From the NCBI RefSeq assembly GCF_900491935.1, contig NZ_UEXK01000004.1, positions 3,032,292 through 3,085,842 of the forward strand: DNA of 53,551 nucleotides, read 5' to 3'. The translations under genes and the position numbers were made by a program. This stretch comes from Klenkia terrae (GTDB taxonomy: Bacteria > Actinomycetota > Actinomycetes > Mycobacteriales > Geodermatophilaceae). Numbering within the stretch: position 1 is the first letter of the stretch; each line of letters starts with the position of its first letter. The notes under the pieces are model-generated. The model was not told the DNA's origin, made no database searches, and saw only the letters and a program-made list of their open reading frames with translations. Positions 1 to 53,551 of the stretch are shown one piece after another.

Positions 1-310
1 CGCTGTGCCCGCAGAGCACCAGCCCGGGCTCGCCCGCGCCGAGGGTGCCGACCACCCCGACGGCCTCCTCGCGCACGGCCTCCTGGCCCGGGGCGTCGGG
101 TGCGGTGGCCGCCTCGGTCAGGTCGATCGCCCAGACGTCGGTGTCGGCGCCCATGTCCCGCAGCCACCCGGCCACCAGGTGCTGGGCCTCGGACTCCGCC
201 GCGGTGCCGCCCACCGAGGGCACCGCCACCAGCTCGCGCAGGCGCGCCAGGAGCCACCCGTCGTCGACCGCGTCGAGGACGCGGGCCTCGGTGTCTGTCA
301 GGTCGGCCAC
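1..310 (-). CDS. M20-family peptidase/deacylase, N-terminal part (runs off window)
   Basis: About 103 residues are visible; the gene continues past the left edge. The N-terminus reads as an ArgE/DapE/M20 metallohydrolase: a helix ending in LRELVAVPSVGGTAAESEAQ, then HLVAGWLRDMGADTDVW, and a strand LVLCGHS that should lead into the first metal-binding HxD, which lies outside the window. The family removes acyl or amino groups from amino-acid derivatives or small peptides using two zinc ions; the substrate cannot be told. The GTG start at 310 has no Shine-Dalgarno sequence but has CAGACT exactly 6 bases upstream, so the mRNA is probably leaderless. It is divergent from the next gene across a 31-base gap. 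Family call fairly sure. Confidence 0.75.
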   Translation of the reverse strand, partial: MADLTDTEARVLDAVDDGWLLARLRELVAVPSVGGTAAESEAQHLVAGWLRDMGADTDVWAIDLTEAATAPDAPGQEAVREEAVGVVGTLGAGEPGLVLCGHS

Positions 311-316
311 GGGCCC

Positions 317-322
317 AGTCTG
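317..322 (-). promoter_or_regulatory. Leaderless -10 (CAGACT) for the M20 gene
   Basis: CAGACT on the minus strand, 6 bases before the GTG at 310. It lies back to back with the -10 of the divergent gene. Confidence 0.4.
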
Positions 323-328
323 GCGCAC

Positions 329-334
329 TACCTT
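329..334 (+). promoter_or_regulatory. Leaderless -10 (TACCTT) for the DUF2510 gene
   Basis: TACCTT, 7 bases before the ATG at 342; no Shine-Dalgarno sequence is present, so transcription should start at or next to the start codon. Confidence 0.5.
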
Positions 335-341
335 GCACGCC

Positions 342-1115
342 ATGACCTCTCCGCCGCCCCCGCCGGGCTGGTACCCGGACCCCGCCGGCACCCCGGCCAG
401 CCGCTGGTGGGACGGGCAGAACTGGACCGACCACCTGCAGCAGCCGCAGCAGGCCGCACCCCCGCAGGCCGCACCGCAGCAGGTCCAGCAGCAGTACGCG
501 CCGCAGCAGCACGGCCGGTCGATCCTGCTCGAGCAGCCGACGCTGGTGGTGTCCCAGAAGACGAAGCTGATCGAGCTGACGAACGAGTACGCGGTCTTCG
601 ACGGCAACGGCCAGCAGCTGGGCGCTGTCGTCCAGGTCGGCCAGTCGGCGGCGAAGAAGGCGCTGCGGTTCGTCTCCTCGCTGGACCAGTTCCTCACCCA
701 CACCCTGGAGGTGCGGGACGCCACCGGGGTGGTGCTGGTGCTGGTCCGGCCGGCGAAGCTGGTGAAGTCCCGGGTGCAGGTGTCGCGCGGGTCCGGCGAG
801 CCGGTCGGGGAGATCGTCCAGGCCAACGCCTTCGGCAAGATCCGCTTCGACCTCGTCGTCGGCGGCCAGGTCGTCGGCGCGATCCAGGCGGAGAACTGGC
901 GGGCGTGGAACTTCGCGGTCACCGACCACACCGGCCAGGAGGTCGCCCGGATCACCAAGACCTGGGAGGGCCTGGCCCGGACGATGTTCACCACGGCCGA
1001 CAACTACGCCGTCCAGGTCCACCGGCGCCTGGAGGACCCGCTGGCGAGCCTGGTGCTGGCCTCCGCGCTCACCGTCGACACGGCGCTCAAGCAGGACGAC
1101 CGCGGGTTCGGCTGA
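342..1115 (+). CDS. DUF2510 plus LURP-one/scramblase-like protein
   Basis: 257 residues. Residues about 6-28 form a DUF2510 motif (PPGWYPDP ... RWWDGQNWT), a short Trp-rich segment common at the N-terminus of actinobacterial envelope-associated proteins. A Gln/Pro/Ala-rich linker (about 30-60) follows. The remainder reads as a LURP-one-related/phospholipid-scramblase-like beta-barrel (ending in DNYAVQVHRRLEDPLASLVL). There is no signal peptide; the long C-terminal hydrophobic helix is typical of the fold. Function is unknown; a role at the membrane is inferred from family members only. The gene is monocistronic, with a promoter 7 bases before the ATG and a hairpin after the stop. Confidence 0.8.
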   Translation: MTSPPPPPGWYPDPAGTPASRWWDGQNWTDHLQQPQQAAPPQAAPQQVQQQYAPQQHGRSILLEQPTLVVSQKTKLIELTNEYAVFDGNGQQLGAVVQVGQSAAKKALRFVSSLDQFLTHTLEVRDATGVVLVLVRPAKLVKSRVQVSRGSGEPVGEIVQANAFGKIRFDLVVGGQVVGAIQAENWRAWNFAVTDHTGQEVARITKTWEGLARTMFTTADNYAVQVHRRLEDPLASLVLASALTVDTALKQDDRGFG

Positions 1116-1121
1116 CGAGCG

Positions 1122-1156
1122 GGCCCGGGACGCGTACCGTGGACGACGTCCGGGCC
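1122..1156 (+). terminator. Hairpin after the DUF2510/LURP-one gene
   Basis: Arms 1122-1132 and 1147-1156 pair over 10 bases with one bulged G, 6 bases after the TGA. No U tract follows. The next 120 bases up to 1280 hold nothing I recognise. Confidence 0.5.
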
Positions 1157-1280
1157 GGGCGATCTGTGTCCCCGGGCTCCACTGGATAACTGCCGCCGGG
1201 GAATACCGCTCTCACGAGGCTGGAGCCCCGGATGCGCAACTCGCCGCGAGGCGACCAGCGTCCGGCTCGGACCCCACCGC

Positions 1281-1321
1281 ACGACGAAGGCCCCCTCCCG
1301 CACGGAGGGGGCCTTCGTCGT
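1281..1321 (-). terminator. 18-bp perfect-stem terminator of zwf
   Basis: Arms 1281-1298 and 1304-1321 pair perfectly around a 5-base loop, 9 bases beyond the zwf stop. It could also stop read-through from the gene on the other strand. Confidence 0.85.
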
Positions 1322-1329
1322 TCCGGGTC

Positions 1330-2757
1330 CTACTGCTCGGTCTGGCCGAGGAGCCAGCCGTGCTCGCCGGCCAGCGCGGTCGCCTGGGCCGGGCCCCACG
1401 AGCCCGGCTCGTACGGGTGCACCTCGGGCCGGTCGTCGAGCACCGGCTGCAGGGCCCGCCAGGTCTGGGCCAAGCCCTCGCTGGTGGTGAACAGCGACCG
1501 GTCGCCGGTGAGCACGTCGTGGATCAGCGAGACGTAGGGCGGCAGCGGGTCCCCGCCGGGGATCTTGGACAGGTCCAGGGAGACCCGGGCCGGGGCCATC
1601 GCCAGGTCCGGGCCGGGCCGCTTGGCCATCACGTCGATGTCGACCGCGCCGGCACCGGCCAGCGACAGGGAGATCACGTTGCCGTTGGCCGGCACGTCGT
1701 TGACCGGGCCCTTGGGCCGGTGCAGCACCAGGCTCACCCGCTGCTCCTTGGCCGCCATCCGCTTGCCGGTGCGCAGGATGAACGGCACGCCGCGCCAGCG
1801 GCCGGAGTCGATGAACAGCCGCGCGGCCACGAAGGTGTCGGTGGTGCTGTCGTCCGGGACGCCGTCCAGGTCGCGGTAGCCGTCGAACTGGCCCAGGACG
1901 ACGTCCTCGGGCGCCAACGGCCGGAAGGCGGCCAGCACGGACTCCCGGGCGGCGAGGATGTCGTCGGCGGCGAAGCTGACCGGGGGCTCCATGGCCACCT
2001 CGGCAGCGACCTGGAACAGGTGGGTGACCAGCATGTCCAGGGTGGCGCCGGTGCCGTCGTAGAAGTCGGCCCGGTCGGCGACGTCGAGGTCCTCGGGCAC
2101 GTCGATCTGCACCTGGGCGACGTGCTCCCGGCTCCAGACGTGCTCGAAGAGGCCATTGGCGAAGCGCAGCACGTGCAGGTCCTGGGTGCCCTCCTTGCCC
2201 AGGAAGTGGTCGATCCGGAAGACCTGCTGCTCGTCGAACACCGAGTGCACGACCTCGTCGAGCTCGCGGAAGCCGTCGGGCGAGGCGCCGTAGGGCTTCT
2301 CGTAGACCACGCGGGAGCCCTCGGCGAGGTCGTGCTCGCCCAGCGCCTTGGTGTAGTCCAGGAAGTTCTTGGGCGGCAGCGACAGGTAGTGCACGAGCTG
2401 GGACTCCTCGCCCAGGTCCTCGCGCGCCGCGGAGACCGCGTCCAGCAGCTGACCGGGGTCCTCGACGGTGAAGCCGCCGCCGGCGAACCGCAGCCGGGCG
2501 GCGAACTCGTCCCAGGGGCCGTCGTCCGGGGAGGGCCCGAACTCCTCCAGGGCCCCGCGCACGTGCTCGACGAAGTCGTCGTCGGAGCGCTCGCCGCGGC
2601 CGCTGCCGATCAGCCGCCAGTCCGGGGGCAGCAGGCCGTGCTGGGCGAGCTGGAAGAAGGCGGGCAGCACCATGCGGCGCGCGAGGTCGCCGGTGGCCCC
2701 GAACAGCACGAAGACGGTGGGTGGGGACTTGCGGTCGGTCGTCCCGTTCTCGGGCAC
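1330..2757 (-). CDS. zwf: Glucose-6-phosphate 1-dehydrogenase
   Basis: 475 residues. Oxidises glucose 6-phosphate to 6-phosphogluconolactone with NAD(P)+, the entry step of the oxidative pentose phosphate pathway, in the cytosol. Visible signatures: dinucleotide-binding GATGDLARR near residue 20, YEKPYG, the substrate/catalytic motif RIDHFLGKE near residue 182, and RTGKRM. The GTG start at 2757 is preceded by GAGAGGA at good spacing; a longer frame to an upstream ATG lacks this support. It stands alone here; the opcA, pgl and tkt/tal genes that accompany zwf in many actinomycetes are absent, so this may be a second, stand-alone isozyme. A strong terminator lies just after the stop. Confidence 0.95.
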   Translation of the reverse strand: MPENGTTDRKSPPTVFVLFGATGDLARRMVLPAFFQLAQHGLLPPDWRLIGSGRGERSDDDFVEHVRGALEEFGPSPDDGPWDEFAARLRFAGGGFTVEDPGQLLDAVSAAREDLGEESQLVHYLSLPPKNFLDYTKALGEHDLAEGSRVVYEKPYGASPDGFRELDEVVHSVFDEQQVFRIDHFLGKEGTQDLHVLRFANGLFEHVWSREHVAQVQIDVPEDLDVADRADFYDGTGATLDMLVTHLFQVAAEVAMEPPVSFAADDILAARESVLAAFRPLAPEDVVLGQFDGYRDLDGVPDDSTTDTFVAARLFIDSGRWRGVPFILRTGKRMAAKEQRVSLVLHRPKGPVNDVPANGNVISLSLAGAGAVDIDVMAKRPGPDLAMAPARVSLDLSKIPGGDPLPPYVSLIHDVLTGDRSLFTTSEGLAQTWRALQPVLDDRPEVHPYEPGSWGPAQATALAGEHGWLLGQTEQ

Positions 2758-2827
2758 GGTGGTCCTCTCGTCGGCAGTTCTCGGTGCGGAGCATGCCCCG
2801 CCCACCAGGACGTACGCCTCGGGATCT

Positions 2828-2847
2828 GGATGAGACAGCTCTCATCC
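2828..2847. promoter_or_regulatory. Perfect 8-bp inverted repeat in the zwf/lipoprotein divergent region
   Basis: GGATGAGA and TCTCATCC flank four bases (CAGC). It sits between the divergent starts at 2757 and 2891, about 70 bases upstream of zwf and 44 upstream of the lipoprotein gene, where a repressor operator would be expected. Function inferred from symmetry and position only. Confidence 0.35.
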
Positions 2848-2877
2848 GGACCTCATGGGTGCCTCCCGGTCCACGGG

Positions 2878-2883
2878 CAGCAT
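2878..2883 (+). promoter_or_regulatory. Leaderless -10 (CAGCAT) for the lipoprotein gene
   Basis: CAGCAT, 7 bases before the ATG at 2891; no Shine-Dalgarno sequence. Confidence 0.4.
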
Positions 2884-2890
2884 CCCTGCC

Positions 2891-3430
2891 ATGACCACAC
2901 GACGCCTCCTGCTCGCCCTGCCCGCCGTCGCCGCGGTCGCCCTCCTCCCCGCCTGCGGCTCCGACGACGACGTCCGCGGCGCCGCGACCTCGGGCACCGC
3001 CGGCGGCCCGTCCTCGTCCTCGAACGCCTCCGCCCCCGCGGTCGACGGCGGCAGCAGCGCGGCCGCCGCGCTGCAGCTGCAGGACCAGACCGGCGACGGG
3101 GCCACCGTGCAGGTGGCCTCGGTGACCGCCGTCGAGGACGGCTTCGTCGTCGTCACGCTGGACGACGACCAGGCCGGGCCCGGGCAGCTGCTGGGCTCGG
3201 CCGAGGTGCCCGCCGGCACCAGCACCGACGTCCGGGTCGACCTGGACACCCCGGTCCCGCCGGCCACGGACGACGACGACGGCACCGAGATCACCGCGAC
3301 CCTGGTCGCGGACACGAACGGCAACGGCAGCTACGACGAGGGCACCGACCAGGCCGTCCCGGAGCCGCAGGACGACGACGACGACGATGACGACGCGGTG
3401 GACGACGACGCGGACTACCGCCTGACCTGA
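2891..3430 (+). CDS. Secreted lipoprotein with DUF7282-like domain and acidic tail
   Basis: 179 residues. A signal peptide (MTTRRLLLALPAVAAVALLP) ends in the lipobox LPAC, so the mature protein should be lipidated and face outward. After a Ser/Ala/Gly linker, a beta-rich domain carries a phrase like VQVASVTAVEDGFVVVTLDD, then GPGQLLGSAEVPAG and a closing DTNGNGSYDEGTD; from memory this matches the DUF7282 family, best known from haloarchaea. The tail is almost pure Asp (QDDDDDDDDAVDDDAD). The second ATG of the frame was chosen because it starts the signal peptide and has a leaderless -10 seven bases upstream. Function unknown. Confidence 0.75.
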   Translation: MTTRRLLLALPAVAAVALLPACGSDDDVRGAATSGTAGGPSSSSNASAPAVDGGSSAAAALQLQDQTGDGATVQVASVTAVEDGFVVVTLDDDQAGPGQLLGSAEVPAGTSTDVRVDLDTPVPPATDDDDGTEITATLVADTNGNGSYDEGTDQAVPEPQDDDDDDDDAVDDDADYRLT

Positions 3431-3454
3431 TCCACCTGTGGGTGCTCGGTGAGC

Positions 3455-3496
3455 GCGCTGGGACCGTGATCGCTAACGTGACGCAGGTCCCAGCGC
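3455..3496. promoter_or_regulatory. 11-bp dyad around a -10-like TAACGT upstream of the MHS transporter
   Basis: Arms 3455-3465 and 3486-3496 are perfect inverted repeats (GCGCTGGGACC and its complement) separated by 20 bases that contain TAACGT at 3473-3478. The right arm ends 9 bases before the Shine-Dalgarno sequence. It could be an operator enclosing the promoter, or a terminator for the upstream lipoprotein gene. Confidence 0.4.
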
Positions 3497-3515
3497 CGCC
3501 CCGACGGAGGACCCC

Positions 3516-4802
3516 GTGACCAGCACCGTCGCACGCGAGGCCGAGCACAAGCTGCCGGTCAAGACCCTGGTCTCGGCCAGCATCGGCAACGCCGTGGAGT
3601 GGTTCGACTGGACCGTCTACGCGACGTTCGTCGTCTACTTCGCCGGCCAGTTCTTCCCCGCCGAGAACGACGCGCTCGCGCTGATCGGCGCGACCTCGAC
3701 CTATGCGCTGGCGTTCTTCTTCCGCCCGCTCGGCGGCTACGTGCTCGGCCGGTTCGCCGACCTCAAGGGCCGCAAGGCCGGCATGCTGGTCACGATCCTG
3801 CTGATGGCCGGCGGGTCCCTGGTGATCGCGATCCTGCCGACCTACGAGCAGGTGGGCTGGTTCGCCCCGGTCCTGCTGCTGCTGGCCCGCATCGCGCAGG
3901 GCATGTCGCTGGGCGGCGAGGTCTCCAACGCCTCGGCCTACCTCGCCGAGATCGCCCCGCCGGCCCGCCGCGGCCGCTACTCGGCCTTCTTCTACATCTC
4001 CACCGGCACGGCGCTGCTGCTGGCCTCGCTGCTGGGCGTCCTGCTCACCACGGTGCTCAGCGAGGACCAGCTGCAGGCCTACGGCTGGCGGATCGCGTTC
4101 GCCACCGGCGGGCTGCTGGGCTTCGTGGGCCTGTGGCTGCGCCGCTCGCTGGTCGAGACCGACCAGTTCGAGGAGAACGCCGCCAAGGCCCGGGCCACCA
4201 AGAACCCGCTGATGCAGACCATCAAGGAGCACCCGCGGGCGGTGCTGCAGCTGTGCGCCTTCACCCTGCTGTCCACGCTGAGCTACTACACGTTCTTCTC
4301 CGCGCTGACCCCGTTCGCCATCAACTTCCGCGGGGCCGACGGCAACCAGGTCTTCATCGCCCTCAGCATCGGCACCGCGCTGTTCGTCGCGCTCTGCTAC
4401 CCGTTCGGTGCGCTGTCGGACCGGGTCGGCCGCAAGCCGCAGATGCTGGTGTGGTCCGGGGCGATGGCGGTGCTGATCATCCCGCTGTCGTTCCTGGTGC
4501 GCGACGACCTGCTCTCGCTGATCGTGGTCTTCTGCGTCGGGCTGGGCCTCTACGCGATGATGGCGTCGCTGGCGCCGGCGGTGATGAGCGAGCTGTTCCC
4601 CACGGAGCTGCGGGCCACCGGGATCGGCTCCTGGTACAACCTCACGGTCGCGCTGTTCGGCGGTACGGCACCGCTGGTGATCACCGCGCTGTCCGACGCG
4701 GGGCACCCGGTGTTCTTCTTCGTCTACGTGGCCGTCGCCGCCGCGATCGCCTTCGCCGTCATCCTCGGCCTCAAGGAGACCAAGGGCACCGAGCTGCGCT
4801 GA
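3516..4802 (+). CDS. MFS transporter, metabolite:H+ symporter (MHS) family
   Basis: 428 residues with about 12 membrane segments. The N-terminus ASIGNAVEWFDWTVYATF is characteristic of the MHS subgroup (alpha-ketoglutarate, citrate, proline/betaine, shikimate symporters). The conserved loops GRFADLKGRKAGM and LSDRVGRKPQM carry the MFS motif-A pattern in both halves. It should import an organic acid or similar solute with protons across the inner membrane; the substrate cannot be told. The GTG start at 3516 follows CGGAGG at 3505-3510. It lies alone, with an inverted repeat in its leader that may be an operator. Family call secure. Confidence 0.88.
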   Translation: MTSTVAREAEHKLPVKTLVSASIGNAVEWFDWTVYATFVVYFAGQFFPAENDALALIGATSTYALAFFFRPLGGYVLGRFADLKGRKAGMLVTILLMAGGSLVIAILPTYEQVGWFAPVLLLLARIAQGMSLGGEVSNASAYLAEIAPPARRGRYSAFFYISTGTALLLASLLGVLLTTVLSEDQLQAYGWRIAFATGGLLGFVGLWLRRSLVETDQFEENAAKARATKNPLMQTIKEHPRAVLQLCAFTLLSTLSYYTFFSALTPFAINFRGADGNQVFIALSIGTALFVALCYPFGALSDRVGRKPQMLVWSGAMAVLIIPLSFLVRDDLLSLIVVFCVGLGLYAMMASLAPAVMSELFPTELRATGIGSWYNLTVALFGGTAPLVITALSDAGHPVFFFVYVAVAAAIAFAVILGLKETKGTELR

Positions 4803-4818
4803 GCGGGCGCCGCCGGGG

Positions 4819-5211
4819 TCAGGCCAGCACGACCCCGGCGGCCACCAGCAGCACGCCGAGCACGTCCAGCACCGGGCCGAGCAGCCCGATCCGCAGGCCG
4901 CCGTCCCGGACGAACCGCTCCGGCCGCTCCGGGTCGTAGCGGACGGCGACCGGGCCCCCGGTCGGGTACACCCCGACGTCCACGGTCGTGGACTGGGTGG
5001 CGGTCACCACCTGGCCCTCCCGGGTGGTGAACCGGACGACGGGGAAGGACTGCCCGTTGGTCTGCCGGTACCCGGTCACCTCGCCCCGGGCCGGCACCCA
5101 GGCCGCGGTGCGCCGCACCCGCAGGACGACCAGGCCGGCGCCGGTGGCCATCAGCAGGACGCCGACGACGAGCAGCGCGGTGGTCACGGACGGCGGCACG
5201 ACGGGGAGCAC
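4819..5211 (-). CDS. DUF3592 membrane protein
   Basis: 130 residues. One N-terminal membrane helix (TTALLVVGVLLMATGAGLVV), then a soluble beta domain (ARGEVTGYRQ ... FPVVRFTTREGQVVTA ... VRYDPERPERF) typical of DUF3592, and a closing hydrophobic helix (LLGPVLDVLGVLLVAAGVVLA). Function unknown. The frame stays open upstream to 5340, but GTG at 5211 was chosen because CAGGCT lies exactly 6 bases before it, fitting a leaderless promoter, and the protein then begins just before the first membrane helix. It converges on the MHS transporter with a 16-base gap. Confidence 0.72.
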   Translation of the reverse strand: MLPVVPPSVTTALLVVGVLLMATGAGLVVLRVRRTAAWVPARGEVTGYRQTNGQSFPVVRFTTREGQVVTATQSTTVDVGVYPTGGPVAVRYDPERPERFVRDGGLRIGLLGPVLDVLGVLLVAAGVVLA

Positions 5212-5217
5212 GACCCC

Positions 5218-5223
5218 AGCCTG
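5218..5223 (-). promoter_or_regulatory. Leaderless -10 (CAGGCT) for the DUF3592 gene
   Basis: CAGGCT on the minus strand, 6 bases before the GTG at 5211. Confidence 0.4.
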
Positions 5224-5341
5224 CCGCACCCCCTCAGTCGCCGTCCCGGTGCAGGACGACGTGACCACCCCATGCCCGAGGGCCCCCCTCAGGCCGAGCG
5301 TCACCGTCACCGCACCACCGACGGACGACGAGGAGCACACC

Positions 5342-5464
5342 GTGGACAGCTACTGGGGATCCGGGACCGAGGCCGAGCTGGCCTGGCGGCGCGAGCAGCT
5401 GGGCGCCCTGCGCCGGCGCACCCCGCCCGGGCAGCGGCGGCCCTGGCGGCTGCGCCGTCGCTGA
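5342..5464 (+). CDS. 40-residue small protein, basic C-terminus
   Basis: Begins MDSYWGSGTEAELAWRREQL and ends in an Arg/Pro-rich tail (RRPWRLRRR). The GTG start has a GAGGAG Shine-Dalgarno sequence at good spacing, third positions are almost all G or C, and the stop lies 7 bases before the LuxR-family gene, so the two may share a transcript. No known family. It could be a spurious short frame; ribosome-site quality and placement argue for a real gene. Confidence 0.5.
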   Translation: MDSYWGSGTEAELAWRREQLGALRRRTPPGQRRPWRLRRR

Positions 5465-5471
5465 GCCGCCC

Positions 5472-8417
5472 GTGTCGGAGGGCCGTGCCACCATCGCCGA
5501 CGTGCCGCAGTGGGTCGAGGGTGCGCTCGTCGGGCGGGCCGGGGAGCTGTCCCGGCTGACCGCCTCCGTCGACCGTGCCCGCGAGGGCCGACCGTCGGCG
5601 GTGCTCGTCGCCGGGGACGCCGGGGTGGGCAAGAGCCGGCTGCTCACCGAGGTCGCCCGGCACGCCGGTGCCTGCGGCGTCCGGGTGCTCACCGGGCACT
5701 GCCTGGACCTCGGCGACGTCGGGCTGCCCTACCTGCCCTTCGTGGACCTGCTGCGCCCGCTGCGCGAGGAGCCGCCGGCGGCCGCCCGCCGTCCCGCGGT
5801 GGCCCCGCTGCTGGCCGCGCCCGGCGCCGCGGCCCGCCCCGAGGGCGCCGACGACCGGCTCCAGCTGTTCGAGGGCGTGGCCGGCCTGCTCGGCGAGCTC
5901 GCCGCCGAGCAGCCGCTGCTGCTGGTGCTGGAGGACCTGCACTGGGCCGACCGGTCCAGTCGCGACCTGCTGCGCTACCTGCTGGCCCGCCTCGTCGACG
6001 AGCCGGTGGCCCTGCTGGCCAGCTACCGCAGCGACGACCTGCACCGCCGGCACCCGCTGCGCCCGCTGCTGGCCGAGCTGGCCCGCCTGCCCGGCGTCGA
6101 GCGGCTGGACCGGGCCCCGCTGCCGGACGCCGAGATGGCCGACCTGGTCCGCGCCGTGGCCGCCGGCGACGGCGGGGTCGCCGAGGGCGTCGTCGCCGAC
6201 GTGGTCTCCCGGGCCGAGGGCAACGCGTTCTACGCCGAGGAGCTGCTGGCCGCCGGGGTCCGCGGCGGCGCGCTGCCGCTGGGGCTCACCGAGGTGCTGC
6301 TGACCCGGGTCGAGGAGCTGGGCGAGGCCGCCCAGCAGGTGTTGCGGGTGGCCGCCGTCGCCGGCCGCCGGGTCCCGCACGCCCTGCTCGCCGCGGTCGC
6401 CGGGCTCGACGGCCCGGCACTGGACGCCGCGGTGGGGGAGACGGTGTCCCGGCACCTGCTCGTCGTGGACCCCGACGGGCGCTACCGGTTCCGGCACGCC
6501 CTGCTGCGCGAGGCGGTGCTGGCCGACCTGCTGCCCGGCGAGCGGACCCGGCTGCACGCCGCGGTGGCCGCCCGGCTGCGCGCCGACGGCACCGGCACCG
6601 CCGCCGAGCTCGCCCACCACGCCCGGGGGAGCAACGACCTGCCGGCCGCCTTCGCCGCCGCGCTGCAGGCCGCCGACGAGGCCGCCGCGGTCGGCGCGCC
6701 GGCCGAGGCGCTGCAGCAGCTGGAGAGCGCGCTCACCCTCTGGCCCGCGGTGCCCGGCCAGCACGCCGCGGTCCCCGACGGCGAGGTCGGCCTGCTGCTG
6801 CGCGCCGCCGCCCAGGCCCGCTCGGCGGGGGAGCTGCACCGCGGGGCCTCGCTGCTGCGGGCCGCCCGGGACCTGGTGGCCGGCCGCCCCGACGCCGCGC
6901 TCGCCGCCCGGGTGCACCACCGGCTGGCCCAGCTGCTGCTCCGCCTGGACGACGTCCCCGGCGCGGTCGAGGCCGCCGAGCGGGCCGTCGAGCTGGCCCC
7001 CGTCGAGCCCCTGGGGCCCGACCGGGTCTGGGCGCTGGCCACCCGGGCGCGCACCGCCTGGGCCGCCGGCGGGCAGGACGACATCGGCGAGCAGGCCGCC
7101 CGGGAGGCGCTGCAGGGCGCCGAGGCGCTGGGCCTGGAGGACGCGTGGTCGGACACCGTCATCTCGCTGGCCCGGATGACCGGCGGCGGCGACCCGGGCA
7201 CCCGCACCGCCCGGCTCACCGAGGCGCTGGCCCGCGCCCGCCGGGCCGGGGACCCCGACGTGGAGATGCGGGCGGCGTTCAACCTGGCCTCGGCCGCCTA
7301 CGAGGACGGCGACCTGGCCGCGGCCGCGGGCTGGATCGACCCGGCCGTGCGCCGCGCCCACGAGCTGGGCGTGGAGTGGAGCTACTACCCGGCCGAGCTG
7401 CGCTTCCTGCAGGTGCTCGTCCGGATCGGGGCCGGTGACTGGGACGGTGCGCGGGCCGCGGCCGAGGAGCTGGGCCGGGTGCCCGACACCGCCGCGCACG
7501 TCCGGGTCGCCGGGCTGCACGTGGCGATCGCCCGGGGCGAGGACGGGCTGACCGAGCAGGTGGAGCAGGCCGAGGCGGTGGCCCAGCGGATGGGGCGAGC
7601 CAGCCTGCTGCTGTCGGCCGGCAGCGCGGGGGTGGAGCTGGCCGGCTGGCGCGGGGACGCCGCGGCGGCGGTCGCGGTCACCGAGCGCACCGTCCGGCGG
7701 GTGCGCGAGGTGTGGCCGCTGGACTTCCTCGTCGCCGTCCGGCTCGTCGCGCTGTGCGTGGGCACGGTGGCCGACGCTGCGGCCGCCGCGCGGGCCACCG
7801 GCGACGCCGCGACCGCCGACCGGTGGGTGCAGACCGGCGAGCGGCTGGCCGAGCTCGCCGACGAGGCGCAGGCCGTCTTCGCCGAGCACGTGGGCCCGGT
7901 GCTGTGGGAGGGCCGGGCATGGGCCCTGCGGCTGGACGCCGAGCGCGGCCGGCTGCACGGCCGGGTCGACCCTGCGGCGTGGGCGGCCGTCGTCGCCGCG
8001 TTCGACGGCCGCGACGTGCACGAGCGCGCCCGCAGCCGGGCCCGGGAGGCCGAGGCGCTGCTGGCGGCCGGTGACCGGGAGGCGGCGCTCGACGCCGCCC
8101 GGGACGCGCACGCGGTGGCGCAGCAGCTGGGTGCCCGGCCGCTGCGCGCGCGGGTCGAGGCGCTGGCCCGGCGCGGCCGGCTGGACCTCGGCCTGCCCGG
8201 CGTGCGGGTCGCCGACCCGGCGGCGGTCTTCACCCCGCGCGAGGCCGAGGTGCTCGCGCTGGTCGCCCGGGGGATGACCAACCGGCAGGTCGGCGCGGCG
8301 CTCTACATCAGCGAGAAGACCGCCAGCGTGCACCTGTCCCGGGTGCTGGCGAAGCTGGGCGCCTCCGGGCGGACCGAGGCCGTGGCGATCGCCGCCGAGC
8401 GGGGACTGCTGCCGTGA
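5472..8417 (+). CDS. Large LuxR-family ATPase regulator (LAL/MalT-like)
   Basis: 981 residues. N-terminal STAND/AAA-type ATPase: VGRAGEL entry motif, Walker A GDAGVGKSR at about residues 48-56, Walker B LLLVLEDLHWAD near residue 155. A long Ala/Leu-rich helical middle (about 350-900) reads as TPR-like repeats. The C-terminus is a LuxR/GerE HTH (FTPREAEVLALVARG ... ISEKTASVHLSRVL) in the last 65 residues. Such proteins bind ATP and an inducer, oligomerise and activate transcription. GTG at 5472 is used; a second GTG at 5502 is possible, and neither has a good ribosome site. It overlaps the next gene by 4 bases (GTGA), so the two are co-translated. Regulon unknown. Confidence 0.88.
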   Translation: MSEGRATIADVPQWVEGALVGRAGELSRLTASVDRAREGRPSAVLVAGDAGVGKSRLLTEVARHAGACGVRVLTGHCLDLGDVGLPYLPFVDLLRPLREEPPAAARRPAVAPLLAAPGAAARPEGADDRLQLFEGVAGLLGELAAEQPLLLVLEDLHWADRSSRDLLRYLLARLVDEPVALLASYRSDDLHRRHPLRPLLAELARLPGVERLDRAPLPDAEMADLVRAVAAGDGGVAEGVVADVVSRAEGNAFYAEELLAAGVRGGALPLGLTEVLLTRVEELGEAAQQVLRVAAVAGRRVPHALLAAVAGLDGPALDAAVGETVSRHLLVVDPDGRYRFRHALLREAVLADLLPGERTRLHAAVAARLRADGTGTAAELAHHARGSNDLPAAFAAALQAADEAAAVGAPAEALQQLESALTLWPAVPGQHAAVPDGEVGLLLRAAAQARSAGELHRGASLLRAARDLVAGRPDAALAARVHHRLAQLLLRLDDVPGAVEAAERAVELAPVEPLGPDRVWALATRARTAWAAGGQDDIGEQAAREALQGAEALGLEDAWSDTVISLARMTGGGDPGTRTARLTEALARARRAGDPDVEMRAAFNLASAAYEDGDLAAAAGWIDPAVRRAHELGVEWSYYPAELRFLQVLVRIGAGDWDGARAAAEELGRVPDTAAHVRVAGLHVAIARGEDGLTEQVEQAEAVAQRMGRASLLLSAGSAGVELAGWRGDAAAAVAVTERTVRRVREVWPLDFLVAVRLVALCVGTVADAAAAARATGDAATADRWVQTGERLAELADEAQAVFAEHVGPVLWEGRAWALRLDAERGRLHGRVDPAAWAAVVAAFDGRDVHERARSRAREAEALLAAGDREAALDAARDAHAVAQQLGARPLRARVEALARRGRLDLGLPGVRVADPAAVFTPREAEVLALVARGMTNRQVGAALYISEKTASVHLSRVLAKLGASGRTEAVAIAAERGLLP

Positions 8418-8971
8418 GCCGGGTGCTGACCGCCCCGCTGTGGTGGGTCGTCGAGCGCGCCGCGGCCGGGCCGTACCTCCGCCGCGACGCCGACAGGTTC
8501 GCCGAGTGCCTGCCCCGGCCGGCGTGGTCGGGGCTGTCGCCGCGGGCCCGGTTCGGCCGGTTGGTGGTGCACCCCCCGGAGTTCCGCTCCGTGGTGCACT
8601 ACCGGCTCACCCCGCTGCCGGCCGTCCTCCGCTGGCTGCTGCGCCGGGCCTACCCGCCGCTGCCCACGCTGCACATCGGCGCCCCGCACGTCGGGCCCGG
8701 GCTGTTCGTCGAGCACGGCTTCGGCACCGTGCTGACCGCGGCGTCGGTGGGGGAGGACTGCTGGGTCAACCAGGGCGTGACGGTCGGCCACACCGGCCGG
8801 GGTCAACCGGTCATCGGCGACCGGGTGCGGCTGGGTGCCGGTGCGGTCGTGGTCGGCCCGGTGCACGTGGGCGACGGCGCGGTGGTCGGCGCCGGCGCGG
8901 TGGTGCGCAGCGACGTCCCGGCCGGCGCCGTCGTGGTGCCGCCGGAGGCCGGCCGGCTCGACCGGCCCTGA
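8414..8971 (+). CDS. Hexapeptide-repeat acyltransferase, serine acetyltransferase-like
   Basis: 185 residues. The C-terminal half shows left-handed beta-helix hexapeptides (VGEDCWVNQGVTVGH, IGDRVRLGAGAVVVGPVHVG, VVGAGAVVRSDVPAGAV) with the FVEHGFGTVL segment typical of CysE-type serine O-acetyltransferases and related sugar acetyltransferases. It is shorter than typical CysE and no cysK is nearby, so the acceptor may not be serine. The GTG start overlaps the stop of the LuxR-family regulator (GTGA), so it is translationally coupled to a large activator, an unusual pairing for a cysteine-synthesis gene. Confidence 0.75.
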   Translation: MSRVLTAPLWWVVERAAAGPYLRRDADRFAECLPRPAWSGLSPRARFGRLVVHPPEFRSVVHYRLTPLPAVLRWLLRRAYPPLPTLHIGAPHVGPGLFVEHGFGTVLTAASVGEDCWVNQGVTVGHTGRGQPVIGDRVRLGAGAVVVGPVHVGDGAVVGAGAVVRSDVPAGAVVVPPEAGRLDRP

Positions 8972-9000
8972 TCCCCCTGGTGGTCCCCGCCGGGAGGGGC

Positions 9001-9006
9001 CAGGGT
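9001..9006 (+). promoter_or_regulatory. Leaderless -10 (CAGGGT) for the cupin gene
   Basis: CAGGGT, 6 bases before GTG 9013. GGAGG in between is too close to the start codon to act as a normal Shine-Dalgarno site. Confidence 0.4.
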
Positions 9007-9012
9007 GGAGGG

Positions 9013-9504
9013 GTGCCCGACGACCTGGTCCGCAGTCCCAGCGGGGTGCTCGTGCCCGCCTCGATCGACCCGTTCCACCGGGTGCTGCACCACGTGGCGC
9101 CGTCCGGGCTGGTGGGCGGCACCGCGCAGACCAGCGGGATGCGCCGGCGGGAGGCGATCAGCGGGACGACGGTCGGGGCCCGCAACCTGTGGATGGGGCA
9201 GACCCACGTGCCCGGCGCGACGAACTCGGGCAACCACCACCACGGGGCGTCGGAGACCGCGATCTACGTCGTCTCGGGCACGCCGCGGTTCGTGTTCCTC
9301 GACCTCGAGGGCGACGAGCCGGTGGAGCGGGTGGTGCAGACCGCGCCGGGGGACTACGTGTTCGTGCCGCCGTGGGTGCCGCACCGCGAGGAGAACCCGG
9401 ACCCCGACGTGGAGGCGGTGGTCGTCATCGCCCGCACCACCCAGGAGGCGGTCGTGGTCAACCTCGCCGGCCTGGACTGGTCCGAGGTCGACGTCCGGGG
9501 CTGA
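9013..9504 (+). CDS. Cupin-domain protein
   Basis: 163 residues. A single cupin barrel: motif 1 NHHHGASETAIYVVSG and motif 2 PGDYVFVPPWVPHREENP, supplying the usual His/His/Glu...His metal ligands. Small cupins of this type are metal-dependent dioxygenases, isomerases or binding proteins; nothing here fixes the substrate. The GTG start at 9013 gives a natural N-terminus (PDDLVRSPSGVLVPAS). The stop TGA abuts the stop of the opposite-strand helicase in the palindrome TGATCA, so the convergent genes have no gap. Confidence 0.75.
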   Translation: MPDDLVRSPSGVLVPASIDPFHRVLHHVAPSGLVGGTAQTSGMRRREAISGTTVGARNLWMGQTHVPGATNSGNHHHGASETAIYVVSGTPRFVFLDLEGDEPVERVVQTAPGDYVFVPPWVPHREENPDPDVEAVVVIARTTQEAVVVNLAGLDWSEVDVRG

Positions 9505-11271
9505 TCAGAGCATCGTGCGCAGGCGCTCCCGGCGCATGCGCAGCACGTCCACCGACGCCGACGCCGACGGCGGGCCGGGCACGGACTGACGCAGCTGGGT
9601 GTGCACCACCGCGTGCGGGGTGGAGGTCTTCGCCGAGACCCGGGAGACCAGCCGGTTGATCTCCCGGCGCAGGTCGGCGGCATCCCGCCAGCCGTTGGTC
9701 TCCTCCTCGGGGTGCTCGTCGACCAGCATGAACTCGTCGGTGTCGGCCCGGTGGCTGGCCGCGATCCGCAGCCGCAGCTCGTCGTCCCGCTTGCTCAGCA
9801 GCTCGGCGGTCTGCTCGGGGGTGAGCAGGCCGGGGATGCCGACGAACTCGGCCTCGTCGTCCCCGAGCGGGGTGGCCGGCCGGTTGCCGGCGCCGGTGTG
9901 CGCCGTCCCGCCGTGCAGCACGTGGGCGAAGCGGGCGTCGGCCTCCAGGGCCTCCCACTTCTGCAGCTCGCCCTCGCGGGGCTCGCGCTCGGGCAGGTCG
10001 AGCTGCTCGAGGTCCTCCTCGGTCTTCCGCGGCGGCGGCATGACGTGGTTGCGCTGCTCCTCCATCGTCGCGGCCAGCGCCAGCAGCGGCCGGACGGCGG
10101 GGAGGAACACCGTCGCGGACTCCTTCGGGTCCCGTGCGCGGACGACGCGGCCGACGGCCTGGGCGAAGAACAGCGGCGTCCGGTAGGAGGTCATCCAGGC
10201 CAGGACGGCGGCCCGGGGGATGTCGACGCCCTCGGAGACCATCCGCACGCAGACCGCGATCCGGGCCGAGCCGGTGGCGAACCGCTCGATCTTCTTCGAG
10301 GCCTTCGGGTCGTCGGAGAGGATCAGCTCGGGGGCCTTGCCGGTGATCCGGCGGACGATCTTGGCGTAGGCGCGGGCGTCGTCCTGGTCGGAGGCGAGCA
10401 CCAGCCCGGCGGCGTCGGGCATGCCGTGCTCGCGCAGGTGGGTGATCCGCTCGTCCATCGCGGCGATGACGTGCGGCACCCACTGGCCCTTGGGGTCCAG
10501 CACGGTGCGCCAGGCGGCCATCTCGACGCTCTTGGTGCCGGCCTCGGTGAGCGAGGCGGCGATGACCTCGCCGGCGGAGTTCCGCCAGCGCGCGGTGCCG
10601 GTGTAGGCGGCGAAGACCACGGGCCGGACGACGCTGTCGGCCAGCGCCTCCTTGTAGCCGTAGGTGTAGTCGGCGCGGGAGGCCAGGCCGACGCCGCGCT
10701 CGCCGTCGTCGGCCTCGAAGGTGTCCTCCTCGTAGCGCACGAAGGGGATCCGCTCGTCGACCTTGGTGCGGAACGGCGTCCCGGTCAGGCACACCCGGCG
10801 ACGGGCGCTGCCGAAGGCCTCGGCGACGGCCTCGCCCCAGGACAGGCCGTCGCCGGCGTGGTGGATCTCGTCCAGGATGACCAGCGTCTTGACCGTGGTG
10901 GAGCGGGCGGCGTGCAGCATCGGCTTGCCGGCGACCTGGGCGTAGGTGGTCACGTAGCCCTGGGTGCCCGCCCGGACCGGGCCGACGGCGTTGGTCAGGC
11001 CGGGGTCCAGCACGATGCCGGCGCGGTCGGCGGCGTCGGCCCACTGCAGGCGCAGGTGGTCGGTCGGGGCGACGACGACGATGCGGGCGATCTCGCGGCG
11101 CTGCAGCAGCCGGGCGGCCAGCGTCAGGGCGAAGGTCGTCTTGCCGGCGCCGGGGGTCGCGGTGACCAGGAAGTCCTTGGGGGACTCCTCCTCGTAGCGC
11201 TCCAGCGCCTGCTGCTGCCAGGCCCGGAGGGGGCGTGCGCCGGCGGCGTAGACGGGTGCAGGAGAGGCCAT
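9505..11271 (-). CDS. SF2 DEAD/DEAH-box helicase
   Basis: 588 residues. Helicase core: Walker A TATPGAGKTTFA near residues 35-46, motif II DEIH in LVILDEIHHAG near 130, motif III TGTPFRTK, and motif VI with QAVGRVVRARDP. The arrangement resembles Res/XPB-like ATP-dependent DNA translocases. The C-terminal 200 residues, including AHTGAGNRPATPLGDDEAEF, are charged and of unknown fold. ATG 11271 (MASPAPVYAAG) was preferred to ATG 11283 because GATGGT lies exactly 7 bases before it. It neighbours XPB on the same strand, separated by a PIN gene on the other strand, which suggests a DNA-repair or genome-defence role. Confidence 0.85.
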   Translation of the reverse strand: MASPAPVYAAGARPLRAWQQQALERYEEESPKDFLVTATPGAGKTTFALTLAARLLQRREIARIVVVAPTDHLRLQWADAADRAGIVLDPGLTNAVGPVRAGTQGYVTTYAQVAGKPMLHAARSTTVKTLVILDEIHHAGDGLSWGEAVAEAFGSARRRVCLTGTPFRTKVDERIPFVRYEEDTFEADDGERGVGLASRADYTYGYKEALADSVVRPVVFAAYTGTARWRNSAGEVIAASLTEAGTKSVEMAAWRTVLDPKGQWVPHVIAAMDERITHLREHGMPDAAGLVLASDQDDARAYAKIVRRITGKAPELILSDDPKASKKIERFATGSARIAVCVRMVSEGVDIPRAAVLAWMTSYRTPLFFAQAVGRVVRARDPKESATVFLPAVRPLLALAATMEEQRNHVMPPPRKTEEDLEQLDLPEREPREGELQKWEALEADARFAHVLHGGTAHTGAGNRPATPLGDDEAEFVGIPGLLTPEQTAELLSKRDDELRLRIAASHRADTDEFMLVDEHPEEETNGWRDAADLRREINRLVSRVSAKTSTPHAVVHTQLRQSVPGPPSASASVDVLRMRRERLRTML

Positions 11272-11278
11272 GGCGTCG

Positions 11279-11284
11279 ACCATC
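11279..11284 (-). promoter_or_regulatory. Leaderless -10 (GATGGT) for the helicase gene
   Basis: GATGGT on the minus strand, 7 bases before ATG 11271; it helps choose that start over the ATG at 11283. Confidence 0.35.
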
Positions 11285-11471
11285 TTGACCCGGGATCGAC
11301 CGACACGCCCAGCCCGGGTTGCCCTGGGCATGCCGTCGCCCGTCGTGTAGTGGAGCCGGTCGCACCTCGCTGACCTGCGGATTCACCCGGCACCGCGGAT
11401 GATCTGTGGTCAGGGTCTCGCCGGGGCTGGACCGTTCCGTCCCGTCGGCCCCGCAGACCACGCGGGGCCGC

Positions 11472-11477
11472 TACGGT
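11472..11477 (+). promoter_or_regulatory. Leaderless -10 (TACGGT) for the PIN-domain gene
   Basis: TACGGT, 7 bases before ATG 11485; the same hexamer serves the gene at 29748. Confidence 0.5.
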
Positions 11478-11484
11478 CCCGCGC

Positions 11485-11877
11485 ATGACGCGGATCGTGC
11501 TGGACGCACCGACGCTGCTGCACGTCGTCTCCGGCGGTGCGGAGATCGGGCCCGCTCACCAGCTGGTGGCCCCGCAGTCGCTGCGGCCGCAGGCGCTGGC
11601 GCTGTTGTTCGCCGCGGTCGGTCGGGGCGAGCTGACCGAGGCGGCCGCCCGGGAGCAGCACGAGGCGATGACCCGGCTGAAGGTGCGGTCGCTGGGGGAC
11701 CGGGTGAGCCGCTGGACCGCCTGGGGCATCGCCCGCGACCACGGGCTGGACCTCGCCGTCGCCGAGTACCTGGCGGTCACCCGCCTGCAGGCCGACGTGT
11801 TCGTCAGCGTCGACGAGGCGGCCCGGGCCCGCGCCGAGGGCATCGTGCCGGTGGGCGGGCCGGAGCTGCTGCGCTGA
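11485..11877 (+). CDS. PIN-domain protein (VapC-like fold)
   Basis: 130 residues. It starts MTRIVLDAPTLLHVV, the first PIN-fold strand with its Asp, and carries two further conserved segments, LAVAEYLAVTRLQADVFVSVD near the C-terminus and a helical middle (LGDRVSRWTAWGIA). PIN domains are Mg-dependent RNases, often toxins. No VapB-type antitoxin gene lies next to it, so it is either an orphan toxin-like protein or a chromosomal RNase. Leaderless start with TACGGT 7 bases upstream. It lies between two helicase genes on the other strand and ends in a shared terminator. Confidence 0.75.
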   Translation: MTRIVLDAPTLLHVVSGGAEIGPAHQLVAPQSLRPQALALLFAAVGRGELTEAAAREQHEAMTRLKVRSLGDRVSRWTAWGIARDHGLDLAVAEYLAVTRLQADVFVSVDEAARARAEGIVPVGGPELLR

Positions 11878-11930
11878 GTGCACGACTGCGGTGGTCCCGG
11901 AGCCCGGATGACCACCGCAGTCGTGCACTC
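11876..11930. terminator. 21-bp perfect-stem bidirectional terminator
   Basis: Arms 11876-11896 and 11910-11930 pair perfectly around a 13-base loop. It lies between the convergent PIN and XPB genes; the left arm begins within the PIN stop codon and the right arm ends 5 bases before the XPB stop. No U tract on either strand. Confidence 0.85.
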
Positions 11931-11934
11931 GGCG

Positions 11935-13620
11935 TCAGTCGGCGGTGGGCTCGACCCAGTCGGGGCCGTTGACCTCGCCGCGGCCGGCCAGGTCGGCGGC
12001 GTCGACGATCGTGTACGCGTAGCCCTGCTCGGCGAGGAACCGCTGGCGGTGTGCGGCGTACTCGCTGTCCAGGGTGTCCCGGCTGACCACGGTGTAGAAG
12101 TGCGCCGTCCGGCCGTCGGCCTTGGGGCGCAGCACCCGGCCCAGCCGCTGGGCCTCCTCCTGCCGGGACCCGAACGTGCCCGACACCTGGACGGCGACCG
12201 CGGCCTCGGGCAGGTCGATCGAGAAGTTGGCGACCTTGGAGACCACCAGCGTCTTGATCTCGCCGGTGCGGAAGGCGGCGAACAGCCGCTCGCGCTCCTT
12301 GTTCGTCGTGGACCCCTGGATGACCGGGGCGTCCAGGGCGGTGCCGAGCTCCTCGAGCTGGTCGAGGTAGGCGCCGATGACGAGCTTCTGCTCCTCGGGG
12401 TGCCGCTCCAGGATCCGGCGGATCACCGGCATCTTGGACTGCGCGGTCGCCGCGATCTTGTAGCGCTCCTCGGGCTCGGCGACCGCGTAGGTCATCCGCT
12501 CCTCGTCGTCCAGGGCGACCCGGACCTCGATGCACTCGGCCGGGGCGATGTAGCCCTGCGCCTCGATGTCCCGCCACGGGGCGTCGTAGCGCTTGGGACC
12601 GATGAGGGAGAAGACGTCGTCCTCGCGACCGTCCTCGCGCACCAGCGTGGCCGTGAGGCCCAGCCGGCGGCGGGACTGCAGGTCGGCGGCGAGCCGGAAG
12701 ATCGGCGCGGGGAGCAGGTGCACCTCGTCGTAGACGATCAGGCCCCAGTCCTGGGCGTCGAAGAGGTCCAGGTGCCGGTACTCGCCCTTCCGGCGGGTGG
12801 TGATCACCTGGTAGGTCGCGATGGTGACCGGGCGGATCTCCTTGCGCTCGCCGGAGTACTCGCCGATCTCCTCCTCGGTGAGCGTGGTGCGGGCGATGAG
12901 CTCGCGCTTCCACTGCCGGCCGGCGACGGTGTTGGTGACCAGGATCAGCGTGGTCGCCTTGGCCTCGGCCATCGCCGCGGCGCCGACCAGGGTCTTGCCG
13001 GCCCCGCAGGGCAGCACGACCACGCCGGACCCGCCGGCCCAGAACCCGTCGACGGCCTCCTGCTGGTAGTCCCGCAGGTGCCAGTCGGCCTGGTCGAGTT
13101 CGATCGGGTGCGCCTGGCCGTCGACGTAGCCGGCGAGGTCCTCGGCCGGCCAACCCACCTTGAGCAGCGCCTGCTTGAGCCGGCCGCGCTCGGAGGCGTG
13201 CACCTGGATGGTGTCGTCGTCGATCCGGGCGCCCAGCATCGGGGCGACCTTCTTGCTCCGGGCGACCTCGGTCAGCACGGCGCGGTCGGTGGTGGTCAGC
13301 ACCAGCCCGTGCACCGGGTTGTTGGCCAGCGTGAGCCGGCCGAAGCGGTCCATCGTGTCGGCGACGTCGACCAGCAGCGCGTGCGGCACCGGGTAGCGGC
13401 TGAACCGCACCAGGGCGTCGACGACCTGCTCGGCGTCGTGGCCGGCGGCGCGTGCGTTCCACAGCGCCAGGGGGGTGACCCGGTAGGTGTGCACGTGCTC
13501 CGGCGAGCGCTCCAGCTCGGCGAAGGGTGCGATCGCGGCCCGGCACTCCTTGCTCTGCGGGTGGTCGACCTCCAGCAGCAGGGTCTTGTCGGACTGGACG
13601 ATCAGGGGGCCGTCGCTCAC
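11935..13620 (-). CDS. XPB/Ssl2-type DNA repair helicase
   Basis: 561 residues. N-terminal region IVQSDKTLLLEVDHP ... RFSRYPVPHALLVDVADTMDR is the helicase-associated domain seen in bacterial XPB. Core: LRDYQQEAVDGFW (Q-like motif), Walker A LPCGAGKTLVG near 207-217, DEVH motif near 293, RED-like LTATLVREDGREDDVF, and GSRQEEAQRLGRVLRPK (motif VI). XPB is a 3'-5' DNA translocase; in eukaryotes it belongs to TFIIH, while the bacterial form's pathway is not settled. GTG at 13620 follows GAAGGA. The partner-like gene at 15154-17385 is on the same strand. In M. tuberculosis the equivalents are Rv0861c and Rv0862c (from memory). Confidence 0.93.
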   Translation of the reverse strand: MSDGPLIVQSDKTLLLEVDHPQSKECRAAIAPFAELERSPEHVHTYRVTPLALWNARAAGHDAEQVVDALVRFSRYPVPHALLVDVADTMDRFGRLTLANNPVHGLVLTTTDRAVLTEVARSKKVAPMLGARIDDDTIQVHASERGRLKQALLKVGWPAEDLAGYVDGQAHPIELDQADWHLRDYQQEAVDGFWAGGSGVVVLPCGAGKTLVGAAAMAEAKATTLILVTNTVAGRQWKRELIARTTLTEEEIGEYSGERKEIRPVTIATYQVITTRRKGEYRHLDLFDAQDWGLIVYDEVHLLPAPIFRLAADLQSRRRLGLTATLVREDGREDDVFSLIGPKRYDAPWRDIEAQGYIAPAECIEVRVALDDEERMTYAVAEPEERYKIAATAQSKMPVIRRILERHPEEQKLVIGAYLDQLEELGTALDAPVIQGSTTNKERERLFAAFRTGEIKTLVVSKVANFSIDLPEAAVAVQVSGTFGSRQEEAQRLGRVLRPKADGRTAHFYTVVSRDTLDSEYAAHRQRFLAEQGYAYTIVDAADLAGRGEVNGPDWVEPTAD

Positions 13621-13709
13621 AGGTGTCCTTCGGCTAGGAGCAGGTACTCCACGGTAACCACCGCTACCGACAGGTTGCTCCCGCCGCGGGCGGTGCCGCG
13701 GGTCACCGT

Positions 13710-13749
13710 GCAGTCATCGGGCCGCGTCACGACGCGACCCGATGACTGC
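13710..13749 (-). terminator. Hairpin after the cyclopropane synthase gene
   Basis: Arms 13710-13728 and 13731-13749 pair over 19 positions with one imperfect pair. That pair is C.A in plus-strand RNA but G.U in minus-strand RNA, so the hairpin fits the minus-strand transcript of the gene ending at 13770. Confidence 0.75.
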
Positions 13750-13769
13750 GAGGCGACCCTCTGTGCGGC

Positions 13770-15050
13770 TCAGACCCAGTCGGTGCGGCGCAGCGGGGGC
13801 TGCTCGCCGCCGGGCTTGACGGCCAGCACCTGGTCCACGCCCATCGCGCCGGCCTCGAAGGCCAGCGCGCAGGCGGCCATGTACAGCCGCCAGACCCGGG
13901 CACGGCCCTCGGTGCTAGCAGCCACCGCGTCGTCCCAGTGCTCCTCGAGCAGGCGCACCCACGCCCGCAGGGTGAGCGCGTAGTGCCGGCGCAGCGCCTC
14001 GACGTCGACGACCTCGAGGCCGCCGGTCTCGATGGCGCCGACCATCTCGCCCAGGCCGAGCAGCTCGCCGTCGGGGAAGACGTAGCGGGCGATGAAGGTG
14101 TCCTCGCTCCAGCTGGCCTCCCCGGCGTTCCAGGCGATGGCGTGGTTGAGCAGCCGGCCGCCGGGGCGCAGCAGCCCGGCGAGCTGGTCGACGTAGGTGC
14201 CCAGCCGGGCCCGGCCGACGTGCTCGGCCATGCCGATCGAGCTGATCGCGTCGAAGGGGCCGTCGTCGATCTCCCGGTAGTCCTGCACCCGGATGTCGAC
14301 CTTGTCGGTCAGCCCGGCCTCGGCCACCCGCTTGCGGGCCAGCGTGGCCTGCTCGTCGGAGATGGTGATGCCCACGACGGTCGCGCCGTACCGGCCGGCG
14401 GCGTGGATGGCCATCGAGCCCCAGCCGCAGCCCACGTCGAGCAGCCGGGAGCCCTCGGTGAGGCCCAGCTTGCGGCAGACCAGGTCGAGCTTGGCCTCCT
14501 GCGCTGCGTCCAGGCCCACCTCGGGGGTGTCCCAGACCGCGCAGCTGTAGACCATCGACGGACCGAGCACGAGCTCGTAGAAGTCGTTGCCCACGTCGTA
14601 GTGGTGGGCGATGGCGGCGGCGTCCCGGCGGCGGGAGTGCCGCAGGCCGTGCCGGCCCAGGTCGGCCTCCTCGGCCGGCGGCGCGGGGTCGGTGCCCAGC
14701 CCGCCCAGGCCCGCGACCGTGCGCAGCAGGGCCACCCGCTCGGCGGCGGTCACCGGGCGCATCTGGCCGGTCTCGGACAGCCGTCCCACCGAGCTCAGCG
14801 CGGCGAAGGTGTCGAAGATGTCGTCCTCGACGTCGATGTCGCCGGCGACGTACGCGCGCCCCAGCCCGAGCTGCCCCGGCGACCACAGCAGGCGGCGCAG
14901 CGCCCGCCTGTTCCGGACGGCGAGCACCGGTGCGCCCGCAGGACCGGCCACCGACCCGTCCCACCCGCGCAGCCGCACCGGCATCTGCGTGCTCCCCAGG
15001 ACGGTGCCCAGCACCGTCGCCAACCGGTCCGCGACCGTTCCTCGACCCAT
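13770..15050 (-). CDS. Cyclopropane-fatty-acyl-phospholipid synthase family protein
   Basis: 426 residues. Contains the CFA landmark YDVGNDFYELVLGPSMVYSC, SAM-binding motif LLDVGCGWGS near residues 203-212, TISDEQATLARKR, and the IGMAEHVGRARL and RYVFPDGEL segments of the family. These enzymes transfer a methylene or methyl group from SAM to the double bond of membrane acyl chains. ATG at 15050 fits the family N-terminus (MGRGTVADRLATVLG); a longer open frame upstream is non-homologous. It sits between XPB and the XPB-associated gene on the same strand and has its own promoter region with an inverted repeat, so it probably is not part of the repair pathway. Confidence 0.92.
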   Translation of the reverse strand: MGRGTVADRLATVLGTVLGSTQMPVRLRGWDGSVAGPAGAPVLAVRNRRALRRLLWSPGQLGLGRAYVAGDIDVEDDIFDTFAALSSVGRLSETGQMRPVTAAERVALLRTVAGLGGLGTDPAPPAEEADLGRHGLRHSRRRDAAAIAHHYDVGNDFYELVLGPSMVYSCAVWDTPEVGLDAAQEAKLDLVCRKLGLTEGSRLLDVGCGWGSMAIHAAGRYGATVVGITISDEQATLARKRVAEAGLTDKVDIRVQDYREIDDGPFDAISSIGMAEHVGRARLGTYVDQLAGLLRPGGRLLNHAIAWNAGEASWSEDTFIARYVFPDGELLGLGEMVGAIETGGLEVVDVEALRRHYALTLRAWVRLLEEHWDDAVAASTEGRARVWRLYMAACALAFEAGAMGVDQVLAVKPGGEQPPLRRTDWV

Positions 15051-15069
15051 CCGACACCATCCGTGCAAC

Positions 15070-15088
15070 TCGTTGCCTGTACCAACGA
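15070..15088. promoter_or_regulatory. Inverted repeat upstream of the cyclopropane synthase gene
   Basis: TCGTTG and CAACGA flank 7 bases (CCTGTAC), 20-38 bases before the ATG. It is a TetR-sized candidate operator. The rest of the 103-base gap up to 15153 shows nothing else. Confidence 0.3.
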
Positions 15089-15153
15089 ACGGGACAAGTC
15101 GATCACCTAACCGTGCATTCCGCCCGGGTATGCGCGGGGATCCGGGGGAGGGG

Positions 15154-17385
15154 TCAGCCCCGGTCGACGAGGTCCACGGAGGTGATCCGGTGGACGGCGA
15201 ACGTGCGCTCCTCGCCGCGGCCCTCGTCGAAGCCGGACAGGAACCCACCGCCCAGGGTGAGCGGCTGGACGGTGCGCCGGCTGCCGGAGCCCTGGGCGTC
15301 CACGTAGCCCAGCCAGACCGGCAGCTGCTCGCGCACCGCCCGGGACAGCAGCTCCAGCGTGCTCGCCGTCGTCACCCCCGGGATCTGGCGGGCGGGATCG
15401 GTCCGGCGGGCGGCCAGCGCGGCGTCCCCGGCCCGGATCTCCCGGACGGTCGCCTCGACCTCCTCGGCCCGCAGCGGCCGCGGTCCCGCGGCGGGTCGGC
15501 CGCCCGGCCGCGCGGTCGCCCGGGGCCGTCCCGGCGGACGGGTGAGGACGGCGCCGCCCGCGGACTCCCCGGCGGGGGCGTAGCCCGCCGTGCGCAGGAC
15601 GGCGAGCACCTCGTCGGCCGGCAACCCGCTGACCAGCACACCCGGGGCCAGCCGGCGCAGCTCGGCGGGGGCCGACCGCTTGTCCGACAGCACCTGGGAG
15701 AGCAGGCCGTGGTCGTCGCTGCGCACGTAGCTCTCGATCGCCCCGACCCGCAGCCGGCCGTGCTGGCGGGCGACGTCGTCGACCAGGTAGTCCAGCGCCT
15801 GGGGCACCGGGGTGCGGGAGGCGCGGGCGAAGAAGTCGTGCAGCTCGGACGCCGACCAACCCGAGTCCAGCGCCCGCCGGATGCTGCCCTCGTCCACCCG
15901 GAACACCGTGGCCCCGCCCGAGGACTCCACGTCGGCGACGGTGGCCAGCGTGCGGGCCAGCTCGGGGACCAGCGGGCCCGGGGCGACCAGGGACAGGTCG
16001 GGCTGGGCCAGCACGTGGTCGACCGGTTCGGGCAGCAGCCCGCGCATGCCGTCGGCCGCGCCCTCCTCGCCGGCGGCCAGCAGCCCGCGCCCGCCCGACG
16101 ACAGCCGGCCGGCCACGACCACCCCGAGGCGCTCGGCCTCCTCGACCAGGGCCGGCACCAGCGTGTACCGGTCGCCGCGGCGCGGGCTCTGCCAGCGCAG
16201 CAGGTCCAGCAGGTCGTCGGTGGCCAGGCCCTCCCCGGCCGGCAGCTCGCCCAGGGTGGCCAGCACCGCCCGGCGCACCGCCGGCACGGTGTGCCGGACG
16301 ACGTCGGGGGACAGCACGTTCACCGCCTTGCCGGCCGGGTCGCGCTGGCCGACGAGCGCGATGACCCGCAGGGAGTCCAGCCAGCCGGCGGCCAGCAGCG
16401 CCCACCGCTCGGGCAGGGGCTGCTCGCGCCAGGTGTCGTAGCCGCGGCTGGGCAGCCACTCGTCGCGGTGCGGCCCGCCGAGGTCGAGCAGGCCGGCGGC
16501 GTGCGCGACCTCGATGTGGAAGGCGGCCTGGCGCTCGTCGACGCCGAGCGCCTTGGCCAGCCGCTTCTGGTCACGGATGGCCATGCCGCCGCTGCGCAGC
16601 AGGCCCGCCGGGTCCTCCTCGACGGCGGCGAGCAGCTCGCCGACCCGGCCGACGACCTCCAGCGCCGCCCCGGCCGCGCGCCGGTCGGTGACCTCGGGGT
16701 CGCGGTGGGTCGTGGTGGGCTCGGGGCGGGTGCGGGTCGGTCCGTAGGGCCGGTCGCCGCGCAGCGCCAGGCCGTACTGCCGGGGCAGCTCCACGGTGGC
16801 GGCGTCGACCCGGGTGAGCAGGCCACGGCGCAGCAGCCGCCGCGCGGGGGACTCGTCGGCGGCGTCGGCCCGGGTGGAGTGGTCGACGGGCAGCCGGCCC
16901 AGCGGGTTGTCCTGCGCCAGCGCCTCCAGCACCGTGCGCTCCTCGTCGTCCACCGTGGCGAGGTCGCCCTCGACGTCGGCCGGCGGCGGGGTGCGCGGGC
17001 GGCCCAGCCCGGCGGGGAACCGGACGGCGCGGCGCACCGGCTCGGGGGCGTGCACGACGTCGTCGCCCCAGAGCAGGGCGCGGGCGGTCAGCAGCTCCAG
17101 GGCCGCCTCCACCGGGGCGTCGGGCAGCGCGGCGGCCAGGTCGGCCCGGCTCATGCCGTCGGTCGGGGACAGCAGGACGGCGTCGAGCACCTGCAGGGTG
17201 CCGGCGTCGAGCTCGTCGAGCGCCCGGTCCACCGAGACCGGGACGGCCAGGCGGGTGGCCAGACCCACGACGTCCGAGGGAGCCGGGCGGGCGACGTCGG
17301 GGCGCAGCGCCAGCAGCGCACCCAGCTGCTCGTCGGAGCGGGTGCGCAGCCACGCGGCCAGCGTGGCGGGAGGGTCGGTGGCCAT
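15154..17385 (-). CDS. XPB helicase-associated protein (Rv0862c-like)
   Basis: 743 residues. It lacks Walker motifs. The first 200 residues are helical (LAAWLRTRSDEQLGALLALRP ...), the typical opening of actinobacterial helicase-associated-domain proteins. The middle has winged-helix-like segments and a region with the XPB/Ssl2 N-terminal-domain pattern (HVLAQPDLSLVAPGPLVPEL, VFRVDEGSIRRALDSGWSA). The last 60 residues resemble a WYL-like domain (WLGYVDAQGSGSRRTVQPL ... EERTFAVHRITSV). In other actinomycetes it is adjacent to XPB and may be its partner (inference). ATG 17385 is supported by TAGCGT 7 bases upstream; the frame stays open further upstream without homology. Confidence 0.82.
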   Translation of the reverse strand: MATDPPATLAAWLRTRSDEQLGALLALRPDVARPAPSDVVGLATRLAVPVSVDRALDELDAGTLQVLDAVLLSPTDGMSRADLAAALPDAPVEAALELLTARALLWGDDVVHAPEPVRRAVRFPAGLGRPRTPPPADVEGDLATVDDEERTVLEALAQDNPLGRLPVDHSTRADAADESPARRLLRRGLLTRVDAATVELPRQYGLALRGDRPYGPTRTRPEPTTTHRDPEVTDRRAAGAALEVVGRVGELLAAVEEDPAGLLRSGGMAIRDQKRLAKALGVDERQAAFHIEVAHAAGLLDLGGPHRDEWLPSRGYDTWREQPLPERWALLAAGWLDSLRVIALVGQRDPAGKAVNVLSPDVVRHTVPAVRRAVLATLGELPAGEGLATDDLLDLLRWQSPRRGDRYTLVPALVEEAERLGVVVAGRLSSGGRGLLAAGEEGAADGMRGLLPEPVDHVLAQPDLSLVAPGPLVPELARTLATVADVESSGGATVFRVDEGSIRRALDSGWSASELHDFFARASRTPVPQALDYLVDDVARQHGRLRVGAIESYVRSDDHGLLSQVLSDKRSAPAELRRLAPGVLVSGLPADEVLAVLRTAGYAPAGESAGGAVLTRPPGRPRATARPGGRPAAGPRPLRAEEVEATVREIRAGDAALAARRTDPARQIPGVTTASTLELLSRAVREQLPVWLGYVDAQGSGSRRTVQPLTLGGGFLSGFDEGRGEERTFAVHRITSVDLVDRG

Positions 17386-17392
17386 CTCATCC

Positions 17393-17398
17393 ACGCTA
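17393..17398 (-). promoter_or_regulatory. Leaderless -10 (TAGCGT) for the XPB-associated gene
   Basis: TAGCGT on the minus strand, 7 bases before ATG 17385. It is back to back with the -10 at 17416-17421. Confidence 0.5.
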
Positions 17399-17415
17399 CG
17401 TCGCGGCGCGGGTGG

Positions 17416-17421
17416 CAGCAT
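17416..17421 (+). promoter_or_regulatory. Leaderless -10 (CAGCAT) for the membrane protein gene
   Basis: CAGCAT, 6 bases before GTG 17428. Confidence 0.4.
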
Positions 17422-17427
17422 CGGCGC

Positions 17428-17928
17428 GTGCCCGGCGCCCTGGACGACCCGACCACCCGCACCGACCTCGCGGCCACCCGTGCGGGGGCGCTGCGCTGGC
17501 TGGGCGGCGGGGTGATCGCGCTCGTGCTCGCCGTCCTGCTGGGGGTGGCCACCGTGCAGACGGTGTCCTCGGGCGGCCAGCGGCTGCCCTTCGCCGGGCT
17601 CGCGGTGGTGGCGCTGGTGCTGCTCGGCCTGGCCGCGCTGGTGGCCGGCGCCGGGTCGCTGCTGCGGGTCAGCGCCTGGACCCGCGGCCTGGCCGGCACC
17701 CCGTGGCGGACCGGTCGGCTGCGGATCGCCGGGCCCGCCGTCCTGCGGGTGGAGCCCGACGACGGCGGCGAGGACGTCGACCTGCGGCTGCTGTCGACCG
17801 CGCCCTGGCGCACCCGGGCGGTGCAGCGCCTGGACGCCCACGAGGTCCGGTTCGCCGCGGTGGGGGAGGGCCGCTGGGTGCTCACCGCCGACGGCCTCGG
17901 CACCCTCTACGGCGCCCGGACGCCGTGA
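17428..17928 (+). CDS. Two-helix membrane protein of unknown function
   Basis: 166 residues. Two adjacent membrane helices (VIALVLAVLLGVATVQTV at about 30-47 and FAGLAVVALVLLGLAALVAGAG at about 55-76) form a hairpin; the C-terminal 90 residues are soluble and beta-rich (TGRLRIAGPAVLRVEPDDGG ... GRWVLTADGLGTLYG), probably cytoplasmic. No recognised family. It is divergent from the XPB-associated gene over a 42-base gap, with -10-like hexamers for both. Confidence 0.65.
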   Translation: MPGALDDPTTRTDLAATRAGALRWLGGGVIALVLAVLLGVATVQTVSSGGQRLPFAGLAVVALVLLGLAALVAGAGSLLRVSAWTRGLAGTPWRTGRLRIAGPAVLRVEPDDGGEDVDLRLLSTAPWRTRAVQRLDAHEVRFAAVGEGRWVLTADGLGTLYGARTP

Positions 17929-17937
17929 CCGGCTGGG

Positions 17938-18579
17938 TCAGCCGCGGACCAGGCGGTCGCGGAGCACGGGCACTCCGTCCCCGGCCAGGTCGGCCAGGGC
18001 CACCGGACGGCCGCTGACCGCCAGCGCGAGCGCCTCGGCAGGGCCGGTGACGTCGGCCCCGGCGCCCCAGGACCAGCCGTCGTCGGCGACCAGGTGGAGA
18101 CCGGCGAGGCGGCCACGGGCCACGAACCCGGCCCGCACCGCGCGCGGCGTCACCAGGAAGTCCAGCGCCCGCACCCAGTCGTCGTAGGGCGGCGTGCTGG
18201 GCATGTCGAGCGGCAGGGCGATGTCGCGCAGGTGGATGCAGGAGTCGGTGAAGGGGCCCAGCGGGCCGATCCCGGGCGGGGAGACGACGTCCCCGCTGTG
18301 CTCCCGCAGGATGCTGACGAGCTCGGCGGTCGGCCGGTCACCGAACGCGCGGGCCACGCGGAACGAGGTCCGCGATGCCCGGCCGCGGTCGCGCACCACC
18401 TCGAGGAGGAAGCGCGGGAACGACAGCTCGAGGGCCATTGCGAGGTGCCCCAGCACGTCCCGGCACCGCCACCCCGCGCACAGGCTGGGCGTGTCGAGCT
18501 CGGCGTCGGTCAGCCCGGCGCAGAGGTCCGCCAGGGAGGTCCGGTTGGCCGCGGTCCGGGACTGCACGTCGTCGGTCAC
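17938..18579 (-). CDS. Maleylpyruvate isomerase-family mycothiol-dependent enzyme
   Basis: 213 residues. The DinB/MDMPI four-helix fold is marked by LADLCAGLTDAELDTPSLC, GWRCRDVLGHLA (metal His) and CIHLRDIALPLDMPSTP, with C-terminal GLHLVADDGWSWG and a GRPVALADL tail as in the SCP2-like part of the family. The founding member isomerises maleylpyruvate using mycothiol and a divalent metal; most relatives have unknown thiol-transferase roles. Start GTG 18579 has CATCGT 6 bases upstream. The MFS gene upstream on the same strand ends 42 bases before it. Confidence 0.75.
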   Translation of the reverse strand: MTDDVQSRTAANRTSLADLCAGLTDAELDTPSLCAGWRCRDVLGHLAMALELSFPRFLLEVVRDRGRASRTSFRVARAFGDRPTAELVSILREHSGDVVSPPGIGPLGPFTDSCIHLRDIALPLDMPSTPPYDDWVRALDFLVTPRAVRAGFVARGRLAGLHLVADDGWSWGAGADVTGPAEALALAVSGRPVALADLAGDGVPVLRDRLVRG

Positions 18580-18585
18580 CCGGCG

Positions 18586-18591
18586 ACGATG
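18586..18591 (-). promoter_or_regulatory. Leaderless -10 (CATCGT) for the MDMPI gene
   Basis: CATCGT on the minus strand, 6 bases before GTG 18579, in the gap after the upstream MFS gene. Confidence 0.35.
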
Positions 18592-18621
18592 GCGCGCCGG
18601 TCCGGTCCGCCGCAAGCGGCC

Positions 18622-19854
18622 TCAGGCCGGGGGCGCCTCGTCGGCGTGCGCCACGTGCCGCAGCTGACCCCAGATCAGCACCACGAACAGCGCCGAGCCG
18701 GCGAAGGCGAACCAGAACGGCCCGGTCACCCCGAACCGCTGGGCCACCAGCCCGCCGATGCCGGCGCCGATCACCAGCCCGCCGAAGGTGCCGACCAGGT
18801 TGACGCTGCCCACCCGGCCCTGCAGGTGCCGGGGGACGGCGCGCTGCCGGACGGTCACCGACGTGGTGCCCCAGACGAAGGCGTGCGCGCCGAACACCAC
18901 GAACACCGGCATGGCCACCCACGGGCTGGTGGTCAGCGCGAGCGCCAGGTGGGTCAGGGTCTCCACGACCAGGCCGACCCGCAGCAGGTTGCCCAGGCTG
19001 ACCCGCGCGGTGATCCAGCCGTAGGCGGCGATGCCGAGGATGCCGCCGACCGCCTGCGCGGTGGTGACCAGCCCGAAGCCGATCTCGCCCAGGCCCAGGC
19101 GCTGCGTGGCGTAGAGGACGAGCACCGACCAGGCGGCGCCGAAGGTCAGGTTGAAGCTGAAGATGGTGAGCACGAGCGTGCGGACGGCGGGGTGGTGCCG
19201 CACCCAGCGGAAGCCCTCCACGATCTCGGTGTGCACCGGGCCCCGCTCGGTCCGCTCGGCCGGGGGCAGCACGATGCGGGAGACCAGCACGGCGCCCAGC
19301 GCGACCAGGACGGCCACCGCGCCGAAGGCCCACGCCGCGCCGACGGTGAACAGCGCCGCGCCCAGCGGTGGTCCGGCGAGCTGGTTGACCGTGATGAAGC
19401 CGGTCATCATCCGGGCGTTGCCCACGGCCAGGTCGTCGCGGTGGACCAGCGTGGGCAGCAGGGTCTGCGAGCTGTTGTCGGCGAACACCTCCGCCGTCCC
19501 CAGCACGAACAGCGCGACCAGCACCCCGGCGATCGTCACCAGGTCGGTGGCCACCGCCAGGGTGAGCACGACCAGGACGGCGGCGCGGAGCAGGTCGACC
19601 AGCACCACCAGCAGGCGCCGGTCGACCCGGTCGGTCACCGCCCCGGCGAGCAGCCCGAACAGCAGCGGCGGGAGCCACTGCACCCCGGCGGCCAGCGAGA
19701 CCAGGAACGGGTCGCGGGTGAGCGAGGCGACCAGCAGCGGCCCGGCGGCCAGCGCGATCCCGTCGCCCAGGTTCGACGTCCAGGAGGAGGCCAGCAGCCA
19801 GCGAAAGCCCAGACCCAGGCGGGACGGCGCGACGACCTCGCTGATCCGGCTCAC
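18622..19854 (-). CDS. MFS exporter (EntS/MFS_3-like)
   Basis: 410 residues, about 12 membrane segments. The opening FRWLLASSWTSNLGDGIALAAGPLL and loop GAVTDRVDRRLLV are typical of the MFS_3 group with EntS, which export siderophores, macrolides and other drugs. The second half carries RQRAVPRHLQGRVGSVNLV. Substrate not determinable. GTG start at 19854; TAGGGT lies 9 bases upstream, a looser match to the leaderless pattern seen elsewhere. The 212-base gap to the next gene on the other strand (19855-20066) holds no feature I can support beyond promoters. Confidence 0.82.
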   Translation of the reverse strand: MSRISEVVAPSRLGLGFRWLLASSWTSNLGDGIALAAGPLLVASLTRDPFLVSLAAGVQWLPPLLFGLLAGAVTDRVDRRLLVVLVDLLRAAVLVVLTLAVATDLVTIAGVLVALFVLGTAEVFADNSSQTLLPTLVHRDDLAVGNARMMTGFITVNQLAGPPLGAALFTVGAAWAFGAVAVLVALGAVLVSRIVLPPAERTERGPVHTEIVEGFRWVRHHPAVRTLVLTIFSFNLTFGAAWSVLVLYATQRLGLGEIGFGLVTTAQAVGGILGIAAYGWITARVSLGNLLRVGLVVETLTHLALALTTSPWVAMPVFVVFGAHAFVWGTTSVTVRQRAVPRHLQGRVGSVNLVGTFGGLVIGAGIGGLVAQRFGVTGPFWFAFAGSALFVVLIWGQLRHVAHADEAPPA

Positions 19855-20066
19855 GGGGAACCGACCCTAGGCGGCCATCCCGCGGCTGTCGCCGGGGTCC
19901 GCCCACGGCCGCGCCTCGGGACCTGACGAGCCCCGCCGGGACCCCGCTCGTTGCGTCCCCGCTGCACCAGGGGTGGCGTGGGGTGTCGCCGGTGGGGTGG
20001 GATGCACGGGAAGATGTCCCTCGAGCAGCCCGCAGGCACGAGCGGGCCCGAGCACCGGAGGCGACC

Positions 20067-20294
20067 GTGGCCAAGAAGAACAGCAAGAACGCGCACCTCG
20101 TCGAGCCCACCTGGGGCCAGTCCGAGGACGGCGGCCCGCCGCTGACCGAGCTCGTCAGCGAGATGACCGGCTCGCTGTCGCCCTTCGGCGAGGACCACTC
20201 GTTCCCGCTCCCGCCCGAGCGGCTGCGCTACGCCCACCCGACCGACAAGCCCAACCGGGCCGGCGTCCAGCTGCGTCCGGGCGAGCGGGCATGA
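20067..20294 (+). CDS. 75-residue hydrophilic protein coupled to the acyl-CoA ligase
   Basis: Starts (M)[17 protein letters not shown] and ends [18 protein letters not shown]; no membrane segment or known domain. A CCGGAGG Shine-Dalgarno sequence at 20055-20061 decides the GTG start at 20067. Its TGA overlaps the ATG of the acyl-CoA ligase (ATGA), so the two are translated together. Function unknown; coupling suggests an accessory or regulatory partner of the ligase, which is inference. Confidence 0.7.
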
Positions 20295-21937
20295 CCGCGC
20301 CCGCGCTGCCCTCCTACACCAGCGGGACGTCGACGGTCCCCCTGCTGGGCGACACCATCGGCGCCAACCTGGACCGGACGGCAGCGCGGGTCGGTGACCA
20401 CGAGGCCCTCGTCGAGTGCGCCACCGGTCGCCGGTGGACCTATCCGCAGCTGGTCGACGACGTCGACGCCTTCGCTCTGGGCCTGCACGCCCTGGGCATC
20501 GAGAAGGGCGAGCGGGTCGGCATCTGGGCGCCCAACTGCGCCGAGTGGGTCTTCGTGCAGTACGGCACCGCCAAGCTGGGCGTCGTCCTGGTCAACATCA
20601 ACCCGGCCTACCGCACGCACGAGCTGTCCTACGTGCTCAAGCAGGCCGGCATCTCCGTGCTGGTCGCGGCACCGGCGTTCAAGACCAGCGACTACCGGGC
20701 GATGGTCGCCGAGGTCGGCGGCGACTGCCCGGACCTCCGCGAGGTGCTCTTCCTCGGCGACCCGGCCTGGGACCGCCTGATGGACACCGGGCGGGCCGCC
20801 GACCGCGCGCTGCTGGCCGAGCGCGAGACGCAGCTGTCCGCCGACGACCCGGTCAACATCCAGTACACGTCGGGGACGACGGGCTTCCCCAAGGGCGCCA
20901 CGCTCACCCACCACAACCTGCTCAACAACGGGTTCTTCGTGGGCGAGGGCTGCAGCTACACCGAGGCCGACCGGGTGTGCATCCCGGTGCCGTACTACCA
21001 CTGCTTCGGCATGGGCATGGGCAACCTGGGCTGCACCTCGCACGGGTCCACCATGGTCATCCCGGCGCCCGGGTTCGACCCCGCGCTGACCCTGCAGGCG
21101 GTGCAGGACGAGAAGTGCACGTCGCTGTACGGCGTCCCCACGATGTTCATCGCCGAGCTCGCGCTGCCCGACTTCGCCTCCTACGACCTGTCCAGCCTGC
21201 GCACCGGGATCATGGCCGGCTCGCCGTGCCCGGTCGAGGTGATGAAGCGGGTGGTCGACGAGATGGGCATGGCCGAGGTGACGATCTGCTACGGCATGAC
21301 CGAGACCTCCCCGGTGTCCACCCAGACCGGCGCGGACGACGACCTGGACCGCCGCACCTCCACCGTCGGGCGCACCCACCCGCACCTGGAGAGCAAGGTC
21401 GTGGACCCCGAGACCGGCCTGACCGTGCCCCGCGCCACCACCGGCGAGCTGTGCACCCGCGGCTACTCGGTGATGCTCGGCTACTGGGACGAGCCGCAGA
21501 AGACCGCCGACGTGCTCGACCCCGCCCGCTGGATGCACACCGGCGACCTCGCGGTCATGGACGCCGAGGGCTACCTCAACATCGTCGGCCGGATCAAGGA
21601 CATGGTGATCCGCGGCGGGGAGAACGTGTACCCCCGCGAGATCGAGGAGTTCCTCTACTCCCACCCCGACATCGCCGACGTGCAGGTCATCGGCGTCCCG
21701 GACCAGAAGTACGGCGAGGAGCTGATGGCCTGGGTGCAGCTGCGGCCCGGCGCGGAGGAGATGACCGCGGCGACGCTCAAGGAGTTCTGCACCGGCAAGC
21801 TGGCGCACTTCAAGGTGCCCCGCTACGTCAAGGTCGTCGAGAGCTTCCCGATGACCGTGACCGGCAAGGTGCGCAAGGTGGAGATGCGCCAGGTCTCCAG
21901 CGCCGAGCTGGGCCTCAGCGAGGTCACGACCGCCTGA
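20291..21937 (+). CDS. AMP-binding fatty-acyl-CoA synthetase
   Basis: 548 residues. Activates a carboxylic acid to an acyl-adenylate and then its CoA thioester. Adenylation motifs: [18 protein letters not shown] (P-loop) near residue 193, [59 protein letters not shown], and the C-terminal catalytic Lys within [12 protein letters not shown]. Length and motifs match the FadD-type synthetases for medium or long chains; chain length cannot be told. ATGA overlap with the upstream small gene. It ends 6 bases before the convergent small membrane protein gene. Confidence 0.92.
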
Positions 21938-21943
21938 GGCGCC

Positions 21944-22261
21944 TCAGGCCTTCGCGCGGGGGGCCAGGCGGGTGACCGCCTTGGACAGCAGGTTCCCGCC
22001 GACGACCCAGACGATCGCCGCGATGAGTGCGTTCACCGTCGCGGCGATCTTCGGGTCGTCGGGGGTGAACAGGTCCCGGGTGAAGCCGCCGAGGTCGTCG
22101 CGCACCCCGGCGGTGAACTGCACGATCGGGTTGTCCGGGTTGGCCTCGAAGAGCACGAACACCGCGTAGAGCACGATCAGCCCGCCGACCACCGAGGTGA
22201 TCAACCGGATCGCCGCGGCGAGGGACGTGACGACGCGGGACGCAGCGGTGCGGGCAGCCAT
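21944..22261 (-). CDS. Small membrane protein, unknown
   Basis: 105 residues with two membrane helices (LITSVVGGLIVLYAVFVLFE at about 20-39 and VNALIAAIVWVVGGNLLSKAV near the C-terminus) joined by a 40-residue acidic loop (FEANPDNPIVQFTAGVRDDL). It resembles small actinobacterial membrane proteins of unknown role. ATG 22261 has GATGCT 6 bases upstream. It is divergent from the cold-shock gene. Confidence 0.65.
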   Translation of the reverse strand: MAARTAASRVVTSLAAAIRLITSVVGGLIVLYAVFVLFEANPDNPIVQFTAGVRDDLGGFTRDLFTPDDPKIAATVNALIAAIVWVVGGNLLSKAVTRLAPRAKA

Positions 22262-22267
22262 GGGGGC

Positions 22268-22273
22268 AGCATC
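22268..22273 (-). promoter_or_regulatory. Leaderless -10 (GATGCT) for the small membrane protein gene
   Basis: GATGCT on the minus strand, 6 bases before ATG 22261. Confidence 0.35.
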
Positions 22274-22349
22274 CCATCCGCCCCGGAGCGGGGCTACCCG
22301 CCGGTAACGTCGTTGCGGGAACTCGGCGGACCGGAACCCGCCCGCGGAC

Positions 22350-22383
22350 TAGCCTGGGCCGCGGCGACCCGGGTGGGTCGCCG
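22350..22383 (+). promoter_or_regulatory. Promoter and 5' hairpin of the cold-shock gene
   Basis: TAGCCT at 22350-22355 is a likely -10. Six bases later, at the expected transcript start, begins a perfect 9-bp hairpin (22362-22370 with 22375-22383, loop GGGT). The leader then runs to the GAAGGA ribosome site. A hairpin at the very 5' end of a cold-shock mRNA could stabilise it or respond to temperature (inference). Confidence 0.45.
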
Positions 22384-22415
22384 TCCGTGCGTGATGCAGA
22401 ACGAAGGATCCCCTC

Positions 22416-22799
22416 GTGCCCAGCGGCAAGGTCAAGTGGTTCAACCCGGAGAAGGGCTTCGGCTTCCTCTCCCAGGAGGACGGGCCCGACGTGTTCGTGC
22501 ACCGGGACGCGTTGCCGGACGGGACGACGGAGCTCAAGCCGGGCCAGCGGGTGGAGTACGGCGTGGTCGCCGGCCGGCGCGGTGACCAGGCGCTGCAGGT
22601 CGTCGTCCTGGACCCGCTGCCCTCGGTCGTGGCCGGCACCCGGAAGAAGCCCGACGACCTGGTGCCGATCATCGAGGACCTGATCCGCCTGCTCGACGGC
22701 ATCGGCAACGGGCTGCGGCACGGCCGGCACCCCGACAAGCAGGCGGCCGGCAAGGTCGCCTCCGTGCTGCGCGCCGTCGCCAGCGACCTGGAGGGCTGA
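22416..22799 (+). CDS. Cold-shock domain protein with C-terminal extension
   Basis: 127 residues. Residues 1-65 form a CSD OB-fold with both nucleic-acid-binding motifs: GKVKWFNPEKGFGFL (RNP1 KGFGFL) and DVFVHRDAL (RNP2-like). Typical CspA is about 67 residues; here a 60-residue helical tail follows (DDLVPIIEDLIRLLDGIGNG ... KVASVLRAVASDLEG). The longer form matches actinobacterial CspB-type proteins at this locus (Rv0871 by memory). It binds single-stranded RNA or DNA as a chaperone. GTG start with GAAGGA upstream. The convergent DUF2771 gene ends 14 bases away. Confidence 0.88.
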   Translation: MPSGKVKWFNPEKGFGFLSQEDGPDVFVHRDALPDGTTELKPGQRVEYGVVAGRRGDQALQVVVLDPLPSVVAGTRKKPDDLVPIIEDLIRLLDGIGNGLRHGRHPDKQAAGKVASVLRAVASDLEG

Positions 22800-22813
22800 G
22801 CGCTCGGTAGCGC

Positions 22814-23308
22814 TCAGCTGGTCGGGGCGGCGGCCTCGGCACGGATGAAGCCGACCGGCCAGGCGCCGGACAGCCCGCCGCACTCGGAGTCGTCGGAGTC
22901 CTCCACGACCACCAGGTAGAACGAGGGCGGGACGACGTCGGAGCTGTTGATGCCGGTGTAGACCGTCGTCCCGTCCTCGACGTCGATCTCCCCGATCGGC
23001 GTCTCGAGCTGGTCGTCGTAGACCTGCACGCTCCAGCCCTGGTCGGCGACGGCCTGGCTGACCGTGAGCGCGATCGTGCTGTCCGGTGAGACCTCGACGA
23101 CCGGCGGCGTGCCCGCGTAGCGCTCGCCGGACCCGTCCAGGCAGTACTGGGTCGGCTGCACCGCGACGTCCTGGGTGCCCGACCGCACGCGCACCGTCGG
23201 CGCGCTGTCGGGCGAGCTCTCGGCGTCGCTGCTGCCGCCGGCGTTGCAGCCGGCCAGCAGCGCCAGGACGGCGATGCCCCCGGCGACGGTCGTCCGTGCG
23301 CTGCTCAT
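22814..23308 (-). CDS. DUF2771 lipoprotein
   Basis: 164 residues. Signal peptide MSSARTTVAGGIAVLALLAGC with lipobox LAGC, so it should be anchored outside the membrane. The mature domain (RVRSGTQDVAVQPTQYCLDG ... GWSVQVYDDQLETPIGEI ... FYLVVVEDSDDSECGGLSGAWPVG) fits DUF2771, known next to this MFS gene in actinomycetes. Two Cys in the mature part may form a disulfide. ATG 23308 has AGGAG upstream and overlaps the stop of the MFS gene (ATGA), so the pair is co-translated. The two products probably work together at the membrane; function unknown. Confidence 0.82.
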   Translation of the reverse strand: MSSARTTVAGGIAVLALLAGCNAGGSSDAESSPDSAPTVRVRSGTQDVAVQPTQYCLDGSGERYAGTPPVVEVSPDSTIALTVSQAVADQGWSVQVYDDQLETPIGEIDVEDGTTVYTGINSSDVVPPSFYLVVVEDSDDSECGGLSGAWPVGFIRAEAAAPTS

Positions 23309-24909
23309 GTCCACTCCTGGGCCGGCGTCGTCCCGCGTCCCCGGGCGGGGCGGCGGTGCCCCAGCCAAGCAAGCAGACCTGTGGCCACCACCAGCAGCCC
23401 CGCGGTCACCCCGAAGGCGAGCATCGGCCGGTCGGCGGGCAGCGCGATGCCCAGCGCGCCGCCGAGCACCCAGGCCAGCTGCAGCAGGGTCTCCGAGCGG
23501 GCGAACGCCGAGGCGTGCTGGGCGCCGGGCACGTCACGCTGGATGATCGCGTCCAGCGAGACCTTGCCCAGCCCGGCCGCCAGCGCCGAGACGCCGGCGG
23601 TGACCGCGAACAGCGCGATGGAGAAGAACCCGGTCGCCACCGCGGCGGTGGCGACGGCGGCGACGGTGGCCCACAGCACCAGCACGTCGGGGGTGGCCCT
23701 GTGCAGCCGGGAGCCGATGCCGGTCCCCAGGAAGCTGCCCAGCCCGGCCGCGCCGGCGATCGCGCCGAGGGCGGCGGTCCGCTCCCAGCCGCCGGGCACC
23801 TGCGCCTGGACCAGGAACGCCGCGTAGATGGTGAGGAAGCCGCCGAGCACCCGGAGCAGCGCGGCGCTGCGCAGCGCGTCGACCACGGCCTGGCGCACCG
23901 GACGCCGGCGCCGGCCGCCGACCGGGATCTCCATGGTCGTGGTCAGCAGGTCCGAGGACTCCTCGCCGGCGGGGACGTCCACGTGCCGGGGCAGGCGCAC
24001 CGCGAGCACCGCCGCGCCGAGGAAGACCGCCGCGATCGTCCACAGCAGCGGCGGGAAGCCGGCCACCAGCGCGACGCCGGCGCCGACCCCGCCGAACACC
24101 CCCGAGGTGACCAGGCCGAAGACCGACGTCCGGGCGTTGGCGCTGGTCAGCGACATCGTCGCGGGCAGTACCCGCGGGATGACAGCGGCCCGCAGCACGT
24201 TGAGCGCCTTGGACAGCACCAGCACCCCGAGCGCCGCCGGGTATAGCCACAGCCCGTCGTAGTTGGCGGCCATCACCAGCGCCAGCACCGCGCGGCCGGC
24301 CAGGCTGGCGGCCATCGCCCACCGGCGGCCCCGCTGCAGGCGGTCCAGCAACGGGCCCAGCAGCGGCGCGACCACCGCGAACGGCGCCCTCGTGACCAGC
24401 AGGTACAGCGCGACGTTGCCGCGCTGGGCGTCGGAGGAGGCGGCGAAGAACAGCGTGCCGGCCAGCGAGACGGCGATCATCGCGTCGCCCGCGGCGTGCA
24501 GCGCGTTCACCCACAGCAGGTGGGACAGCCCGCTGTCCCCGGCGCCGTCGGCCCGGCTGGCCGCGTTCACCCGGCGGACGGCGGCCACCGTCAGCTCGCG
24601 GGACCGGCGCGCGGCCACCCGGGTCACGGTGATCTTCGGCGGCCGGGCGCCCAGCCCCGGCGGCGGCACGGGCGCGGTCGGTGCGGAGCCGGCCGGACGG
24701 GTGTCCTGCGGGGGCGGTGGTGCCGGGCGCCAGGTCTGCGGGCGCGCCGGGTCCGCCGAGGCGGTCACCACGGTGGGGGAGTCGTCCCCGGCCGGCGCGG
24801 ACGCCTGCGGCATCGGACGGGTCTGCGAGCGCGGCACGTGCAGCGGACCGGTGCGCTCCCGGTCGGCCTCCGCGCGCCCCGACCGGCCCCAGCGCCGGGC
24901 ACGGCTCAC
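23305..24909 (-). CDS. MFS-type membrane protein with long N-terminal extension
   Basis: 534 residues. The first 110 or so are a hydrophilic, Pro/Arg-rich cytoplasmic extension (RPAPPPPQDTRPAG, PTAPVPPPGLGARPPK). About 12 membrane segments follow (SHLLWVNALHAAGDAMIAVSL, LYLLVTRAPFAVVAPLLGPLLDR, ...). From memory it matches the conserved actinobacterial membrane protein Rv0876c. Transported compound unknown. GTG 24909 was chosen as the first start after non-coding-looking sequence; Met or Val codons later in the extension are possible, and no ribosome site decides it. Translationally coupled to the DUF2771 gene and divergent from DUF3027. Confidence 0.8.
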   Translation of the reverse strand: MSRARRWGRSGRAEADRERTGPLHVPRSQTRPMPQASAPAGDDSPTVVTASADPARPQTWRPAPPPPQDTRPAGSAPTAPVPPPGLGARPPKITVTRVAARRSRELTVAAVRRVNAASRADGAGDSGLSHLLWVNALHAAGDAMIAVSLAGTLFFAASSDAQRGNVALYLLVTRAPFAVVAPLLGPLLDRLQRGRRWAMAASLAGRAVLALVMAANYDGLWLYPAALGVLVLSKALNVLRAAVIPRVLPATMSLTSANARTSVFGLVTSGVFGGVGAGVALVAGFPPLLWTIAAVFLGAAVLAVRLPRHVDVPAGEESSDLLTTTMEIPVGGRRRRPVRQAVVDALRSAALLRVLGGFLTIYAAFLVQAQVPGGWERTAALGAIAGAAGLGSFLGTGIGSRLHRATPDVLVLWATVAAVATAAVATGFFSIALFAVTAGVSALAAGLGKVSLDAIIQRDVPGAQHASAFARSETLLQLAWVLGGALGIALPADRPMLAFGVTAGLLVVATGLLAWLGHRRPARGRGTTPAQEWT

Positions 24910-25016
24910 CGGTGCCGGCCCGCCCGCCCGCTCGACCGCTCGCTCACCCGACCATCGTGCCCCACCCGCGGGTGGCACCCGCGCGCCTGTCGCAGACCCA
25001 CGGGTGCGGTGTGAGG

Positions 25017-25022
25017 CACCAT
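25017..25022 (+). promoter_or_regulatory. Leaderless -10 (CACCAT) for the DUF3027 gene
   Basis: CACCAT, 7 bases before GTG 25030; it overlaps the alternative ATG at 25021. Confidence 0.35.
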
Positions 25023-25029
25023 GGGAGGC

Positions 25030-25833
25030 GTGTCCGCTCCCGATCCCGCTCCCGTGACCGCACCCGAGACGTCCTCGGTCGACGTCCTGACCGCGGCCGT
25101 CGAGACCGCGCGGACCGCCGCGGTCGAGGTCGCCGGGCTCGCCGCCGAGGTCGGGGAGCACCTGGGGACCTCCCGCGAGGCGGTCCCGGACCCCGCTGTC
25201 CTGGGCGAGGTGCTCACCCACACCTTCGCCGCCCAGCTGCCCGGCTACGTCGGCTGGCACTGGGCCGTCACCCTGGCCCACGTCCCCGGCGACGAGCACG
25301 TCACCGTCGACGAGGTCGTCCTCCTGCCCGGCGAGGACGCGCTGCTCGCGCCGTCCTGGGTGCCCTGGCACGAGCGGATCCGCCCCGGCGACCTGTCGGT
25401 CGGCGACGTCCTGCCCGTCACCGAGGACGACCCCCGCCTCGTGCCGTCCTACCTGGCCGACGACGACTCGGCGGCCGACCCCGCCGGCATGGTCGTGGCC
25501 CAGGAGATCGGCATCGGCCGCGAGCGCGTGCTGTCCGCCGAGGGACGACGGGAGGCCCTGGCGCGCTGGAGCACCGGCGAGTGGGGCCCCACCGCCGCCA
25601 TCGCCCGGCACGCCCCCGGGTCCTGCGGCGACTGCGCCTTCCTCATGCCGCTGGCTGGGTCCCTGCGCCTCGAGCTCGGCGTCTGCGCCAACGCCTACGC
25701 GCCCTCCGACGGCCACGTCGTCACCACCGACCACGGCTGCGGCGCGCACAGCGAGGCCAGCGTGGTGCCGGTCGACACCACCGAGATCACCAACATCCCG
25801 CTCTACGACACGCAGGCGTACGACAGTCTTTGA
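25030..25833 (+). CDS. DUF3027 protein with a four-cysteine motif
   Basis: 267 residues (270 if ATG 25021 is used). Recognisable as DUF3027 by GYVGWHWAVTLAHVPGDEHVTVDEVVLLPG, PSWVPWHERIRPGDLSVGD and GEWGPTAAIARHAPGSCGDCAFLMPL. Cysteines are spaced C-x2-C-x16-C-x17-C-G-x-H near the C-terminus, a possible metal site. No enzymatic role is known. GTG 25030 is favoured by CACCAT 7 bases upstream. The gene is divergent from the MFS/DUF2771 pair. Confidence 0.85.
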   Translation: MSAPDPAPVTAPETSSVDVLTAAVETARTAAVEVAGLAAEVGEHLGTSREAVPDPAVLGEVLTHTFAAQLPGYVGWHWAVTLAHVPGDEHVTVDEVVLLPGEDALLAPSWVPWHERIRPGDLSVGDVLPVTEDDPRLVPSYLADDDSAADPAGMVVAQEIGIGRERVLSAEGRREALARWSTGEWGPTAAIARHAPGSCGDCAFLMPLAGSLRLELGVCANAYAPSDGHVVTTDHGCGAHSEASVVPVDTTEITNIPLYDTQAYDSL

Positions 25834-25908
25834 TGTCGTCCTCCGGACTCCCACCGCGGCCAGGGGGGCTGGGGGCGCTGCGTTGAGCTCCCCTCGCACC
25901 GCCTCGGG

Positions 25909-25936
25909 GAGGGGGCACTCGTGCCTCGGCCCCCTC
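25909..25936. terminator. Hairpin between convergent DUF3027 and DUF2530 genes
   Basis: GAGGGGGC (25909-25916) pairs with GCCCCCTC (25929-25936); an inner GCAC/GTGC can also form. The 167-base gap 25834-26000 holds nothing else I can support. Confidence 0.5.
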
Positions 25937-26000
25937 GCCTCGGCGTTGCCCGGTCGCTGCGCTCCGGTCCGTATCCGGGACGGTTGGCTTTGCGCTTCTC

Positions 26001-26210
26001 CTAGCGCTGGTGCTGCCAGCGCATGAGGGCCAGGCCCAGGACGGCCAGGACGAGGCCGCACACGCAGGTCCAGGTCCAGACGCGGTCGACGCGGTCGCCG
26101 AGGAGGAGGACGACGACCAGACCGAGGGCCCAGAGGACCGCGCCGATGAGGACGACGCGCCTGGTCTCCACGCGGAGCGGGGGAGGCGACGGGCGGGTCG
26201 GGGCGGGCAC
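26001..26210 (-). CDS. DUF2530 small membrane protein
   Basis: 69 residues with two membrane helices (RVVLIGAVLWALGLVVVLLLG and WTWTCVCGLVLAVLGLALM) after a Pro-rich N-terminus, matching DUF2530. Function unknown. The frame allows a GTG at 26243 (80 residues), but TACATT lies exactly 6 bases before GTG 26210, supporting the shorter leaderless form. It is divergent from the purine permease gene. The equivalent position in M. tuberculosis holds Rv0879c (from memory). Confidence 0.78.
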   Translation of the reverse strand: MPAPTRPSPPPLRVETRRVVLIGAVLWALGLVVVLLLGDRVDRVWTWTCVCGLVLAVLGLALMRWQHQR

Positions 26211-26216
26211 CGGACG

Positions 26217-26222
26217 AATGTA
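26217..26222 (-). promoter_or_regulatory. Leaderless -10 (TACATT) for the DUF2530 gene
   Basis: TACATT on the minus strand, 6 bases before GTG 26210; the closest match to the ideal hexamer in this window. Confidence 0.55.
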
Positions 26223-26257
26223 ATCGAGCAGAGACCTGCGCACGGCCCCGCGCGTGG

Positions 26258-26263
26258 CACCCT
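26258..26263 (+). promoter_or_regulatory. Leaderless -10 (CACCCT) for the NCS2 permease gene
   Basis: CACCCT, 6 bases before GTG 26270. The same TGGCACCCTG context recurs at 31741-31749 before the thioesterase gene. Confidence 0.4.
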
Positions 26264-26269
26264 GTCGCC

Positions 26270-27766
26270 GTGCCGGACGACATCGAGACCACCGACGCGA
26301 CCCCGACGGGCGCCACCAAGCGCCGCAGCCAGGGGCCGAAGGTGAAGCCCAAGAACGGGCTGGACCGCTACTTCTCCATCAGCGAGCGGCGCTCCACCGT
26401 GGGCCGCGAGGTGCGCGGCGGGTTCGTCACGTTCTTCACGATGGCCTACATCGTGGTGCTCAACCCGATCATCCTGTCCGGCGCGGACATCAGCGGGAAC
26501 ACCCTGGACTTCGGATCCGTCGCCGCGGTCACCGCGCTGGTCGCCGGCGTGCTGACCATCGCGATGGGCATCGTCGGCCGGTACCCCTTCGCCCTCGCCG
26601 CGGGGCTGGGCATCAACGCCGTCGTCGCGGCCTACGCGGCCACCCAGCTGAGCTGGCCCGAGGTCATGGGCCTGGTCGTGCTCGAGGGCCTGCTGATCAC
26701 CGTCCTGGTGCTCACCGGGTTCCGGAAGGCCGTCTTCGAGGCCATCCCCGACCAGCTCAAGACGGCCATCGCGGTCGGCATCGGGTTCTTCATCGCGCTC
26801 ATCGGGCTGGTCGACTCCGGCTTCGTCCGGCGTGCGCAGACCGGCACGGTGCCGATCACCTTCGGCATCGACGGCAGCCTGGCCAGCTGGCCGCAGCTGG
26901 TCTTCGTCGTCGGCCTGCTGCTCACCGCGGTGCTCGTCGTCCGCAAGACCCGCGGCGCCCTGCTGATCGGGCTGGTCGCCACCACCGTCCTGGCCGTCGT
27001 CATCGAGGCGATCGCCAAGGTCGGGCCGACCTTCCTCGACGACGGCAGCGTCAACCCCAAGGGCTGGGCCCTGCAGGTGCCCACGCTGCCCGACCAGGTC
27101 GTCGGCCTGCCCGACTTCTCCCAGATCGGCCAGTTCTCGCTGTTCGGCGGGTTCTCCCGGATCGGCGTCGTCGCCGCGCTGCTCATCGTCTTCGCGCTGA
27201 TGCTGGCCGACTTCTTCGACACCGTCGGCTCGGTGACCGCCGTCGGCGCCGAGGCCGGGCTGCTCGACGAGCACAACAACCTGCCCCGCTCGCAGCCGGT
27301 CCTGCTGGTCGACTCGGTCGCCGCGGCCGCCGGTGGGCTGGCCAGCGTCTCGTCCAACACGACCTACGTGGAGTCCACCGCCGGCGTCGCCGACGGTGCG
27401 CGCACCGGCCTGGCCAGCGTGGTGACCGGCGCGCTGTTCCTGGTGGCGACGTTGTTCTCGCCGCTGGTGGACGTCGTCCCCTCCGAGGCGGCCTCGCCGA
27501 TCCTGGTGATCGTCGGCGCGCTGCTCATCGCCCAGGTGAAGAACCTGCACTGGGACGACCTGACCCTGGCGATCCCGGCGTTCCTGACCATCGCGCTGAT
27601 GCCGTTCACCTACTCGATCACCAACGGCATCGGTGCCGGCACGGTCAGCTACGTGGTGCTGATGGCGGCCACCGGCAAGGCGCGGCGGGTGCACCCGCTG
27701 ATGTGGGTCGTCGGCGTGCTCTTCGTGGTCTACTTCGCGATCGAGCCGGTGCAGCAGCTGTTCTGA
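26270..27766 (+). CDS. NCS2 purine permease (AzgA-like)
   Basis: 498 residues, about 13 membrane segments. AzgA-subfamily marks: LDRYFSISERRSTVGREVRGG, FFTMAYIVVLNPIIL, AAGLGINAVVAAY, and LADFFDTVGSVTAVG with TTYVESTAGVADGARTG, which form the binding site. It imports adenine, guanine or hypoxanthine by proton symport. The 40-residue hydrophilic N-terminus is somewhat long. GTG 26270, no ribosome site, -10 hexamer 6 bases upstream. No purine-salvage enzyme lies beside it. Confidence 0.9.
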   Translation: MPDDIETTDATPTGATKRRSQGPKVKPKNGLDRYFSISERRSTVGREVRGGFVTFFTMAYIVVLNPIILSGADISGNTLDFGSVAAVTALVAGVLTIAMGIVGRYPFALAAGLGINAVVAAYAATQLSWPEVMGLVVLEGLLITVLVLTGFRKAVFEAIPDQLKTAIAVGIGFFIALIGLVDSGFVRRAQTGTVPITFGIDGSLASWPQLVFVVGLLLTAVLVVRKTRGALLIGLVATTVLAVVIEAIAKVGPTFLDDGSVNPKGWALQVPTLPDQVVGLPDFSQIGQFSLFGGFSRIGVVAALLIVFALMLADFFDTVGSVTAVGAEAGLLDEHNNLPRSQPVLLVDSVAAAAGGLASVSSNTTYVESTAGVADGARTGLASVVTGALFLVATLFSPLVDVVPSEAASPILVIVGALLIAQVKNLHWDDLTLAIPAFLTIALMPFTYSITNGIGAGTVSYVVLMAATGKARRVHPLMWVVGVLFVVYFAIEPVQQLF

Positions 27767-27784
27767 GCCGCCGGCCCGCGGGAG

Positions 27785-27790
27785 TATGCT
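27785..27790 (+). promoter_or_regulatory. -10 element (TATGCT) of the MarR/MFS operon
   Basis: TATGCT, 31 bases before the MarR start, leaves a short leader carrying GGTGGAG. The AT-richer run around TTACCGGTGCTAA just after it would be a natural autorepressor site (inference). Confidence 0.4.
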
Positions 27791-27821
27791 TACCGGTGCT
27801 AATCAACGGGTGGAGTGACAC

Positions 27822-28256
27822 GTGGCGCGGACGACGCTGGACACCGCCGCGCTCGCGCACGACCTGCGCCTGGCGGTGATGCGCTTCTCGCGTCGGCTGC
27901 GCAACCAGCGGGTGGACACCTCGGTCACGCTGACCCACCTCGCCGCGCTGTCCACGCTCAAGCGGCACGGCGCGATGAGCCCGGGTGAGCTGGCCGGCCA
28001 CGAGCGGGTCCAGCCACCGTCGATGACCCGGGTGGTCGTCGCGCTCGAGGGCAAGGGGCTGGTCTCCCGGACGCCGCACCCCACCGACCGCCGGCAGGTG
28101 GTCATCGACCTGACGCCGGCCGCGGAGGCCCTGCTGACCGAGGAGGCCCGGGCCCGCGAGGCGTGGCTGTCGGGTCAGCTGCACGCCCTCTCGCCCGAGG
28201 ACCGGGCGACCCTGCGGGAGGCTGCCCGCATCATGGACGACCTCGCCTCCGGGTGA
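27822..28256 (+). CDS. MarR-family transcriptional regulator
   Basis: 144 residues. Winged helix: LTHLAALSTLKRHGAMSPGELAGHERVQPPSMTRVVVALEGKGL spans H2-H4, and RTPHPTDRRQVVIDLT is the wing. Helices at both ends form the dimer interface. GTG 27822 follows GGTGGAG. The MFS exporter starts just after it, so it most likely represses itself and that exporter until a ligand binds. Position matches Rv0880 of M. tuberculosis (from memory). Confidence 0.9.
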   Translation: MARTTLDTAALAHDLRLAVMRFSRRLRNQRVDTSVTLTHLAALSTLKRHGAMSPGELAGHERVQPPSMTRVVVALEGKGLVSRTPHPTDRRQVVIDLTPAAEALLTEEARAREAWLSGQLHALSPEDRATLREAARIMDDLASG

Positions 28257-28313
28257 GGGTGGAGGCGACACACCACGGCTGAACCGACCAGCACCGCGCC
28301 CCGCCGGGCGGGC

Positions 28314-29660
28314 ATGTTCCGTGCCCTCGCCGTGCACAACTTCCGGCTCTACGTCAGCGCCAACCTGGTCTCGATGACCGGCACCTGGATGCAGCGGATC
28401 GGCCAGGACTGGCTGGTGCTGCAGCTGTCGGGGGGCAGCGGCACCGCGCTCGGCGTGGTCACCGCGCTGCAGTTCGCGCCCACCCTGGCGCTGAGCTTCT
28501 ACGGCGGGCTGCTCGCCGACCGGTACGACAAGCGCCGGATGCTGATGGTCACCCAGGCCGTGCTCGGCGTCCTGGCGCTGGCGCTGGCGCTGCTGGTGGC
28601 CACCGGCGGCATCGCGCTGTGGCAGGTGTTCGCCCTCGCCCTCGCGCTGGGCGTCGTGAGCTCCCTGGACACCCCGGCCCGGCAGTCGTTCGTGTCCGAG
28701 ATGGTCGGCCCCGCGCTGCTGGGCAACGCGGTGAGCCTGAACTCCACGGTGTTCAACGGCGCCCGGCTGGTCGGGCCGGCCGTCGCCGGCGGCGTGATCG
28801 CGGCCTCGGGCGGCAACACCGCACCGGCGTTCTTCGTGAACGCCGCCAGCTTCGCGGCGACCATCGTCGCGCTGGCCCTGATGCGGGACGCCGAGCTGCA
28901 GCACAGCGTGCCCGTGGCCCGCGCCCGCGGGCAGCTGCGGGCCGCGCTCACCTACACCCGGGCCCACCCGGACCTGCAGCTGGCCATGGTGCTGGCCTTC
29001 GTGGTCGGCACCTTCGGCTTCAACTCCCAGATCACCATCGCGCTGATGGCCCGCGAGGTGTTCGGGCTGGGCGCCGGCGCGTTCGGCCTGCTGTCCACGG
29101 CGTTCGCGGTGGGCTCGCTGAGCGGGGCGCTGGTGTCCACCCGGCGGGATGCCCGCCCGCTGCAGCGGTTCCTCCTGCTGGCCGCGATCGCGTTCGGTGC
29201 GCTCACCGTGGTCAGCGGGCTCATGCCCACGCAGTGGTCCTACGCCCTGCTGCTGGTGCCCTGCGGGGCGGCCGGGCTGGTGTTCAGCGTCGCCTGCAAC
29301 AGCTTCGTGCAGCTGGGGGTCGAGCCCCAGATGCGCGGCCGGATCCTGGCGCTGTACTTCATGTGCTTCATGGGCGGGACGCCGGTCGGGGCGCCGCTGA
29401 TCGGCTGGGTGTCCCAGCACCTGGGTGCCCGGTGGGGCCTGGTCTCCAGCGGGTTGGTCGTCGTCGTGGTCGCCGCCGCCGTGGGCGCCGTGCTGTCCCG
29501 CGGCCGGCACGTTCGGGTCGAGGCGCACGTGGCCCCGCCCAGCGTGCGGCTGCACGTGGACCCGCTGCCGGTCGCCGCCGTCGCCCCCGCGCAGGTGGCG
29601 CCGGCGGTGGAGGAGGCCGACGCCGAGGCGCCCGGGGCGTCGACCGCAGCACGGCGCTGA
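28314..29660 (+). CDS. MFS exporter in the MarR operon (possible ACG start at 28275)
   Basis: 448 residues from the first ATG. About 12 membrane segments; FRALAVHNFRLYVSANLVSMTG, IGQDWLVLQL, YGGLLADRYDKRRML and DTPARQSFVSEMVGPALLGNAVSLN are typical of the MFS_3/EntS-type drug and metabolite exporters. An 80-residue soluble tail rich in Ala, Pro and Val follows. The ATG at 28314 has no ribosome site. The coding frame extends upstream (AEPTSTAPRRAG) to ACG 28275, which is 9 bases after GGTGGAGG; the only stop upstream in frame is at the MarR terminus. The true start may be ACG, or this may be a sequence error for ATG. Confidence 0.85.
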   Translation: MFRALAVHNFRLYVSANLVSMTGTWMQRIGQDWLVLQLSGGSGTALGVVTALQFAPTLALSFYGGLLADRYDKRRMLMVTQAVLGVLALALALLVATGGIALWQVFALALALGVVSSLDTPARQSFVSEMVGPALLGNAVSLNSTVFNGARLVGPAVAGGVIAASGGNTAPAFFVNAASFAATIVALALMRDAELQHSVPVARARGQLRAALTYTRAHPDLQLAMVLAFVVGTFGFNSQITIALMAREVFGLGAGAFGLLSTAFAVGSLSGALVSTRRDARPLQRFLLLAAIAFGALTVVSGLMPTQWSYALLLVPCGAAGLVFSVACNSFVQLGVEPQMRGRILALYFMCFMGGTPVGAPLIGWVSQHLGARWGLVSSGLVVVVVAAAVGAVLSRGRHVRVEAHVAPPSVRLHVDPLPVAAVAPAQVAPAVEEADAEAPGASTAARR

Positions 29661-29735
29661 CCCGCCGCCGGACCGACGCAGAACCGAGGCCGAACCGAGG
29701 CCGCCCCGCCGTTGTGGCGGGGGTCACCGGTGTCC

Positions 29736-29741
29736 TACGGT
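29736..29741 (+). promoter_or_regulatory. Leaderless -10 (TACGGT) before the gene at 29748
   Basis: TACGGT, 6 bases before GTG 29748. Confidence 0.5.
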
Positions 29742-29747
29742 TCGGGG

Positions 29748-30218
29748 GTGGCCTCCGCCGTCCTGACCGCCTGGTGGGCCCAGCTCGCCGCCGTCGTCGC
29801 CATGACCGTGGGTGCCGCCTGGCTGATGGACCTGAGCCTGCGGGCGTTCACCGGCACGCTGCGCCGCCCGCGCCGCCGCCGGCGCCCGGTGCGCCCGGCC
29901 CGGGTCGCGGCCCGTCGTCCGGCGCGTCGTCCGGTCGCCGTTGCGGTGCCCGAGCGGCGGTCGGTGCAGGCGATCGCGGCCGACCTCCGCCGGCTGCGCC
30001 GCGAGCTGGCCCTGGTCTCGATCGGGTCCGCCGCCCACCGGGCCGGCGTGCTCGCCGCCTACGACGACGTGCTGGTCGAGGCCGCCCGGTCGCTGGAGGT
30101 GGCCCACCGGCTGCCGGAGACGTGCCCCGGCGAGGAGCGCGAGGTCGAGCGGCTGCGGCTGGCCGCCGCCCTGGCCGACACCGGCCTGGTGATCAGCGAC
30201 CGCCAGGACCGCGGCTGA
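29748..30218 (+). CDS. Single-span membrane protein with helical cytoplasmic domain
   Basis: 156 residues. One membrane helix (WWAQLAAVVAMTVGAAWLMD at about 8-27), then a very basic Arg/Pro-rich stretch (about 38-70) that would keep the rest in the cytoplasm, and a C-terminal helical domain (ERRSVQAIAADLRRLRRELA ... AAYDDVLVEAARSLEVAH) of a type common in small actinobacterial proteins of unknown function. GTG 29748 is leaderless by the TACGGT signal. Its TGA overlaps the likely CTG start of the next gene. Confidence 0.65.
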   Translation: MASAVLTAWWAQLAAVVAMTVGAAWLMDLSLRAFTGTLRRPRRRRRPVRPARVAARRPARRPVAVAVPERRSVQAIAADLRRLRRELALVSIGSAAHRAGVLAAYDDVLVEAARSLEVAHRLPETCPGEEREVERLRLAAALADTGLVISDRQDRG

Positions 30219-30772
30219 GCGTCGGTCGGCTCTTCCTCGGCGTCGCGCCGCCCGCTGCGGCGGTCGCGGCGCTGGTCGCCGCGGTGGACCGCGTCCGCGA
30301 CGACCCGGGAGCGCCGCGCTGGTCCGCGCCGACCGACCTGCACGTGACGCTGGCGTTCCTGGGCGACGTCCCGCGGGCCGGGTTGTCGGGCCTGCTGCCG
30401 GCGCTCGGTCCGGCCGTCGCCGGGTCGCCGCCGGTCACGCTGCAGCTGACCGGGGCCGGCCGGTTCGGCAGCCGGCGCCCGCGGGTGCTGTGGGCCGGGG
30501 TCGGCGGGGACGTCGACGCGCTCACCGTGCTCGCCGACCGGCTGGCCGCGGCCGCCCGGCACGCGGGGGTACCGGTCGACGAGCGGCCCTTCCGGCCGCA
30601 CCTGACCCTGGGCCGCTGGCCCGGTGCCGGGACGCCGGACGCCGCCCTGGTCGACCGGCTGGCCGGTGACCACGGGCCGGCCTGGCCGGTGACCGAGGTG
30701 GTGCTGTGGCGGTCACCGCCCGGCCGGCCCTACGAGCGGGTCACCGGCTGGCCCTCACCTCACCAGGCGTAG
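30215..30772 (+). CDS. thpR: RNA 2',3'-cyclic phosphodiesterase (2H family)
   Basis: 185 residues. Both 2H-phosphoesterase signatures are present: HVTLAFLG and HLTLGR. The opening RLFLGVAPPAAAVAAL is the usual first strand of the ThpR/LigT family, which hydrolyses 2',3'-cyclic phosphates on RNA and can ligate tRNA halves in vitro. No ATG, GTG or TTG lies near this N-terminus; CTG 30215 overlaps the upstream stop (CTGA) and follows AGGA at 30205-30208. GTG 30284 would cut off the first strand and GTG 30122 would add 31 out-of-family residues. The end overlaps the convergent reductase gene by 13 bases. Confidence 0.82.
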   Translation: MSVGRLFLGVAPPAAAVAALVAAVDRVRDDPGAPRWSAPTDLHVTLAFLGDVPRAGLSGLLPALGPAVAGSPPVTLQLTGAGRFGSRRPRVLWAGVGGDVDALTVLADRLAAAARHAGVPVDERPFRPHLTLGRWPGAGTPDAALVDRLAGDHGPAWPVTEVVLWRSPPGRPYERVTGWPSPHQA

Positions 30773-31728
30773 TCCTCCGGCGCGGTCTTGTGCCCGGGGA
30801 AGACCTCGTCGAGCGCGGCGAGCTGGGCGTCGTCCAGGCTGATCTCCACCGCGGACAGCGAGGACTCGAACTGCTCCATCGTGCGCGGGCCGATGATCGG
30901 CGCGGTGACCGCCGGCCGGCTGAGCAGCCAGGCGATGCCGACGTCGGCGGGGGACAGACCCCACCCGCCGCACAGGTCCTCGTAGCGCTGCAGCTGCGGC
31001 CGGACCTCCTCGACCCTCTTCTGGTTCCGCTCGCTGGTCCGCCGGTTGCCCTCCTGCTTGGCCAGCACCCCGGCGAGCAGGCCGCCCTGCAGCGGGCTCC
31101 ACGGGATGATCCCGATGCCGTAGTGCTCGGCGGCCGGGATCACCTCGCGCTCGATGTCGCGGACCAGCAAGTTGTAGATCGACTGCTCGCTGACCAGCCC
31201 GGTGAAGTGCCGGTTGCGGGCGGCCTCCTGCGCGGCGGCGAGCTGCCAGCCGGCGTGGTTCGAGGACCCGACGTAGAGCACCTTGCCCTGGGCGACGAGG
31301 GTCTCGCAGGCCTGCCAGATCTCCTCCCACGGCGTCCTGAGGTCGACGTGGTGGAACTGGTAGAGGTCGATCCAGTCGGTCTGCATCCGCTGCAGGGAGG
31401 CGTCGCAGGCCCGCACCAGGTTGCGGGCGGACAGGAAGGTGTCGTTGGGCCAGTCGGTCATCGAGCCGTAGACCTTGGTGGCCAGCACCGTCTTCTCCCG
31501 GCGCTGCCCGCCCTGGGCGAACCAGGTGCCGAGGATCTCCTCGGTGCGGCCCTTGCCGGCGGCGAAGCCGTAGACGTTCGCGGTGTCGAAGAAGTTGACG
31601 CCCTCCGCGTGGGCGCGGTCCATGATCGCGTGGGAGTCGGGCTCGGAGGTCTCGGGACCGAAGTTCATCGTGCCGAGGCACAGCCGGGAGACCGACAGTC
31701 CGCTGCGGCCGAGGTGGGTCTGTTCCAT
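30760..31728 (-). CDS. Aldo/keto reductase
   Basis: 322 residues, (beta/alpha)8 fold, NADPH-dependent. MEQTHLGRSGLSVSRLCLGT opening; the catalytic tetrad is visible as Asp and Tyr in FFDTANVYGF, Lys in ATKVYG and His in YQFHHVD. SSNHAGWQLAAA and IIPWSPLQGGLLAG match the potassium-channel-beta/YghZ-like subgroup. Substrate unknown. ATG 31728 has CAGTGT 7 bases upstream. It is divergent from the thioesterase gene over only 27 bases. Confidence 0.9.
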   Translation of the reverse strand: MEQTHLGRSGLSVSRLCLGTMNFGPETSEPDSHAIMDRAHAEGVNFFDTANVYGFAAGKGRTEEILGTWFAQGGQRREKTVLATKVYGSMTDWPNDTFLSARNLVRACDASLQRMQTDWIDLYQFHHVDLRTPWEEIWQACETLVAQGKVLYVGSSNHAGWQLAAAQEAARNRHFTGLVSEQSIYNLLVRDIEREVIPAAEHYGIGIIPWSPLQGGLLAGVLAKQEGNRRTSERNQKRVEEVRPQLQRYEDLCGGWGLSPADVGIAWLLSRPAVTAPIIGPRTMEQFESSLSAVEISLDDAQLAALDEVFPGHKTAPEDYAW

Positions 31729-31735
31729 GCCTCCC

Positions 31736-31741
31736 ACACTG
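31736..31741 (-). promoter_or_regulatory. Leaderless -10 (CAGTGT) for the aldo/keto reductase gene
   Basis: CAGTGT on the minus strand, 7 bases before ATG 31728, one base from the opposing -10. Confidence 0.4.
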
Positions 31742-31742
31742 G

Positions 31743-31748
31743 CACCCT
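31743..31748 (+). promoter_or_regulatory. Leaderless -10 (CACCCT) for the thioesterase gene
   Basis: CACCCT, 7 bases before GTG 31756. Confidence 0.4.
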
Positions 31749-31755
31749 GGGGCGC

Positions 31756-32562
31756 GTGCCGCAGAGCTTCGAGTCCGCCACCGCCCTGACGCCCGTGGAC
31801 GGCGGGTTCGCCGTCGACCTGGACCCGGGGTGGGACGTCGGCGGCGGCATCCTCAACGGGGGCTACCTGCTCGCGGTGGTCGCGCGGGCCGCCGTCGAGG
31901 TGTCCCCGCACGCGCACCCGGTCGCGCTGTCGGCCAGCTACCTGCGGGCGGCGACGCCGGGCCCGGCCACCCTCGCGGTGACCCCCGGCCCGGCCGGGCG
32001 GACCCTGCAGCACGCGTTCGTCGTCCTGTCCGACGCCACCGGGCCGGCGGTCTCGGTCCAGGTGACGACGGCGACGCTGCACGACGTGCCCGCCGACCAC
32101 CAGGTCCCGCCGCCGGCCGCGACCCCGGTCGAGGACTGCTTCTCCATCGCCGAGAACGCCCACCTGGCGCCGGCGGGGATGCCGGTCCCGGGCATGTCGC
32201 AGCGGGTGGAGACCCGGCTGGACCCGCTCACCGCCGGCTGGGCGCTCGGCGAGTTCACCGACGAGCCGGTGATGCGGGCCTGGGTGCGGTTCACCGACGG
32301 CCGGGACCCCGACCCGCTGGGCCTGGTCGCGTTCACCGACGTGCTGCCGCCGACGTCCTGGGCGACCGGCCGGCTGGGCTGGGCGCCGACGGTGCAGCTG
32401 CAGACGCTCGTCCGCGCGGTCCCGGCGCCGGGCTGGTGCCTGGTGGAGGCCCGCGGCGGGGAGGCCTCCGACGGATGGGTGGACGAGGACTACCGGGTGT
32501 GGGACTCCACCGGCCGCCTGGTCGCCCAGTCGCGCCAGCTGGCCCGGCTGCCGAGGTCCTAG
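31756..32562 (+). CDS. Acyl-CoA thioesterase (double-hotdog)
   Basis: 268 residues. Double hotdog as in the TesB-like/thioesterase-family proteins: first repeat DLDPGWDVGGGILNGGYLLAVVARA (acyl-CoA loop, NGGYL) and ALSASYLRAATPGPATLAV, second repeat from about 160 (MPVPGMSQRVETRLDPLTAG ... LVAFTDVLPPTSW, APTVQLQTLVRAVPAPGW). It should hydrolyse acyl-CoA thioesters in the cytosol; chain length unknown. Its TAG and the stop of the convergent FtsX gene share the palindrome CTAG. Confidence 0.82.
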   Translation: MPQSFESATALTPVDGGFAVDLDPGWDVGGGILNGGYLLAVVARAAVEVSPHAHPVALSASYLRAATPGPATLAVTPGPAGRTLQHAFVVLSDATGPAVSVQVTTATLHDVPADHQVPPPAATPVEDCFSIAENAHLAPAGMPVPGMSQRVETRLDPLTAGWALGEFTDEPVMRAWVRFTDGRDPDPLGLVAFTDVLPPTSWATGRLGWAPTVQLQTLVRAVPAPGWCLVEARGGEASDGWVDEDYRVWDSTGRLVAQSRQLARLPRS

Positions 32563-35174
32563 GCGTCCTCCCGGAGGACGGTGGCGGGGTCCGCGCGGTC
32601 GGCGGCGTGCTGGGCGTAGAGCGCGGCGACCACGGCCACCGCCAGGGTCGCGACCGCGGTGCCGGCCACCGCGGGCCAGGGGACGTCGAGCAGCGGCGTG
32701 GGCGGACGCACCAGGTCGACGTCCAGCCGCCGGTAGACCGCCGCCACGGCGCCCACCGCGAGCAGCCCGCCGACGACGACCCCGGCCACGGCGACCCCGC
32801 CCAGCTCCAGGACCAGGGACCGCAGGTGCGCCGCGCGGGACAGCCCGAGCCGCCGGGCCATCACGTACCCGCTCACCCGGGCCCGCGACCGCGCCTCCAG
32901 GTACAGCAGCAACCCGGCCGCCCCGATCACCCCGCTGAACACCGCCAGCGCCGACAGGTAGCCGAACGTCCACGTCACGCCCAGGAAGTTCGCCGCGCGC
33001 TGGACGTCGGCCGGCTCGGTCCCGGTCACCCGGACGGCGCCGGCGTCCCGCAGCTGCGCGCCCGCCGCGGCGACGTCGCCGTCGGTCCACCGCTCGACCG
33101 ACTGGTCCGAGCCGGCCGACGGCGGGACCTCGGGCAGCCGCGACCGGTCCACGAGCACCACGGGGTCGGCGGTGCGGCGGCCGGGCAGCACGTCGGCGGT
33201 GCCGACCACCTCGACGTCGACGGGCACGGAACCGAGCCGCAGCTCGTAGCTGCCGGCCGGGACGCCGCTGGCCACCACCGGGACCACCGCCGAGTCCCGG
33301 GTCAGCCGCCCCACCAGGTCCTCCAGCGGCGACCCGGCGAAGGAGTCGACCCAGGTCGCCGTGCCGGCGAAGGTGGTCGGGTCGATGCCCAGGACCTGCA
33401 CCGGGGTGCGGTCGGCGGACCCGGTCAGCGTCGCGTCGGAGAACCGCAGCACGGTCGTGCCGTCGGGTCCGGTGATCGCGTCGGGGTCGACCCGGGTGGC
33501 GGTGGCCGCGTACGCCCCGGCGCCGAGCTGGACGCCGACCTTGGCGTCGAGGGTGGCCCGGGAGCTCGCGGTCAGCGTCGCGGTGTAGCCCAGGACGGCG
33601 ACCGGCAGCGCGATGGCCACCAGCAGGGTGGCGGTGGCGGCCCGGGCGGCGGTCCAGCGGTTGACGGCCAGGAACAGCGGCGGACGACGGCGGCCGGCCC
33701 ACCGGCGCAGCCGGGGGAGCAGCGCGGTCAGCAGCCGGGCCGCCAGGACGGCGGCACCGGCCACCGCGAGCAGCGGGAAGGCGACCAGCAACCCGTTGAC
33801 CTGGGCCACCCCGCCCTGCGACACGACGGCGTCCCGGCCCTCCAGCAGCAGCCAGCAGGCGCCGGCCGCGAGCAGCAGGGCGACCTCCCAGGGCACCTGC
33901 GCCGGCCAGCGCGGTGCGGCGCCCAGCGGCCGCTCCACCGTGCCCCGGGCCCGCAGCCCGGCGACGACCGCGGCCGCACCGAGCCCCCCGACGAAGGCCG
34001 CCACCCCCGCGCCGACCGCCGCGGCAGCCGCGGCGGGGTCCAGCTCGGGCGCCGGTCCGAGGGCACCGATCAGCAGCCGGGACGCCGCCCAGCCGACCGC
34101 CGCGCCGACCAGCGCCGGCAGCGCCAGCTCCAGGGCGGCCTTGCCGGCCAGCGGGACGGGGCCGACCCCGCGGGCGGCGAGCAACCGCACCTCGGTCGCC
34201 CGGCGGTCGGCCCAGAAGCTGCCCGCGGCGGCGACCAGGACCAGTGCCAGCAGCCCGCCGGCCACCGCCACCGGGATGACCGGACCGCGCAGCCCGCCCT
34301 CCAGCACCTGCGCCCGGTCCGCGGCCTCGGCCAGCCGTGGGTCCCGGGTGGCGCCGGACCCGCGCAGCGGCGGGGCGTCCAGCGCCGCGGTGGTCAGCTC
34401 GTCGAGCTCGGTGGCCCGCGAGGTGGGGAGGGTGCTGCCGTCGACCGGCACCGAGGCGGGGGCCGACAGCGACCCCCGGGCGGCCACGGCCAGGTCGACC
34501 AGCGTCGTCGCGTCGGTGGTGAGCACCAGCGCCGGCGGCGGGGTGTCCGCGCTGCTCGCGTTGGTGAAGTACGGCTCGTCGTCGCACCAGTACGCGCCGG
34601 GGACGGTGTCGAACAGGTCGGTGTAGACCCCGACGACCGGGGTCGGGGTACCGCCGACGTCGACGGTGCCGCCCGCGGTGGCGCCGGCGGCCTGCGCGTA
34701 GGACGCCGGCAACCACACCCCGGTGCCGGCGACCTCGTCCACCACCTCGACGTGGGCCAGGGCGTCCGGCCGCCACAGCAGGGTGGCCGGCTGGCTCAGC
34801 CGCGCGCCGTCGGCCGCGGTGACCGGGACGCCCTGCTGCACGTTGCCGCTGGCGTTCGCCGTCGACCCCACGGTCAGGCTCGGCTCCGCGGTGCGGCCGA
34901 CCGCGGCCCAGGCGGCCACCGGGGCGCCGGCCACCTCCTGGGCGGCGTCGCCGACCGGGGCGTCGGCCGAGGCCGTGACCGCCGGCCAGGCGGCCTCGGC
35001 GCACTGCGGGGCGAGCTGCTGCTGGAGGGCCGCCGAGCGGGCCGAGGACAGGAACAGCGGGGCGCTGGCCACCGCGCAGGCCAGGATCGCGGTGGTCACC
35101 AGGACGGCGACGACCGCGGCGGGCTGGCGGAGACCCAGCAGCGGCGCCCGCGACCACGGCGGCAGCAGCCTCAC
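32559..35174 (-). CDS. FtsX-family ABC permease
   Basis: 871 residues. About 10 membrane helices: one near the N-terminus (AAVVAVLVTTAILACAVASA), six in the middle (from GPVIPVAVAGGLLALVLVAA to ATLLVAIALPVAVLGYTATL) and three at the C-terminus (FGYLSALAVFSGVIGAAGLL onward). Large extracytoplasmic domains lie in the two long loops. The three-helix C-terminal block resembles the FtsX/MacB permease core, here with AEVRLLAARG-like coupling helices (EVRLLAARGVG, YVMARRLGLSRA). GTGA overlap with the upstream ATPase gene. It likely exports or remodels an envelope substrate; none is indicated. Confidence 0.82.
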   Translation of the reverse strand: MRLLPPWSRAPLLGLRQPAAVVAVLVTTAILACAVASAPLFLSSARSAALQQQLAPQCAEAAWPAVTASADAPVGDAAQEVAGAPVAAWAAVGRTAEPSLTVGSTANASGNVQQGVPVTAADGARLSQPATLLWRPDALAHVEVVDEVAGTGVWLPASYAQAAGATAGGTVDVGGTPTPVVGVYTDLFDTVPGAYWCDDEPYFTNASSADTPPPALVLTTDATTLVDLAVAARGSLSAPASVPVDGSTLPTSRATELDELTTAALDAPPLRGSGATRDPRLAEAADRAQVLEGGLRGPVIPVAVAGGLLALVLVAAAGSFWADRRATEVRLLAARGVGPVPLAGKAALELALPALVGAAVGWAASRLLIGALGPAPELDPAAAAAAVGAGVAAFVGGLGAAAVVAGLRARGTVERPLGAAPRWPAQVPWEVALLLAAGACWLLLEGRDAVVSQGGVAQVNGLLVAFPLLAVAGAAVLAARLLTALLPRLRRWAGRRRPPLFLAVNRWTAARAATATLLVAIALPVAVLGYTATLTASSRATLDAKVGVQLGAGAYAATATRVDPDAITGPDGTTVLRFSDATLTGSADRTPVQVLGIDPTTFAGTATWVDSFAGSPLEDLVGRLTRDSAVVPVVASGVPAGSYELRLGSVPVDVEVVGTADVLPGRRTADPVVLVDRSRLPEVPPSAGSDQSVERWTDGDVAAAGAQLRDAGAVRVTGTEPADVQRAANFLGVTWTFGYLSALAVFSGVIGAAGLLLYLEARSRARVSGYVMARRLGLSRAAHLRSLVLELGGVAVAGVVVGGLLAVGAVAAVYRRLDVDLVRPPTPLLDVPWPAVAGTAVATLAVAVVAALYAQHAADRADPATVLREDA

Positions 35175-35839
35175 CGCGGTGCTCCCTCGACCAGCAGCCC
35201 GTCGCGCATGGACACGACCCGGTCGGCCCGCGACCAGGCCACCTCGTCGTGGGTGGCCAGCAGCACGGCGGTGCCGTCGGACGCGGCGTCCCGCAGCGCG
35301 TCGAGCAGCCGGTCGGCGTGGCCGCGGTCCTGGTGCGCGGTGGGCTCGTCGGCCAGCAGCAGCGCCGGTCGCAGCACCAGGGCGCGGGCGACGGCGGCCC
35401 GCTGCTGCTCGCCGAGCGAGGCCTGGTGGGGGTAGCGGTCGGCCAGGTGCGCCAGCCCGAAGTCGGCCATGAGCCGCTCGGCCAGCGGAGCGGGGTCGCC
35501 GGGCCGGTCGGACCGGCCGCCGCGGAGGCGGGCGGGCAGCAGGACGTTGTCGGCCAGCGACAGGTCCGCGACCAGGCCGAGGGCCTGCGGGACGACGGCG
35601 AGCTCGGTCCAGCCCTGGCCGCCCGGGTCGGTGCCCGCGCCGACCTGCAGCGACCCGGCGTCGGGGGTCTCCCAGCCGCACAGCAGGGCCAGCAGGGTGG
35701 ACTTGCCCGACCCCGACGGGCCGACCAACGCCACGAATTCCCCGCCGGCCACCGCGAGGTCCACCCCGGCCAGCGCGGTCACCGTCTCCACCCCGCGGCG
35801 GAACCGCTTGACCAGCCCGGTGGCGGCGAACCCCGTCAC
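35171..35839 (-). CDS. ABC transporter ATP-binding protein (MacB/LolD type)
   Basis: 222 residues. Walker A GPSGSGKSTLL, Q-loop in LAVVPQALGLV, Walker B LLLADEPTAHQD, H-loop THDE. The signature motif reads SLGEQQR rather than LSGGQQR, a noticeable departure. It pairs with the ATPase encoded just upstream to drive the FtsX permease as a likely heterodimer. ATGA and GTGA overlaps on both sides tie the three genes into one translational unit. Confidence 0.88.
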   Translation of the reverse strand: MTGFAATGLVKRFRRGVETVTALAGVDLAVAGGEFVALVGPSGSGKSTLLALLCGWETPDAGSLQVGAGTDPGGQGWTELAVVPQALGLVADLSLADNVLLPARLRGGRSDRPGDPAPLAERLMADFGLAHLADRYPHQASLGEQQRAAVARALVLRPALLLADEPTAHQDRGHADRLLDALRDAASDGTAVLLATHDEVAWSRADRVVSMRDGLLVEGAPR

Positions 35840-36519
35840 GCGGTGCGGCCCTGGTCGAGCCGGACGAACCCGTCGGCGATCGCCATCACCCGCGGGTCGT
35901 GGCTGGAGACCACGAAGCCGACGCCGCCGGCGGCCAGGGACTCCATCGCCTCCAGGACCCGGACCGCGGCGGCGGTGTCCAGCTCGGCGGTCGGCTCGTC
36001 GGCCACCACCAGCGCGGGGCCACCCACCACCCCGCAGGCCACCGCCAGCCGCTGCTGCTCCCCGCCGGACAGCTGGGCCGGCCGGTGCCCGGCCCGGTCG
36101 GCCAGGCCCAGGCGGTCCAGCAGGTCGAGCAGCTCGTCGGCGGGCACCGGCACGCCGCGCAGGTCGGCGGCCAGCCGCAGCTGCTCGGTGGCGGTCAGGT
36201 AGGGCAGCAGGTTCTCCCCGGGCCGCTGGAACAGGTAGGAGACCTGCCGACGGCGGAGCCGCCGCCGGCCCCGGGCGCCCAGGTCGTCCACCCGCTGCCC
36301 GCCCACGGTGACCGTGCCGGAGTCGGGGGAGTCGATGCAGGCCAGCAGGCGCAGCAGGGAGCTCTTGCCAGACCCGGACGGGCCCACCACGCAGGTCACC
36401 CGGCCGCGCGGGATCTGCACGCTCACGTCGGTCAGCGCGGGCACCGACTCGGTCGCCGTCCGGTAGGTCTTCACCACCCGCTCGCAGGACGCGGCGGGAC
36501 CGGGTGGGGCGGACGTCAT
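35836..36519 (-). CDS. ABC transporter ATP-binding protein, first gene of operon
   Basis: 227 residues. Walker A GPSGSGKSSLL, canonical signature LSGGEQQRLAVA, Walker B ALVVADEPTAELD, H-loop SSHDPR. Typical LolD/MacB-type size. ATG 36519 is supported by TAGGCT 7 bases upstream. Having a standard signature here and a degenerate one in the next ATPase suggests one full and one weak ATP site (inference). Confidence 0.88.
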   Translation of the reverse strand: MTSAPPGPAASCERVVKTYRTATESVPALTDVSVQIPRGRVTCVVGPSGSGKSSLLRLLACIDSPDSGTVTVGGQRVDDLGARGRRRLRRRQVSYLFQRPGENLLPYLTATEQLRLAADLRGVPVPADELLDLLDRLGLADRAGHRPAQLSGGEQQRLAVACGVVGGPALVVADEPTAELDTAAAVRVLEAMESLAAGGVGFVVSSHDPRVMAIADGFVRLDQGRTA

Positions 36520-36526
36520 CGCCGGC

Positions 36527-36532
36527 AGCCTA
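36527..36532 (-). promoter_or_regulatory. Leaderless -10 (TAGGCT) of the ABC operon, overlapping an upstream stop codon
   Basis: TAGGCT on the minus strand, 7 bases before ATG 36519. Its first three bases are the TAG stop of the MFS gene upstream. Confidence 0.5.
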
Positions 36533-37954
36533 GGACGGCTCACCCCCGGCGGCGAGGGCGGCCGGCACCCCGGGCGCCGGCGGCGGCACGGGCCCCTCGG
36601 TGGGCTCCGGGGCGGGGCTGGTGGCGTAGGCCGCGGACAGCCGCCGGTAGGCCGGGGTCAGGAAGGCCAGCCCGACCGTCAGCAGCCCGAGCGCCCCGGT
36701 GACGACGAAGACCAGCGCGATCCCGCGGGCCTGGCCGGTGCCGAACCAGCTGCCGATCGCGTCGGCGCCCGCCCCGCCGGTCATCCACGGGATCACCAGG
36801 AACTGGGTGATCGGGGCGATGAGGAACGCGGTGAGCGGCGAGGCGGCCTGCTCCACGCTCTGCGCGAACCCGAACACCCGGCCCTGCCGCTCGTAGGGCA
36901 CCACCCGCTGCAGCACGGTCTGCTCGGCGGCCTCCGCGAACGGCATGACCAGCATGAACAGGCCCATCGCGACGGTCAGCGTGAGGATCGAGGACACCAG
37001 CGGGAAGAGCATCATGCCGGCCCACATGACCACGTTGGCCAGCAGCAGCAGGCGGATCGGCCGGCTGCCCAGGCCGACCTTCGCCACCAGCAGCCCGCCC
37101 ACGATCAGCAGCGCGGACAGCCCGCCCCACAGCAGCCCCCAGGCCTGCACCGACATCAGCGACAGCCCGTAGGGGTCCATCAGCGCCATGAACCCGCCGC
37201 CGAGGAAGTTGTTGAAGCAGGAGAACAGGATCAGCGGCAGCAGCCCGGGCACCCCGCGGACCAGCCGCAGCGTGCCGCGCAGGTCGACGCCGTCCCCGGC
37301 GCCGTCGGTGCCCCCGGTGCCCACCACCCGGGGCTCGGGGATGTCCACCCGGGCCAGGTGCCCGACGGCGACGGCCAGCACGGCCAGGGCCAGCACCAGG
37401 ACGGCGGTCATCCCGCCGTAGGCCACCAGCAGGCCGCTGATCACCGAGGTGACCAGCATGGAGGCGCCGGTGACCGTGCCCACCAGGCCGTTGGCCCGGT
37501 CCCGCCGGTCGGCCGGGACCAGCAGGGTCACCAGCGTGGGCAGCGCGATCGACCGCGGGTTGCCGGCGATCACCCCGAGCATCAGCAGGACGACGAGCAC
37601 CCACAGCGGGACGCTGGCCGCGGTCCGGAAGGACTCCTCCGGCGCCAGCATCAGCACCGCCAGCGACACCGCGTAGAACACCGCCGACGCCACCGCCGAG
37701 GCCTGCATGACGGTGTGCGTGCGGTGGTGGTCGACCAGGCTGCCGAACCAGATGCCGGTGGTGGAGGTGGCGACCAGGAAGATGCCGGCGATCAGACCGG
37801 TGGCGAACACCGACCCGGTCTCCAGGAACACCCAGAAGGTCAGCGCGAACCAGACGGTGTAGTTCATGACCGACACCAGCAGGTTGTTGGCCAGCAGGTG
37901 GGCGAACACCCGTTGGGTGCCCGACCTCAGGTCCAGGGCGTGGGTGCGGGTCAC
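36530..37954 (-). CDS. MFS transporter with charged C-terminal tail
   Basis: 474 residues, about 12 membrane segments. VFAHLLANNLLVSVMNYTVWFALTF start, GSLVDHHRTHTVMQ loop (motif A region without the usual Arg pair), VTLLVPADRRDRANGLVGTV, and QRVVPYERQGRVFGFAQSVE. This composition matches the MFS_3-like tetracycline/drug exporters of actinomycetes. The tail is Pro/Ala-rich. A strong GGAGGAGG site precedes GTG 37954. It is probably a separate unit from the ABC genes, which have their own promoter at its stop codon. Confidence 0.82.
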   Translation of the reverse strand: MTRTHALDLRSGTQRVFAHLLANNLLVSVMNYTVWFALTFWVFLETGSVFATGLIAGIFLVATSTTGIWFGSLVDHHRTHTVMQASAVASAVFYAVSLAVLMLAPEESFRTAASVPLWVLVVLLMLGVIAGNPRSIALPTLVTLLVPADRRDRANGLVGTVTGASMLVTSVISGLLVAYGGMTAVLVLALAVLAVAVGHLARVDIPEPRVVGTGGTDGAGDGVDLRGTLRLVRGVPGLLPLILFSCFNNFLGGGFMALMDPYGLSLMSVQAWGLLWGGLSALLIVGGLLVAKVGLGSRPIRLLLLANVVMWAGMMLFPLVSSILTLTVAMGLFMLVMPFAEAAEQTVLQRVVPYERQGRVFGFAQSVEQAASPLTAFLIAPITQFLVIPWMTGGAGADAIGSWFGTGQARGIALVFVVTGALGLLTVGLAFLTPAYRRLSAAYATSPAPEPTEGPVPPPAPGVPAALAAGGEPS

Positions 37955-38023
37955 GGTTCCTCCTCCGGGGGTGCGTCACGGGTAGGACCGGACCGCTGGG
38001 CCAGGATCATCGGTCGCGGGTAC

Positions 38024-38029
38024 GACAAT
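38024..38029 (+). promoter_or_regulatory. Leaderless -10 (GACAAT) for the kinase gene
   Basis: GACAAT, 6 bases before ATG 38036. Confidence 0.4.
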
Positions 38030-38035
38030 CGCGGC

Positions 38036-38671
38036 ATGACCGCCTCCGGCGCACCCGAATTCCTCGTCGAGCGGGTGCGGGAGCTCGCCCGGACCCGGGA
38101 CCGGGTGGTGGTCGGCCTGGCCGGGCCGCCCGGGGTGGGCAAGTCGACGCTGGCTGCCGCGCTGGTCCCGGCGCTGACCGCGGCCGGGCTGCCGGCCGTC
38201 GGCGTCCCGATGGACGGCTACCACCTCGCCGACGTCGCCCTGGACGCCCTGGGTCGACGGGGCCGCAAGGGCGCACCGGACACCTTCGACGCCGACGGCT
38301 ACCGGGCGCTGCTGGGTCGGCTGCGGACCGAGACCGACCGCACGGTCTGGGCGCCGGCCTTCGAGCGCGACCTGGAGCAGCCGCTGGCCGGGGCGATCGG
38401 CGTGCCGCCGGGCACCCGGGTGGTGGTCACCGAGGGCAACTACCTGCTGCTGCCCGACGACCCGTGGCCGCAGGTGCGGGCGGCCTGCGACGAGGTCTGG
38501 TCGCTGGACCTGGACGACGCCGTCCGCACCGCGCGCCTGGTGGCCCGGCACGTGCAGTTCGGCAAGGACCCGGCACAGGCGCGGGCCTGGGTGGCCGCGG
38601 TCGACGAGCCCAACGCCGCCCGGGTGCTGGCCGCTGCCGCCCGGGCCGACCTGAGGGTGGCCGTGGGCTGA
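38036..38671 (+). CDS. P-loop nucleoside/nucleotide kinase-family protein
   Basis: 211 residues. Walker A GPPGVGKSTLAAAL near residues 33-46, then PMDGYHLADVALDALGRRG, FDADGYRALLGRLR and VVTEGNYLLLPDDPW, the pattern of the PanK/uridine-kinase-like group (YggC/FrcK type). HVQFGKDPAQARAWVAAVDEPNA is a lid-like end segment. It should phosphorylate a small alcohol such as a sugar or nucleoside; the substrate is not shown. Leaderless start with GACAAT upstream. It is divergent from the MFS gene. Confidence 0.8.
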   Translation: MTASGAPEFLVERVRELARTRDRVVVGLAGPPGVGKSTLAAALVPALTAAGLPAVGVPMDGYHLADVALDALGRRGRKGAPDTFDADGYRALLGRLRTETDRTVWAPAFERDLEQPLAGAIGVPPGTRVVVTEGNYLLLPDDPWPQVRAACDEVWSLDLDDAVRTARLVARHVQFGKDPAQARAWVAAVDEPNAARVLAAAARADLRVAVG

Positions 38672-38794
38672 TGCCCGTCTGACCCGGTCGGGTGAGACGG
38701 GGCCCCGACCGCACCAGGGCGGACCGGTGGGAGCCGATGCGTGCAACGGACCTCGAGACCGTGGGTCGTTCGTCGACCACCACCCGGAGGACCA

Positions 38795-41422
38795 GTGCCA
38801 CCCCACGCGGAGCCCCGCGCCCGACCTGCCGTCGGGCTGCCCACCCCGTGCGCCGCAGCGTTCGTCGCGCTCGCCGTGCTGGCGGTCGGCCGGCTCCTGG
38901 TGCCCGCGGGGACGGTCGCCGAGGTCAGCTACCTGGTGGTCGTGCTCGGCGCCGCCGTCCTGGCCTGGTGCGCGGTGGCCCGTGGCTGGCGGGCCGGCAC
39001 CTGGACCGCGGCGGGGGTGACGCTGTCGGCCGTGGGTGACCTGGTCTGGCAGCTGCGGGCGTGGTCCGGTGCGCCCGAGGCCGACGTGTCGGTGGCCGAC
39101 GTGGCCTACCTGGCGTCGTACCTGGCGGTCGGGCTGGGCCTGCGCCGCGTCGTCGGCCGGGTCGCCGAGGGGTCCCGGTTCGACCGTTTCGTGGACACCG
39201 CCGCGGTCTTCGTCGTGGTGGTCTACCTGGAGTGGGTCCTCGCGCTGGAGGCCACGGTGTCCGACGACGCGTTGTCCCCGCTGGTGCGCACCGTGTGGGC
39301 GGCCTACCCGGTCCTCGACGCCTGGCTGCTGGCCCTCGTCGTCCGCTTGTGGTTCGCCCGGGCGGGGTTGCGGGCCGAGGCCGCCTGGATCGCGGTCGGC
39401 GCGGCCACCTGGTTCGCCGCGGACCTGGGCTACCTGGTCGCCGCCAGCTCCTCGGCGGTCTTCGACACCGGCTGGACGATCGGCTCGCTGGCCCTCGCGG
39501 CGTCCTCGTGGGCGGCCCTGGCCGGTCGGTCGACCGCTGCCGCGCCCCCCGCGGTGCGCGAGCTGCCGGTCAGCGGTGCCCAGATCGGGCTGACGCTGTT
39601 CCCCCTGGTGCTGCCCGGTGCGGTCGAGGTCTGGGCGTTCGCCCGCGGCACCGACATCGACCCCGCGGCCGGCGTGCTGGTGACCGCGGTCGTCGTGGGG
39701 CTCGCGTTCGGCCGGGCCACCCGGCTGGCCCGCCAGCAGGCGCAGCTGCGCCGGGTGCTGGAGCTGCGTGCCCGGCGGGCGGCCGCCCTCGCGGCGGACT
39801 CCGCCGACGCGCTGGTCGTCGTCGACGCCGTCGGTCGGCCGCTGCCCGGGGAGCACCCCCGCTCGGCCGTCTGGGACGCCGTCGGGGAGGCCGACCCGGC
39901 CGGGCGCCAGGACCTGCTGGACCGGGCGGCCGCCCAGCCCGGGCGGGTCTGCGTCGCCGAGCTGCCCAGCTCGACCGGCGGCGGCTGGGTGGAGGTCCGC
40001 GCCGTGGACCGCACCGCCCACCCCGACGTCCAGGGCCTCGTCGTCACGATGCAGGACGTCAGCGAGCGGCACCGGGTGCAGGACGAGCTGGCCCACCAGG
40101 CCTTCCACGACGGGCTGACCGGGCTGGCCAACCGGTCCCTGTTCGACGACCGGGTCGCCCACGCGCTGACCCGGACCGGTCGCACCGGCCTGGACCCGGC
40201 CGTGCTCTCCCTGGACCTGGACGGCTTCAAGACGGTCAACGACACCCTGGGCCACCCGGCCGGCGACGAGCTGCTCCGGCAGGTAGCCGGCCGGCTGCGC
40301 GACGGGGTCCGCCCCGCGGACACCGTCGCCCGCCTGGGCGGGGACGAGTTCGCCGTGCTGCTGGAACCGGGCCCCGGGGACCACGTGGAGGACCACCTGG
40401 CGGTCGCCGAGCGCCTGCGCGCGCTGCTCTGCGCGCCCTACGAGGTGGCCGGCCGGGTGGTCCGGGTCGGTGTGAGCATCGGCCTGGTCTGCGCGGACCT
40501 GGACGGGGACGGCACCGCCGCGAGCCTGCTCCGGGACGCCGACACCGCGCTGTACCGGGCCAAGGCGGGCGGCAAGGGCCGGGTGGTCAGCTTCGAGGCG
40601 GACATGCGGGCCGAGCTGCTGCTGCGCACCCGGCTGGCCGCCGACCTGCCCGAGGCGCTCGCCGCCGGGCAGCTCCGGCTGGTGTACCAGCCGGTCGTCC
40701 ACCTGGGCAGCGGGGCGGTCGAGGGCTTCGAGGCGTTGCTGCGCTGGCAGCACCCGCTGCTCGGCGAGGTGTCGCCGGCGGTCTTCGTGCCGATCGCGGA
40801 GGAGGACGGCTCGATCGAGTCGATCGGGCGGTGGGCGCTGCGCGAGGCCTGCGGGGCCGCGGCGAGCTGGCGGGACGACGGCGCCGACCCGGCGCCGGGG
40901 GTGGCCGTCAACGTCTCGGTCCGCCAGCTGCGCTCCCCGCACCTGGTGGACGACGTCGCCGCAGCGCTCACCGACAGCGGGCTGGACCCGGCCGCGCTGT
41001 GCCTGGAGCTCACCGAGACCGCCCTGGTCCACGACACCGAGCAGGCCGCCCGGGCGCTCCATCGACTCCGCGGTCTGGGTGTCCGGCTGGCCGTCGACGA
41101 CTTCGGGACCGGCTACTCCTCGCTGACCCACCTGCGGCAGTTCCCGGTCGACGTGCTCAAGGTCGACCGGTCCTTCGTCGCGACCATCGGCCGGGACGGC
41201 GCCCAGCCGCGGATCGTCGAGGGTCTGCTCGAGCTGGCCCGGGTCATGGGCCTGTCGGTGGTCGCCGAGGGCGTGGAGACCACCGAGCAGCGGGACCTGC
41301 TGCGCGACGAGGGATGCCAGTCGGCCCAGGGCTGGCTCTTCGCCCGGGCGCTGGAGCGGGCGGCCGCCGACGAGCTGGCGATCGCCGGCGGCGTCCTGGG
41401 GCCGGTCGCCGTCCCGTCCTGA
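38795..41422 (+). CDS. Membrane GGDEF-EAL protein (c-di-GMP turnover)
   Basis: 875 residues. About ten membrane helices fill residues 15-310 (AAFVALAVLAVGRLLV to GVLVTAVVVGLAFGRA), an MHYT/MASE-like sensor of no named type. A short degenerate PAS-like segment (about 320-425) follows. GGDEF domain with intact RLGGDEFAVLLE near 513; its I-site RxxD is not clearly kept. EAL domain with intact FEALLRWQHP near 645, CLELTETALV, DDFGTGYSSL, KVDRSFV and EGVET. Both cyclase and phosphodiesterase activities look possible. GTG 38795 follows GGAGGA. No partner gene is nearby. Confidence 0.9.
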   Translation: MPPHAEPRARPAVGLPTPCAAAFVALAVLAVGRLLVPAGTVAEVSYLVVVLGAAVLAWCAVARGWRAGTWTAAGVTLSAVGDLVWQLRAWSGAPEADVSVADVAYLASYLAVGLGLRRVVGRVAEGSRFDRFVDTAAVFVVVVYLEWVLALEATVSDDALSPLVRTVWAAYPVLDAWLLALVVRLWFARAGLRAEAAWIAVGAATWFAADLGYLVAASSSAVFDTGWTIGSLALAASSWAALAGRSTAAAPPAVRELPVSGAQIGLTLFPLVLPGAVEVWAFARGTDIDPAAGVLVTAVVVGLAFGRATRLARQQAQLRRVLELRARRAAALAADSADALVVVDAVGRPLPGEHPRSAVWDAVGEADPAGRQDLLDRAAAQPGRVCVAELPSSTGGGWVEVRAVDRTAHPDVQGLVVTMQDVSERHRVQDELAHQAFHDGLTGLANRSLFDDRVAHALTRTGRTGLDPAVLSLDLDGFKTVNDTLGHPAGDELLRQVAGRLRDGVRPADTVARLGGDEFAVLLEPGPGDHVEDHLAVAERLRALLCAPYEVAGRVVRVGVSIGLVCADLDGDGTAASLLRDADTALYRAKAGGKGRVVSFEADMRAELLLRTRLAADLPEALAAGQLRLVYQPVVHLGSGAVEGFEALLRWQHPLLGEVSPAVFVPIAEEDGSIESIGRWALREACGAAASWRDDGADPAPGVAVNVSVRQLRSPHLVDDVAAALTDSGLDPAALCLELTETALVHDTEQAARALHRLRGLGVRLAVDDFGTGYSSLTHLRQFPVDVLKVDRSFVATIGRDGAQPRIVEGLLELARVMGLSVVAEGVETTEQRDLLRDEGCQSAQGWLFARALERAAADELAIAGGVLGPVAVPS

Positions 41423-41431
41423 CCCGTCGGG

Positions 41432-42379
41432 TCAGCCGCCCGCCCGGGCGGCCAGCTCGCGGCCCAGCAGGTGCCCCGACGTCCAGGCGCTCTGCACCTT
41501 GGACGGCGCCGACCACCCGTCGCCGCACAGGCCGATCCCGTCGGCCAGGTGGAAGGGCTCCTCCCGCGGGTGGGCCGGCTTGGCGAAGGTCCACCGGTGC
41601 ACGTGGGTCCACTCCGGCTCGGGCAGGTCCAGCATCGCGCACACGGCGGCGGCCACCCCGGGGCCGGCGGCGTCGGGCTCGGCGAGGTGGCCGGCGGCGA
41701 AGGCCGCGGAGGTGTGCGCGACCAGCACGGCCGCGCCGTCCCCGCGCCGGGCGCCGTCGTCGGCGATCCACTCGACGGCGGGGTGGTCGTGCACGAAGAC
41801 CCCGTTGAGGTCGGTGTCCCAGCGGCGGTCGGCCCAGCCGAGGACGACGGCCAGGGTGGCCTGCCAGCCGCGGGGGTCCAGGGCCTGCTCGGTCGGCGCC
41901 CCGGGGGCCGGCAGCCGCCGTGCCGGCGGGTCGGGCGGCGCCAGGACGACGGCGTCCACCGCCTCGGCGTCGACCACCGGGCCGGGGCCGACGTGCTGCA
42001 CCGGGCGCCCGGTGACCACGTCGAGGTCGCGGGCCAGGTCGAGCACCAGCGACCGCATGCCGCCGGCCGCGCCGTAGCGCATGGGACCGGTCTTGCGGTC
42101 GGTGATCCCCTCGGGACCGGCGACGGAGAAGGTGTCGGTCCACTCCCGGGCCACCCCGCGGGCCACCCAGTCGGCGACGACGTCGGCGAACTCGCTGCCC
42201 TCGGCCGCGGTGAGGTAGGAGGCGCCCAGGTCCACCACCCGGCCGTGCAGCTCGCGCCCGGACATCCGGCCCCCCGGGCGGCGACCCCGGTCGAGCACCC
42301 GCACCGGCTGGTCGACGTCGCTCAGGGCTCGGGCGGCGGCGATGCCGGCGATGCCGGCGCCGATCACGGTGGTGGTCAC
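41432..42379 (-). CDS. FAD-dependent amine oxidase-like protein (renalase-type)
   Basis: 315 residues. Rossmann FAD motif VIGAGIAGIAAARALSD at the very N-terminus, RGRRPGGRMSGRELHGRVVDLGA (the flavin-binding GGRM segment) and C-terminal GIGLCGDGWSAPSKVQSAWTSG, which closes the FAD site. Size and pattern match renalase-like NAD(P)/FAD oxidoreductases, which in bacteria repair misreduced NAD(P)H. GTG 42379 has CACGCT 7 bases upstream; a longer frame upstream is a shadow of the opposite-strand gene. Confidence 0.85.
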   Translation of the reverse strand: MTTTVIGAGIAGIAAARALSDVDQPVRVLDRGRRPGGRMSGRELHGRVVDLGASYLTAAEGSEFADVVADWVARGVAREWTDTFSVAGPEGITDRKTGPMRYGAAGGMRSLVLDLARDLDVVTGRPVQHVGPGPVVDAEAVDAVVLAPPDPPARRLPAPGAPTEQALDPRGWQATLAVVLGWADRRWDTDLNGVFVHDHPAVEWIADDGARRGDGAAVLVAHTSAAFAAGHLAEPDAAGPGVAAAVCAMLDLPEPEWTHVHRWTFAKPAHPREEPFHLADGIGLCGDGWSAPSKVQSAWTSGHLLGRELAARAGG

Positions 42380-42386
42380 ACGGCCC

Positions 42387-42392
42387 AGCGTG
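42387..42392 (-). promoter_or_regulatory. Leaderless -10 (CACGCT) for the FAD-oxidase gene
   Basis: CACGCT on the minus strand, 7 bases before GTG 42379. Confidence 0.4.
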
Positions 42393-42460
42393 CGGGTCGG
42401 GCGGTCGCCCTGCAGTCCGAGAAGCGGGCGGACCACCCGGGTCGGGCATGATCGTGAGCC

Positions 42461-43246
42461 GTGCCCGAGCTGATCACCGACCCGCGTGACCCCCGGGTGG
42501 CCGACTTCCACGACCTGCACGCCGGGGACCGCCGGCCGGGCACCGAGCGCCGGTCGGGCCCGGTGGTGGTCGAGGGCGTGACCGCGGTGGAGCGGTTGCT
42601 GGAGACCGGCCTGCAGCTGCGGGCCCTCTACGGCGTGGCCGGGCGGCTGGCGGCGCTGGACATCCCGGCCGGCGTGCCCGCCTACGAGGCGGACAAGTGG
42701 GTGGTCTCGGAGACCATCGGCTTCCGACTGACCCGCGGGGTGCTGGCGTCGGCAGAGCGACCGGTGCCGCCGTCGCTGGCCGACGTGCTGGCCCGGTCCC
42801 GGCGGATCGCCGTGCTCGAGGGCCTCAACGACCACGAGAACATCGGCTCGATCGGCCGGTCGGCGGTGGCGCTGGGCGTGGACGCCCTGCTGCTGGACCC
42901 CAGCTGCGCGGACCCCTTCTACCGGCGGTCGGTGCGGGTGTCCATGGGGCACCTGCTGACCCTGCCGGTCGTGGCGCTCGAGGACTGGCCCGGCGACCTG
43001 GCCACGGTGCGCGCTGCCGGCTTCACGACGGTCGCGCTGACGCCGGACCCGGGGGCGGTCGACCTGCGGTCGCTGGACCCGGTCGAGCACCCCCGGACGG
43101 CGCTGCTGCTGGGCGCGGAGGGCCCCGGGCTCACCGAGGGGGCGATGGCCGCCGTCGACGTCCGGGCCCGGATCGCGATGCGCTCGGGCGTGGACTCCCT
43201 GGGCGTCGCGGCGGCCGCCGCCGTCGCGTTCGCCCAGCTCCGCTAG
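42461..43246 (+). CDS. TrmH/SpoU-family RNA 2'-O-methyltransferase
   Basis: 261 residues. SPOUT knot motifs: VLEGLNDHENIGSIGRSA (motif 1), TALLLGAEGPGLTEGAM (motif 2) and MRSGVDSLGVAAAAAVAF (motif 3), which bind SAM and RNA. The N-terminal 90 residues (GPVVVEGVTAVERLLETGLQ) are the substrate-binding domain. It should methylate a ribose in rRNA or tRNA; the site is unknown. It matches the position of Rv0881 (from memory). CATGAT lies 8 bases before GTG 42461. Its TAG overlaps the convergent gene's stop in CTAG. Confidence 0.9.
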   Translation: MPELITDPRDPRVADFHDLHAGDRRPGTERRSGPVVVEGVTAVERLLETGLQLRALYGVAGRLAALDIPAGVPAYEADKWVVSETIGFRLTRGVLASAERPVPPSLADVLARSRRIAVLEGLNDHENIGSIGRSAVALGVDALLLDPSCADPFYRRSVRVSMGHLLTLPVVALEDWPGDLATVRAAGFTTVALTPDPGAVDLRSLDPVEHPRTALLLGAEGPGLTEGAMAAVDVRARIAMRSGVDSLGVAAAAAVAFAQLR

Positions 43247-43719
43247 CCGCGCAGGCTCAGCCGGGCCAGGTGGGCGCGGGCCTGCTCGGCGAACTGCGGG
43301 TTGCACAGCACGTCGTACCGGCCGGCGACGATCTTCTGGCCGGTGGTGGCGAAGTCGCGGCGGCCGCGGGTGGCGGCGAACCCGGCCAGGCCGAACAGCG
43401 CGCCGAACACCAGTCCGATGACCAGGCCGGTCAGCACGGAGCTGATCCAGCTGGAGCCGTCGGGGGCGAAGATGCCCAGCAGCAGCCCGACGAACAGACC
43501 GAACCAGGCGCCGGAGGCGGCCCCGGCCGCGGCGGCCCGGCCGTAGGTCAGCCGGCCGACGACCTGCTCGACCGAGCGGAGGTCGGTCCCCACGATCTGG
43601 ACGTTCTCGACCGGGAAGTTCTCGTCGGACAGGTAGTCGACCGCGCGCTGCGCCTGGGCGTAGTCCGCGTAGGTCCCCACCTGGACACCCCCGGCGGGCA
43701 TGGACACCGATGCGGTCAT
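43243..43719 (-). CDS. General stress protein with glycine-zipper membrane hairpin
   Basis: 158 residues. N-terminal alpha/beta domain (VQVGTYADYAQAQRAVDYLSDENFPVENV) of the general stress protein 17M/YflT type, then two Gly-rich membrane helices (GLFVGLLLGIF and LVIGLVFGALFGLAGFAA), and a short C-terminal domain (YDVLCNPQFAEQARAHLARL). Function is unknown; homologues are induced by stress. ATG 43719 follows GAGGAGG. A GGTGT-N16-GGGTAG sequence upstream fits a SigB/SigF-type promoter. Confidence 0.82.
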   Translation of the reverse strand: MTASVSMPAGGVQVGTYADYAQAQRAVDYLSDENFPVENVQIVGTDLRSVEQVVGRLTYGRAAAAGAASGAWFGLFVGLLLGIFAPDGSSWISSVLTGLVIGLVFGALFGLAGFAATRGRRDFATTGQKIVAGRYDVLCNPQFAEQARAHLARLSLRG

Positions 43720-43764
43720 GGCTGTCGTCCTCCTCGTGCTGCGGCGTTGTTGCCGGAACCAGCA

Positions 43765-43791
43765 CTACCCAGAACGCGCAGGTCGGACACC
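43765..43791 (-). promoter_or_regulatory. Candidate SigB/SigF-type promoter of the general stress gene
   Basis: On the minus strand GGTGT (43787-43791), 16 bases, then GGGTAG (43765-43770), 45 bases before the ATG; compare the GGTTT-N15-17-GGGTA general-stress consensus. Confidence 0.4.
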
Positions 43792-43808
43792 GAGTGCCCG
43801 GTCACCCC

Positions 43809-44702
43809 TCAGCGGTGGCGGCGGACCCCGAAGACGATGTCCTCCCAGGCGGGGATGGCCGCGCGGGGGTCCTCGGCCTCGCCGTCGACGCGGTCGAAGA
43901 CCACGGTGTCGTGCTCGGGGCCGCCGTCGCCGGACAGCAGCACGTCGACCGGGCTGCCGTCGACGGGCACCACGTTGCGCACCTCGTCGTCCTCGACGGC
44001 CGGCTCGGCCTCCTCCTCGGGGACCCAGGGCTGCTCGACGACCGCGGCGATGGTCCGCCGCGGGGGCGGGCTGGCCGGCAGGCCGGCCGGGACGTCGGGG
44101 ACGACGCGCACCAGCCGGGTGCCCTCGGCGAAGTCCATCGTGGTGGCGTCGACCGGGGTGACCGTGCGGGTGCTGGTGTCGTAGCTCCACTTGGTGGTGC
44201 CCGACTTGTGCCCGGCCTTCCAGGCGGCGCGGACCTGCCAGGTGCCGTCGTCGGTGCGGTGGGAGTCCCAGCGGATGGCGTCGAGGTCGGCGCCCAGCAG
44301 CCGCAGCCGGTCGGACATGAACTGCTCCAGGGCGACGCCCTGGGTGCCCTCGCTGAGCCGGACCCGGGCGCCCTGGGCCTGCTCGGCCACCCGGGCGCGC
44401 TCCTGCAGGACGGGGTGGGCGAAGCGCATGATCCGCTCGACCGGGGTGCCCGAGGCGTGCGCGACCTGCTCGGGGGTCTCGCCGGCGCGGATGCGCGCCT
44501 GGATCACCCGGGGGGACAGTGCGTTGGCCGCGTCGAGCTCGATCTGGCCCATCCGCTGCGCGTCGCCCCGCGACGCGGCCTTGAGCCGGTCGTCGATCGG
44601 CAGGTAGAAGCGCTCGCCGTTGTCGATCGAGTCGGGCACGTCCGCGGCGAGGACCAGGCTGCGGCCGTCGTCGGAGAGGGCCACGAGGCGCAGGGTGCGC
44701 AT
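43809..44702 (-). CDS. sepH: Cell-division regulator SepH (DUF3071)
   Basis: 297 residues. N-terminal DUF3071: RTLRLVALSDDGRSLVLAAD, an HTH-like segment (SPRVIQARIRAGETPEQVAHAS, PVERIMRFAHPVLQERARVA), then SGTTKWSYDTSTRTVTPVD. A long acidic, variable linker ends in the conserved C-terminal AIPAWEDIVFGVRRHR. In Streptomyces and mycobacteria SepH binds FtsZ and stimulates assembly during septation. ATG 44702 follows GAGAGG. It lies where Rv0883c lies in M. tuberculosis (from memory), but the amidotransferase operon separates it from serC. Confidence 0.88.
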   Translation of the reverse strand: MRTLRLVALSDDGRSLVLAADVPDSIDNGERFYLPIDDRLKAASRGDAQRMGQIELDAANALSPRVIQARIRAGETPEQVAHASGTPVERIMRFAHPVLQERARVAEQAQGARVRLSEGTQGVALEQFMSDRLRLLGADLDAIRWDSHRTDDGTWQVRAAWKAGHKSGTTKWSYDTSTRTVTPVDATTMDFAEGTRLVRVVPDVPAGLPASPPPRRTIAAVVEQPWVPEEEAEPAVEDDEVRNVVPVDGSPVDVLLSGDGGPEHDTVVFDRVDGEAEDPRAAIPAWEDIVFGVRRHR

Positions 44703-44749
44703 GGGGAGACGACCTCTCGGATCTTCGACGGCGGACAGGGACCGAGCTG

Positions 44750-44755
44750 AGGCTA
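44750..44755 (-). promoter_or_regulatory. Likely -10 (TAGCCT) of sepH
   Basis: TAGCCT on the minus strand about 47 bases before the sepH ATG, leaving a leader with GAGAGG. The rest of the 196-base divergent region to 44898 shows no clear promoter for the opposite operon. Confidence 0.35.
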
Positions 44756-44898
44756 ACCGCGCCGGCCGGGTGCCCGCGGCCGGACACGCCCGGTGCCGGC
44801 GGGCGGTCGAGTTCCGGTCGCGACATGCCGGTGCAACACGGACCGGGCAGGGTGGGTGCTTCGACGGACCCGGCGCGCCGGGGCGAGGGGAGTCGCTC

Positions 44899-46683
44899 GT
44901 GTGCGGCATATCGGCCGAGATCCGGTTCGACGGCGGGGTGGCCGACGTCGGCGCCGTGGCCGCCATGTGCGACCAGCTGGCCCCGCGCGGTCCCGACGGG
45001 TCGGGGGTGTGGCAGTCGGGCCCGGTCGCCTTGGGGCACCGACGGTTGAAGATCATCGACCTGACCGACGCCGGCGCGCAGCCGATGGTGGACATCGAGC
45101 TGGGCCTGACCTGCGTGTTCAACGGGATCATCTACAACTACCGGGAGCTGCGCGAGGAGCTGCGGGCCGCCGGCTACCGGTTCGCCTCCACCAGCGACAC
45201 CGAGGTCGTGCTCAAGGCCTACCACCGCTGGGGCACGGCGTTCGTGGAGAAGTTCCTCGGCATGTTCGTCGTGGTCGTCGTCGAGCGCGGCACCGGCCGG
45301 GTCGTGGTCGCCCGCGACCGGCTGGGCATCAAGCCGGTCTACGTCAGCCGCGGGCCCGGCCGGGTGCGGATCGCCTCCAGCCTGCCGGCGCTGGTCCGGG
45401 CCGGCGGGGTGGACACGAGCATCGACCCGGTGGCGCTGCACCACTACCTGAGCTTCCACTCCGTCGTCCCGGCGCCGCGGACGATCCTGGCCGGCGTCGG
45501 CAAGCTGCCACCGGCCACCGTGCGCACCTACGAGGCCGACGGCCGGGAGTCCGACCACGTCTACTGGACGCCGGTCCACGAGCGCCGCGCCGACCTGGCC
45601 GGGCTGTCGCCGCGGGAGTGGCAGGACGCGGTGCTGGACAGCCTGCGGACGGCCGTGCGCCGGCGGATGGTCGCCGACGTCCCGGTCGGCGTCCTGCTCT
45701 CCGGCGGCCTGGACTCCTCGCTGATCGTCGGCCTGCTCGCCGAGGAGGGGCAGCGCGACCTGGCCACCTTCTCCATCGGCTTCGAGGCCGTCGGCGGCCG
45801 GGAGGGCGACGAGTTCGCCTACTCCGACGTGATCGCCGAGCACTTCGGCACCGACCACCACCGGTTGCTGGTGCCCACCGCCGACGTGCACGCGGGGCTC
45901 GACGGCGCGATCGGGGCGATGAGCGAGCCGATGGTCAGCCACGACTGCGTGGCGTTCTACCTGCTCTCCCAGCAGGTCAGCCAGCACGTGAAGGTGGTGC
46001 AGAGCGGGCAGGGCGCCGACGAGGTGCTGGCCGGGTACGACTGGTGCCCGCCGCTGGACGGCGTGCCGGTCGACCGCGCGGTCGACGCCTACGCCTCGGT
46101 GTTCGTGGACCGCCCGCACGCCGAGCTGGCCGGCATCCTCACCGAGCGCTGGCTGACCACCGAGGACGTCAGCCGGGCCTTCGTGGCCGACCACTTCGCC
46201 CGGCCGGGCGCGGACACCACGCTGGACCGGGCGCTGCGGCTGGACTCCACGATCATGCTGGTCGACGACCCGGTCAAGCGGGTGGACAACATGACGATGG
46301 CCTGGGGCCTGGAGGCCCGGGTGCCGTTCCTGGACCACGAGTTCGTCGAGCTGGTGGCCGCGGTCCCGCCGGAGCTCAAGCTGGCCCAGGGTGGCAAGGG
46401 CGTGCTCAAGGAGGCCGCCCGGGCGGTCATCCCGGCGCACGTGATCGACCGGCCCAAGGGGTACTTCCCGGTGCCGGCGATCATCCACCTGGAGGGCGAG
46501 TACCTGGCCAGCGTCGCCCAGGCGCTGCGGGCGCCCGAGGCCAAGGAGCGCGGGCTGTTCCGCACCGACTACGCCGAGCGACTGCTGGCCGACCCCAACA
46601 CCCACCGCACGACGCTGGGCAGCAACCAGCTGTGGCAGGTGGGGCTGCTGGAGCTGTGGCTGCAGCGGCACGGCATCCGCTGA
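44899..46683 (+). CDS. N-acetylglutaminylglutamine amidotransferase-like (asparagine synthase family)
   Basis: 594 residues. Class II glutaminase domain with the nucleophile Cys2 (VCGIS), APRGPDGSGVW, FNGIIYNYRELREEL and TSDTEVVLKAYHRWG; then the synthetase domain with PP-loop LLSGGLDSSLIVGLL near residue 267 and VVQSGQGADEVLAGYDW. Overall length and segments such as LHHYLSFHSVVPAPRTILAG match the TIGR03104 branch rather than asparagine synthase B: it amidates the C-terminal carboxylate of N-acetylglutaminylglutamine, an osmolyte dipeptide in Sinorhizobium and Pseudomonas. A GAGGGGAG site decides GTG 44899. First gene of a three-gene operon. Confidence 0.87.
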   Translation: MCGISAEIRFDGGVADVGAVAAMCDQLAPRGPDGSGVWQSGPVALGHRRLKIIDLTDAGAQPMVDIELGLTCVFNGIIYNYRELREELRAAGYRFASTSDTEVVLKAYHRWGTAFVEKFLGMFVVVVVERGTGRVVVARDRLGIKPVYVSRGPGRVRIASSLPALVRAGGVDTSIDPVALHHYLSFHSVVPAPRTILAGVGKLPPATVRTYEADGRESDHVYWTPVHERRADLAGLSPREWQDAVLDSLRTAVRRRMVADVPVGVLLSGGLDSSLIVGLLAEEGQRDLATFSIGFEAVGGREGDEFAYSDVIAEHFGTDHHRLLVPTADVHAGLDGAIGAMSEPMVSHDCVAFYLLSQQVSQHVKVVQSGQGADEVLAGYDWCPPLDGVPVDRAVDAYASVFVDRPHAELAGILTERWLTTEDVSRAFVADHFARPGADTTLDRALRLDSTIMLVDDPVKRVDNMTMAWGLEARVPFLDHEFVELVAAVPPELKLAQGGKGVLKEAARAVIPAHVIDRPKGYFPVPAIIHLEGEYLASVAQALRAPEAKERGLFRTDYAERLLADPNTHRTTLGSNQLWQVGLLELWLQRHGIR

Positions 46684-46765
46684 CCCCTCCCGCCGATAAC
46701 CCCTGGAACAACCCGGGGGCGCTCCCCGCTGCACCCCCGAGATGCCCGCGACCCCTGGAGGTGGC

Positions 46766-48619
46766 ATGACCCGGCACGAGACCGCCCTGCAGACCTCACC
46801 CGGTCTGCCCACCGAGGTGCGGCTGGCGCTCACCCAGATCGCGGCCGCGCCCGGCGCCTGGTGCCCGGCGCTGGCCGCCGACGGGGAGCGGGTCGCCTAC
46901 GTGGCCGACCGGTCCGGCCGCCCGCGGCTGGAGGTCGCCACGCTGGACCAGCGGACGCCGCCCGCGGTGGTCTCCGGCCCCGAGCAGGAGGTCGTCTCGG
47001 TCGCCTGGTCGCCCGACGGCGAGTGGCTGGCCTACCTGGTCAGCCCCGGCGGCTCGATCTGCGCGGAGCTGTGGGTGGTCCGCCCGGACGGCACCGACCG
47101 CCGGCTGGTCGCCGGGGAGGACCCGCGGTGCACCGTGTTCGCCGGTGGCTGGACCGCCCGACCGGGCCACTACGCATGCACGATCGCCGACGGCCCGGGC
47201 GCCGACGTCGTCCTGGTGGACGTGGTCTCCGGCGCCCGCCGCACGCTGGCCACCGGCGGGTTCCTGGCCGTGACCGCGGTGGCCGCCGACGAGTCCCGGC
47301 TGCTGGCCCGGCGGGGTCCCCGCGGGTGGCGGCACGTGGTGCTCGTCGACGTGGCGACCGGTGAGCAGCGGCGGGTGATCCCGGCCGACGACGCCGGCGG
47401 CCGGCAGAGCGAGGACGGCCGGTTCGGCCCGGACGGGCGGTCGGTCTACCTGCGGGCCGCGCAGCCCGGCCCGGCGGGGGAGGACCGCACCGCGCTGGTC
47501 GTCGTCCCGCTGTCGGAGGCCGGCGAGCCCGGTCCGGCGCGGGTCCTCGTCCGCCGCCGGGACGCCGACCTGGACGGCTACGCGGTGCGGGCCGACGGCA
47601 CCGTGCTGTGCGTCTGGAACGCCGAGGGCAGCACCGAGCTCGACGTCCGGCGGGTGGACGACGGCGAGGTGGTCGCCCGCGTGCCGCTGCCGCAGCCGGT
47701 CATGCCGGGCTGGTCGCTGGCCGCCGACGGCCGGTCGCTGGTCGCCGAGCTGACCGGCCCGGGCGCCCCGCGCAGCCTGCACACCGTGGACCTGGCGTCC
47801 GGGGCCGTCGTCCGGCTGCCGAGCTCGCCGCGGCTGCCCGACCACGACCTGCTGGTCACCCCGGTCCGCCACCACTACCGGGCAACCGACGGTCTCGAGC
47901 TGGACGGCTGGCTCTACACCCCGCCCGGCGTCCGCGGTCCGCACCGCACCGTGGTCAGCTTCCACGGCGGACCGGAGGGCCAGGAGCGGCCGGCCTGGTC
48001 GCCGGTGGCCCAGGCGCTGGTCGCCGCCGGCTTCGCGGTCTTCGCCCCCAACGTGCGCGGGTCCGGCGGCCGCGGGACGGCGTTCATGGGCCTGGACGAC
48101 GTCGACGCGCGGGAGGCGTCCTTCACCGACGTCGCCGACACCGTCGCGCACCTGGTCGACGCCGGCATCGCGCTGCCCGGCCGGGTCGGGGCGCACGGCT
48201 GGTCCTACGGCGGCTACCTGACCATGGTCGCGCTGACCCGGTGGCCCGACCTGTTCGCCGCCGGCGCCTCGCTGGCCGGCATGAGCGACCTGCGCAGCTT
48301 CTTCGCCGGTACCGAGCCGTGGATGGCCGCCGCATCGGTGACCGAGTACGGCGATCCGGTCACCGACCGCGAGATGTTGGCCACGATCAGTCCGATGACG
48401 GCATTGAACCGCTTGCGCTCACCGGTCCTGCTGGCGCACGGTGACCGGGACACCAACGTCCCCGTCGCGGAGTCCGTCCAGGCCCACCAGGCGTGTGCGG
48501 CCCTCGGCAAGCCGGCGGAGCTGCTCCTGCTCCCCGGCGAGGGCCACACCGTCGTGGGCCGGGAGAACCTGGTGACGCTGACCGAGGCGATCGCGGAGTG
48601 GTTCGACCGCTGGCTGTGA
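46766..48619 (+). CDS. S9-family (prolyl-oligopeptidase/acylaminoacyl) peptidase
   Basis: 617 residues. N-terminal beta-propeller (about 25-370, with repeated SPDGEWLAYLV and GPDGRSVYLRA blade motifs), then an alpha/beta hydrolase: VVSFHGGPEGQERPAW oxyanion loop, nucleophile Ser in GWSYGGY near 479, Asp in HGDRDTNVP near 558 and His in GEGHTVV near 592. No signal peptide, so cytoplasmic. Such enzymes cut short, often N-blocked, peptides, a good fit to recycling an N-acetyl dipeptide made by its neighbours (inference). ATG 46766 follows GGAGG. Second gene of the operon, 82 bases after the amidotransferase. Confidence 0.9.
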   Translation: MTRHETALQTSPGLPTEVRLALTQIAAAPGAWCPALAADGERVAYVADRSGRPRLEVATLDQRTPPAVVSGPEQEVVSVAWSPDGEWLAYLVSPGGSICAELWVVRPDGTDRRLVAGEDPRCTVFAGGWTARPGHYACTIADGPGADVVLVDVVSGARRTLATGGFLAVTAVAADESRLLARRGPRGWRHVVLVDVATGEQRRVIPADDAGGRQSEDGRFGPDGRSVYLRAAQPGPAGEDRTALVVVPLSEAGEPGPARVLVRRRDADLDGYAVRADGTVLCVWNAEGSTELDVRRVDDGEVVARVPLPQPVMPGWSLAADGRSLVAELTGPGAPRSLHTVDLASGAVVRLPSSPRLPDHDLLVTPVRHHYRATDGLELDGWLYTPPGVRGPHRTVVSFHGGPEGQERPAWSPVAQALVAAGFAVFAPNVRGSGGRGTAFMGLDDVDAREASFTDVADTVAHLVDAGIALPGRVGAHGWSYGGYLTMVALTRWPDLFAAGASLAGMSDLRSFFAGTEPWMAAASVTEYGDPVTDREMLATISPMTALNRLRSPVLLAHGDRDTNVPVAESVQAHQACAALGKPAELLLLPGEGHTVVGRENLVTLTEAIAEWFDRWL

Positions 48620-48620
48620 G

Positions 48621-50108
48621 GTGCAGGTGACCGGCACGACGGGCTTGTTCGAGCACTACCGCTCGCCGACGGTGGACGAGGCGGTGGACGACGCCGGCAC
48701 GGTGCGGTCGGGCTACGGCCCCGTCGTCCCTGCCCTGGAGGAGCTCGGCGGGGTCGGCCTGGCCGCCGCGGTGGGGGAGATGGGCCGCGAGCGACGGGCC
48801 CGCGGCGTCGTGTTCGGCACCTTCGTCGACGGCGAGCTGGTCGAGCACCCGTTCCCGCTGGACCCGCTGCCCCGCCTGGTGCCGGCGGCCGAGTGGGCGA
48901 AGCTGGCCCGCGGGGTCGAGCAGCGCACCCGGGCGCTCAACGCCTTCCTCGCCGACGCCTACCGCCCGGCCGGTCGCCGGCGTGGGGACGCCGGCGCCGA
49001 CCGGCCCGAGGCCGTGCGGGCCGGGGTGCTGCCCGAGTGGCTGGTGACCCGCAGCCCCGGCTACCGGCCCGGTGCGGCGTCGCTGGCCGGCCCGGGCCAG
49101 GCGCGGGTGGCGGTGGCCGGGATGGACCTGCTGCGCGCGGCCGACGGGTGGGTCGTGCTGGAGGACAACCTGCGGGTGCCCTCGGGCCTGGGCTACGCCA
49201 TCGTCAACCGGGACAGCGCCCGCGCCGCCCTGCCGGGCCTCTTCGACGGCGTGCCCGGGCTGGCCGAGCCGCACGACGCGGTGGCCGTGCTGCGGGCCGC
49301 GCTGGCCGACGCGGCGCCGCCGGCCTGCGCGGGGACGCCCCGGCTGGCGCTGCTGACCGACGGCCCGGTGAACACCGCCTGGTTCGAGCACCGGTTGCTC
49401 GCCGAGGCCATGGGCATCCCGATCGCCACCCCGGACACGCTGTGGGCCCGCGCCGACGGCGGGGTCGAGGTCGCCGTGGACGGGGATCGGGTGCCGGTCG
49501 ACGTGCTGTACCGGCGCTTCGACGAGGACGACCTGGCCGCGCACCTCAACCCGGTCGGCACCCCGCTGGACGTGCTGCTGGGCGAGGCGGTGCGGGCCGG
49601 CCGGCTGGCGCTGGCCAACGTGCCGGGCAACGGCGTCGCCGACGACAAGGCCACCTACTGCCACGTGCCGGCGATGATCCGGTTCTACCTGGGCGAGGAG
49701 CCCGTGCTGGACGCCGTCCCGACCTGGGTGCTGGCCGACGAGGCCGACTACGCCGCCGTGCGGGACCGCCTGGGCGAGCTGGTGGTGAAGCCGGTGGACG
49801 GCTACGGCGGGCAGGGCGTGGTCTTCGGCCCCACCTGCTCGGCCGCCGAGCTCGCCGAGCTGCAGGCGGAGGTGGCCGCGACACCGCACCGGTTCGTGGC
49901 GCAGGAGCCGGTCGACTTCTCCACGGTGCCGACCCTGGTCGACGGCGTGGTGCAGCCGCGGCGGGCCGACCTGCGGGTGTTCGCCGTCGCCGGCGCGGTG
50001 ACCCGGGCGGTGCCGGCGCCGCTGACCCGGGTGGCGCTGGAGGAGGGCTCGCTGCTGGTCAACTCCAGCCGCGGCGGCGGCAGCAAGGACACCTGGCTGC
50101 TGCTGTGA
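48621..50108 (+). CDS. Circularly permuted type 2 ATP-grasp protein
   Basis: 495 residues. CP-ATP-grasp_2 (DUF404/DUF407) marks in order: EDNLRVPSGLGYAIVNRD, LTDGPVNTAWFEHRLLA, VDVLYRRFDEDDLAAHLNP, NVPGNGVADDKATYCHVPAM, VVKPVDGYGGQGVVFG and VNSSRGGGSKDTWLL. ATP-grasp enzymes join a carboxylate to an amine using ATP. In most genomes this family is next to an alpha-E protein and a transglutaminase-like protein; none is here. It starts 1 base after the peptidase stop (GTG 48621; GTG 48627 also possible), so it is the third operon gene. It ends 48 bases before serC on the other strand. Confidence 0.88.
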   Translation: MQVTGTTGLFEHYRSPTVDEAVDDAGTVRSGYGPVVPALEELGGVGLAAAVGEMGRERRARGVVFGTFVDGELVEHPFPLDPLPRLVPAAEWAKLARGVEQRTRALNAFLADAYRPAGRRRGDAGADRPEAVRAGVLPEWLVTRSPGYRPGAASLAGPGQARVAVAGMDLLRAADGWVVLEDNLRVPSGLGYAIVNRDSARAALPGLFDGVPGLAEPHDAVAVLRAALADAAPPACAGTPRLALLTDGPVNTAWFEHRLLAEAMGIPIATPDTLWARADGGVEVAVDGDRVPVDVLYRRFDEDDLAAHLNPVGTPLDVLLGEAVRAGRLALANVPGNGVADDKATYCHVPAMIRFYLGEEPVLDAVPTWVLADEADYAAVRDRLGELVVKPVDGYGGQGVVFGPTCSAAELAELQAEVAATPHRFVAQEPVDFSTVPTLVDGVVQPRRADLRVFAVAGAVTRAVPAPLTRVALEEGSLLVNSSRGGGSKDTWLLL

Positions 50109-50116
50109 GTGCCGGT

Positions 50117-50155
50117 GGAGTCGCAGCGCACCGGGAACCGATGCGCTGCGACTCC
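50117..50155. terminator. 14-bp perfect-stem bidirectional terminator
   Basis: GGAGTCGCAGCGCA (50117-50130) pairs with TGCGCTGCGACTCC (50142-50155) around 11 bases, between the convergent ATP-grasp and serC stops. No U tract. Confidence 0.8.
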
Positions 50156-50156
50156 G

Positions 50157-51359
<1,203 letters not shown>

Positions 51360-52490
51360 TCAGGCGGGCGCGGACTCGCTGATCTCCTTGGTCTGCACCG
51401 TCTCCCAGCCCTCGACGGCGTCGGGCTTGCGGGGGTCGGGGCCGACGTAGCGGGCCGACGGGCGGACGAGCCGGCCGGTCTGCTTCTGCTCCAGGATGTG
51501 CGCGCTCCAGCCCGCGGTGCGGGCGCAGGTGAACATCGAGGTGAACATGTGGCTGGGCACCTCGGCGAAGTCCAGGACGATCGCGGCCCAGAACTCGACG
51601 TTGGTCTCGACCGGCCGGTCCGGACGGCGCTCGCGGAGCTCCTTGAGCGCAGCGTTCTCCAGGGCGAGCGCGGCGTCGAAGCGGGGCGCGCCGAGCTCCT
51701 TGGCGGCGCGGCGCAGCGTGCGGGCGCGGGGGTCCTCGGCGCGGTAGACCCGGTGGCCGAAGCCCATCAACCGCTCCTTGCGGTCGAGCAGGTCCTTGAC
51801 GTACTTCTCCGCGTCGCCGGTGCCCTCGACCTCGTCGAGCATGTGCAGCACCCGGGACGGCGCACCGCCGTGCAGCGGGCCGCTCATCGCGCCGATCGCG
51901 CCGGACATCGCCGCCGCCACGTCGGCGCCGGTGGAGGCGATGACCCGGGCGGTGAAGGTGGAGGCGTTCATGCCGTGCTCGGCGGCCGAGGTCCAGTAGG
52001 CGTCGACCGCGGCGACGTGCCTGGGGTCGGGCTCGCCGCGCCAGCGCACCATGAAGCGCTCGACGATGGTCGAGGCCTCGTCGACGCGCCGCTGCGGCAC
52101 GGCCGGGACCCCGATGCCGCGGGCGGACTGCGCCACGTAGGACAGCGCCATGACCGCGGCGCGGGCCAGCTCGTCGCGGGCCTCCTCGTCGGTGATGTCC
52201 AGCAGCGGGCGGTAGCCCCAGATCGGGGTCAGCATCGCCAGCGCCGCCTGGACGTCGACCCGGACGTCGCCGGTGTGCACCGGGATCGGGAAGGGCTCGG
52301 CGGGCGGGAGGCCCTGGCCGAAGCGGCCGTCGACCAGCAGGCCGAAGACGTCGCCGAACGTCACCTTGCCGACGAGGTCCTCGATGTCGACGCCGCGGTA
52401 GCGGAGGGAACCGCCGTCCTTGTCCGGCTCGGCGATGGTGGTCTCGAAGGCGATGACGCCTTCCAGGCCGGGTACGAAGTCGTCCGCCAT
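51360..52490 (-). CDS. citA: Citrate synthase 2
   Basis: 376 residues. Condenses acetyl-CoA and oxaloacetate. Catalytic segments: GPLHGG (His) near 205, GFGHRVYRAEDPRA near 243 and NVEFWAAIVLDFAEVP near 295, in which the family's usual Asp is Glu, as in the M. tuberculosis CitA branch (from memory). MADDFVPGLEGVIAFETTIAEPD opening. ATG 52490 follows AGAGGAG; a longer frame upstream has no homology. Probably a secondary citrate or 2-methylcitrate synthase alongside a gltA elsewhere (inference). Confidence 0.92.
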   Translation of the reverse strand: MADDFVPGLEGVIAFETTIAEPDKDGGSLRYRGVDIEDLVGKVTFGDVFGLLVDGRFGQGLPPAEPFPIPVHTGDVRVDVQAALAMLTPIWGYRPLLDITDEEARDELARAAVMALSYVAQSARGIGVPAVPQRRVDEASTIVERFMVRWRGEPDPRHVAAVDAYWTSAAEHGMNASTFTARVIASTGADVAAAMSGAIGAMSGPLHGGAPSRVLHMLDEVEGTGDAEKYVKDLLDRKERLMGFGHRVYRAEDPRARTLRRAAKELGAPRFDAALALENAALKELRERRPDRPVETNVEFWAAIVLDFAEVPSHMFTSMFTCARTAGWSAHILEQKQTGRLVRPSARYVGPDPRKPDAVEGWETVQTKEISESAPA

Positions 52491-52644
52491 CCTGCATGCT
52501 CCTCTGCGCGCGGGACCCGTGCGCCACTGGGCGCACGACTGGCCACAACCTAGGGGAACCCCCCGACCTGGTCGCACCCGGACCGCCCGCCCAGTGGGAG
52601 CTGCGACCGGCGTCACACCTGGTCGTGGACTGGTTGCAGGGTGG

Positions 52645-52650
52645 GAGCAT
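52645..52650 (+). promoter_or_regulatory. Leaderless -10 (GAGCAT) for pdxH
   Basis: GAGCAT, 6 bases before GTG 52657. Confidence 0.35.
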
Positions 52651-52656
52651 GGGCCG

Positions 52657-53268
52657 GTGCCCGACCTGACGACGATGCGCCGCGACTACGACGAGGGCAG
52701 CTTCTCCGAGGACACGCTCGCCGAGACATGGCTGGCCCAGTTCCAGCGGTGGTTCGACGACGCGGTGGCCGCCGAGCTGCCCGAGCCCAACGCGATGGTG
52801 CTGGCCACGGCCGACCCCGACGGCGCACCGGACGCCCGGGTGGTGCTGCTCAAGGGGCTGTCGGCGGACGGCTTCGTGTTCGTCACCAACGGCGGTTCGG
52901 CCAAGGGCGCGCAGCTCGCCGCCGACGACCGGGTGGCGCTGGTGTTCCCCTGGCACGCCCTGCAGCGCCAGGTGCGGGTGACCGGGACGGCGACCCGGCT
53001 GGACGACGCCGGCTCCGACGCGCTGTGGGACCCCCGCCCCCGCGGTGCCCAGCTGGCCGCGGCGGCCACCGTGCAGTCCTCGGTCGTGGCCTCCCGCGAG
53101 GAGCTGGTGGCCGCCTTCCGCGAGCTCGGTGACCGGACGGAGGGGAAGCTGCCCCGCCCGGCCGACTGGGGCGGCTACCGCGTGCACCCGCGCACCGTGG
53201 AGTTCTGGCAGGGCGGCCACGACCGGCTGCACGACCGGCTGCGGTTCACCCGGACCGACGCCGGCCGG
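52657..53268 (+). CDS. pdxH: Pyridoxamine/pyridoxine 5'-phosphate oxidase, 3' end corrupted
   Basis: About 204 residues are trustworthy. FMN enzyme that makes PLP. Marks: MRRDYDEGSFSEDTLAETW, ARVVLLKGLSADGFVFVTN, KGAQLAADDRVALVFPWHAL, RQVRVTG, QSSVV, and WGGYRVHPRTVEFWQGG followed by DRLHDRLRF. Family members end about ten residues later in ERLAP, but after DAG (53265) the sequence becomes a degraded inverted copy of pdxH, and the frame stays open to the window end. The real stop is therefore lost. GTG 52657 lacks a ribosome site but has GAGCAT 6 bases upstream. Divergent from citA. Confidence 0.88.
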
Positions 53269-53460
53269 GCAGCCGGCCGCGGCCGCCCCGCCAGAACTCC
53301 ACCGCCCGCGCGCGCACGCGGTGGCCGCGCCAGCCGGCCGCGCGCGGCCGGCCCCCCCGGCCCCCTCCGGGACCCCCCCGGGCGCCCGGCCCCCGCCCCC
53401 CGGCGCCCCCCCCCGCGGCACCCCCGGGCCCGCCCGGGGGCCAGGCCCACCCGCGCCCGC
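53269..53460. other. Probable foldback/assembly artefact: degraded inverted copy of pdxH
   Basis: From about 53272 the sequence aligns without gaps to the reverse complement of pdxH from about 53240 leftward; roughly 76 positions keep most bases (shared block GCCAGAACTCCAC). Changes are mostly to C or G. Beyond 53350 it decays into C and G runs (up to nine C). The real chromosome is not readable here. Confidence 0.75.
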
Positions 53461-53551
53461 CGTGACCCGCGGCGCCAGCTCCGCCGGCCCCCACGGCAGG
53501 GCCGCGGCGAGCTCGGCGCGGTACCCGTGCGCCCCGGCGACCGCCATGTGC
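53461..53551 (-). CDS. Fragment of an unidentified gene at the window edge
   Basis: After the artefact, normal sequence returns. On the minus strand an open frame enters from the right edge reading MAVAGAHGYRAELAAALPWG then PAELAPRV; plausible coding composition but too short to identify. Its downstream part is inside the unreliable stretch. Confidence 0.2.

Follow-up and report, generated by a model that had tools for sequence, protein, structure and literature searches.

The canonical trio for N-acetylglutaminylglutamine amide (NAGGN) consists of asnO, ngg and a gene for an M42 hydrolase (TIGR03104, TIGR03103 and TIGR03106, respectively), and ngg encodes a GNAT/ATP-grasp fusion. Which enzyme could supply AsnO with a dipeptide at a locus where asnO is followed by a different ligase and a different peptidase? 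This question is raised by a window of 53,551 nucleotides (the whole stretch of DNA that was analyzed) from the soil actinobacterium Klenkia terrae (Geodermatophilaceae), located at positions 3,032,292 to 3,085,842 of the forward strand of NZ_UEXK01000004.1 in assembly GCF_900491935.1, which is stated as 99.98% complete. The genes concerned are as follows.

43809..44702, minus strand: sepH, flanking gene outside the pathway, a syntenic marker (start chosen at 44702; the open frame extends to 45131)
44899..46683, plus strand: asnO, GTG start, 594 amino acids, glutamine-dependent amidotransferase (TIGR03104)
46766..48619, plus strand: S9-family peptidase, ATG start, 617 amino acids, C-terminal PF00326 and a weak PD40 propeller match
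48621..50108, plus strand: circularly permuted type 2 ATP-grasp ligase (CPG), GTG start, 495 amino acids, PF14403
50157..51272, minus strand: serC, flanking gene outside the pathway, a syntenic marker

Relative to asnO-S9-CPG, sepH is divergent and serC is convergent. The preliminary description had read the three genes as an operon, and the profile scores and frame coordinates bear this out, with gaps of 82 bases between asnO and S9 and 1 base between S9 and CPG, as it had claimed. CPG may instead start at 48627, where another GTG lies in frame; this agrees with some relatives and would widen the gap after S9 to 7 bases. Good ribosome sites had also been claimed, which holds for S9 with a GGAGG site just upstream, and asnO is preceded by a purine-rich run. 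The same gene order is found in 19 of the 69 asnO loci of Geodermatophilaceae, the window counted, which indicates linkage beyond chance. M42 (TIGR03106) has no match within five genes of asnO at 19 window-type loci, where the linked peptidase is S9. No acetyltransferase is linked to the operon at the window locus, and neither alpha-E (PF04168) nor transglutaminase is among the eight genes tested between 42461 and 52616.

The assignment of the amidotransferase to the NAGGN branch is confirmed by a TIGR03104 score of 947.8 bits (cut-off 570.1). Both an N-terminal Met-Cys and an SGGLDSS motif are found, which we take to have the catalytic roles that they have in the asparagine synthase family. 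In the AsnO tree (near-duplicates thinned, named and outgroup rows added, and L013, L023, L036 and L037 left out), the window protein groups with TIGR03104 rows including the AsnO of S. meliloti and Azospirillum, apart from five AsnB-like rows, and the window-type branch is sister to Pseudonocardia oroxyli AsnO. A changed acceptor site was rejected, because no column of the alignment splits ngg-linked from other, non-ngg AsnO sequences at 90/90. The S9 protein matches PF00326 with 152 bits (run on a slightly longer frame from 46742), and its motifs GWSYGG, GDRDTNVP and GEGH carry the presumed Ser, Asp and His. This presumed triad is kept in all 34 loci covering the three motifs, whether ngg is present or absent.

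The window CPG matches PF14403 with 370 bits (gathering score 32), has no NCBIfam match at E<=0.001, and keeps its core motifs intact, differing from the conserved residues at 2 of 71 sites. Alpha-E, transglutaminase and CP-ATP-grasp domains are found together (PMC3597751), and the absence of the first two from this locus had been regarded as notable. They are indeed absent but not missing, being the partners of a different CPG clade. That clade is separate from the window CPG in the CPG tree (support 100; reference CPGs of this type were Pfam-verified in L155 and otherwise assumed from the tree and next-gene sizes), and the window genome holds a separate CPG of this ordinary type. A partnership of the window CPG with alpha-E and transglutaminase was therefore rejected, and what the two kinds of locus have in common is the Pfam ligase family, with 3n6x as the sole solved relative found. 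COG2308 is given as of unknown function in a listing in PMC8407117, and GCS2 chemistry is treated in PMC2588565; the relevant passages of these three papers make no mention of the arrangement found at the window locus.

The window CPG instead falls in a clade that, in other Actinomycetota, occurs as a fusion with a YbdK-type (GCS2) ligase. In the present analysis, operons of GCS2-CPG and asnO, some of them with S9, were seen in Frankia, Actinoplanes, Streptosporangium, Planomonospora and Pseudonocardia oroxyli. Their AsnO, S9 and CPG domain are homologous to those of the window, but the window lineage is without the GCS2 domain and its CPG lies downstream of S9 rather than upstream of asnO. 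A Pfam and neighborhood scan found no GCS2 at the window locus. Three GCS2 genes lie elsewhere in the genome, with best identities of 31-44% to operonic GCS2. For the one at C4:3943908, many ngg-bearing genomes hold a counterpart of about 58-66% identity, and G337 and G342, in which CPG is intact, yield just 35-37% matches; these low matches disfavor an obligatory GCS2 partner in trans for this gene only. The simple gene caller used left CPG absent in 5 of the 80 named loci, and also missed GCS2 in L236 and CPG in L336 and L340.

Like the NAGGN trio, the operon combines an amidotransferase of the same family with a peptide ligase and a peptidase. Unlike the trio, its ligase has the circularly permuted ATP-grasp fold and no GNAT domain, its peptidase is S9 rather than M42, and the genome has no detected ngg; TIGR03103 scores 32 bits there at best (cut-off 569) and has no match at E<=1e-80. 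Partners of asnO alternate among genomes. In the 119 fetched asnO loci, ngg is at +1 in 53, and 57 of the remaining 66 have GCS2 and/or CPG ligases plus S9; GCS2 or CPG within five genes of asnO was found at none of the 53 loci having ngg at +1. GCS2-CPG-S9 without asnO also occurs in some genomes. The earlier proposal of a variant NAGGN route gains from these comparisons, in which CPG appears to occupy the place that Ngg has elsewhere.

CPG has lost core residues in most of the ngg-bearing relatives examined. Window-type CPG was found in 49 of the 76 sampled genomes and scored in 37; the 12 unscored genomes are all ngg-bearing (G351 being partial). In Geodermatophilaceae, all 12 asnO-S9-CPG genomes without ngg have an intact CPG core (2-5 changes at the 71 conserved sites), and CPG is decayed in all 24 scored of the 36 ngg-bearing genomes (12-24 changes). 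G347, in which no asnO, S9 or ngg was found, has 9 changes at these sites. In a later set of 23 genomes tested for ngg, with CPG fetched from 15, CPG is intact in 5 of 5 near-complete ngg-less genomes and decayed in 4 of 6 ngg-bearing ones. The two genomes with an intact CPG despite ngg are G393 (97% complete, 610 contigs) and G406 (80%, 630 contigs). The eight genomes without a fetched CPG are all of genus g126, seven ngg-bearing plus G376 (91% complete), in which no ngg was found and whose CPG, of 56% identity, lies outside the scored set. CPG decay tracks ngg in a Blastococcus-like clade, a Modestobacter subclade and G369, with or without a local asnO. On a species-proxy tree of 32 rows (5 of the 37 were dropped for missing flanking genes), ngg changed independently between 2 (starred branches) and 4 times, a number too small for significance in a paired test. 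Among hand-chosen close pairs, whose members are partly shared, the ratio of CPG to S9 dN/dS is below 0.9 in five of seven ngg-less pairs (1.5 and 1.3 in the other two) and above 1.3 in all eight ngg-bearing pairs having both genes. These results suggest that CPG, a substitute usually broken where ngg exists, does the same job as Ngg. Purifying selection still acts on the decayed CPGs (omega 0.21-0.45), and the protein may therefore serve some other function.

The preliminary description had taken as evidence against a variant route a distant ngg co-occurring with the amidotransferase, plus loss of CPG linkage in relatives. Both are found among the relatives. The TIGR03103 search that it had proposed detected a distant ngg together with window-type asnO in seven Modestobacter-group genomes, but the CPG adjoining their sole asnO is dead, and S9-CPG without a local asnO occurs in many ngg-bearing relatives. 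The loss of CPG core residues in these seven genomes argues for replacement, not against it, and since their only AsnO coexists with an unlinked ngg, the window-type AsnO lineage presumably acts on the product of Ngg.

We consider that the operon probably, though by no means securely, is a variant NAGGN-type osmolyte pathway in which CPG replaces Ngg, most likely at the same step, supplying AsnO with NAGG or an analogue. Gene order, protein families, the alternation of partners and the loss of CPG core residues are what the sequences show; the substrates used, the peptide made, the activity of S9 and a part in osmotic protection are our inference. CPG would join two amino acids in an ATP-dependent reaction, most likely Gln or N-acetyl-Gln and a second Gln; AsnO would transfer the amide of free glutamine to the C-terminal carboxylate of the dipeptide; and S9 would cleave the blocked dipeptide once osmolarity drops. 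N-acetylation might occur in trans or be absent. More tentatively, and with the odds somewhat against it, a single AsnO lineage could work with interchangeable ligases (Ngg, GCS2-CPG, GCS2 alone or CPG alone), CPG replacing Ngg for the same dipeptide and persisting after the arrival of ngg as a dead but selected pseudoenzyme adjoining the peptidase.

A less likely explanation, which still deserves weight, is that the operon yields a different amide-capped peptide of the same physiological role, such as one lacking the acetyl group or joined by a gamma linkage, in keeping with the GCS2 ancestry, and that NAGGN made via ngg renders the operon dispensable. The fusion of sister-clade CPG to GCS2, a carboxylate-amine ligase family, and the lack of an acetyltransferase at the locus are consistent with it. 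Fused GCS2-CPG copies remain intact in six ngg-bearing genomes (L154 and L165-L169), which counts against the favored reading, and those that persist with their own asnO alongside ngg in five Geodermatophilaceae genomes fit the different peptide. However, the locus is without GCS2, the C4:3943908 gene is poorly matched in G337 and G342, no AsnO column marks an altered acceptor site, and window-type AsnO is the sole AsnO in the seven genomes with unlinked ngg.

It is rather improbable that CPG decay and ngg only share ancestry, with the constraint on CPG relaxed in some lineages by something unrelated and the genes of the operon belonging to no common pathway. The few independent ngg transitions, the many genomes that retain S9-CPG but no asnO at that locus, and the combination of ngg with intact CPG in G393 and G406 would fit such a history, but decay and ngg go together in distinct lineages of Geodermatophilaceae and the order of the three genes is kept across the 19 family loci. 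That AsnO is an ordinary asparagine synthetase with incidental neighbors is very hard to credit: it does exceed the TIGR01536 (asparagine synthase) cut-off (395.5 against 267.1 bits), but its far higher TIGR03104 score and its tree position off the AsnB-like rows speak against this.

No description of CPG or GCS2-CPG as a NAGGN ligase appears in the titles and opening abstract lines of the literature matches listed, and Sagot 2010 or the Iyer 2009 amidoligase survey may contain one. If the favored replacement of Ngg by CPG is true, a widespread dipeptide osmolyte would have two routes of different construction, and a substrate class would be suggested for PF14403, a large uncharacterized ligase family. 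The annotation "N-acetylglutaminylglutamine amidotransferase" would then be no guarantee of an ngg gene. The Modestobacter group has both ngg-less and ngg-bearing members and is suited to a direct comparison of metabolites.

The three genes lie on the + strand of the window, flanked by the divergent sepH and the convergent serC:

44899-46683, + strand, asnO, amidotransferase gene (TIGR03104, 947.8 bits vs. a cut-off of 570.1)
46766-48619, + strand, S9, S9-family peptidase gene (PF00326 match)
48621-50108, + strand, CPG, circularly permuted ATP-grasp ligase gene (PF14403, 370 bits)

The intergenic gaps of 82 and 1 bases first reported for this operon were confirmed on the gene coordinates, and GTG at 48627 is a plausible alternative start of CPG. 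A second CPG of the genome, at C4:2841958, is of the separate alpha-E/transglutaminase type. The canonical pathway to N-acetylglutaminylglutamine amide (NAGGN) is outlined in PMC8070244: the GNAT/ATP-grasp ligase Ngg acetylates one glutamine and links a second, and AsnO then amidates. No acetyltransferase gene is linked to the window operon, where this step may take place in trans or be missing. The preliminary description had proposed a variant of this pathway; we sought a canonical ngg elsewhere in the window genome with TIGR03103 and found none above the cut-off (best match 32 bits vs. 569). Among 296 genomes of the class, TIGR03104 scores above the cut-off in 86 and TIGR03103 in 45. In 44 of these 45 genomes asnO accompanies ngg, adjoining it by coordinates (the sole ngg without asnO is in genome G064), and 42 genomes, the window's included, have asnO without ngg. 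Of 76 genomes sampled in the host family, Geodermatophilaceae, to which Modestobacter also belongs, 52 have ngg and 64 asnO.

We then compared the neighbors of asnO at 119 loci, using a simple gene caller together with local profiles. The loci were those of the window, of the other 41 asnO genomes in the class sample that lack ngg (with a second copy in G196), of 8 among the 44 ngg-linked cases of the class and, from the host family, 68 more. At 53 loci ngg is at +1; an M42 gene lies within five genes in six of these and S9 at −4 in one (L146), and neither CPG nor GCS2, a YbdK-type ligase gene, was called near any of the 53. S9 is at +1 or +2 in 57 of the 66 loci without ngg. Of these 66, 31 carry the GCS2-CPG fusion in position −1 and 11 carry unfused GCS2 there without CPG; the window-type order (asnO-S9-CPG) occurs at 19, and M42 at none. 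GCS2 belongs to the YbdK/glutamate-cysteine ligase family 2 (PF04107, TIGR02050), described as coupling a carboxylate, usually the glutamate γ-carboxylate, to an amine (PMC2588565). The fusion accompanies asnO in 16 of the best 80 CPG matches in named genomes; these 16 are all from Actinomycetota, and their hosts include Pseudonocardia oroxyli, Candidatus Frankia californiensis, Actinoplanes, Planomonospora, Micromonospora noduli, Sphaerisporangium, Pseudofrankia and Streptosporangium canum. The large plasmid p1 of Streptomyces fungicidicus (L240) carries a GCS2-asnO-hydrolase operon in its deposited annotation, close to an OsmC-family gene and a SpoIIE-type phosphatase gene.

A Micromonospora with asnO and ngg produces NAGGN (PMC8146288), and in Frankia alni FRAAL1888, assigned as a "glutamine amidotransferase" to the synthesis of NAGGN, rises 2.2-fold under PEG (PMC5768760). 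The asnO cluster of Casuarina Frankia, which its authors still name asnO-ngg, has an intervening dipeptidase gene and a putative Ngg less than 15% identical to known Ngg (PMC5563000). In the paper listings searched within an open-licence library, from which the two most relevant older papers are absent, neither CPG nor GCS2-CPG is described as standing in for Ngg.

Two trees, both built by a quick method, bear on the ancestry of the operon. Window-type and GCS2-fused CPGs are set off from the other CPGs with support of 100 (73 rows). In the AsnO tree (98 rows, AsnB-like outgroup), ngg-linked AsnO forms one side of a branch (support 94), and window-type AsnO is a clade (100), sister to the P. 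oroxyli AsnO linked to GCS2-CPG (97). Operons with GCS2 alone seem to have arisen from those with the fusion. These results therefore suggest that the ancestor of the window lineage was probably a GCS2-CPG-asnO-S9 operon, from which GCS2 was lost.

Within the host family, the state of CPG largely follows the presence of ngg. CPGs were scored for changes at 71 positions, chosen for a conservation of 95% or more in each of two sets, 53 fused and 53 other CPGs; the scored CPGs took no part in this choice. Two to five positions are changed in 12 ngg-less genomes with asnO-S9-CPG and 12 to 24 in the 24 ngg-bearing genomes scored (twelve more with the same CPG were unscored). The latter changes include E181, N183, K343, K390, N481 and S482 (window numbering), which are putatively catalytic because they are deeply conserved. 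One genome, G347, has nine changes, and asnO, S9 and ngg were not found there. What we take, from the S9 family, to be the triad residues of S9 are present in all 34 loci covering the three motifs; one locus (L179) varies at neighboring positions. Among close pairs picked by us, some sharing members, dN/dS of CPG divided by that of S9 gives values below 0.9 for five of seven ngg-less pairs and 1.5 and 1.3 for the remaining two; all eight ngg-bearing pairs that have both genes exceed 1.3, and a mixed pair gives 0.93. In ngg-bearing pairs, ω of CPG remains at 0.21-0.45. The decayed CPGs (e.g., L325-L335 and L193-L201) have kept their full length and still evolve under purifying selection, as though they were retained pseudoenzymes.

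Seven Modestobacter-group genomes (G301, G312, G320, G327, G357, G361 and G365) keep asnO beside S9-CPG and have ngg elsewhere. Twenty further family loci with S9 and/or CPG were inspected for which no local asnO was known; asnO was found at none of the 20, and the gene caller found both S9 and CPG at 16, mostly between sepH and serC. S9 is kept where window-type CPG is absent in G296 (L343), as is also suggested for G308 and G316, and a decayed CPG is kept with S9 only distant in G363 (L336); judging from G296 and G363, loss of S9 and CPG is piecemeal.

The full family comprises 112 genomes; in a set made after the pattern had been seen, 23 more were tested for ngg and CPG was taken from 15. 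This comparison is of ngg with CPG and covers asnO status for a minority of genomes; named loci apparently corresponding to contigs of G403 and G406 show asnO-S9-CPG. All five ngg-less genomes at least 95% complete have intact CPGs (2-3 changes), four ngg-less assemblies 67-72% complete have 3, 3, 4 and 8 changes, and four of six ngg-bearing genomes have decayed CPGs (15, 15, 16 and 20 changes). The ngg-bearing G393 (97% complete, 610 contigs) and G406 (80%, 630 contigs), with three changes each, either contradict a strict rule of CPG decay with ngg or are mixed assemblies. Another exception may be G376 (91% complete), whose CPG shows 56% identity and in which ngg was not found. In the flanking-gene tree, which served as the species proxy for 32 of the 37 rows, ngg changes four times, two of them forced by starred branches. 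A paired test had too few pairs to reach significance, and support for the link is its consistency and the kind of CPG decay, not a P value.

Read most simply, CPG and Ngg would be alternative suppliers of the AsnO substrate. Window-type AsnO presumably accepts the Ngg product, since this is the type that stands beside the dead CPG in ngg-bearing members of the Modestobacter group; at 90/90, no column of our AsnO alignment tells the 26 ngg-linked rows apart from the other 52, which are non-ngg. S9 is retained with either ligase. Among solved structures it comes closest to an unnamed S9 peptidase (8wt1), an amino acyl peptidase (5l8s) and acylamino-acid-releasing enzymes (2qzp, 1ve6), with dipeptidyl peptidases lower in the list; a role as a blocked-peptide hydrolase would be compatible with these relatives, to which similarity is modest. 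Against the alternative-supplier reading, fused GCS2-CPG is intact in six ngg-bearing genomes (0-5 of 78 positions changed), GCS2-CPG-S9 occurs without asnO in some lineages, and dead CPGs remain constrained. The fused enzyme may therefore make another product, and CPG may have a second role.

At four loci (L149, L150, L153 and L154, of G046, G079, G093 and G064) S9 follows the GCS2-CPG fusion, and asnO is present neither locally nor above the cut-off genome-wide; the ngg of G064 is unlinked to L154. In five host-family genomes (G338, G314, G333, G366 and G308; L165-L169), an asnO-ngg operon coexists with another asnO accompanied by an intact GCS2-CPG fusion, beside which S9 was called in L165, L166 and L168. 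We further noticed a pair of genes of about 600 amino acids (cluster c10), absent from the window, which in many relatives lies between a YflT-domain gene and sepH or asnO, for example next to sepH in L160, L175, L176, L178, L179 and others.
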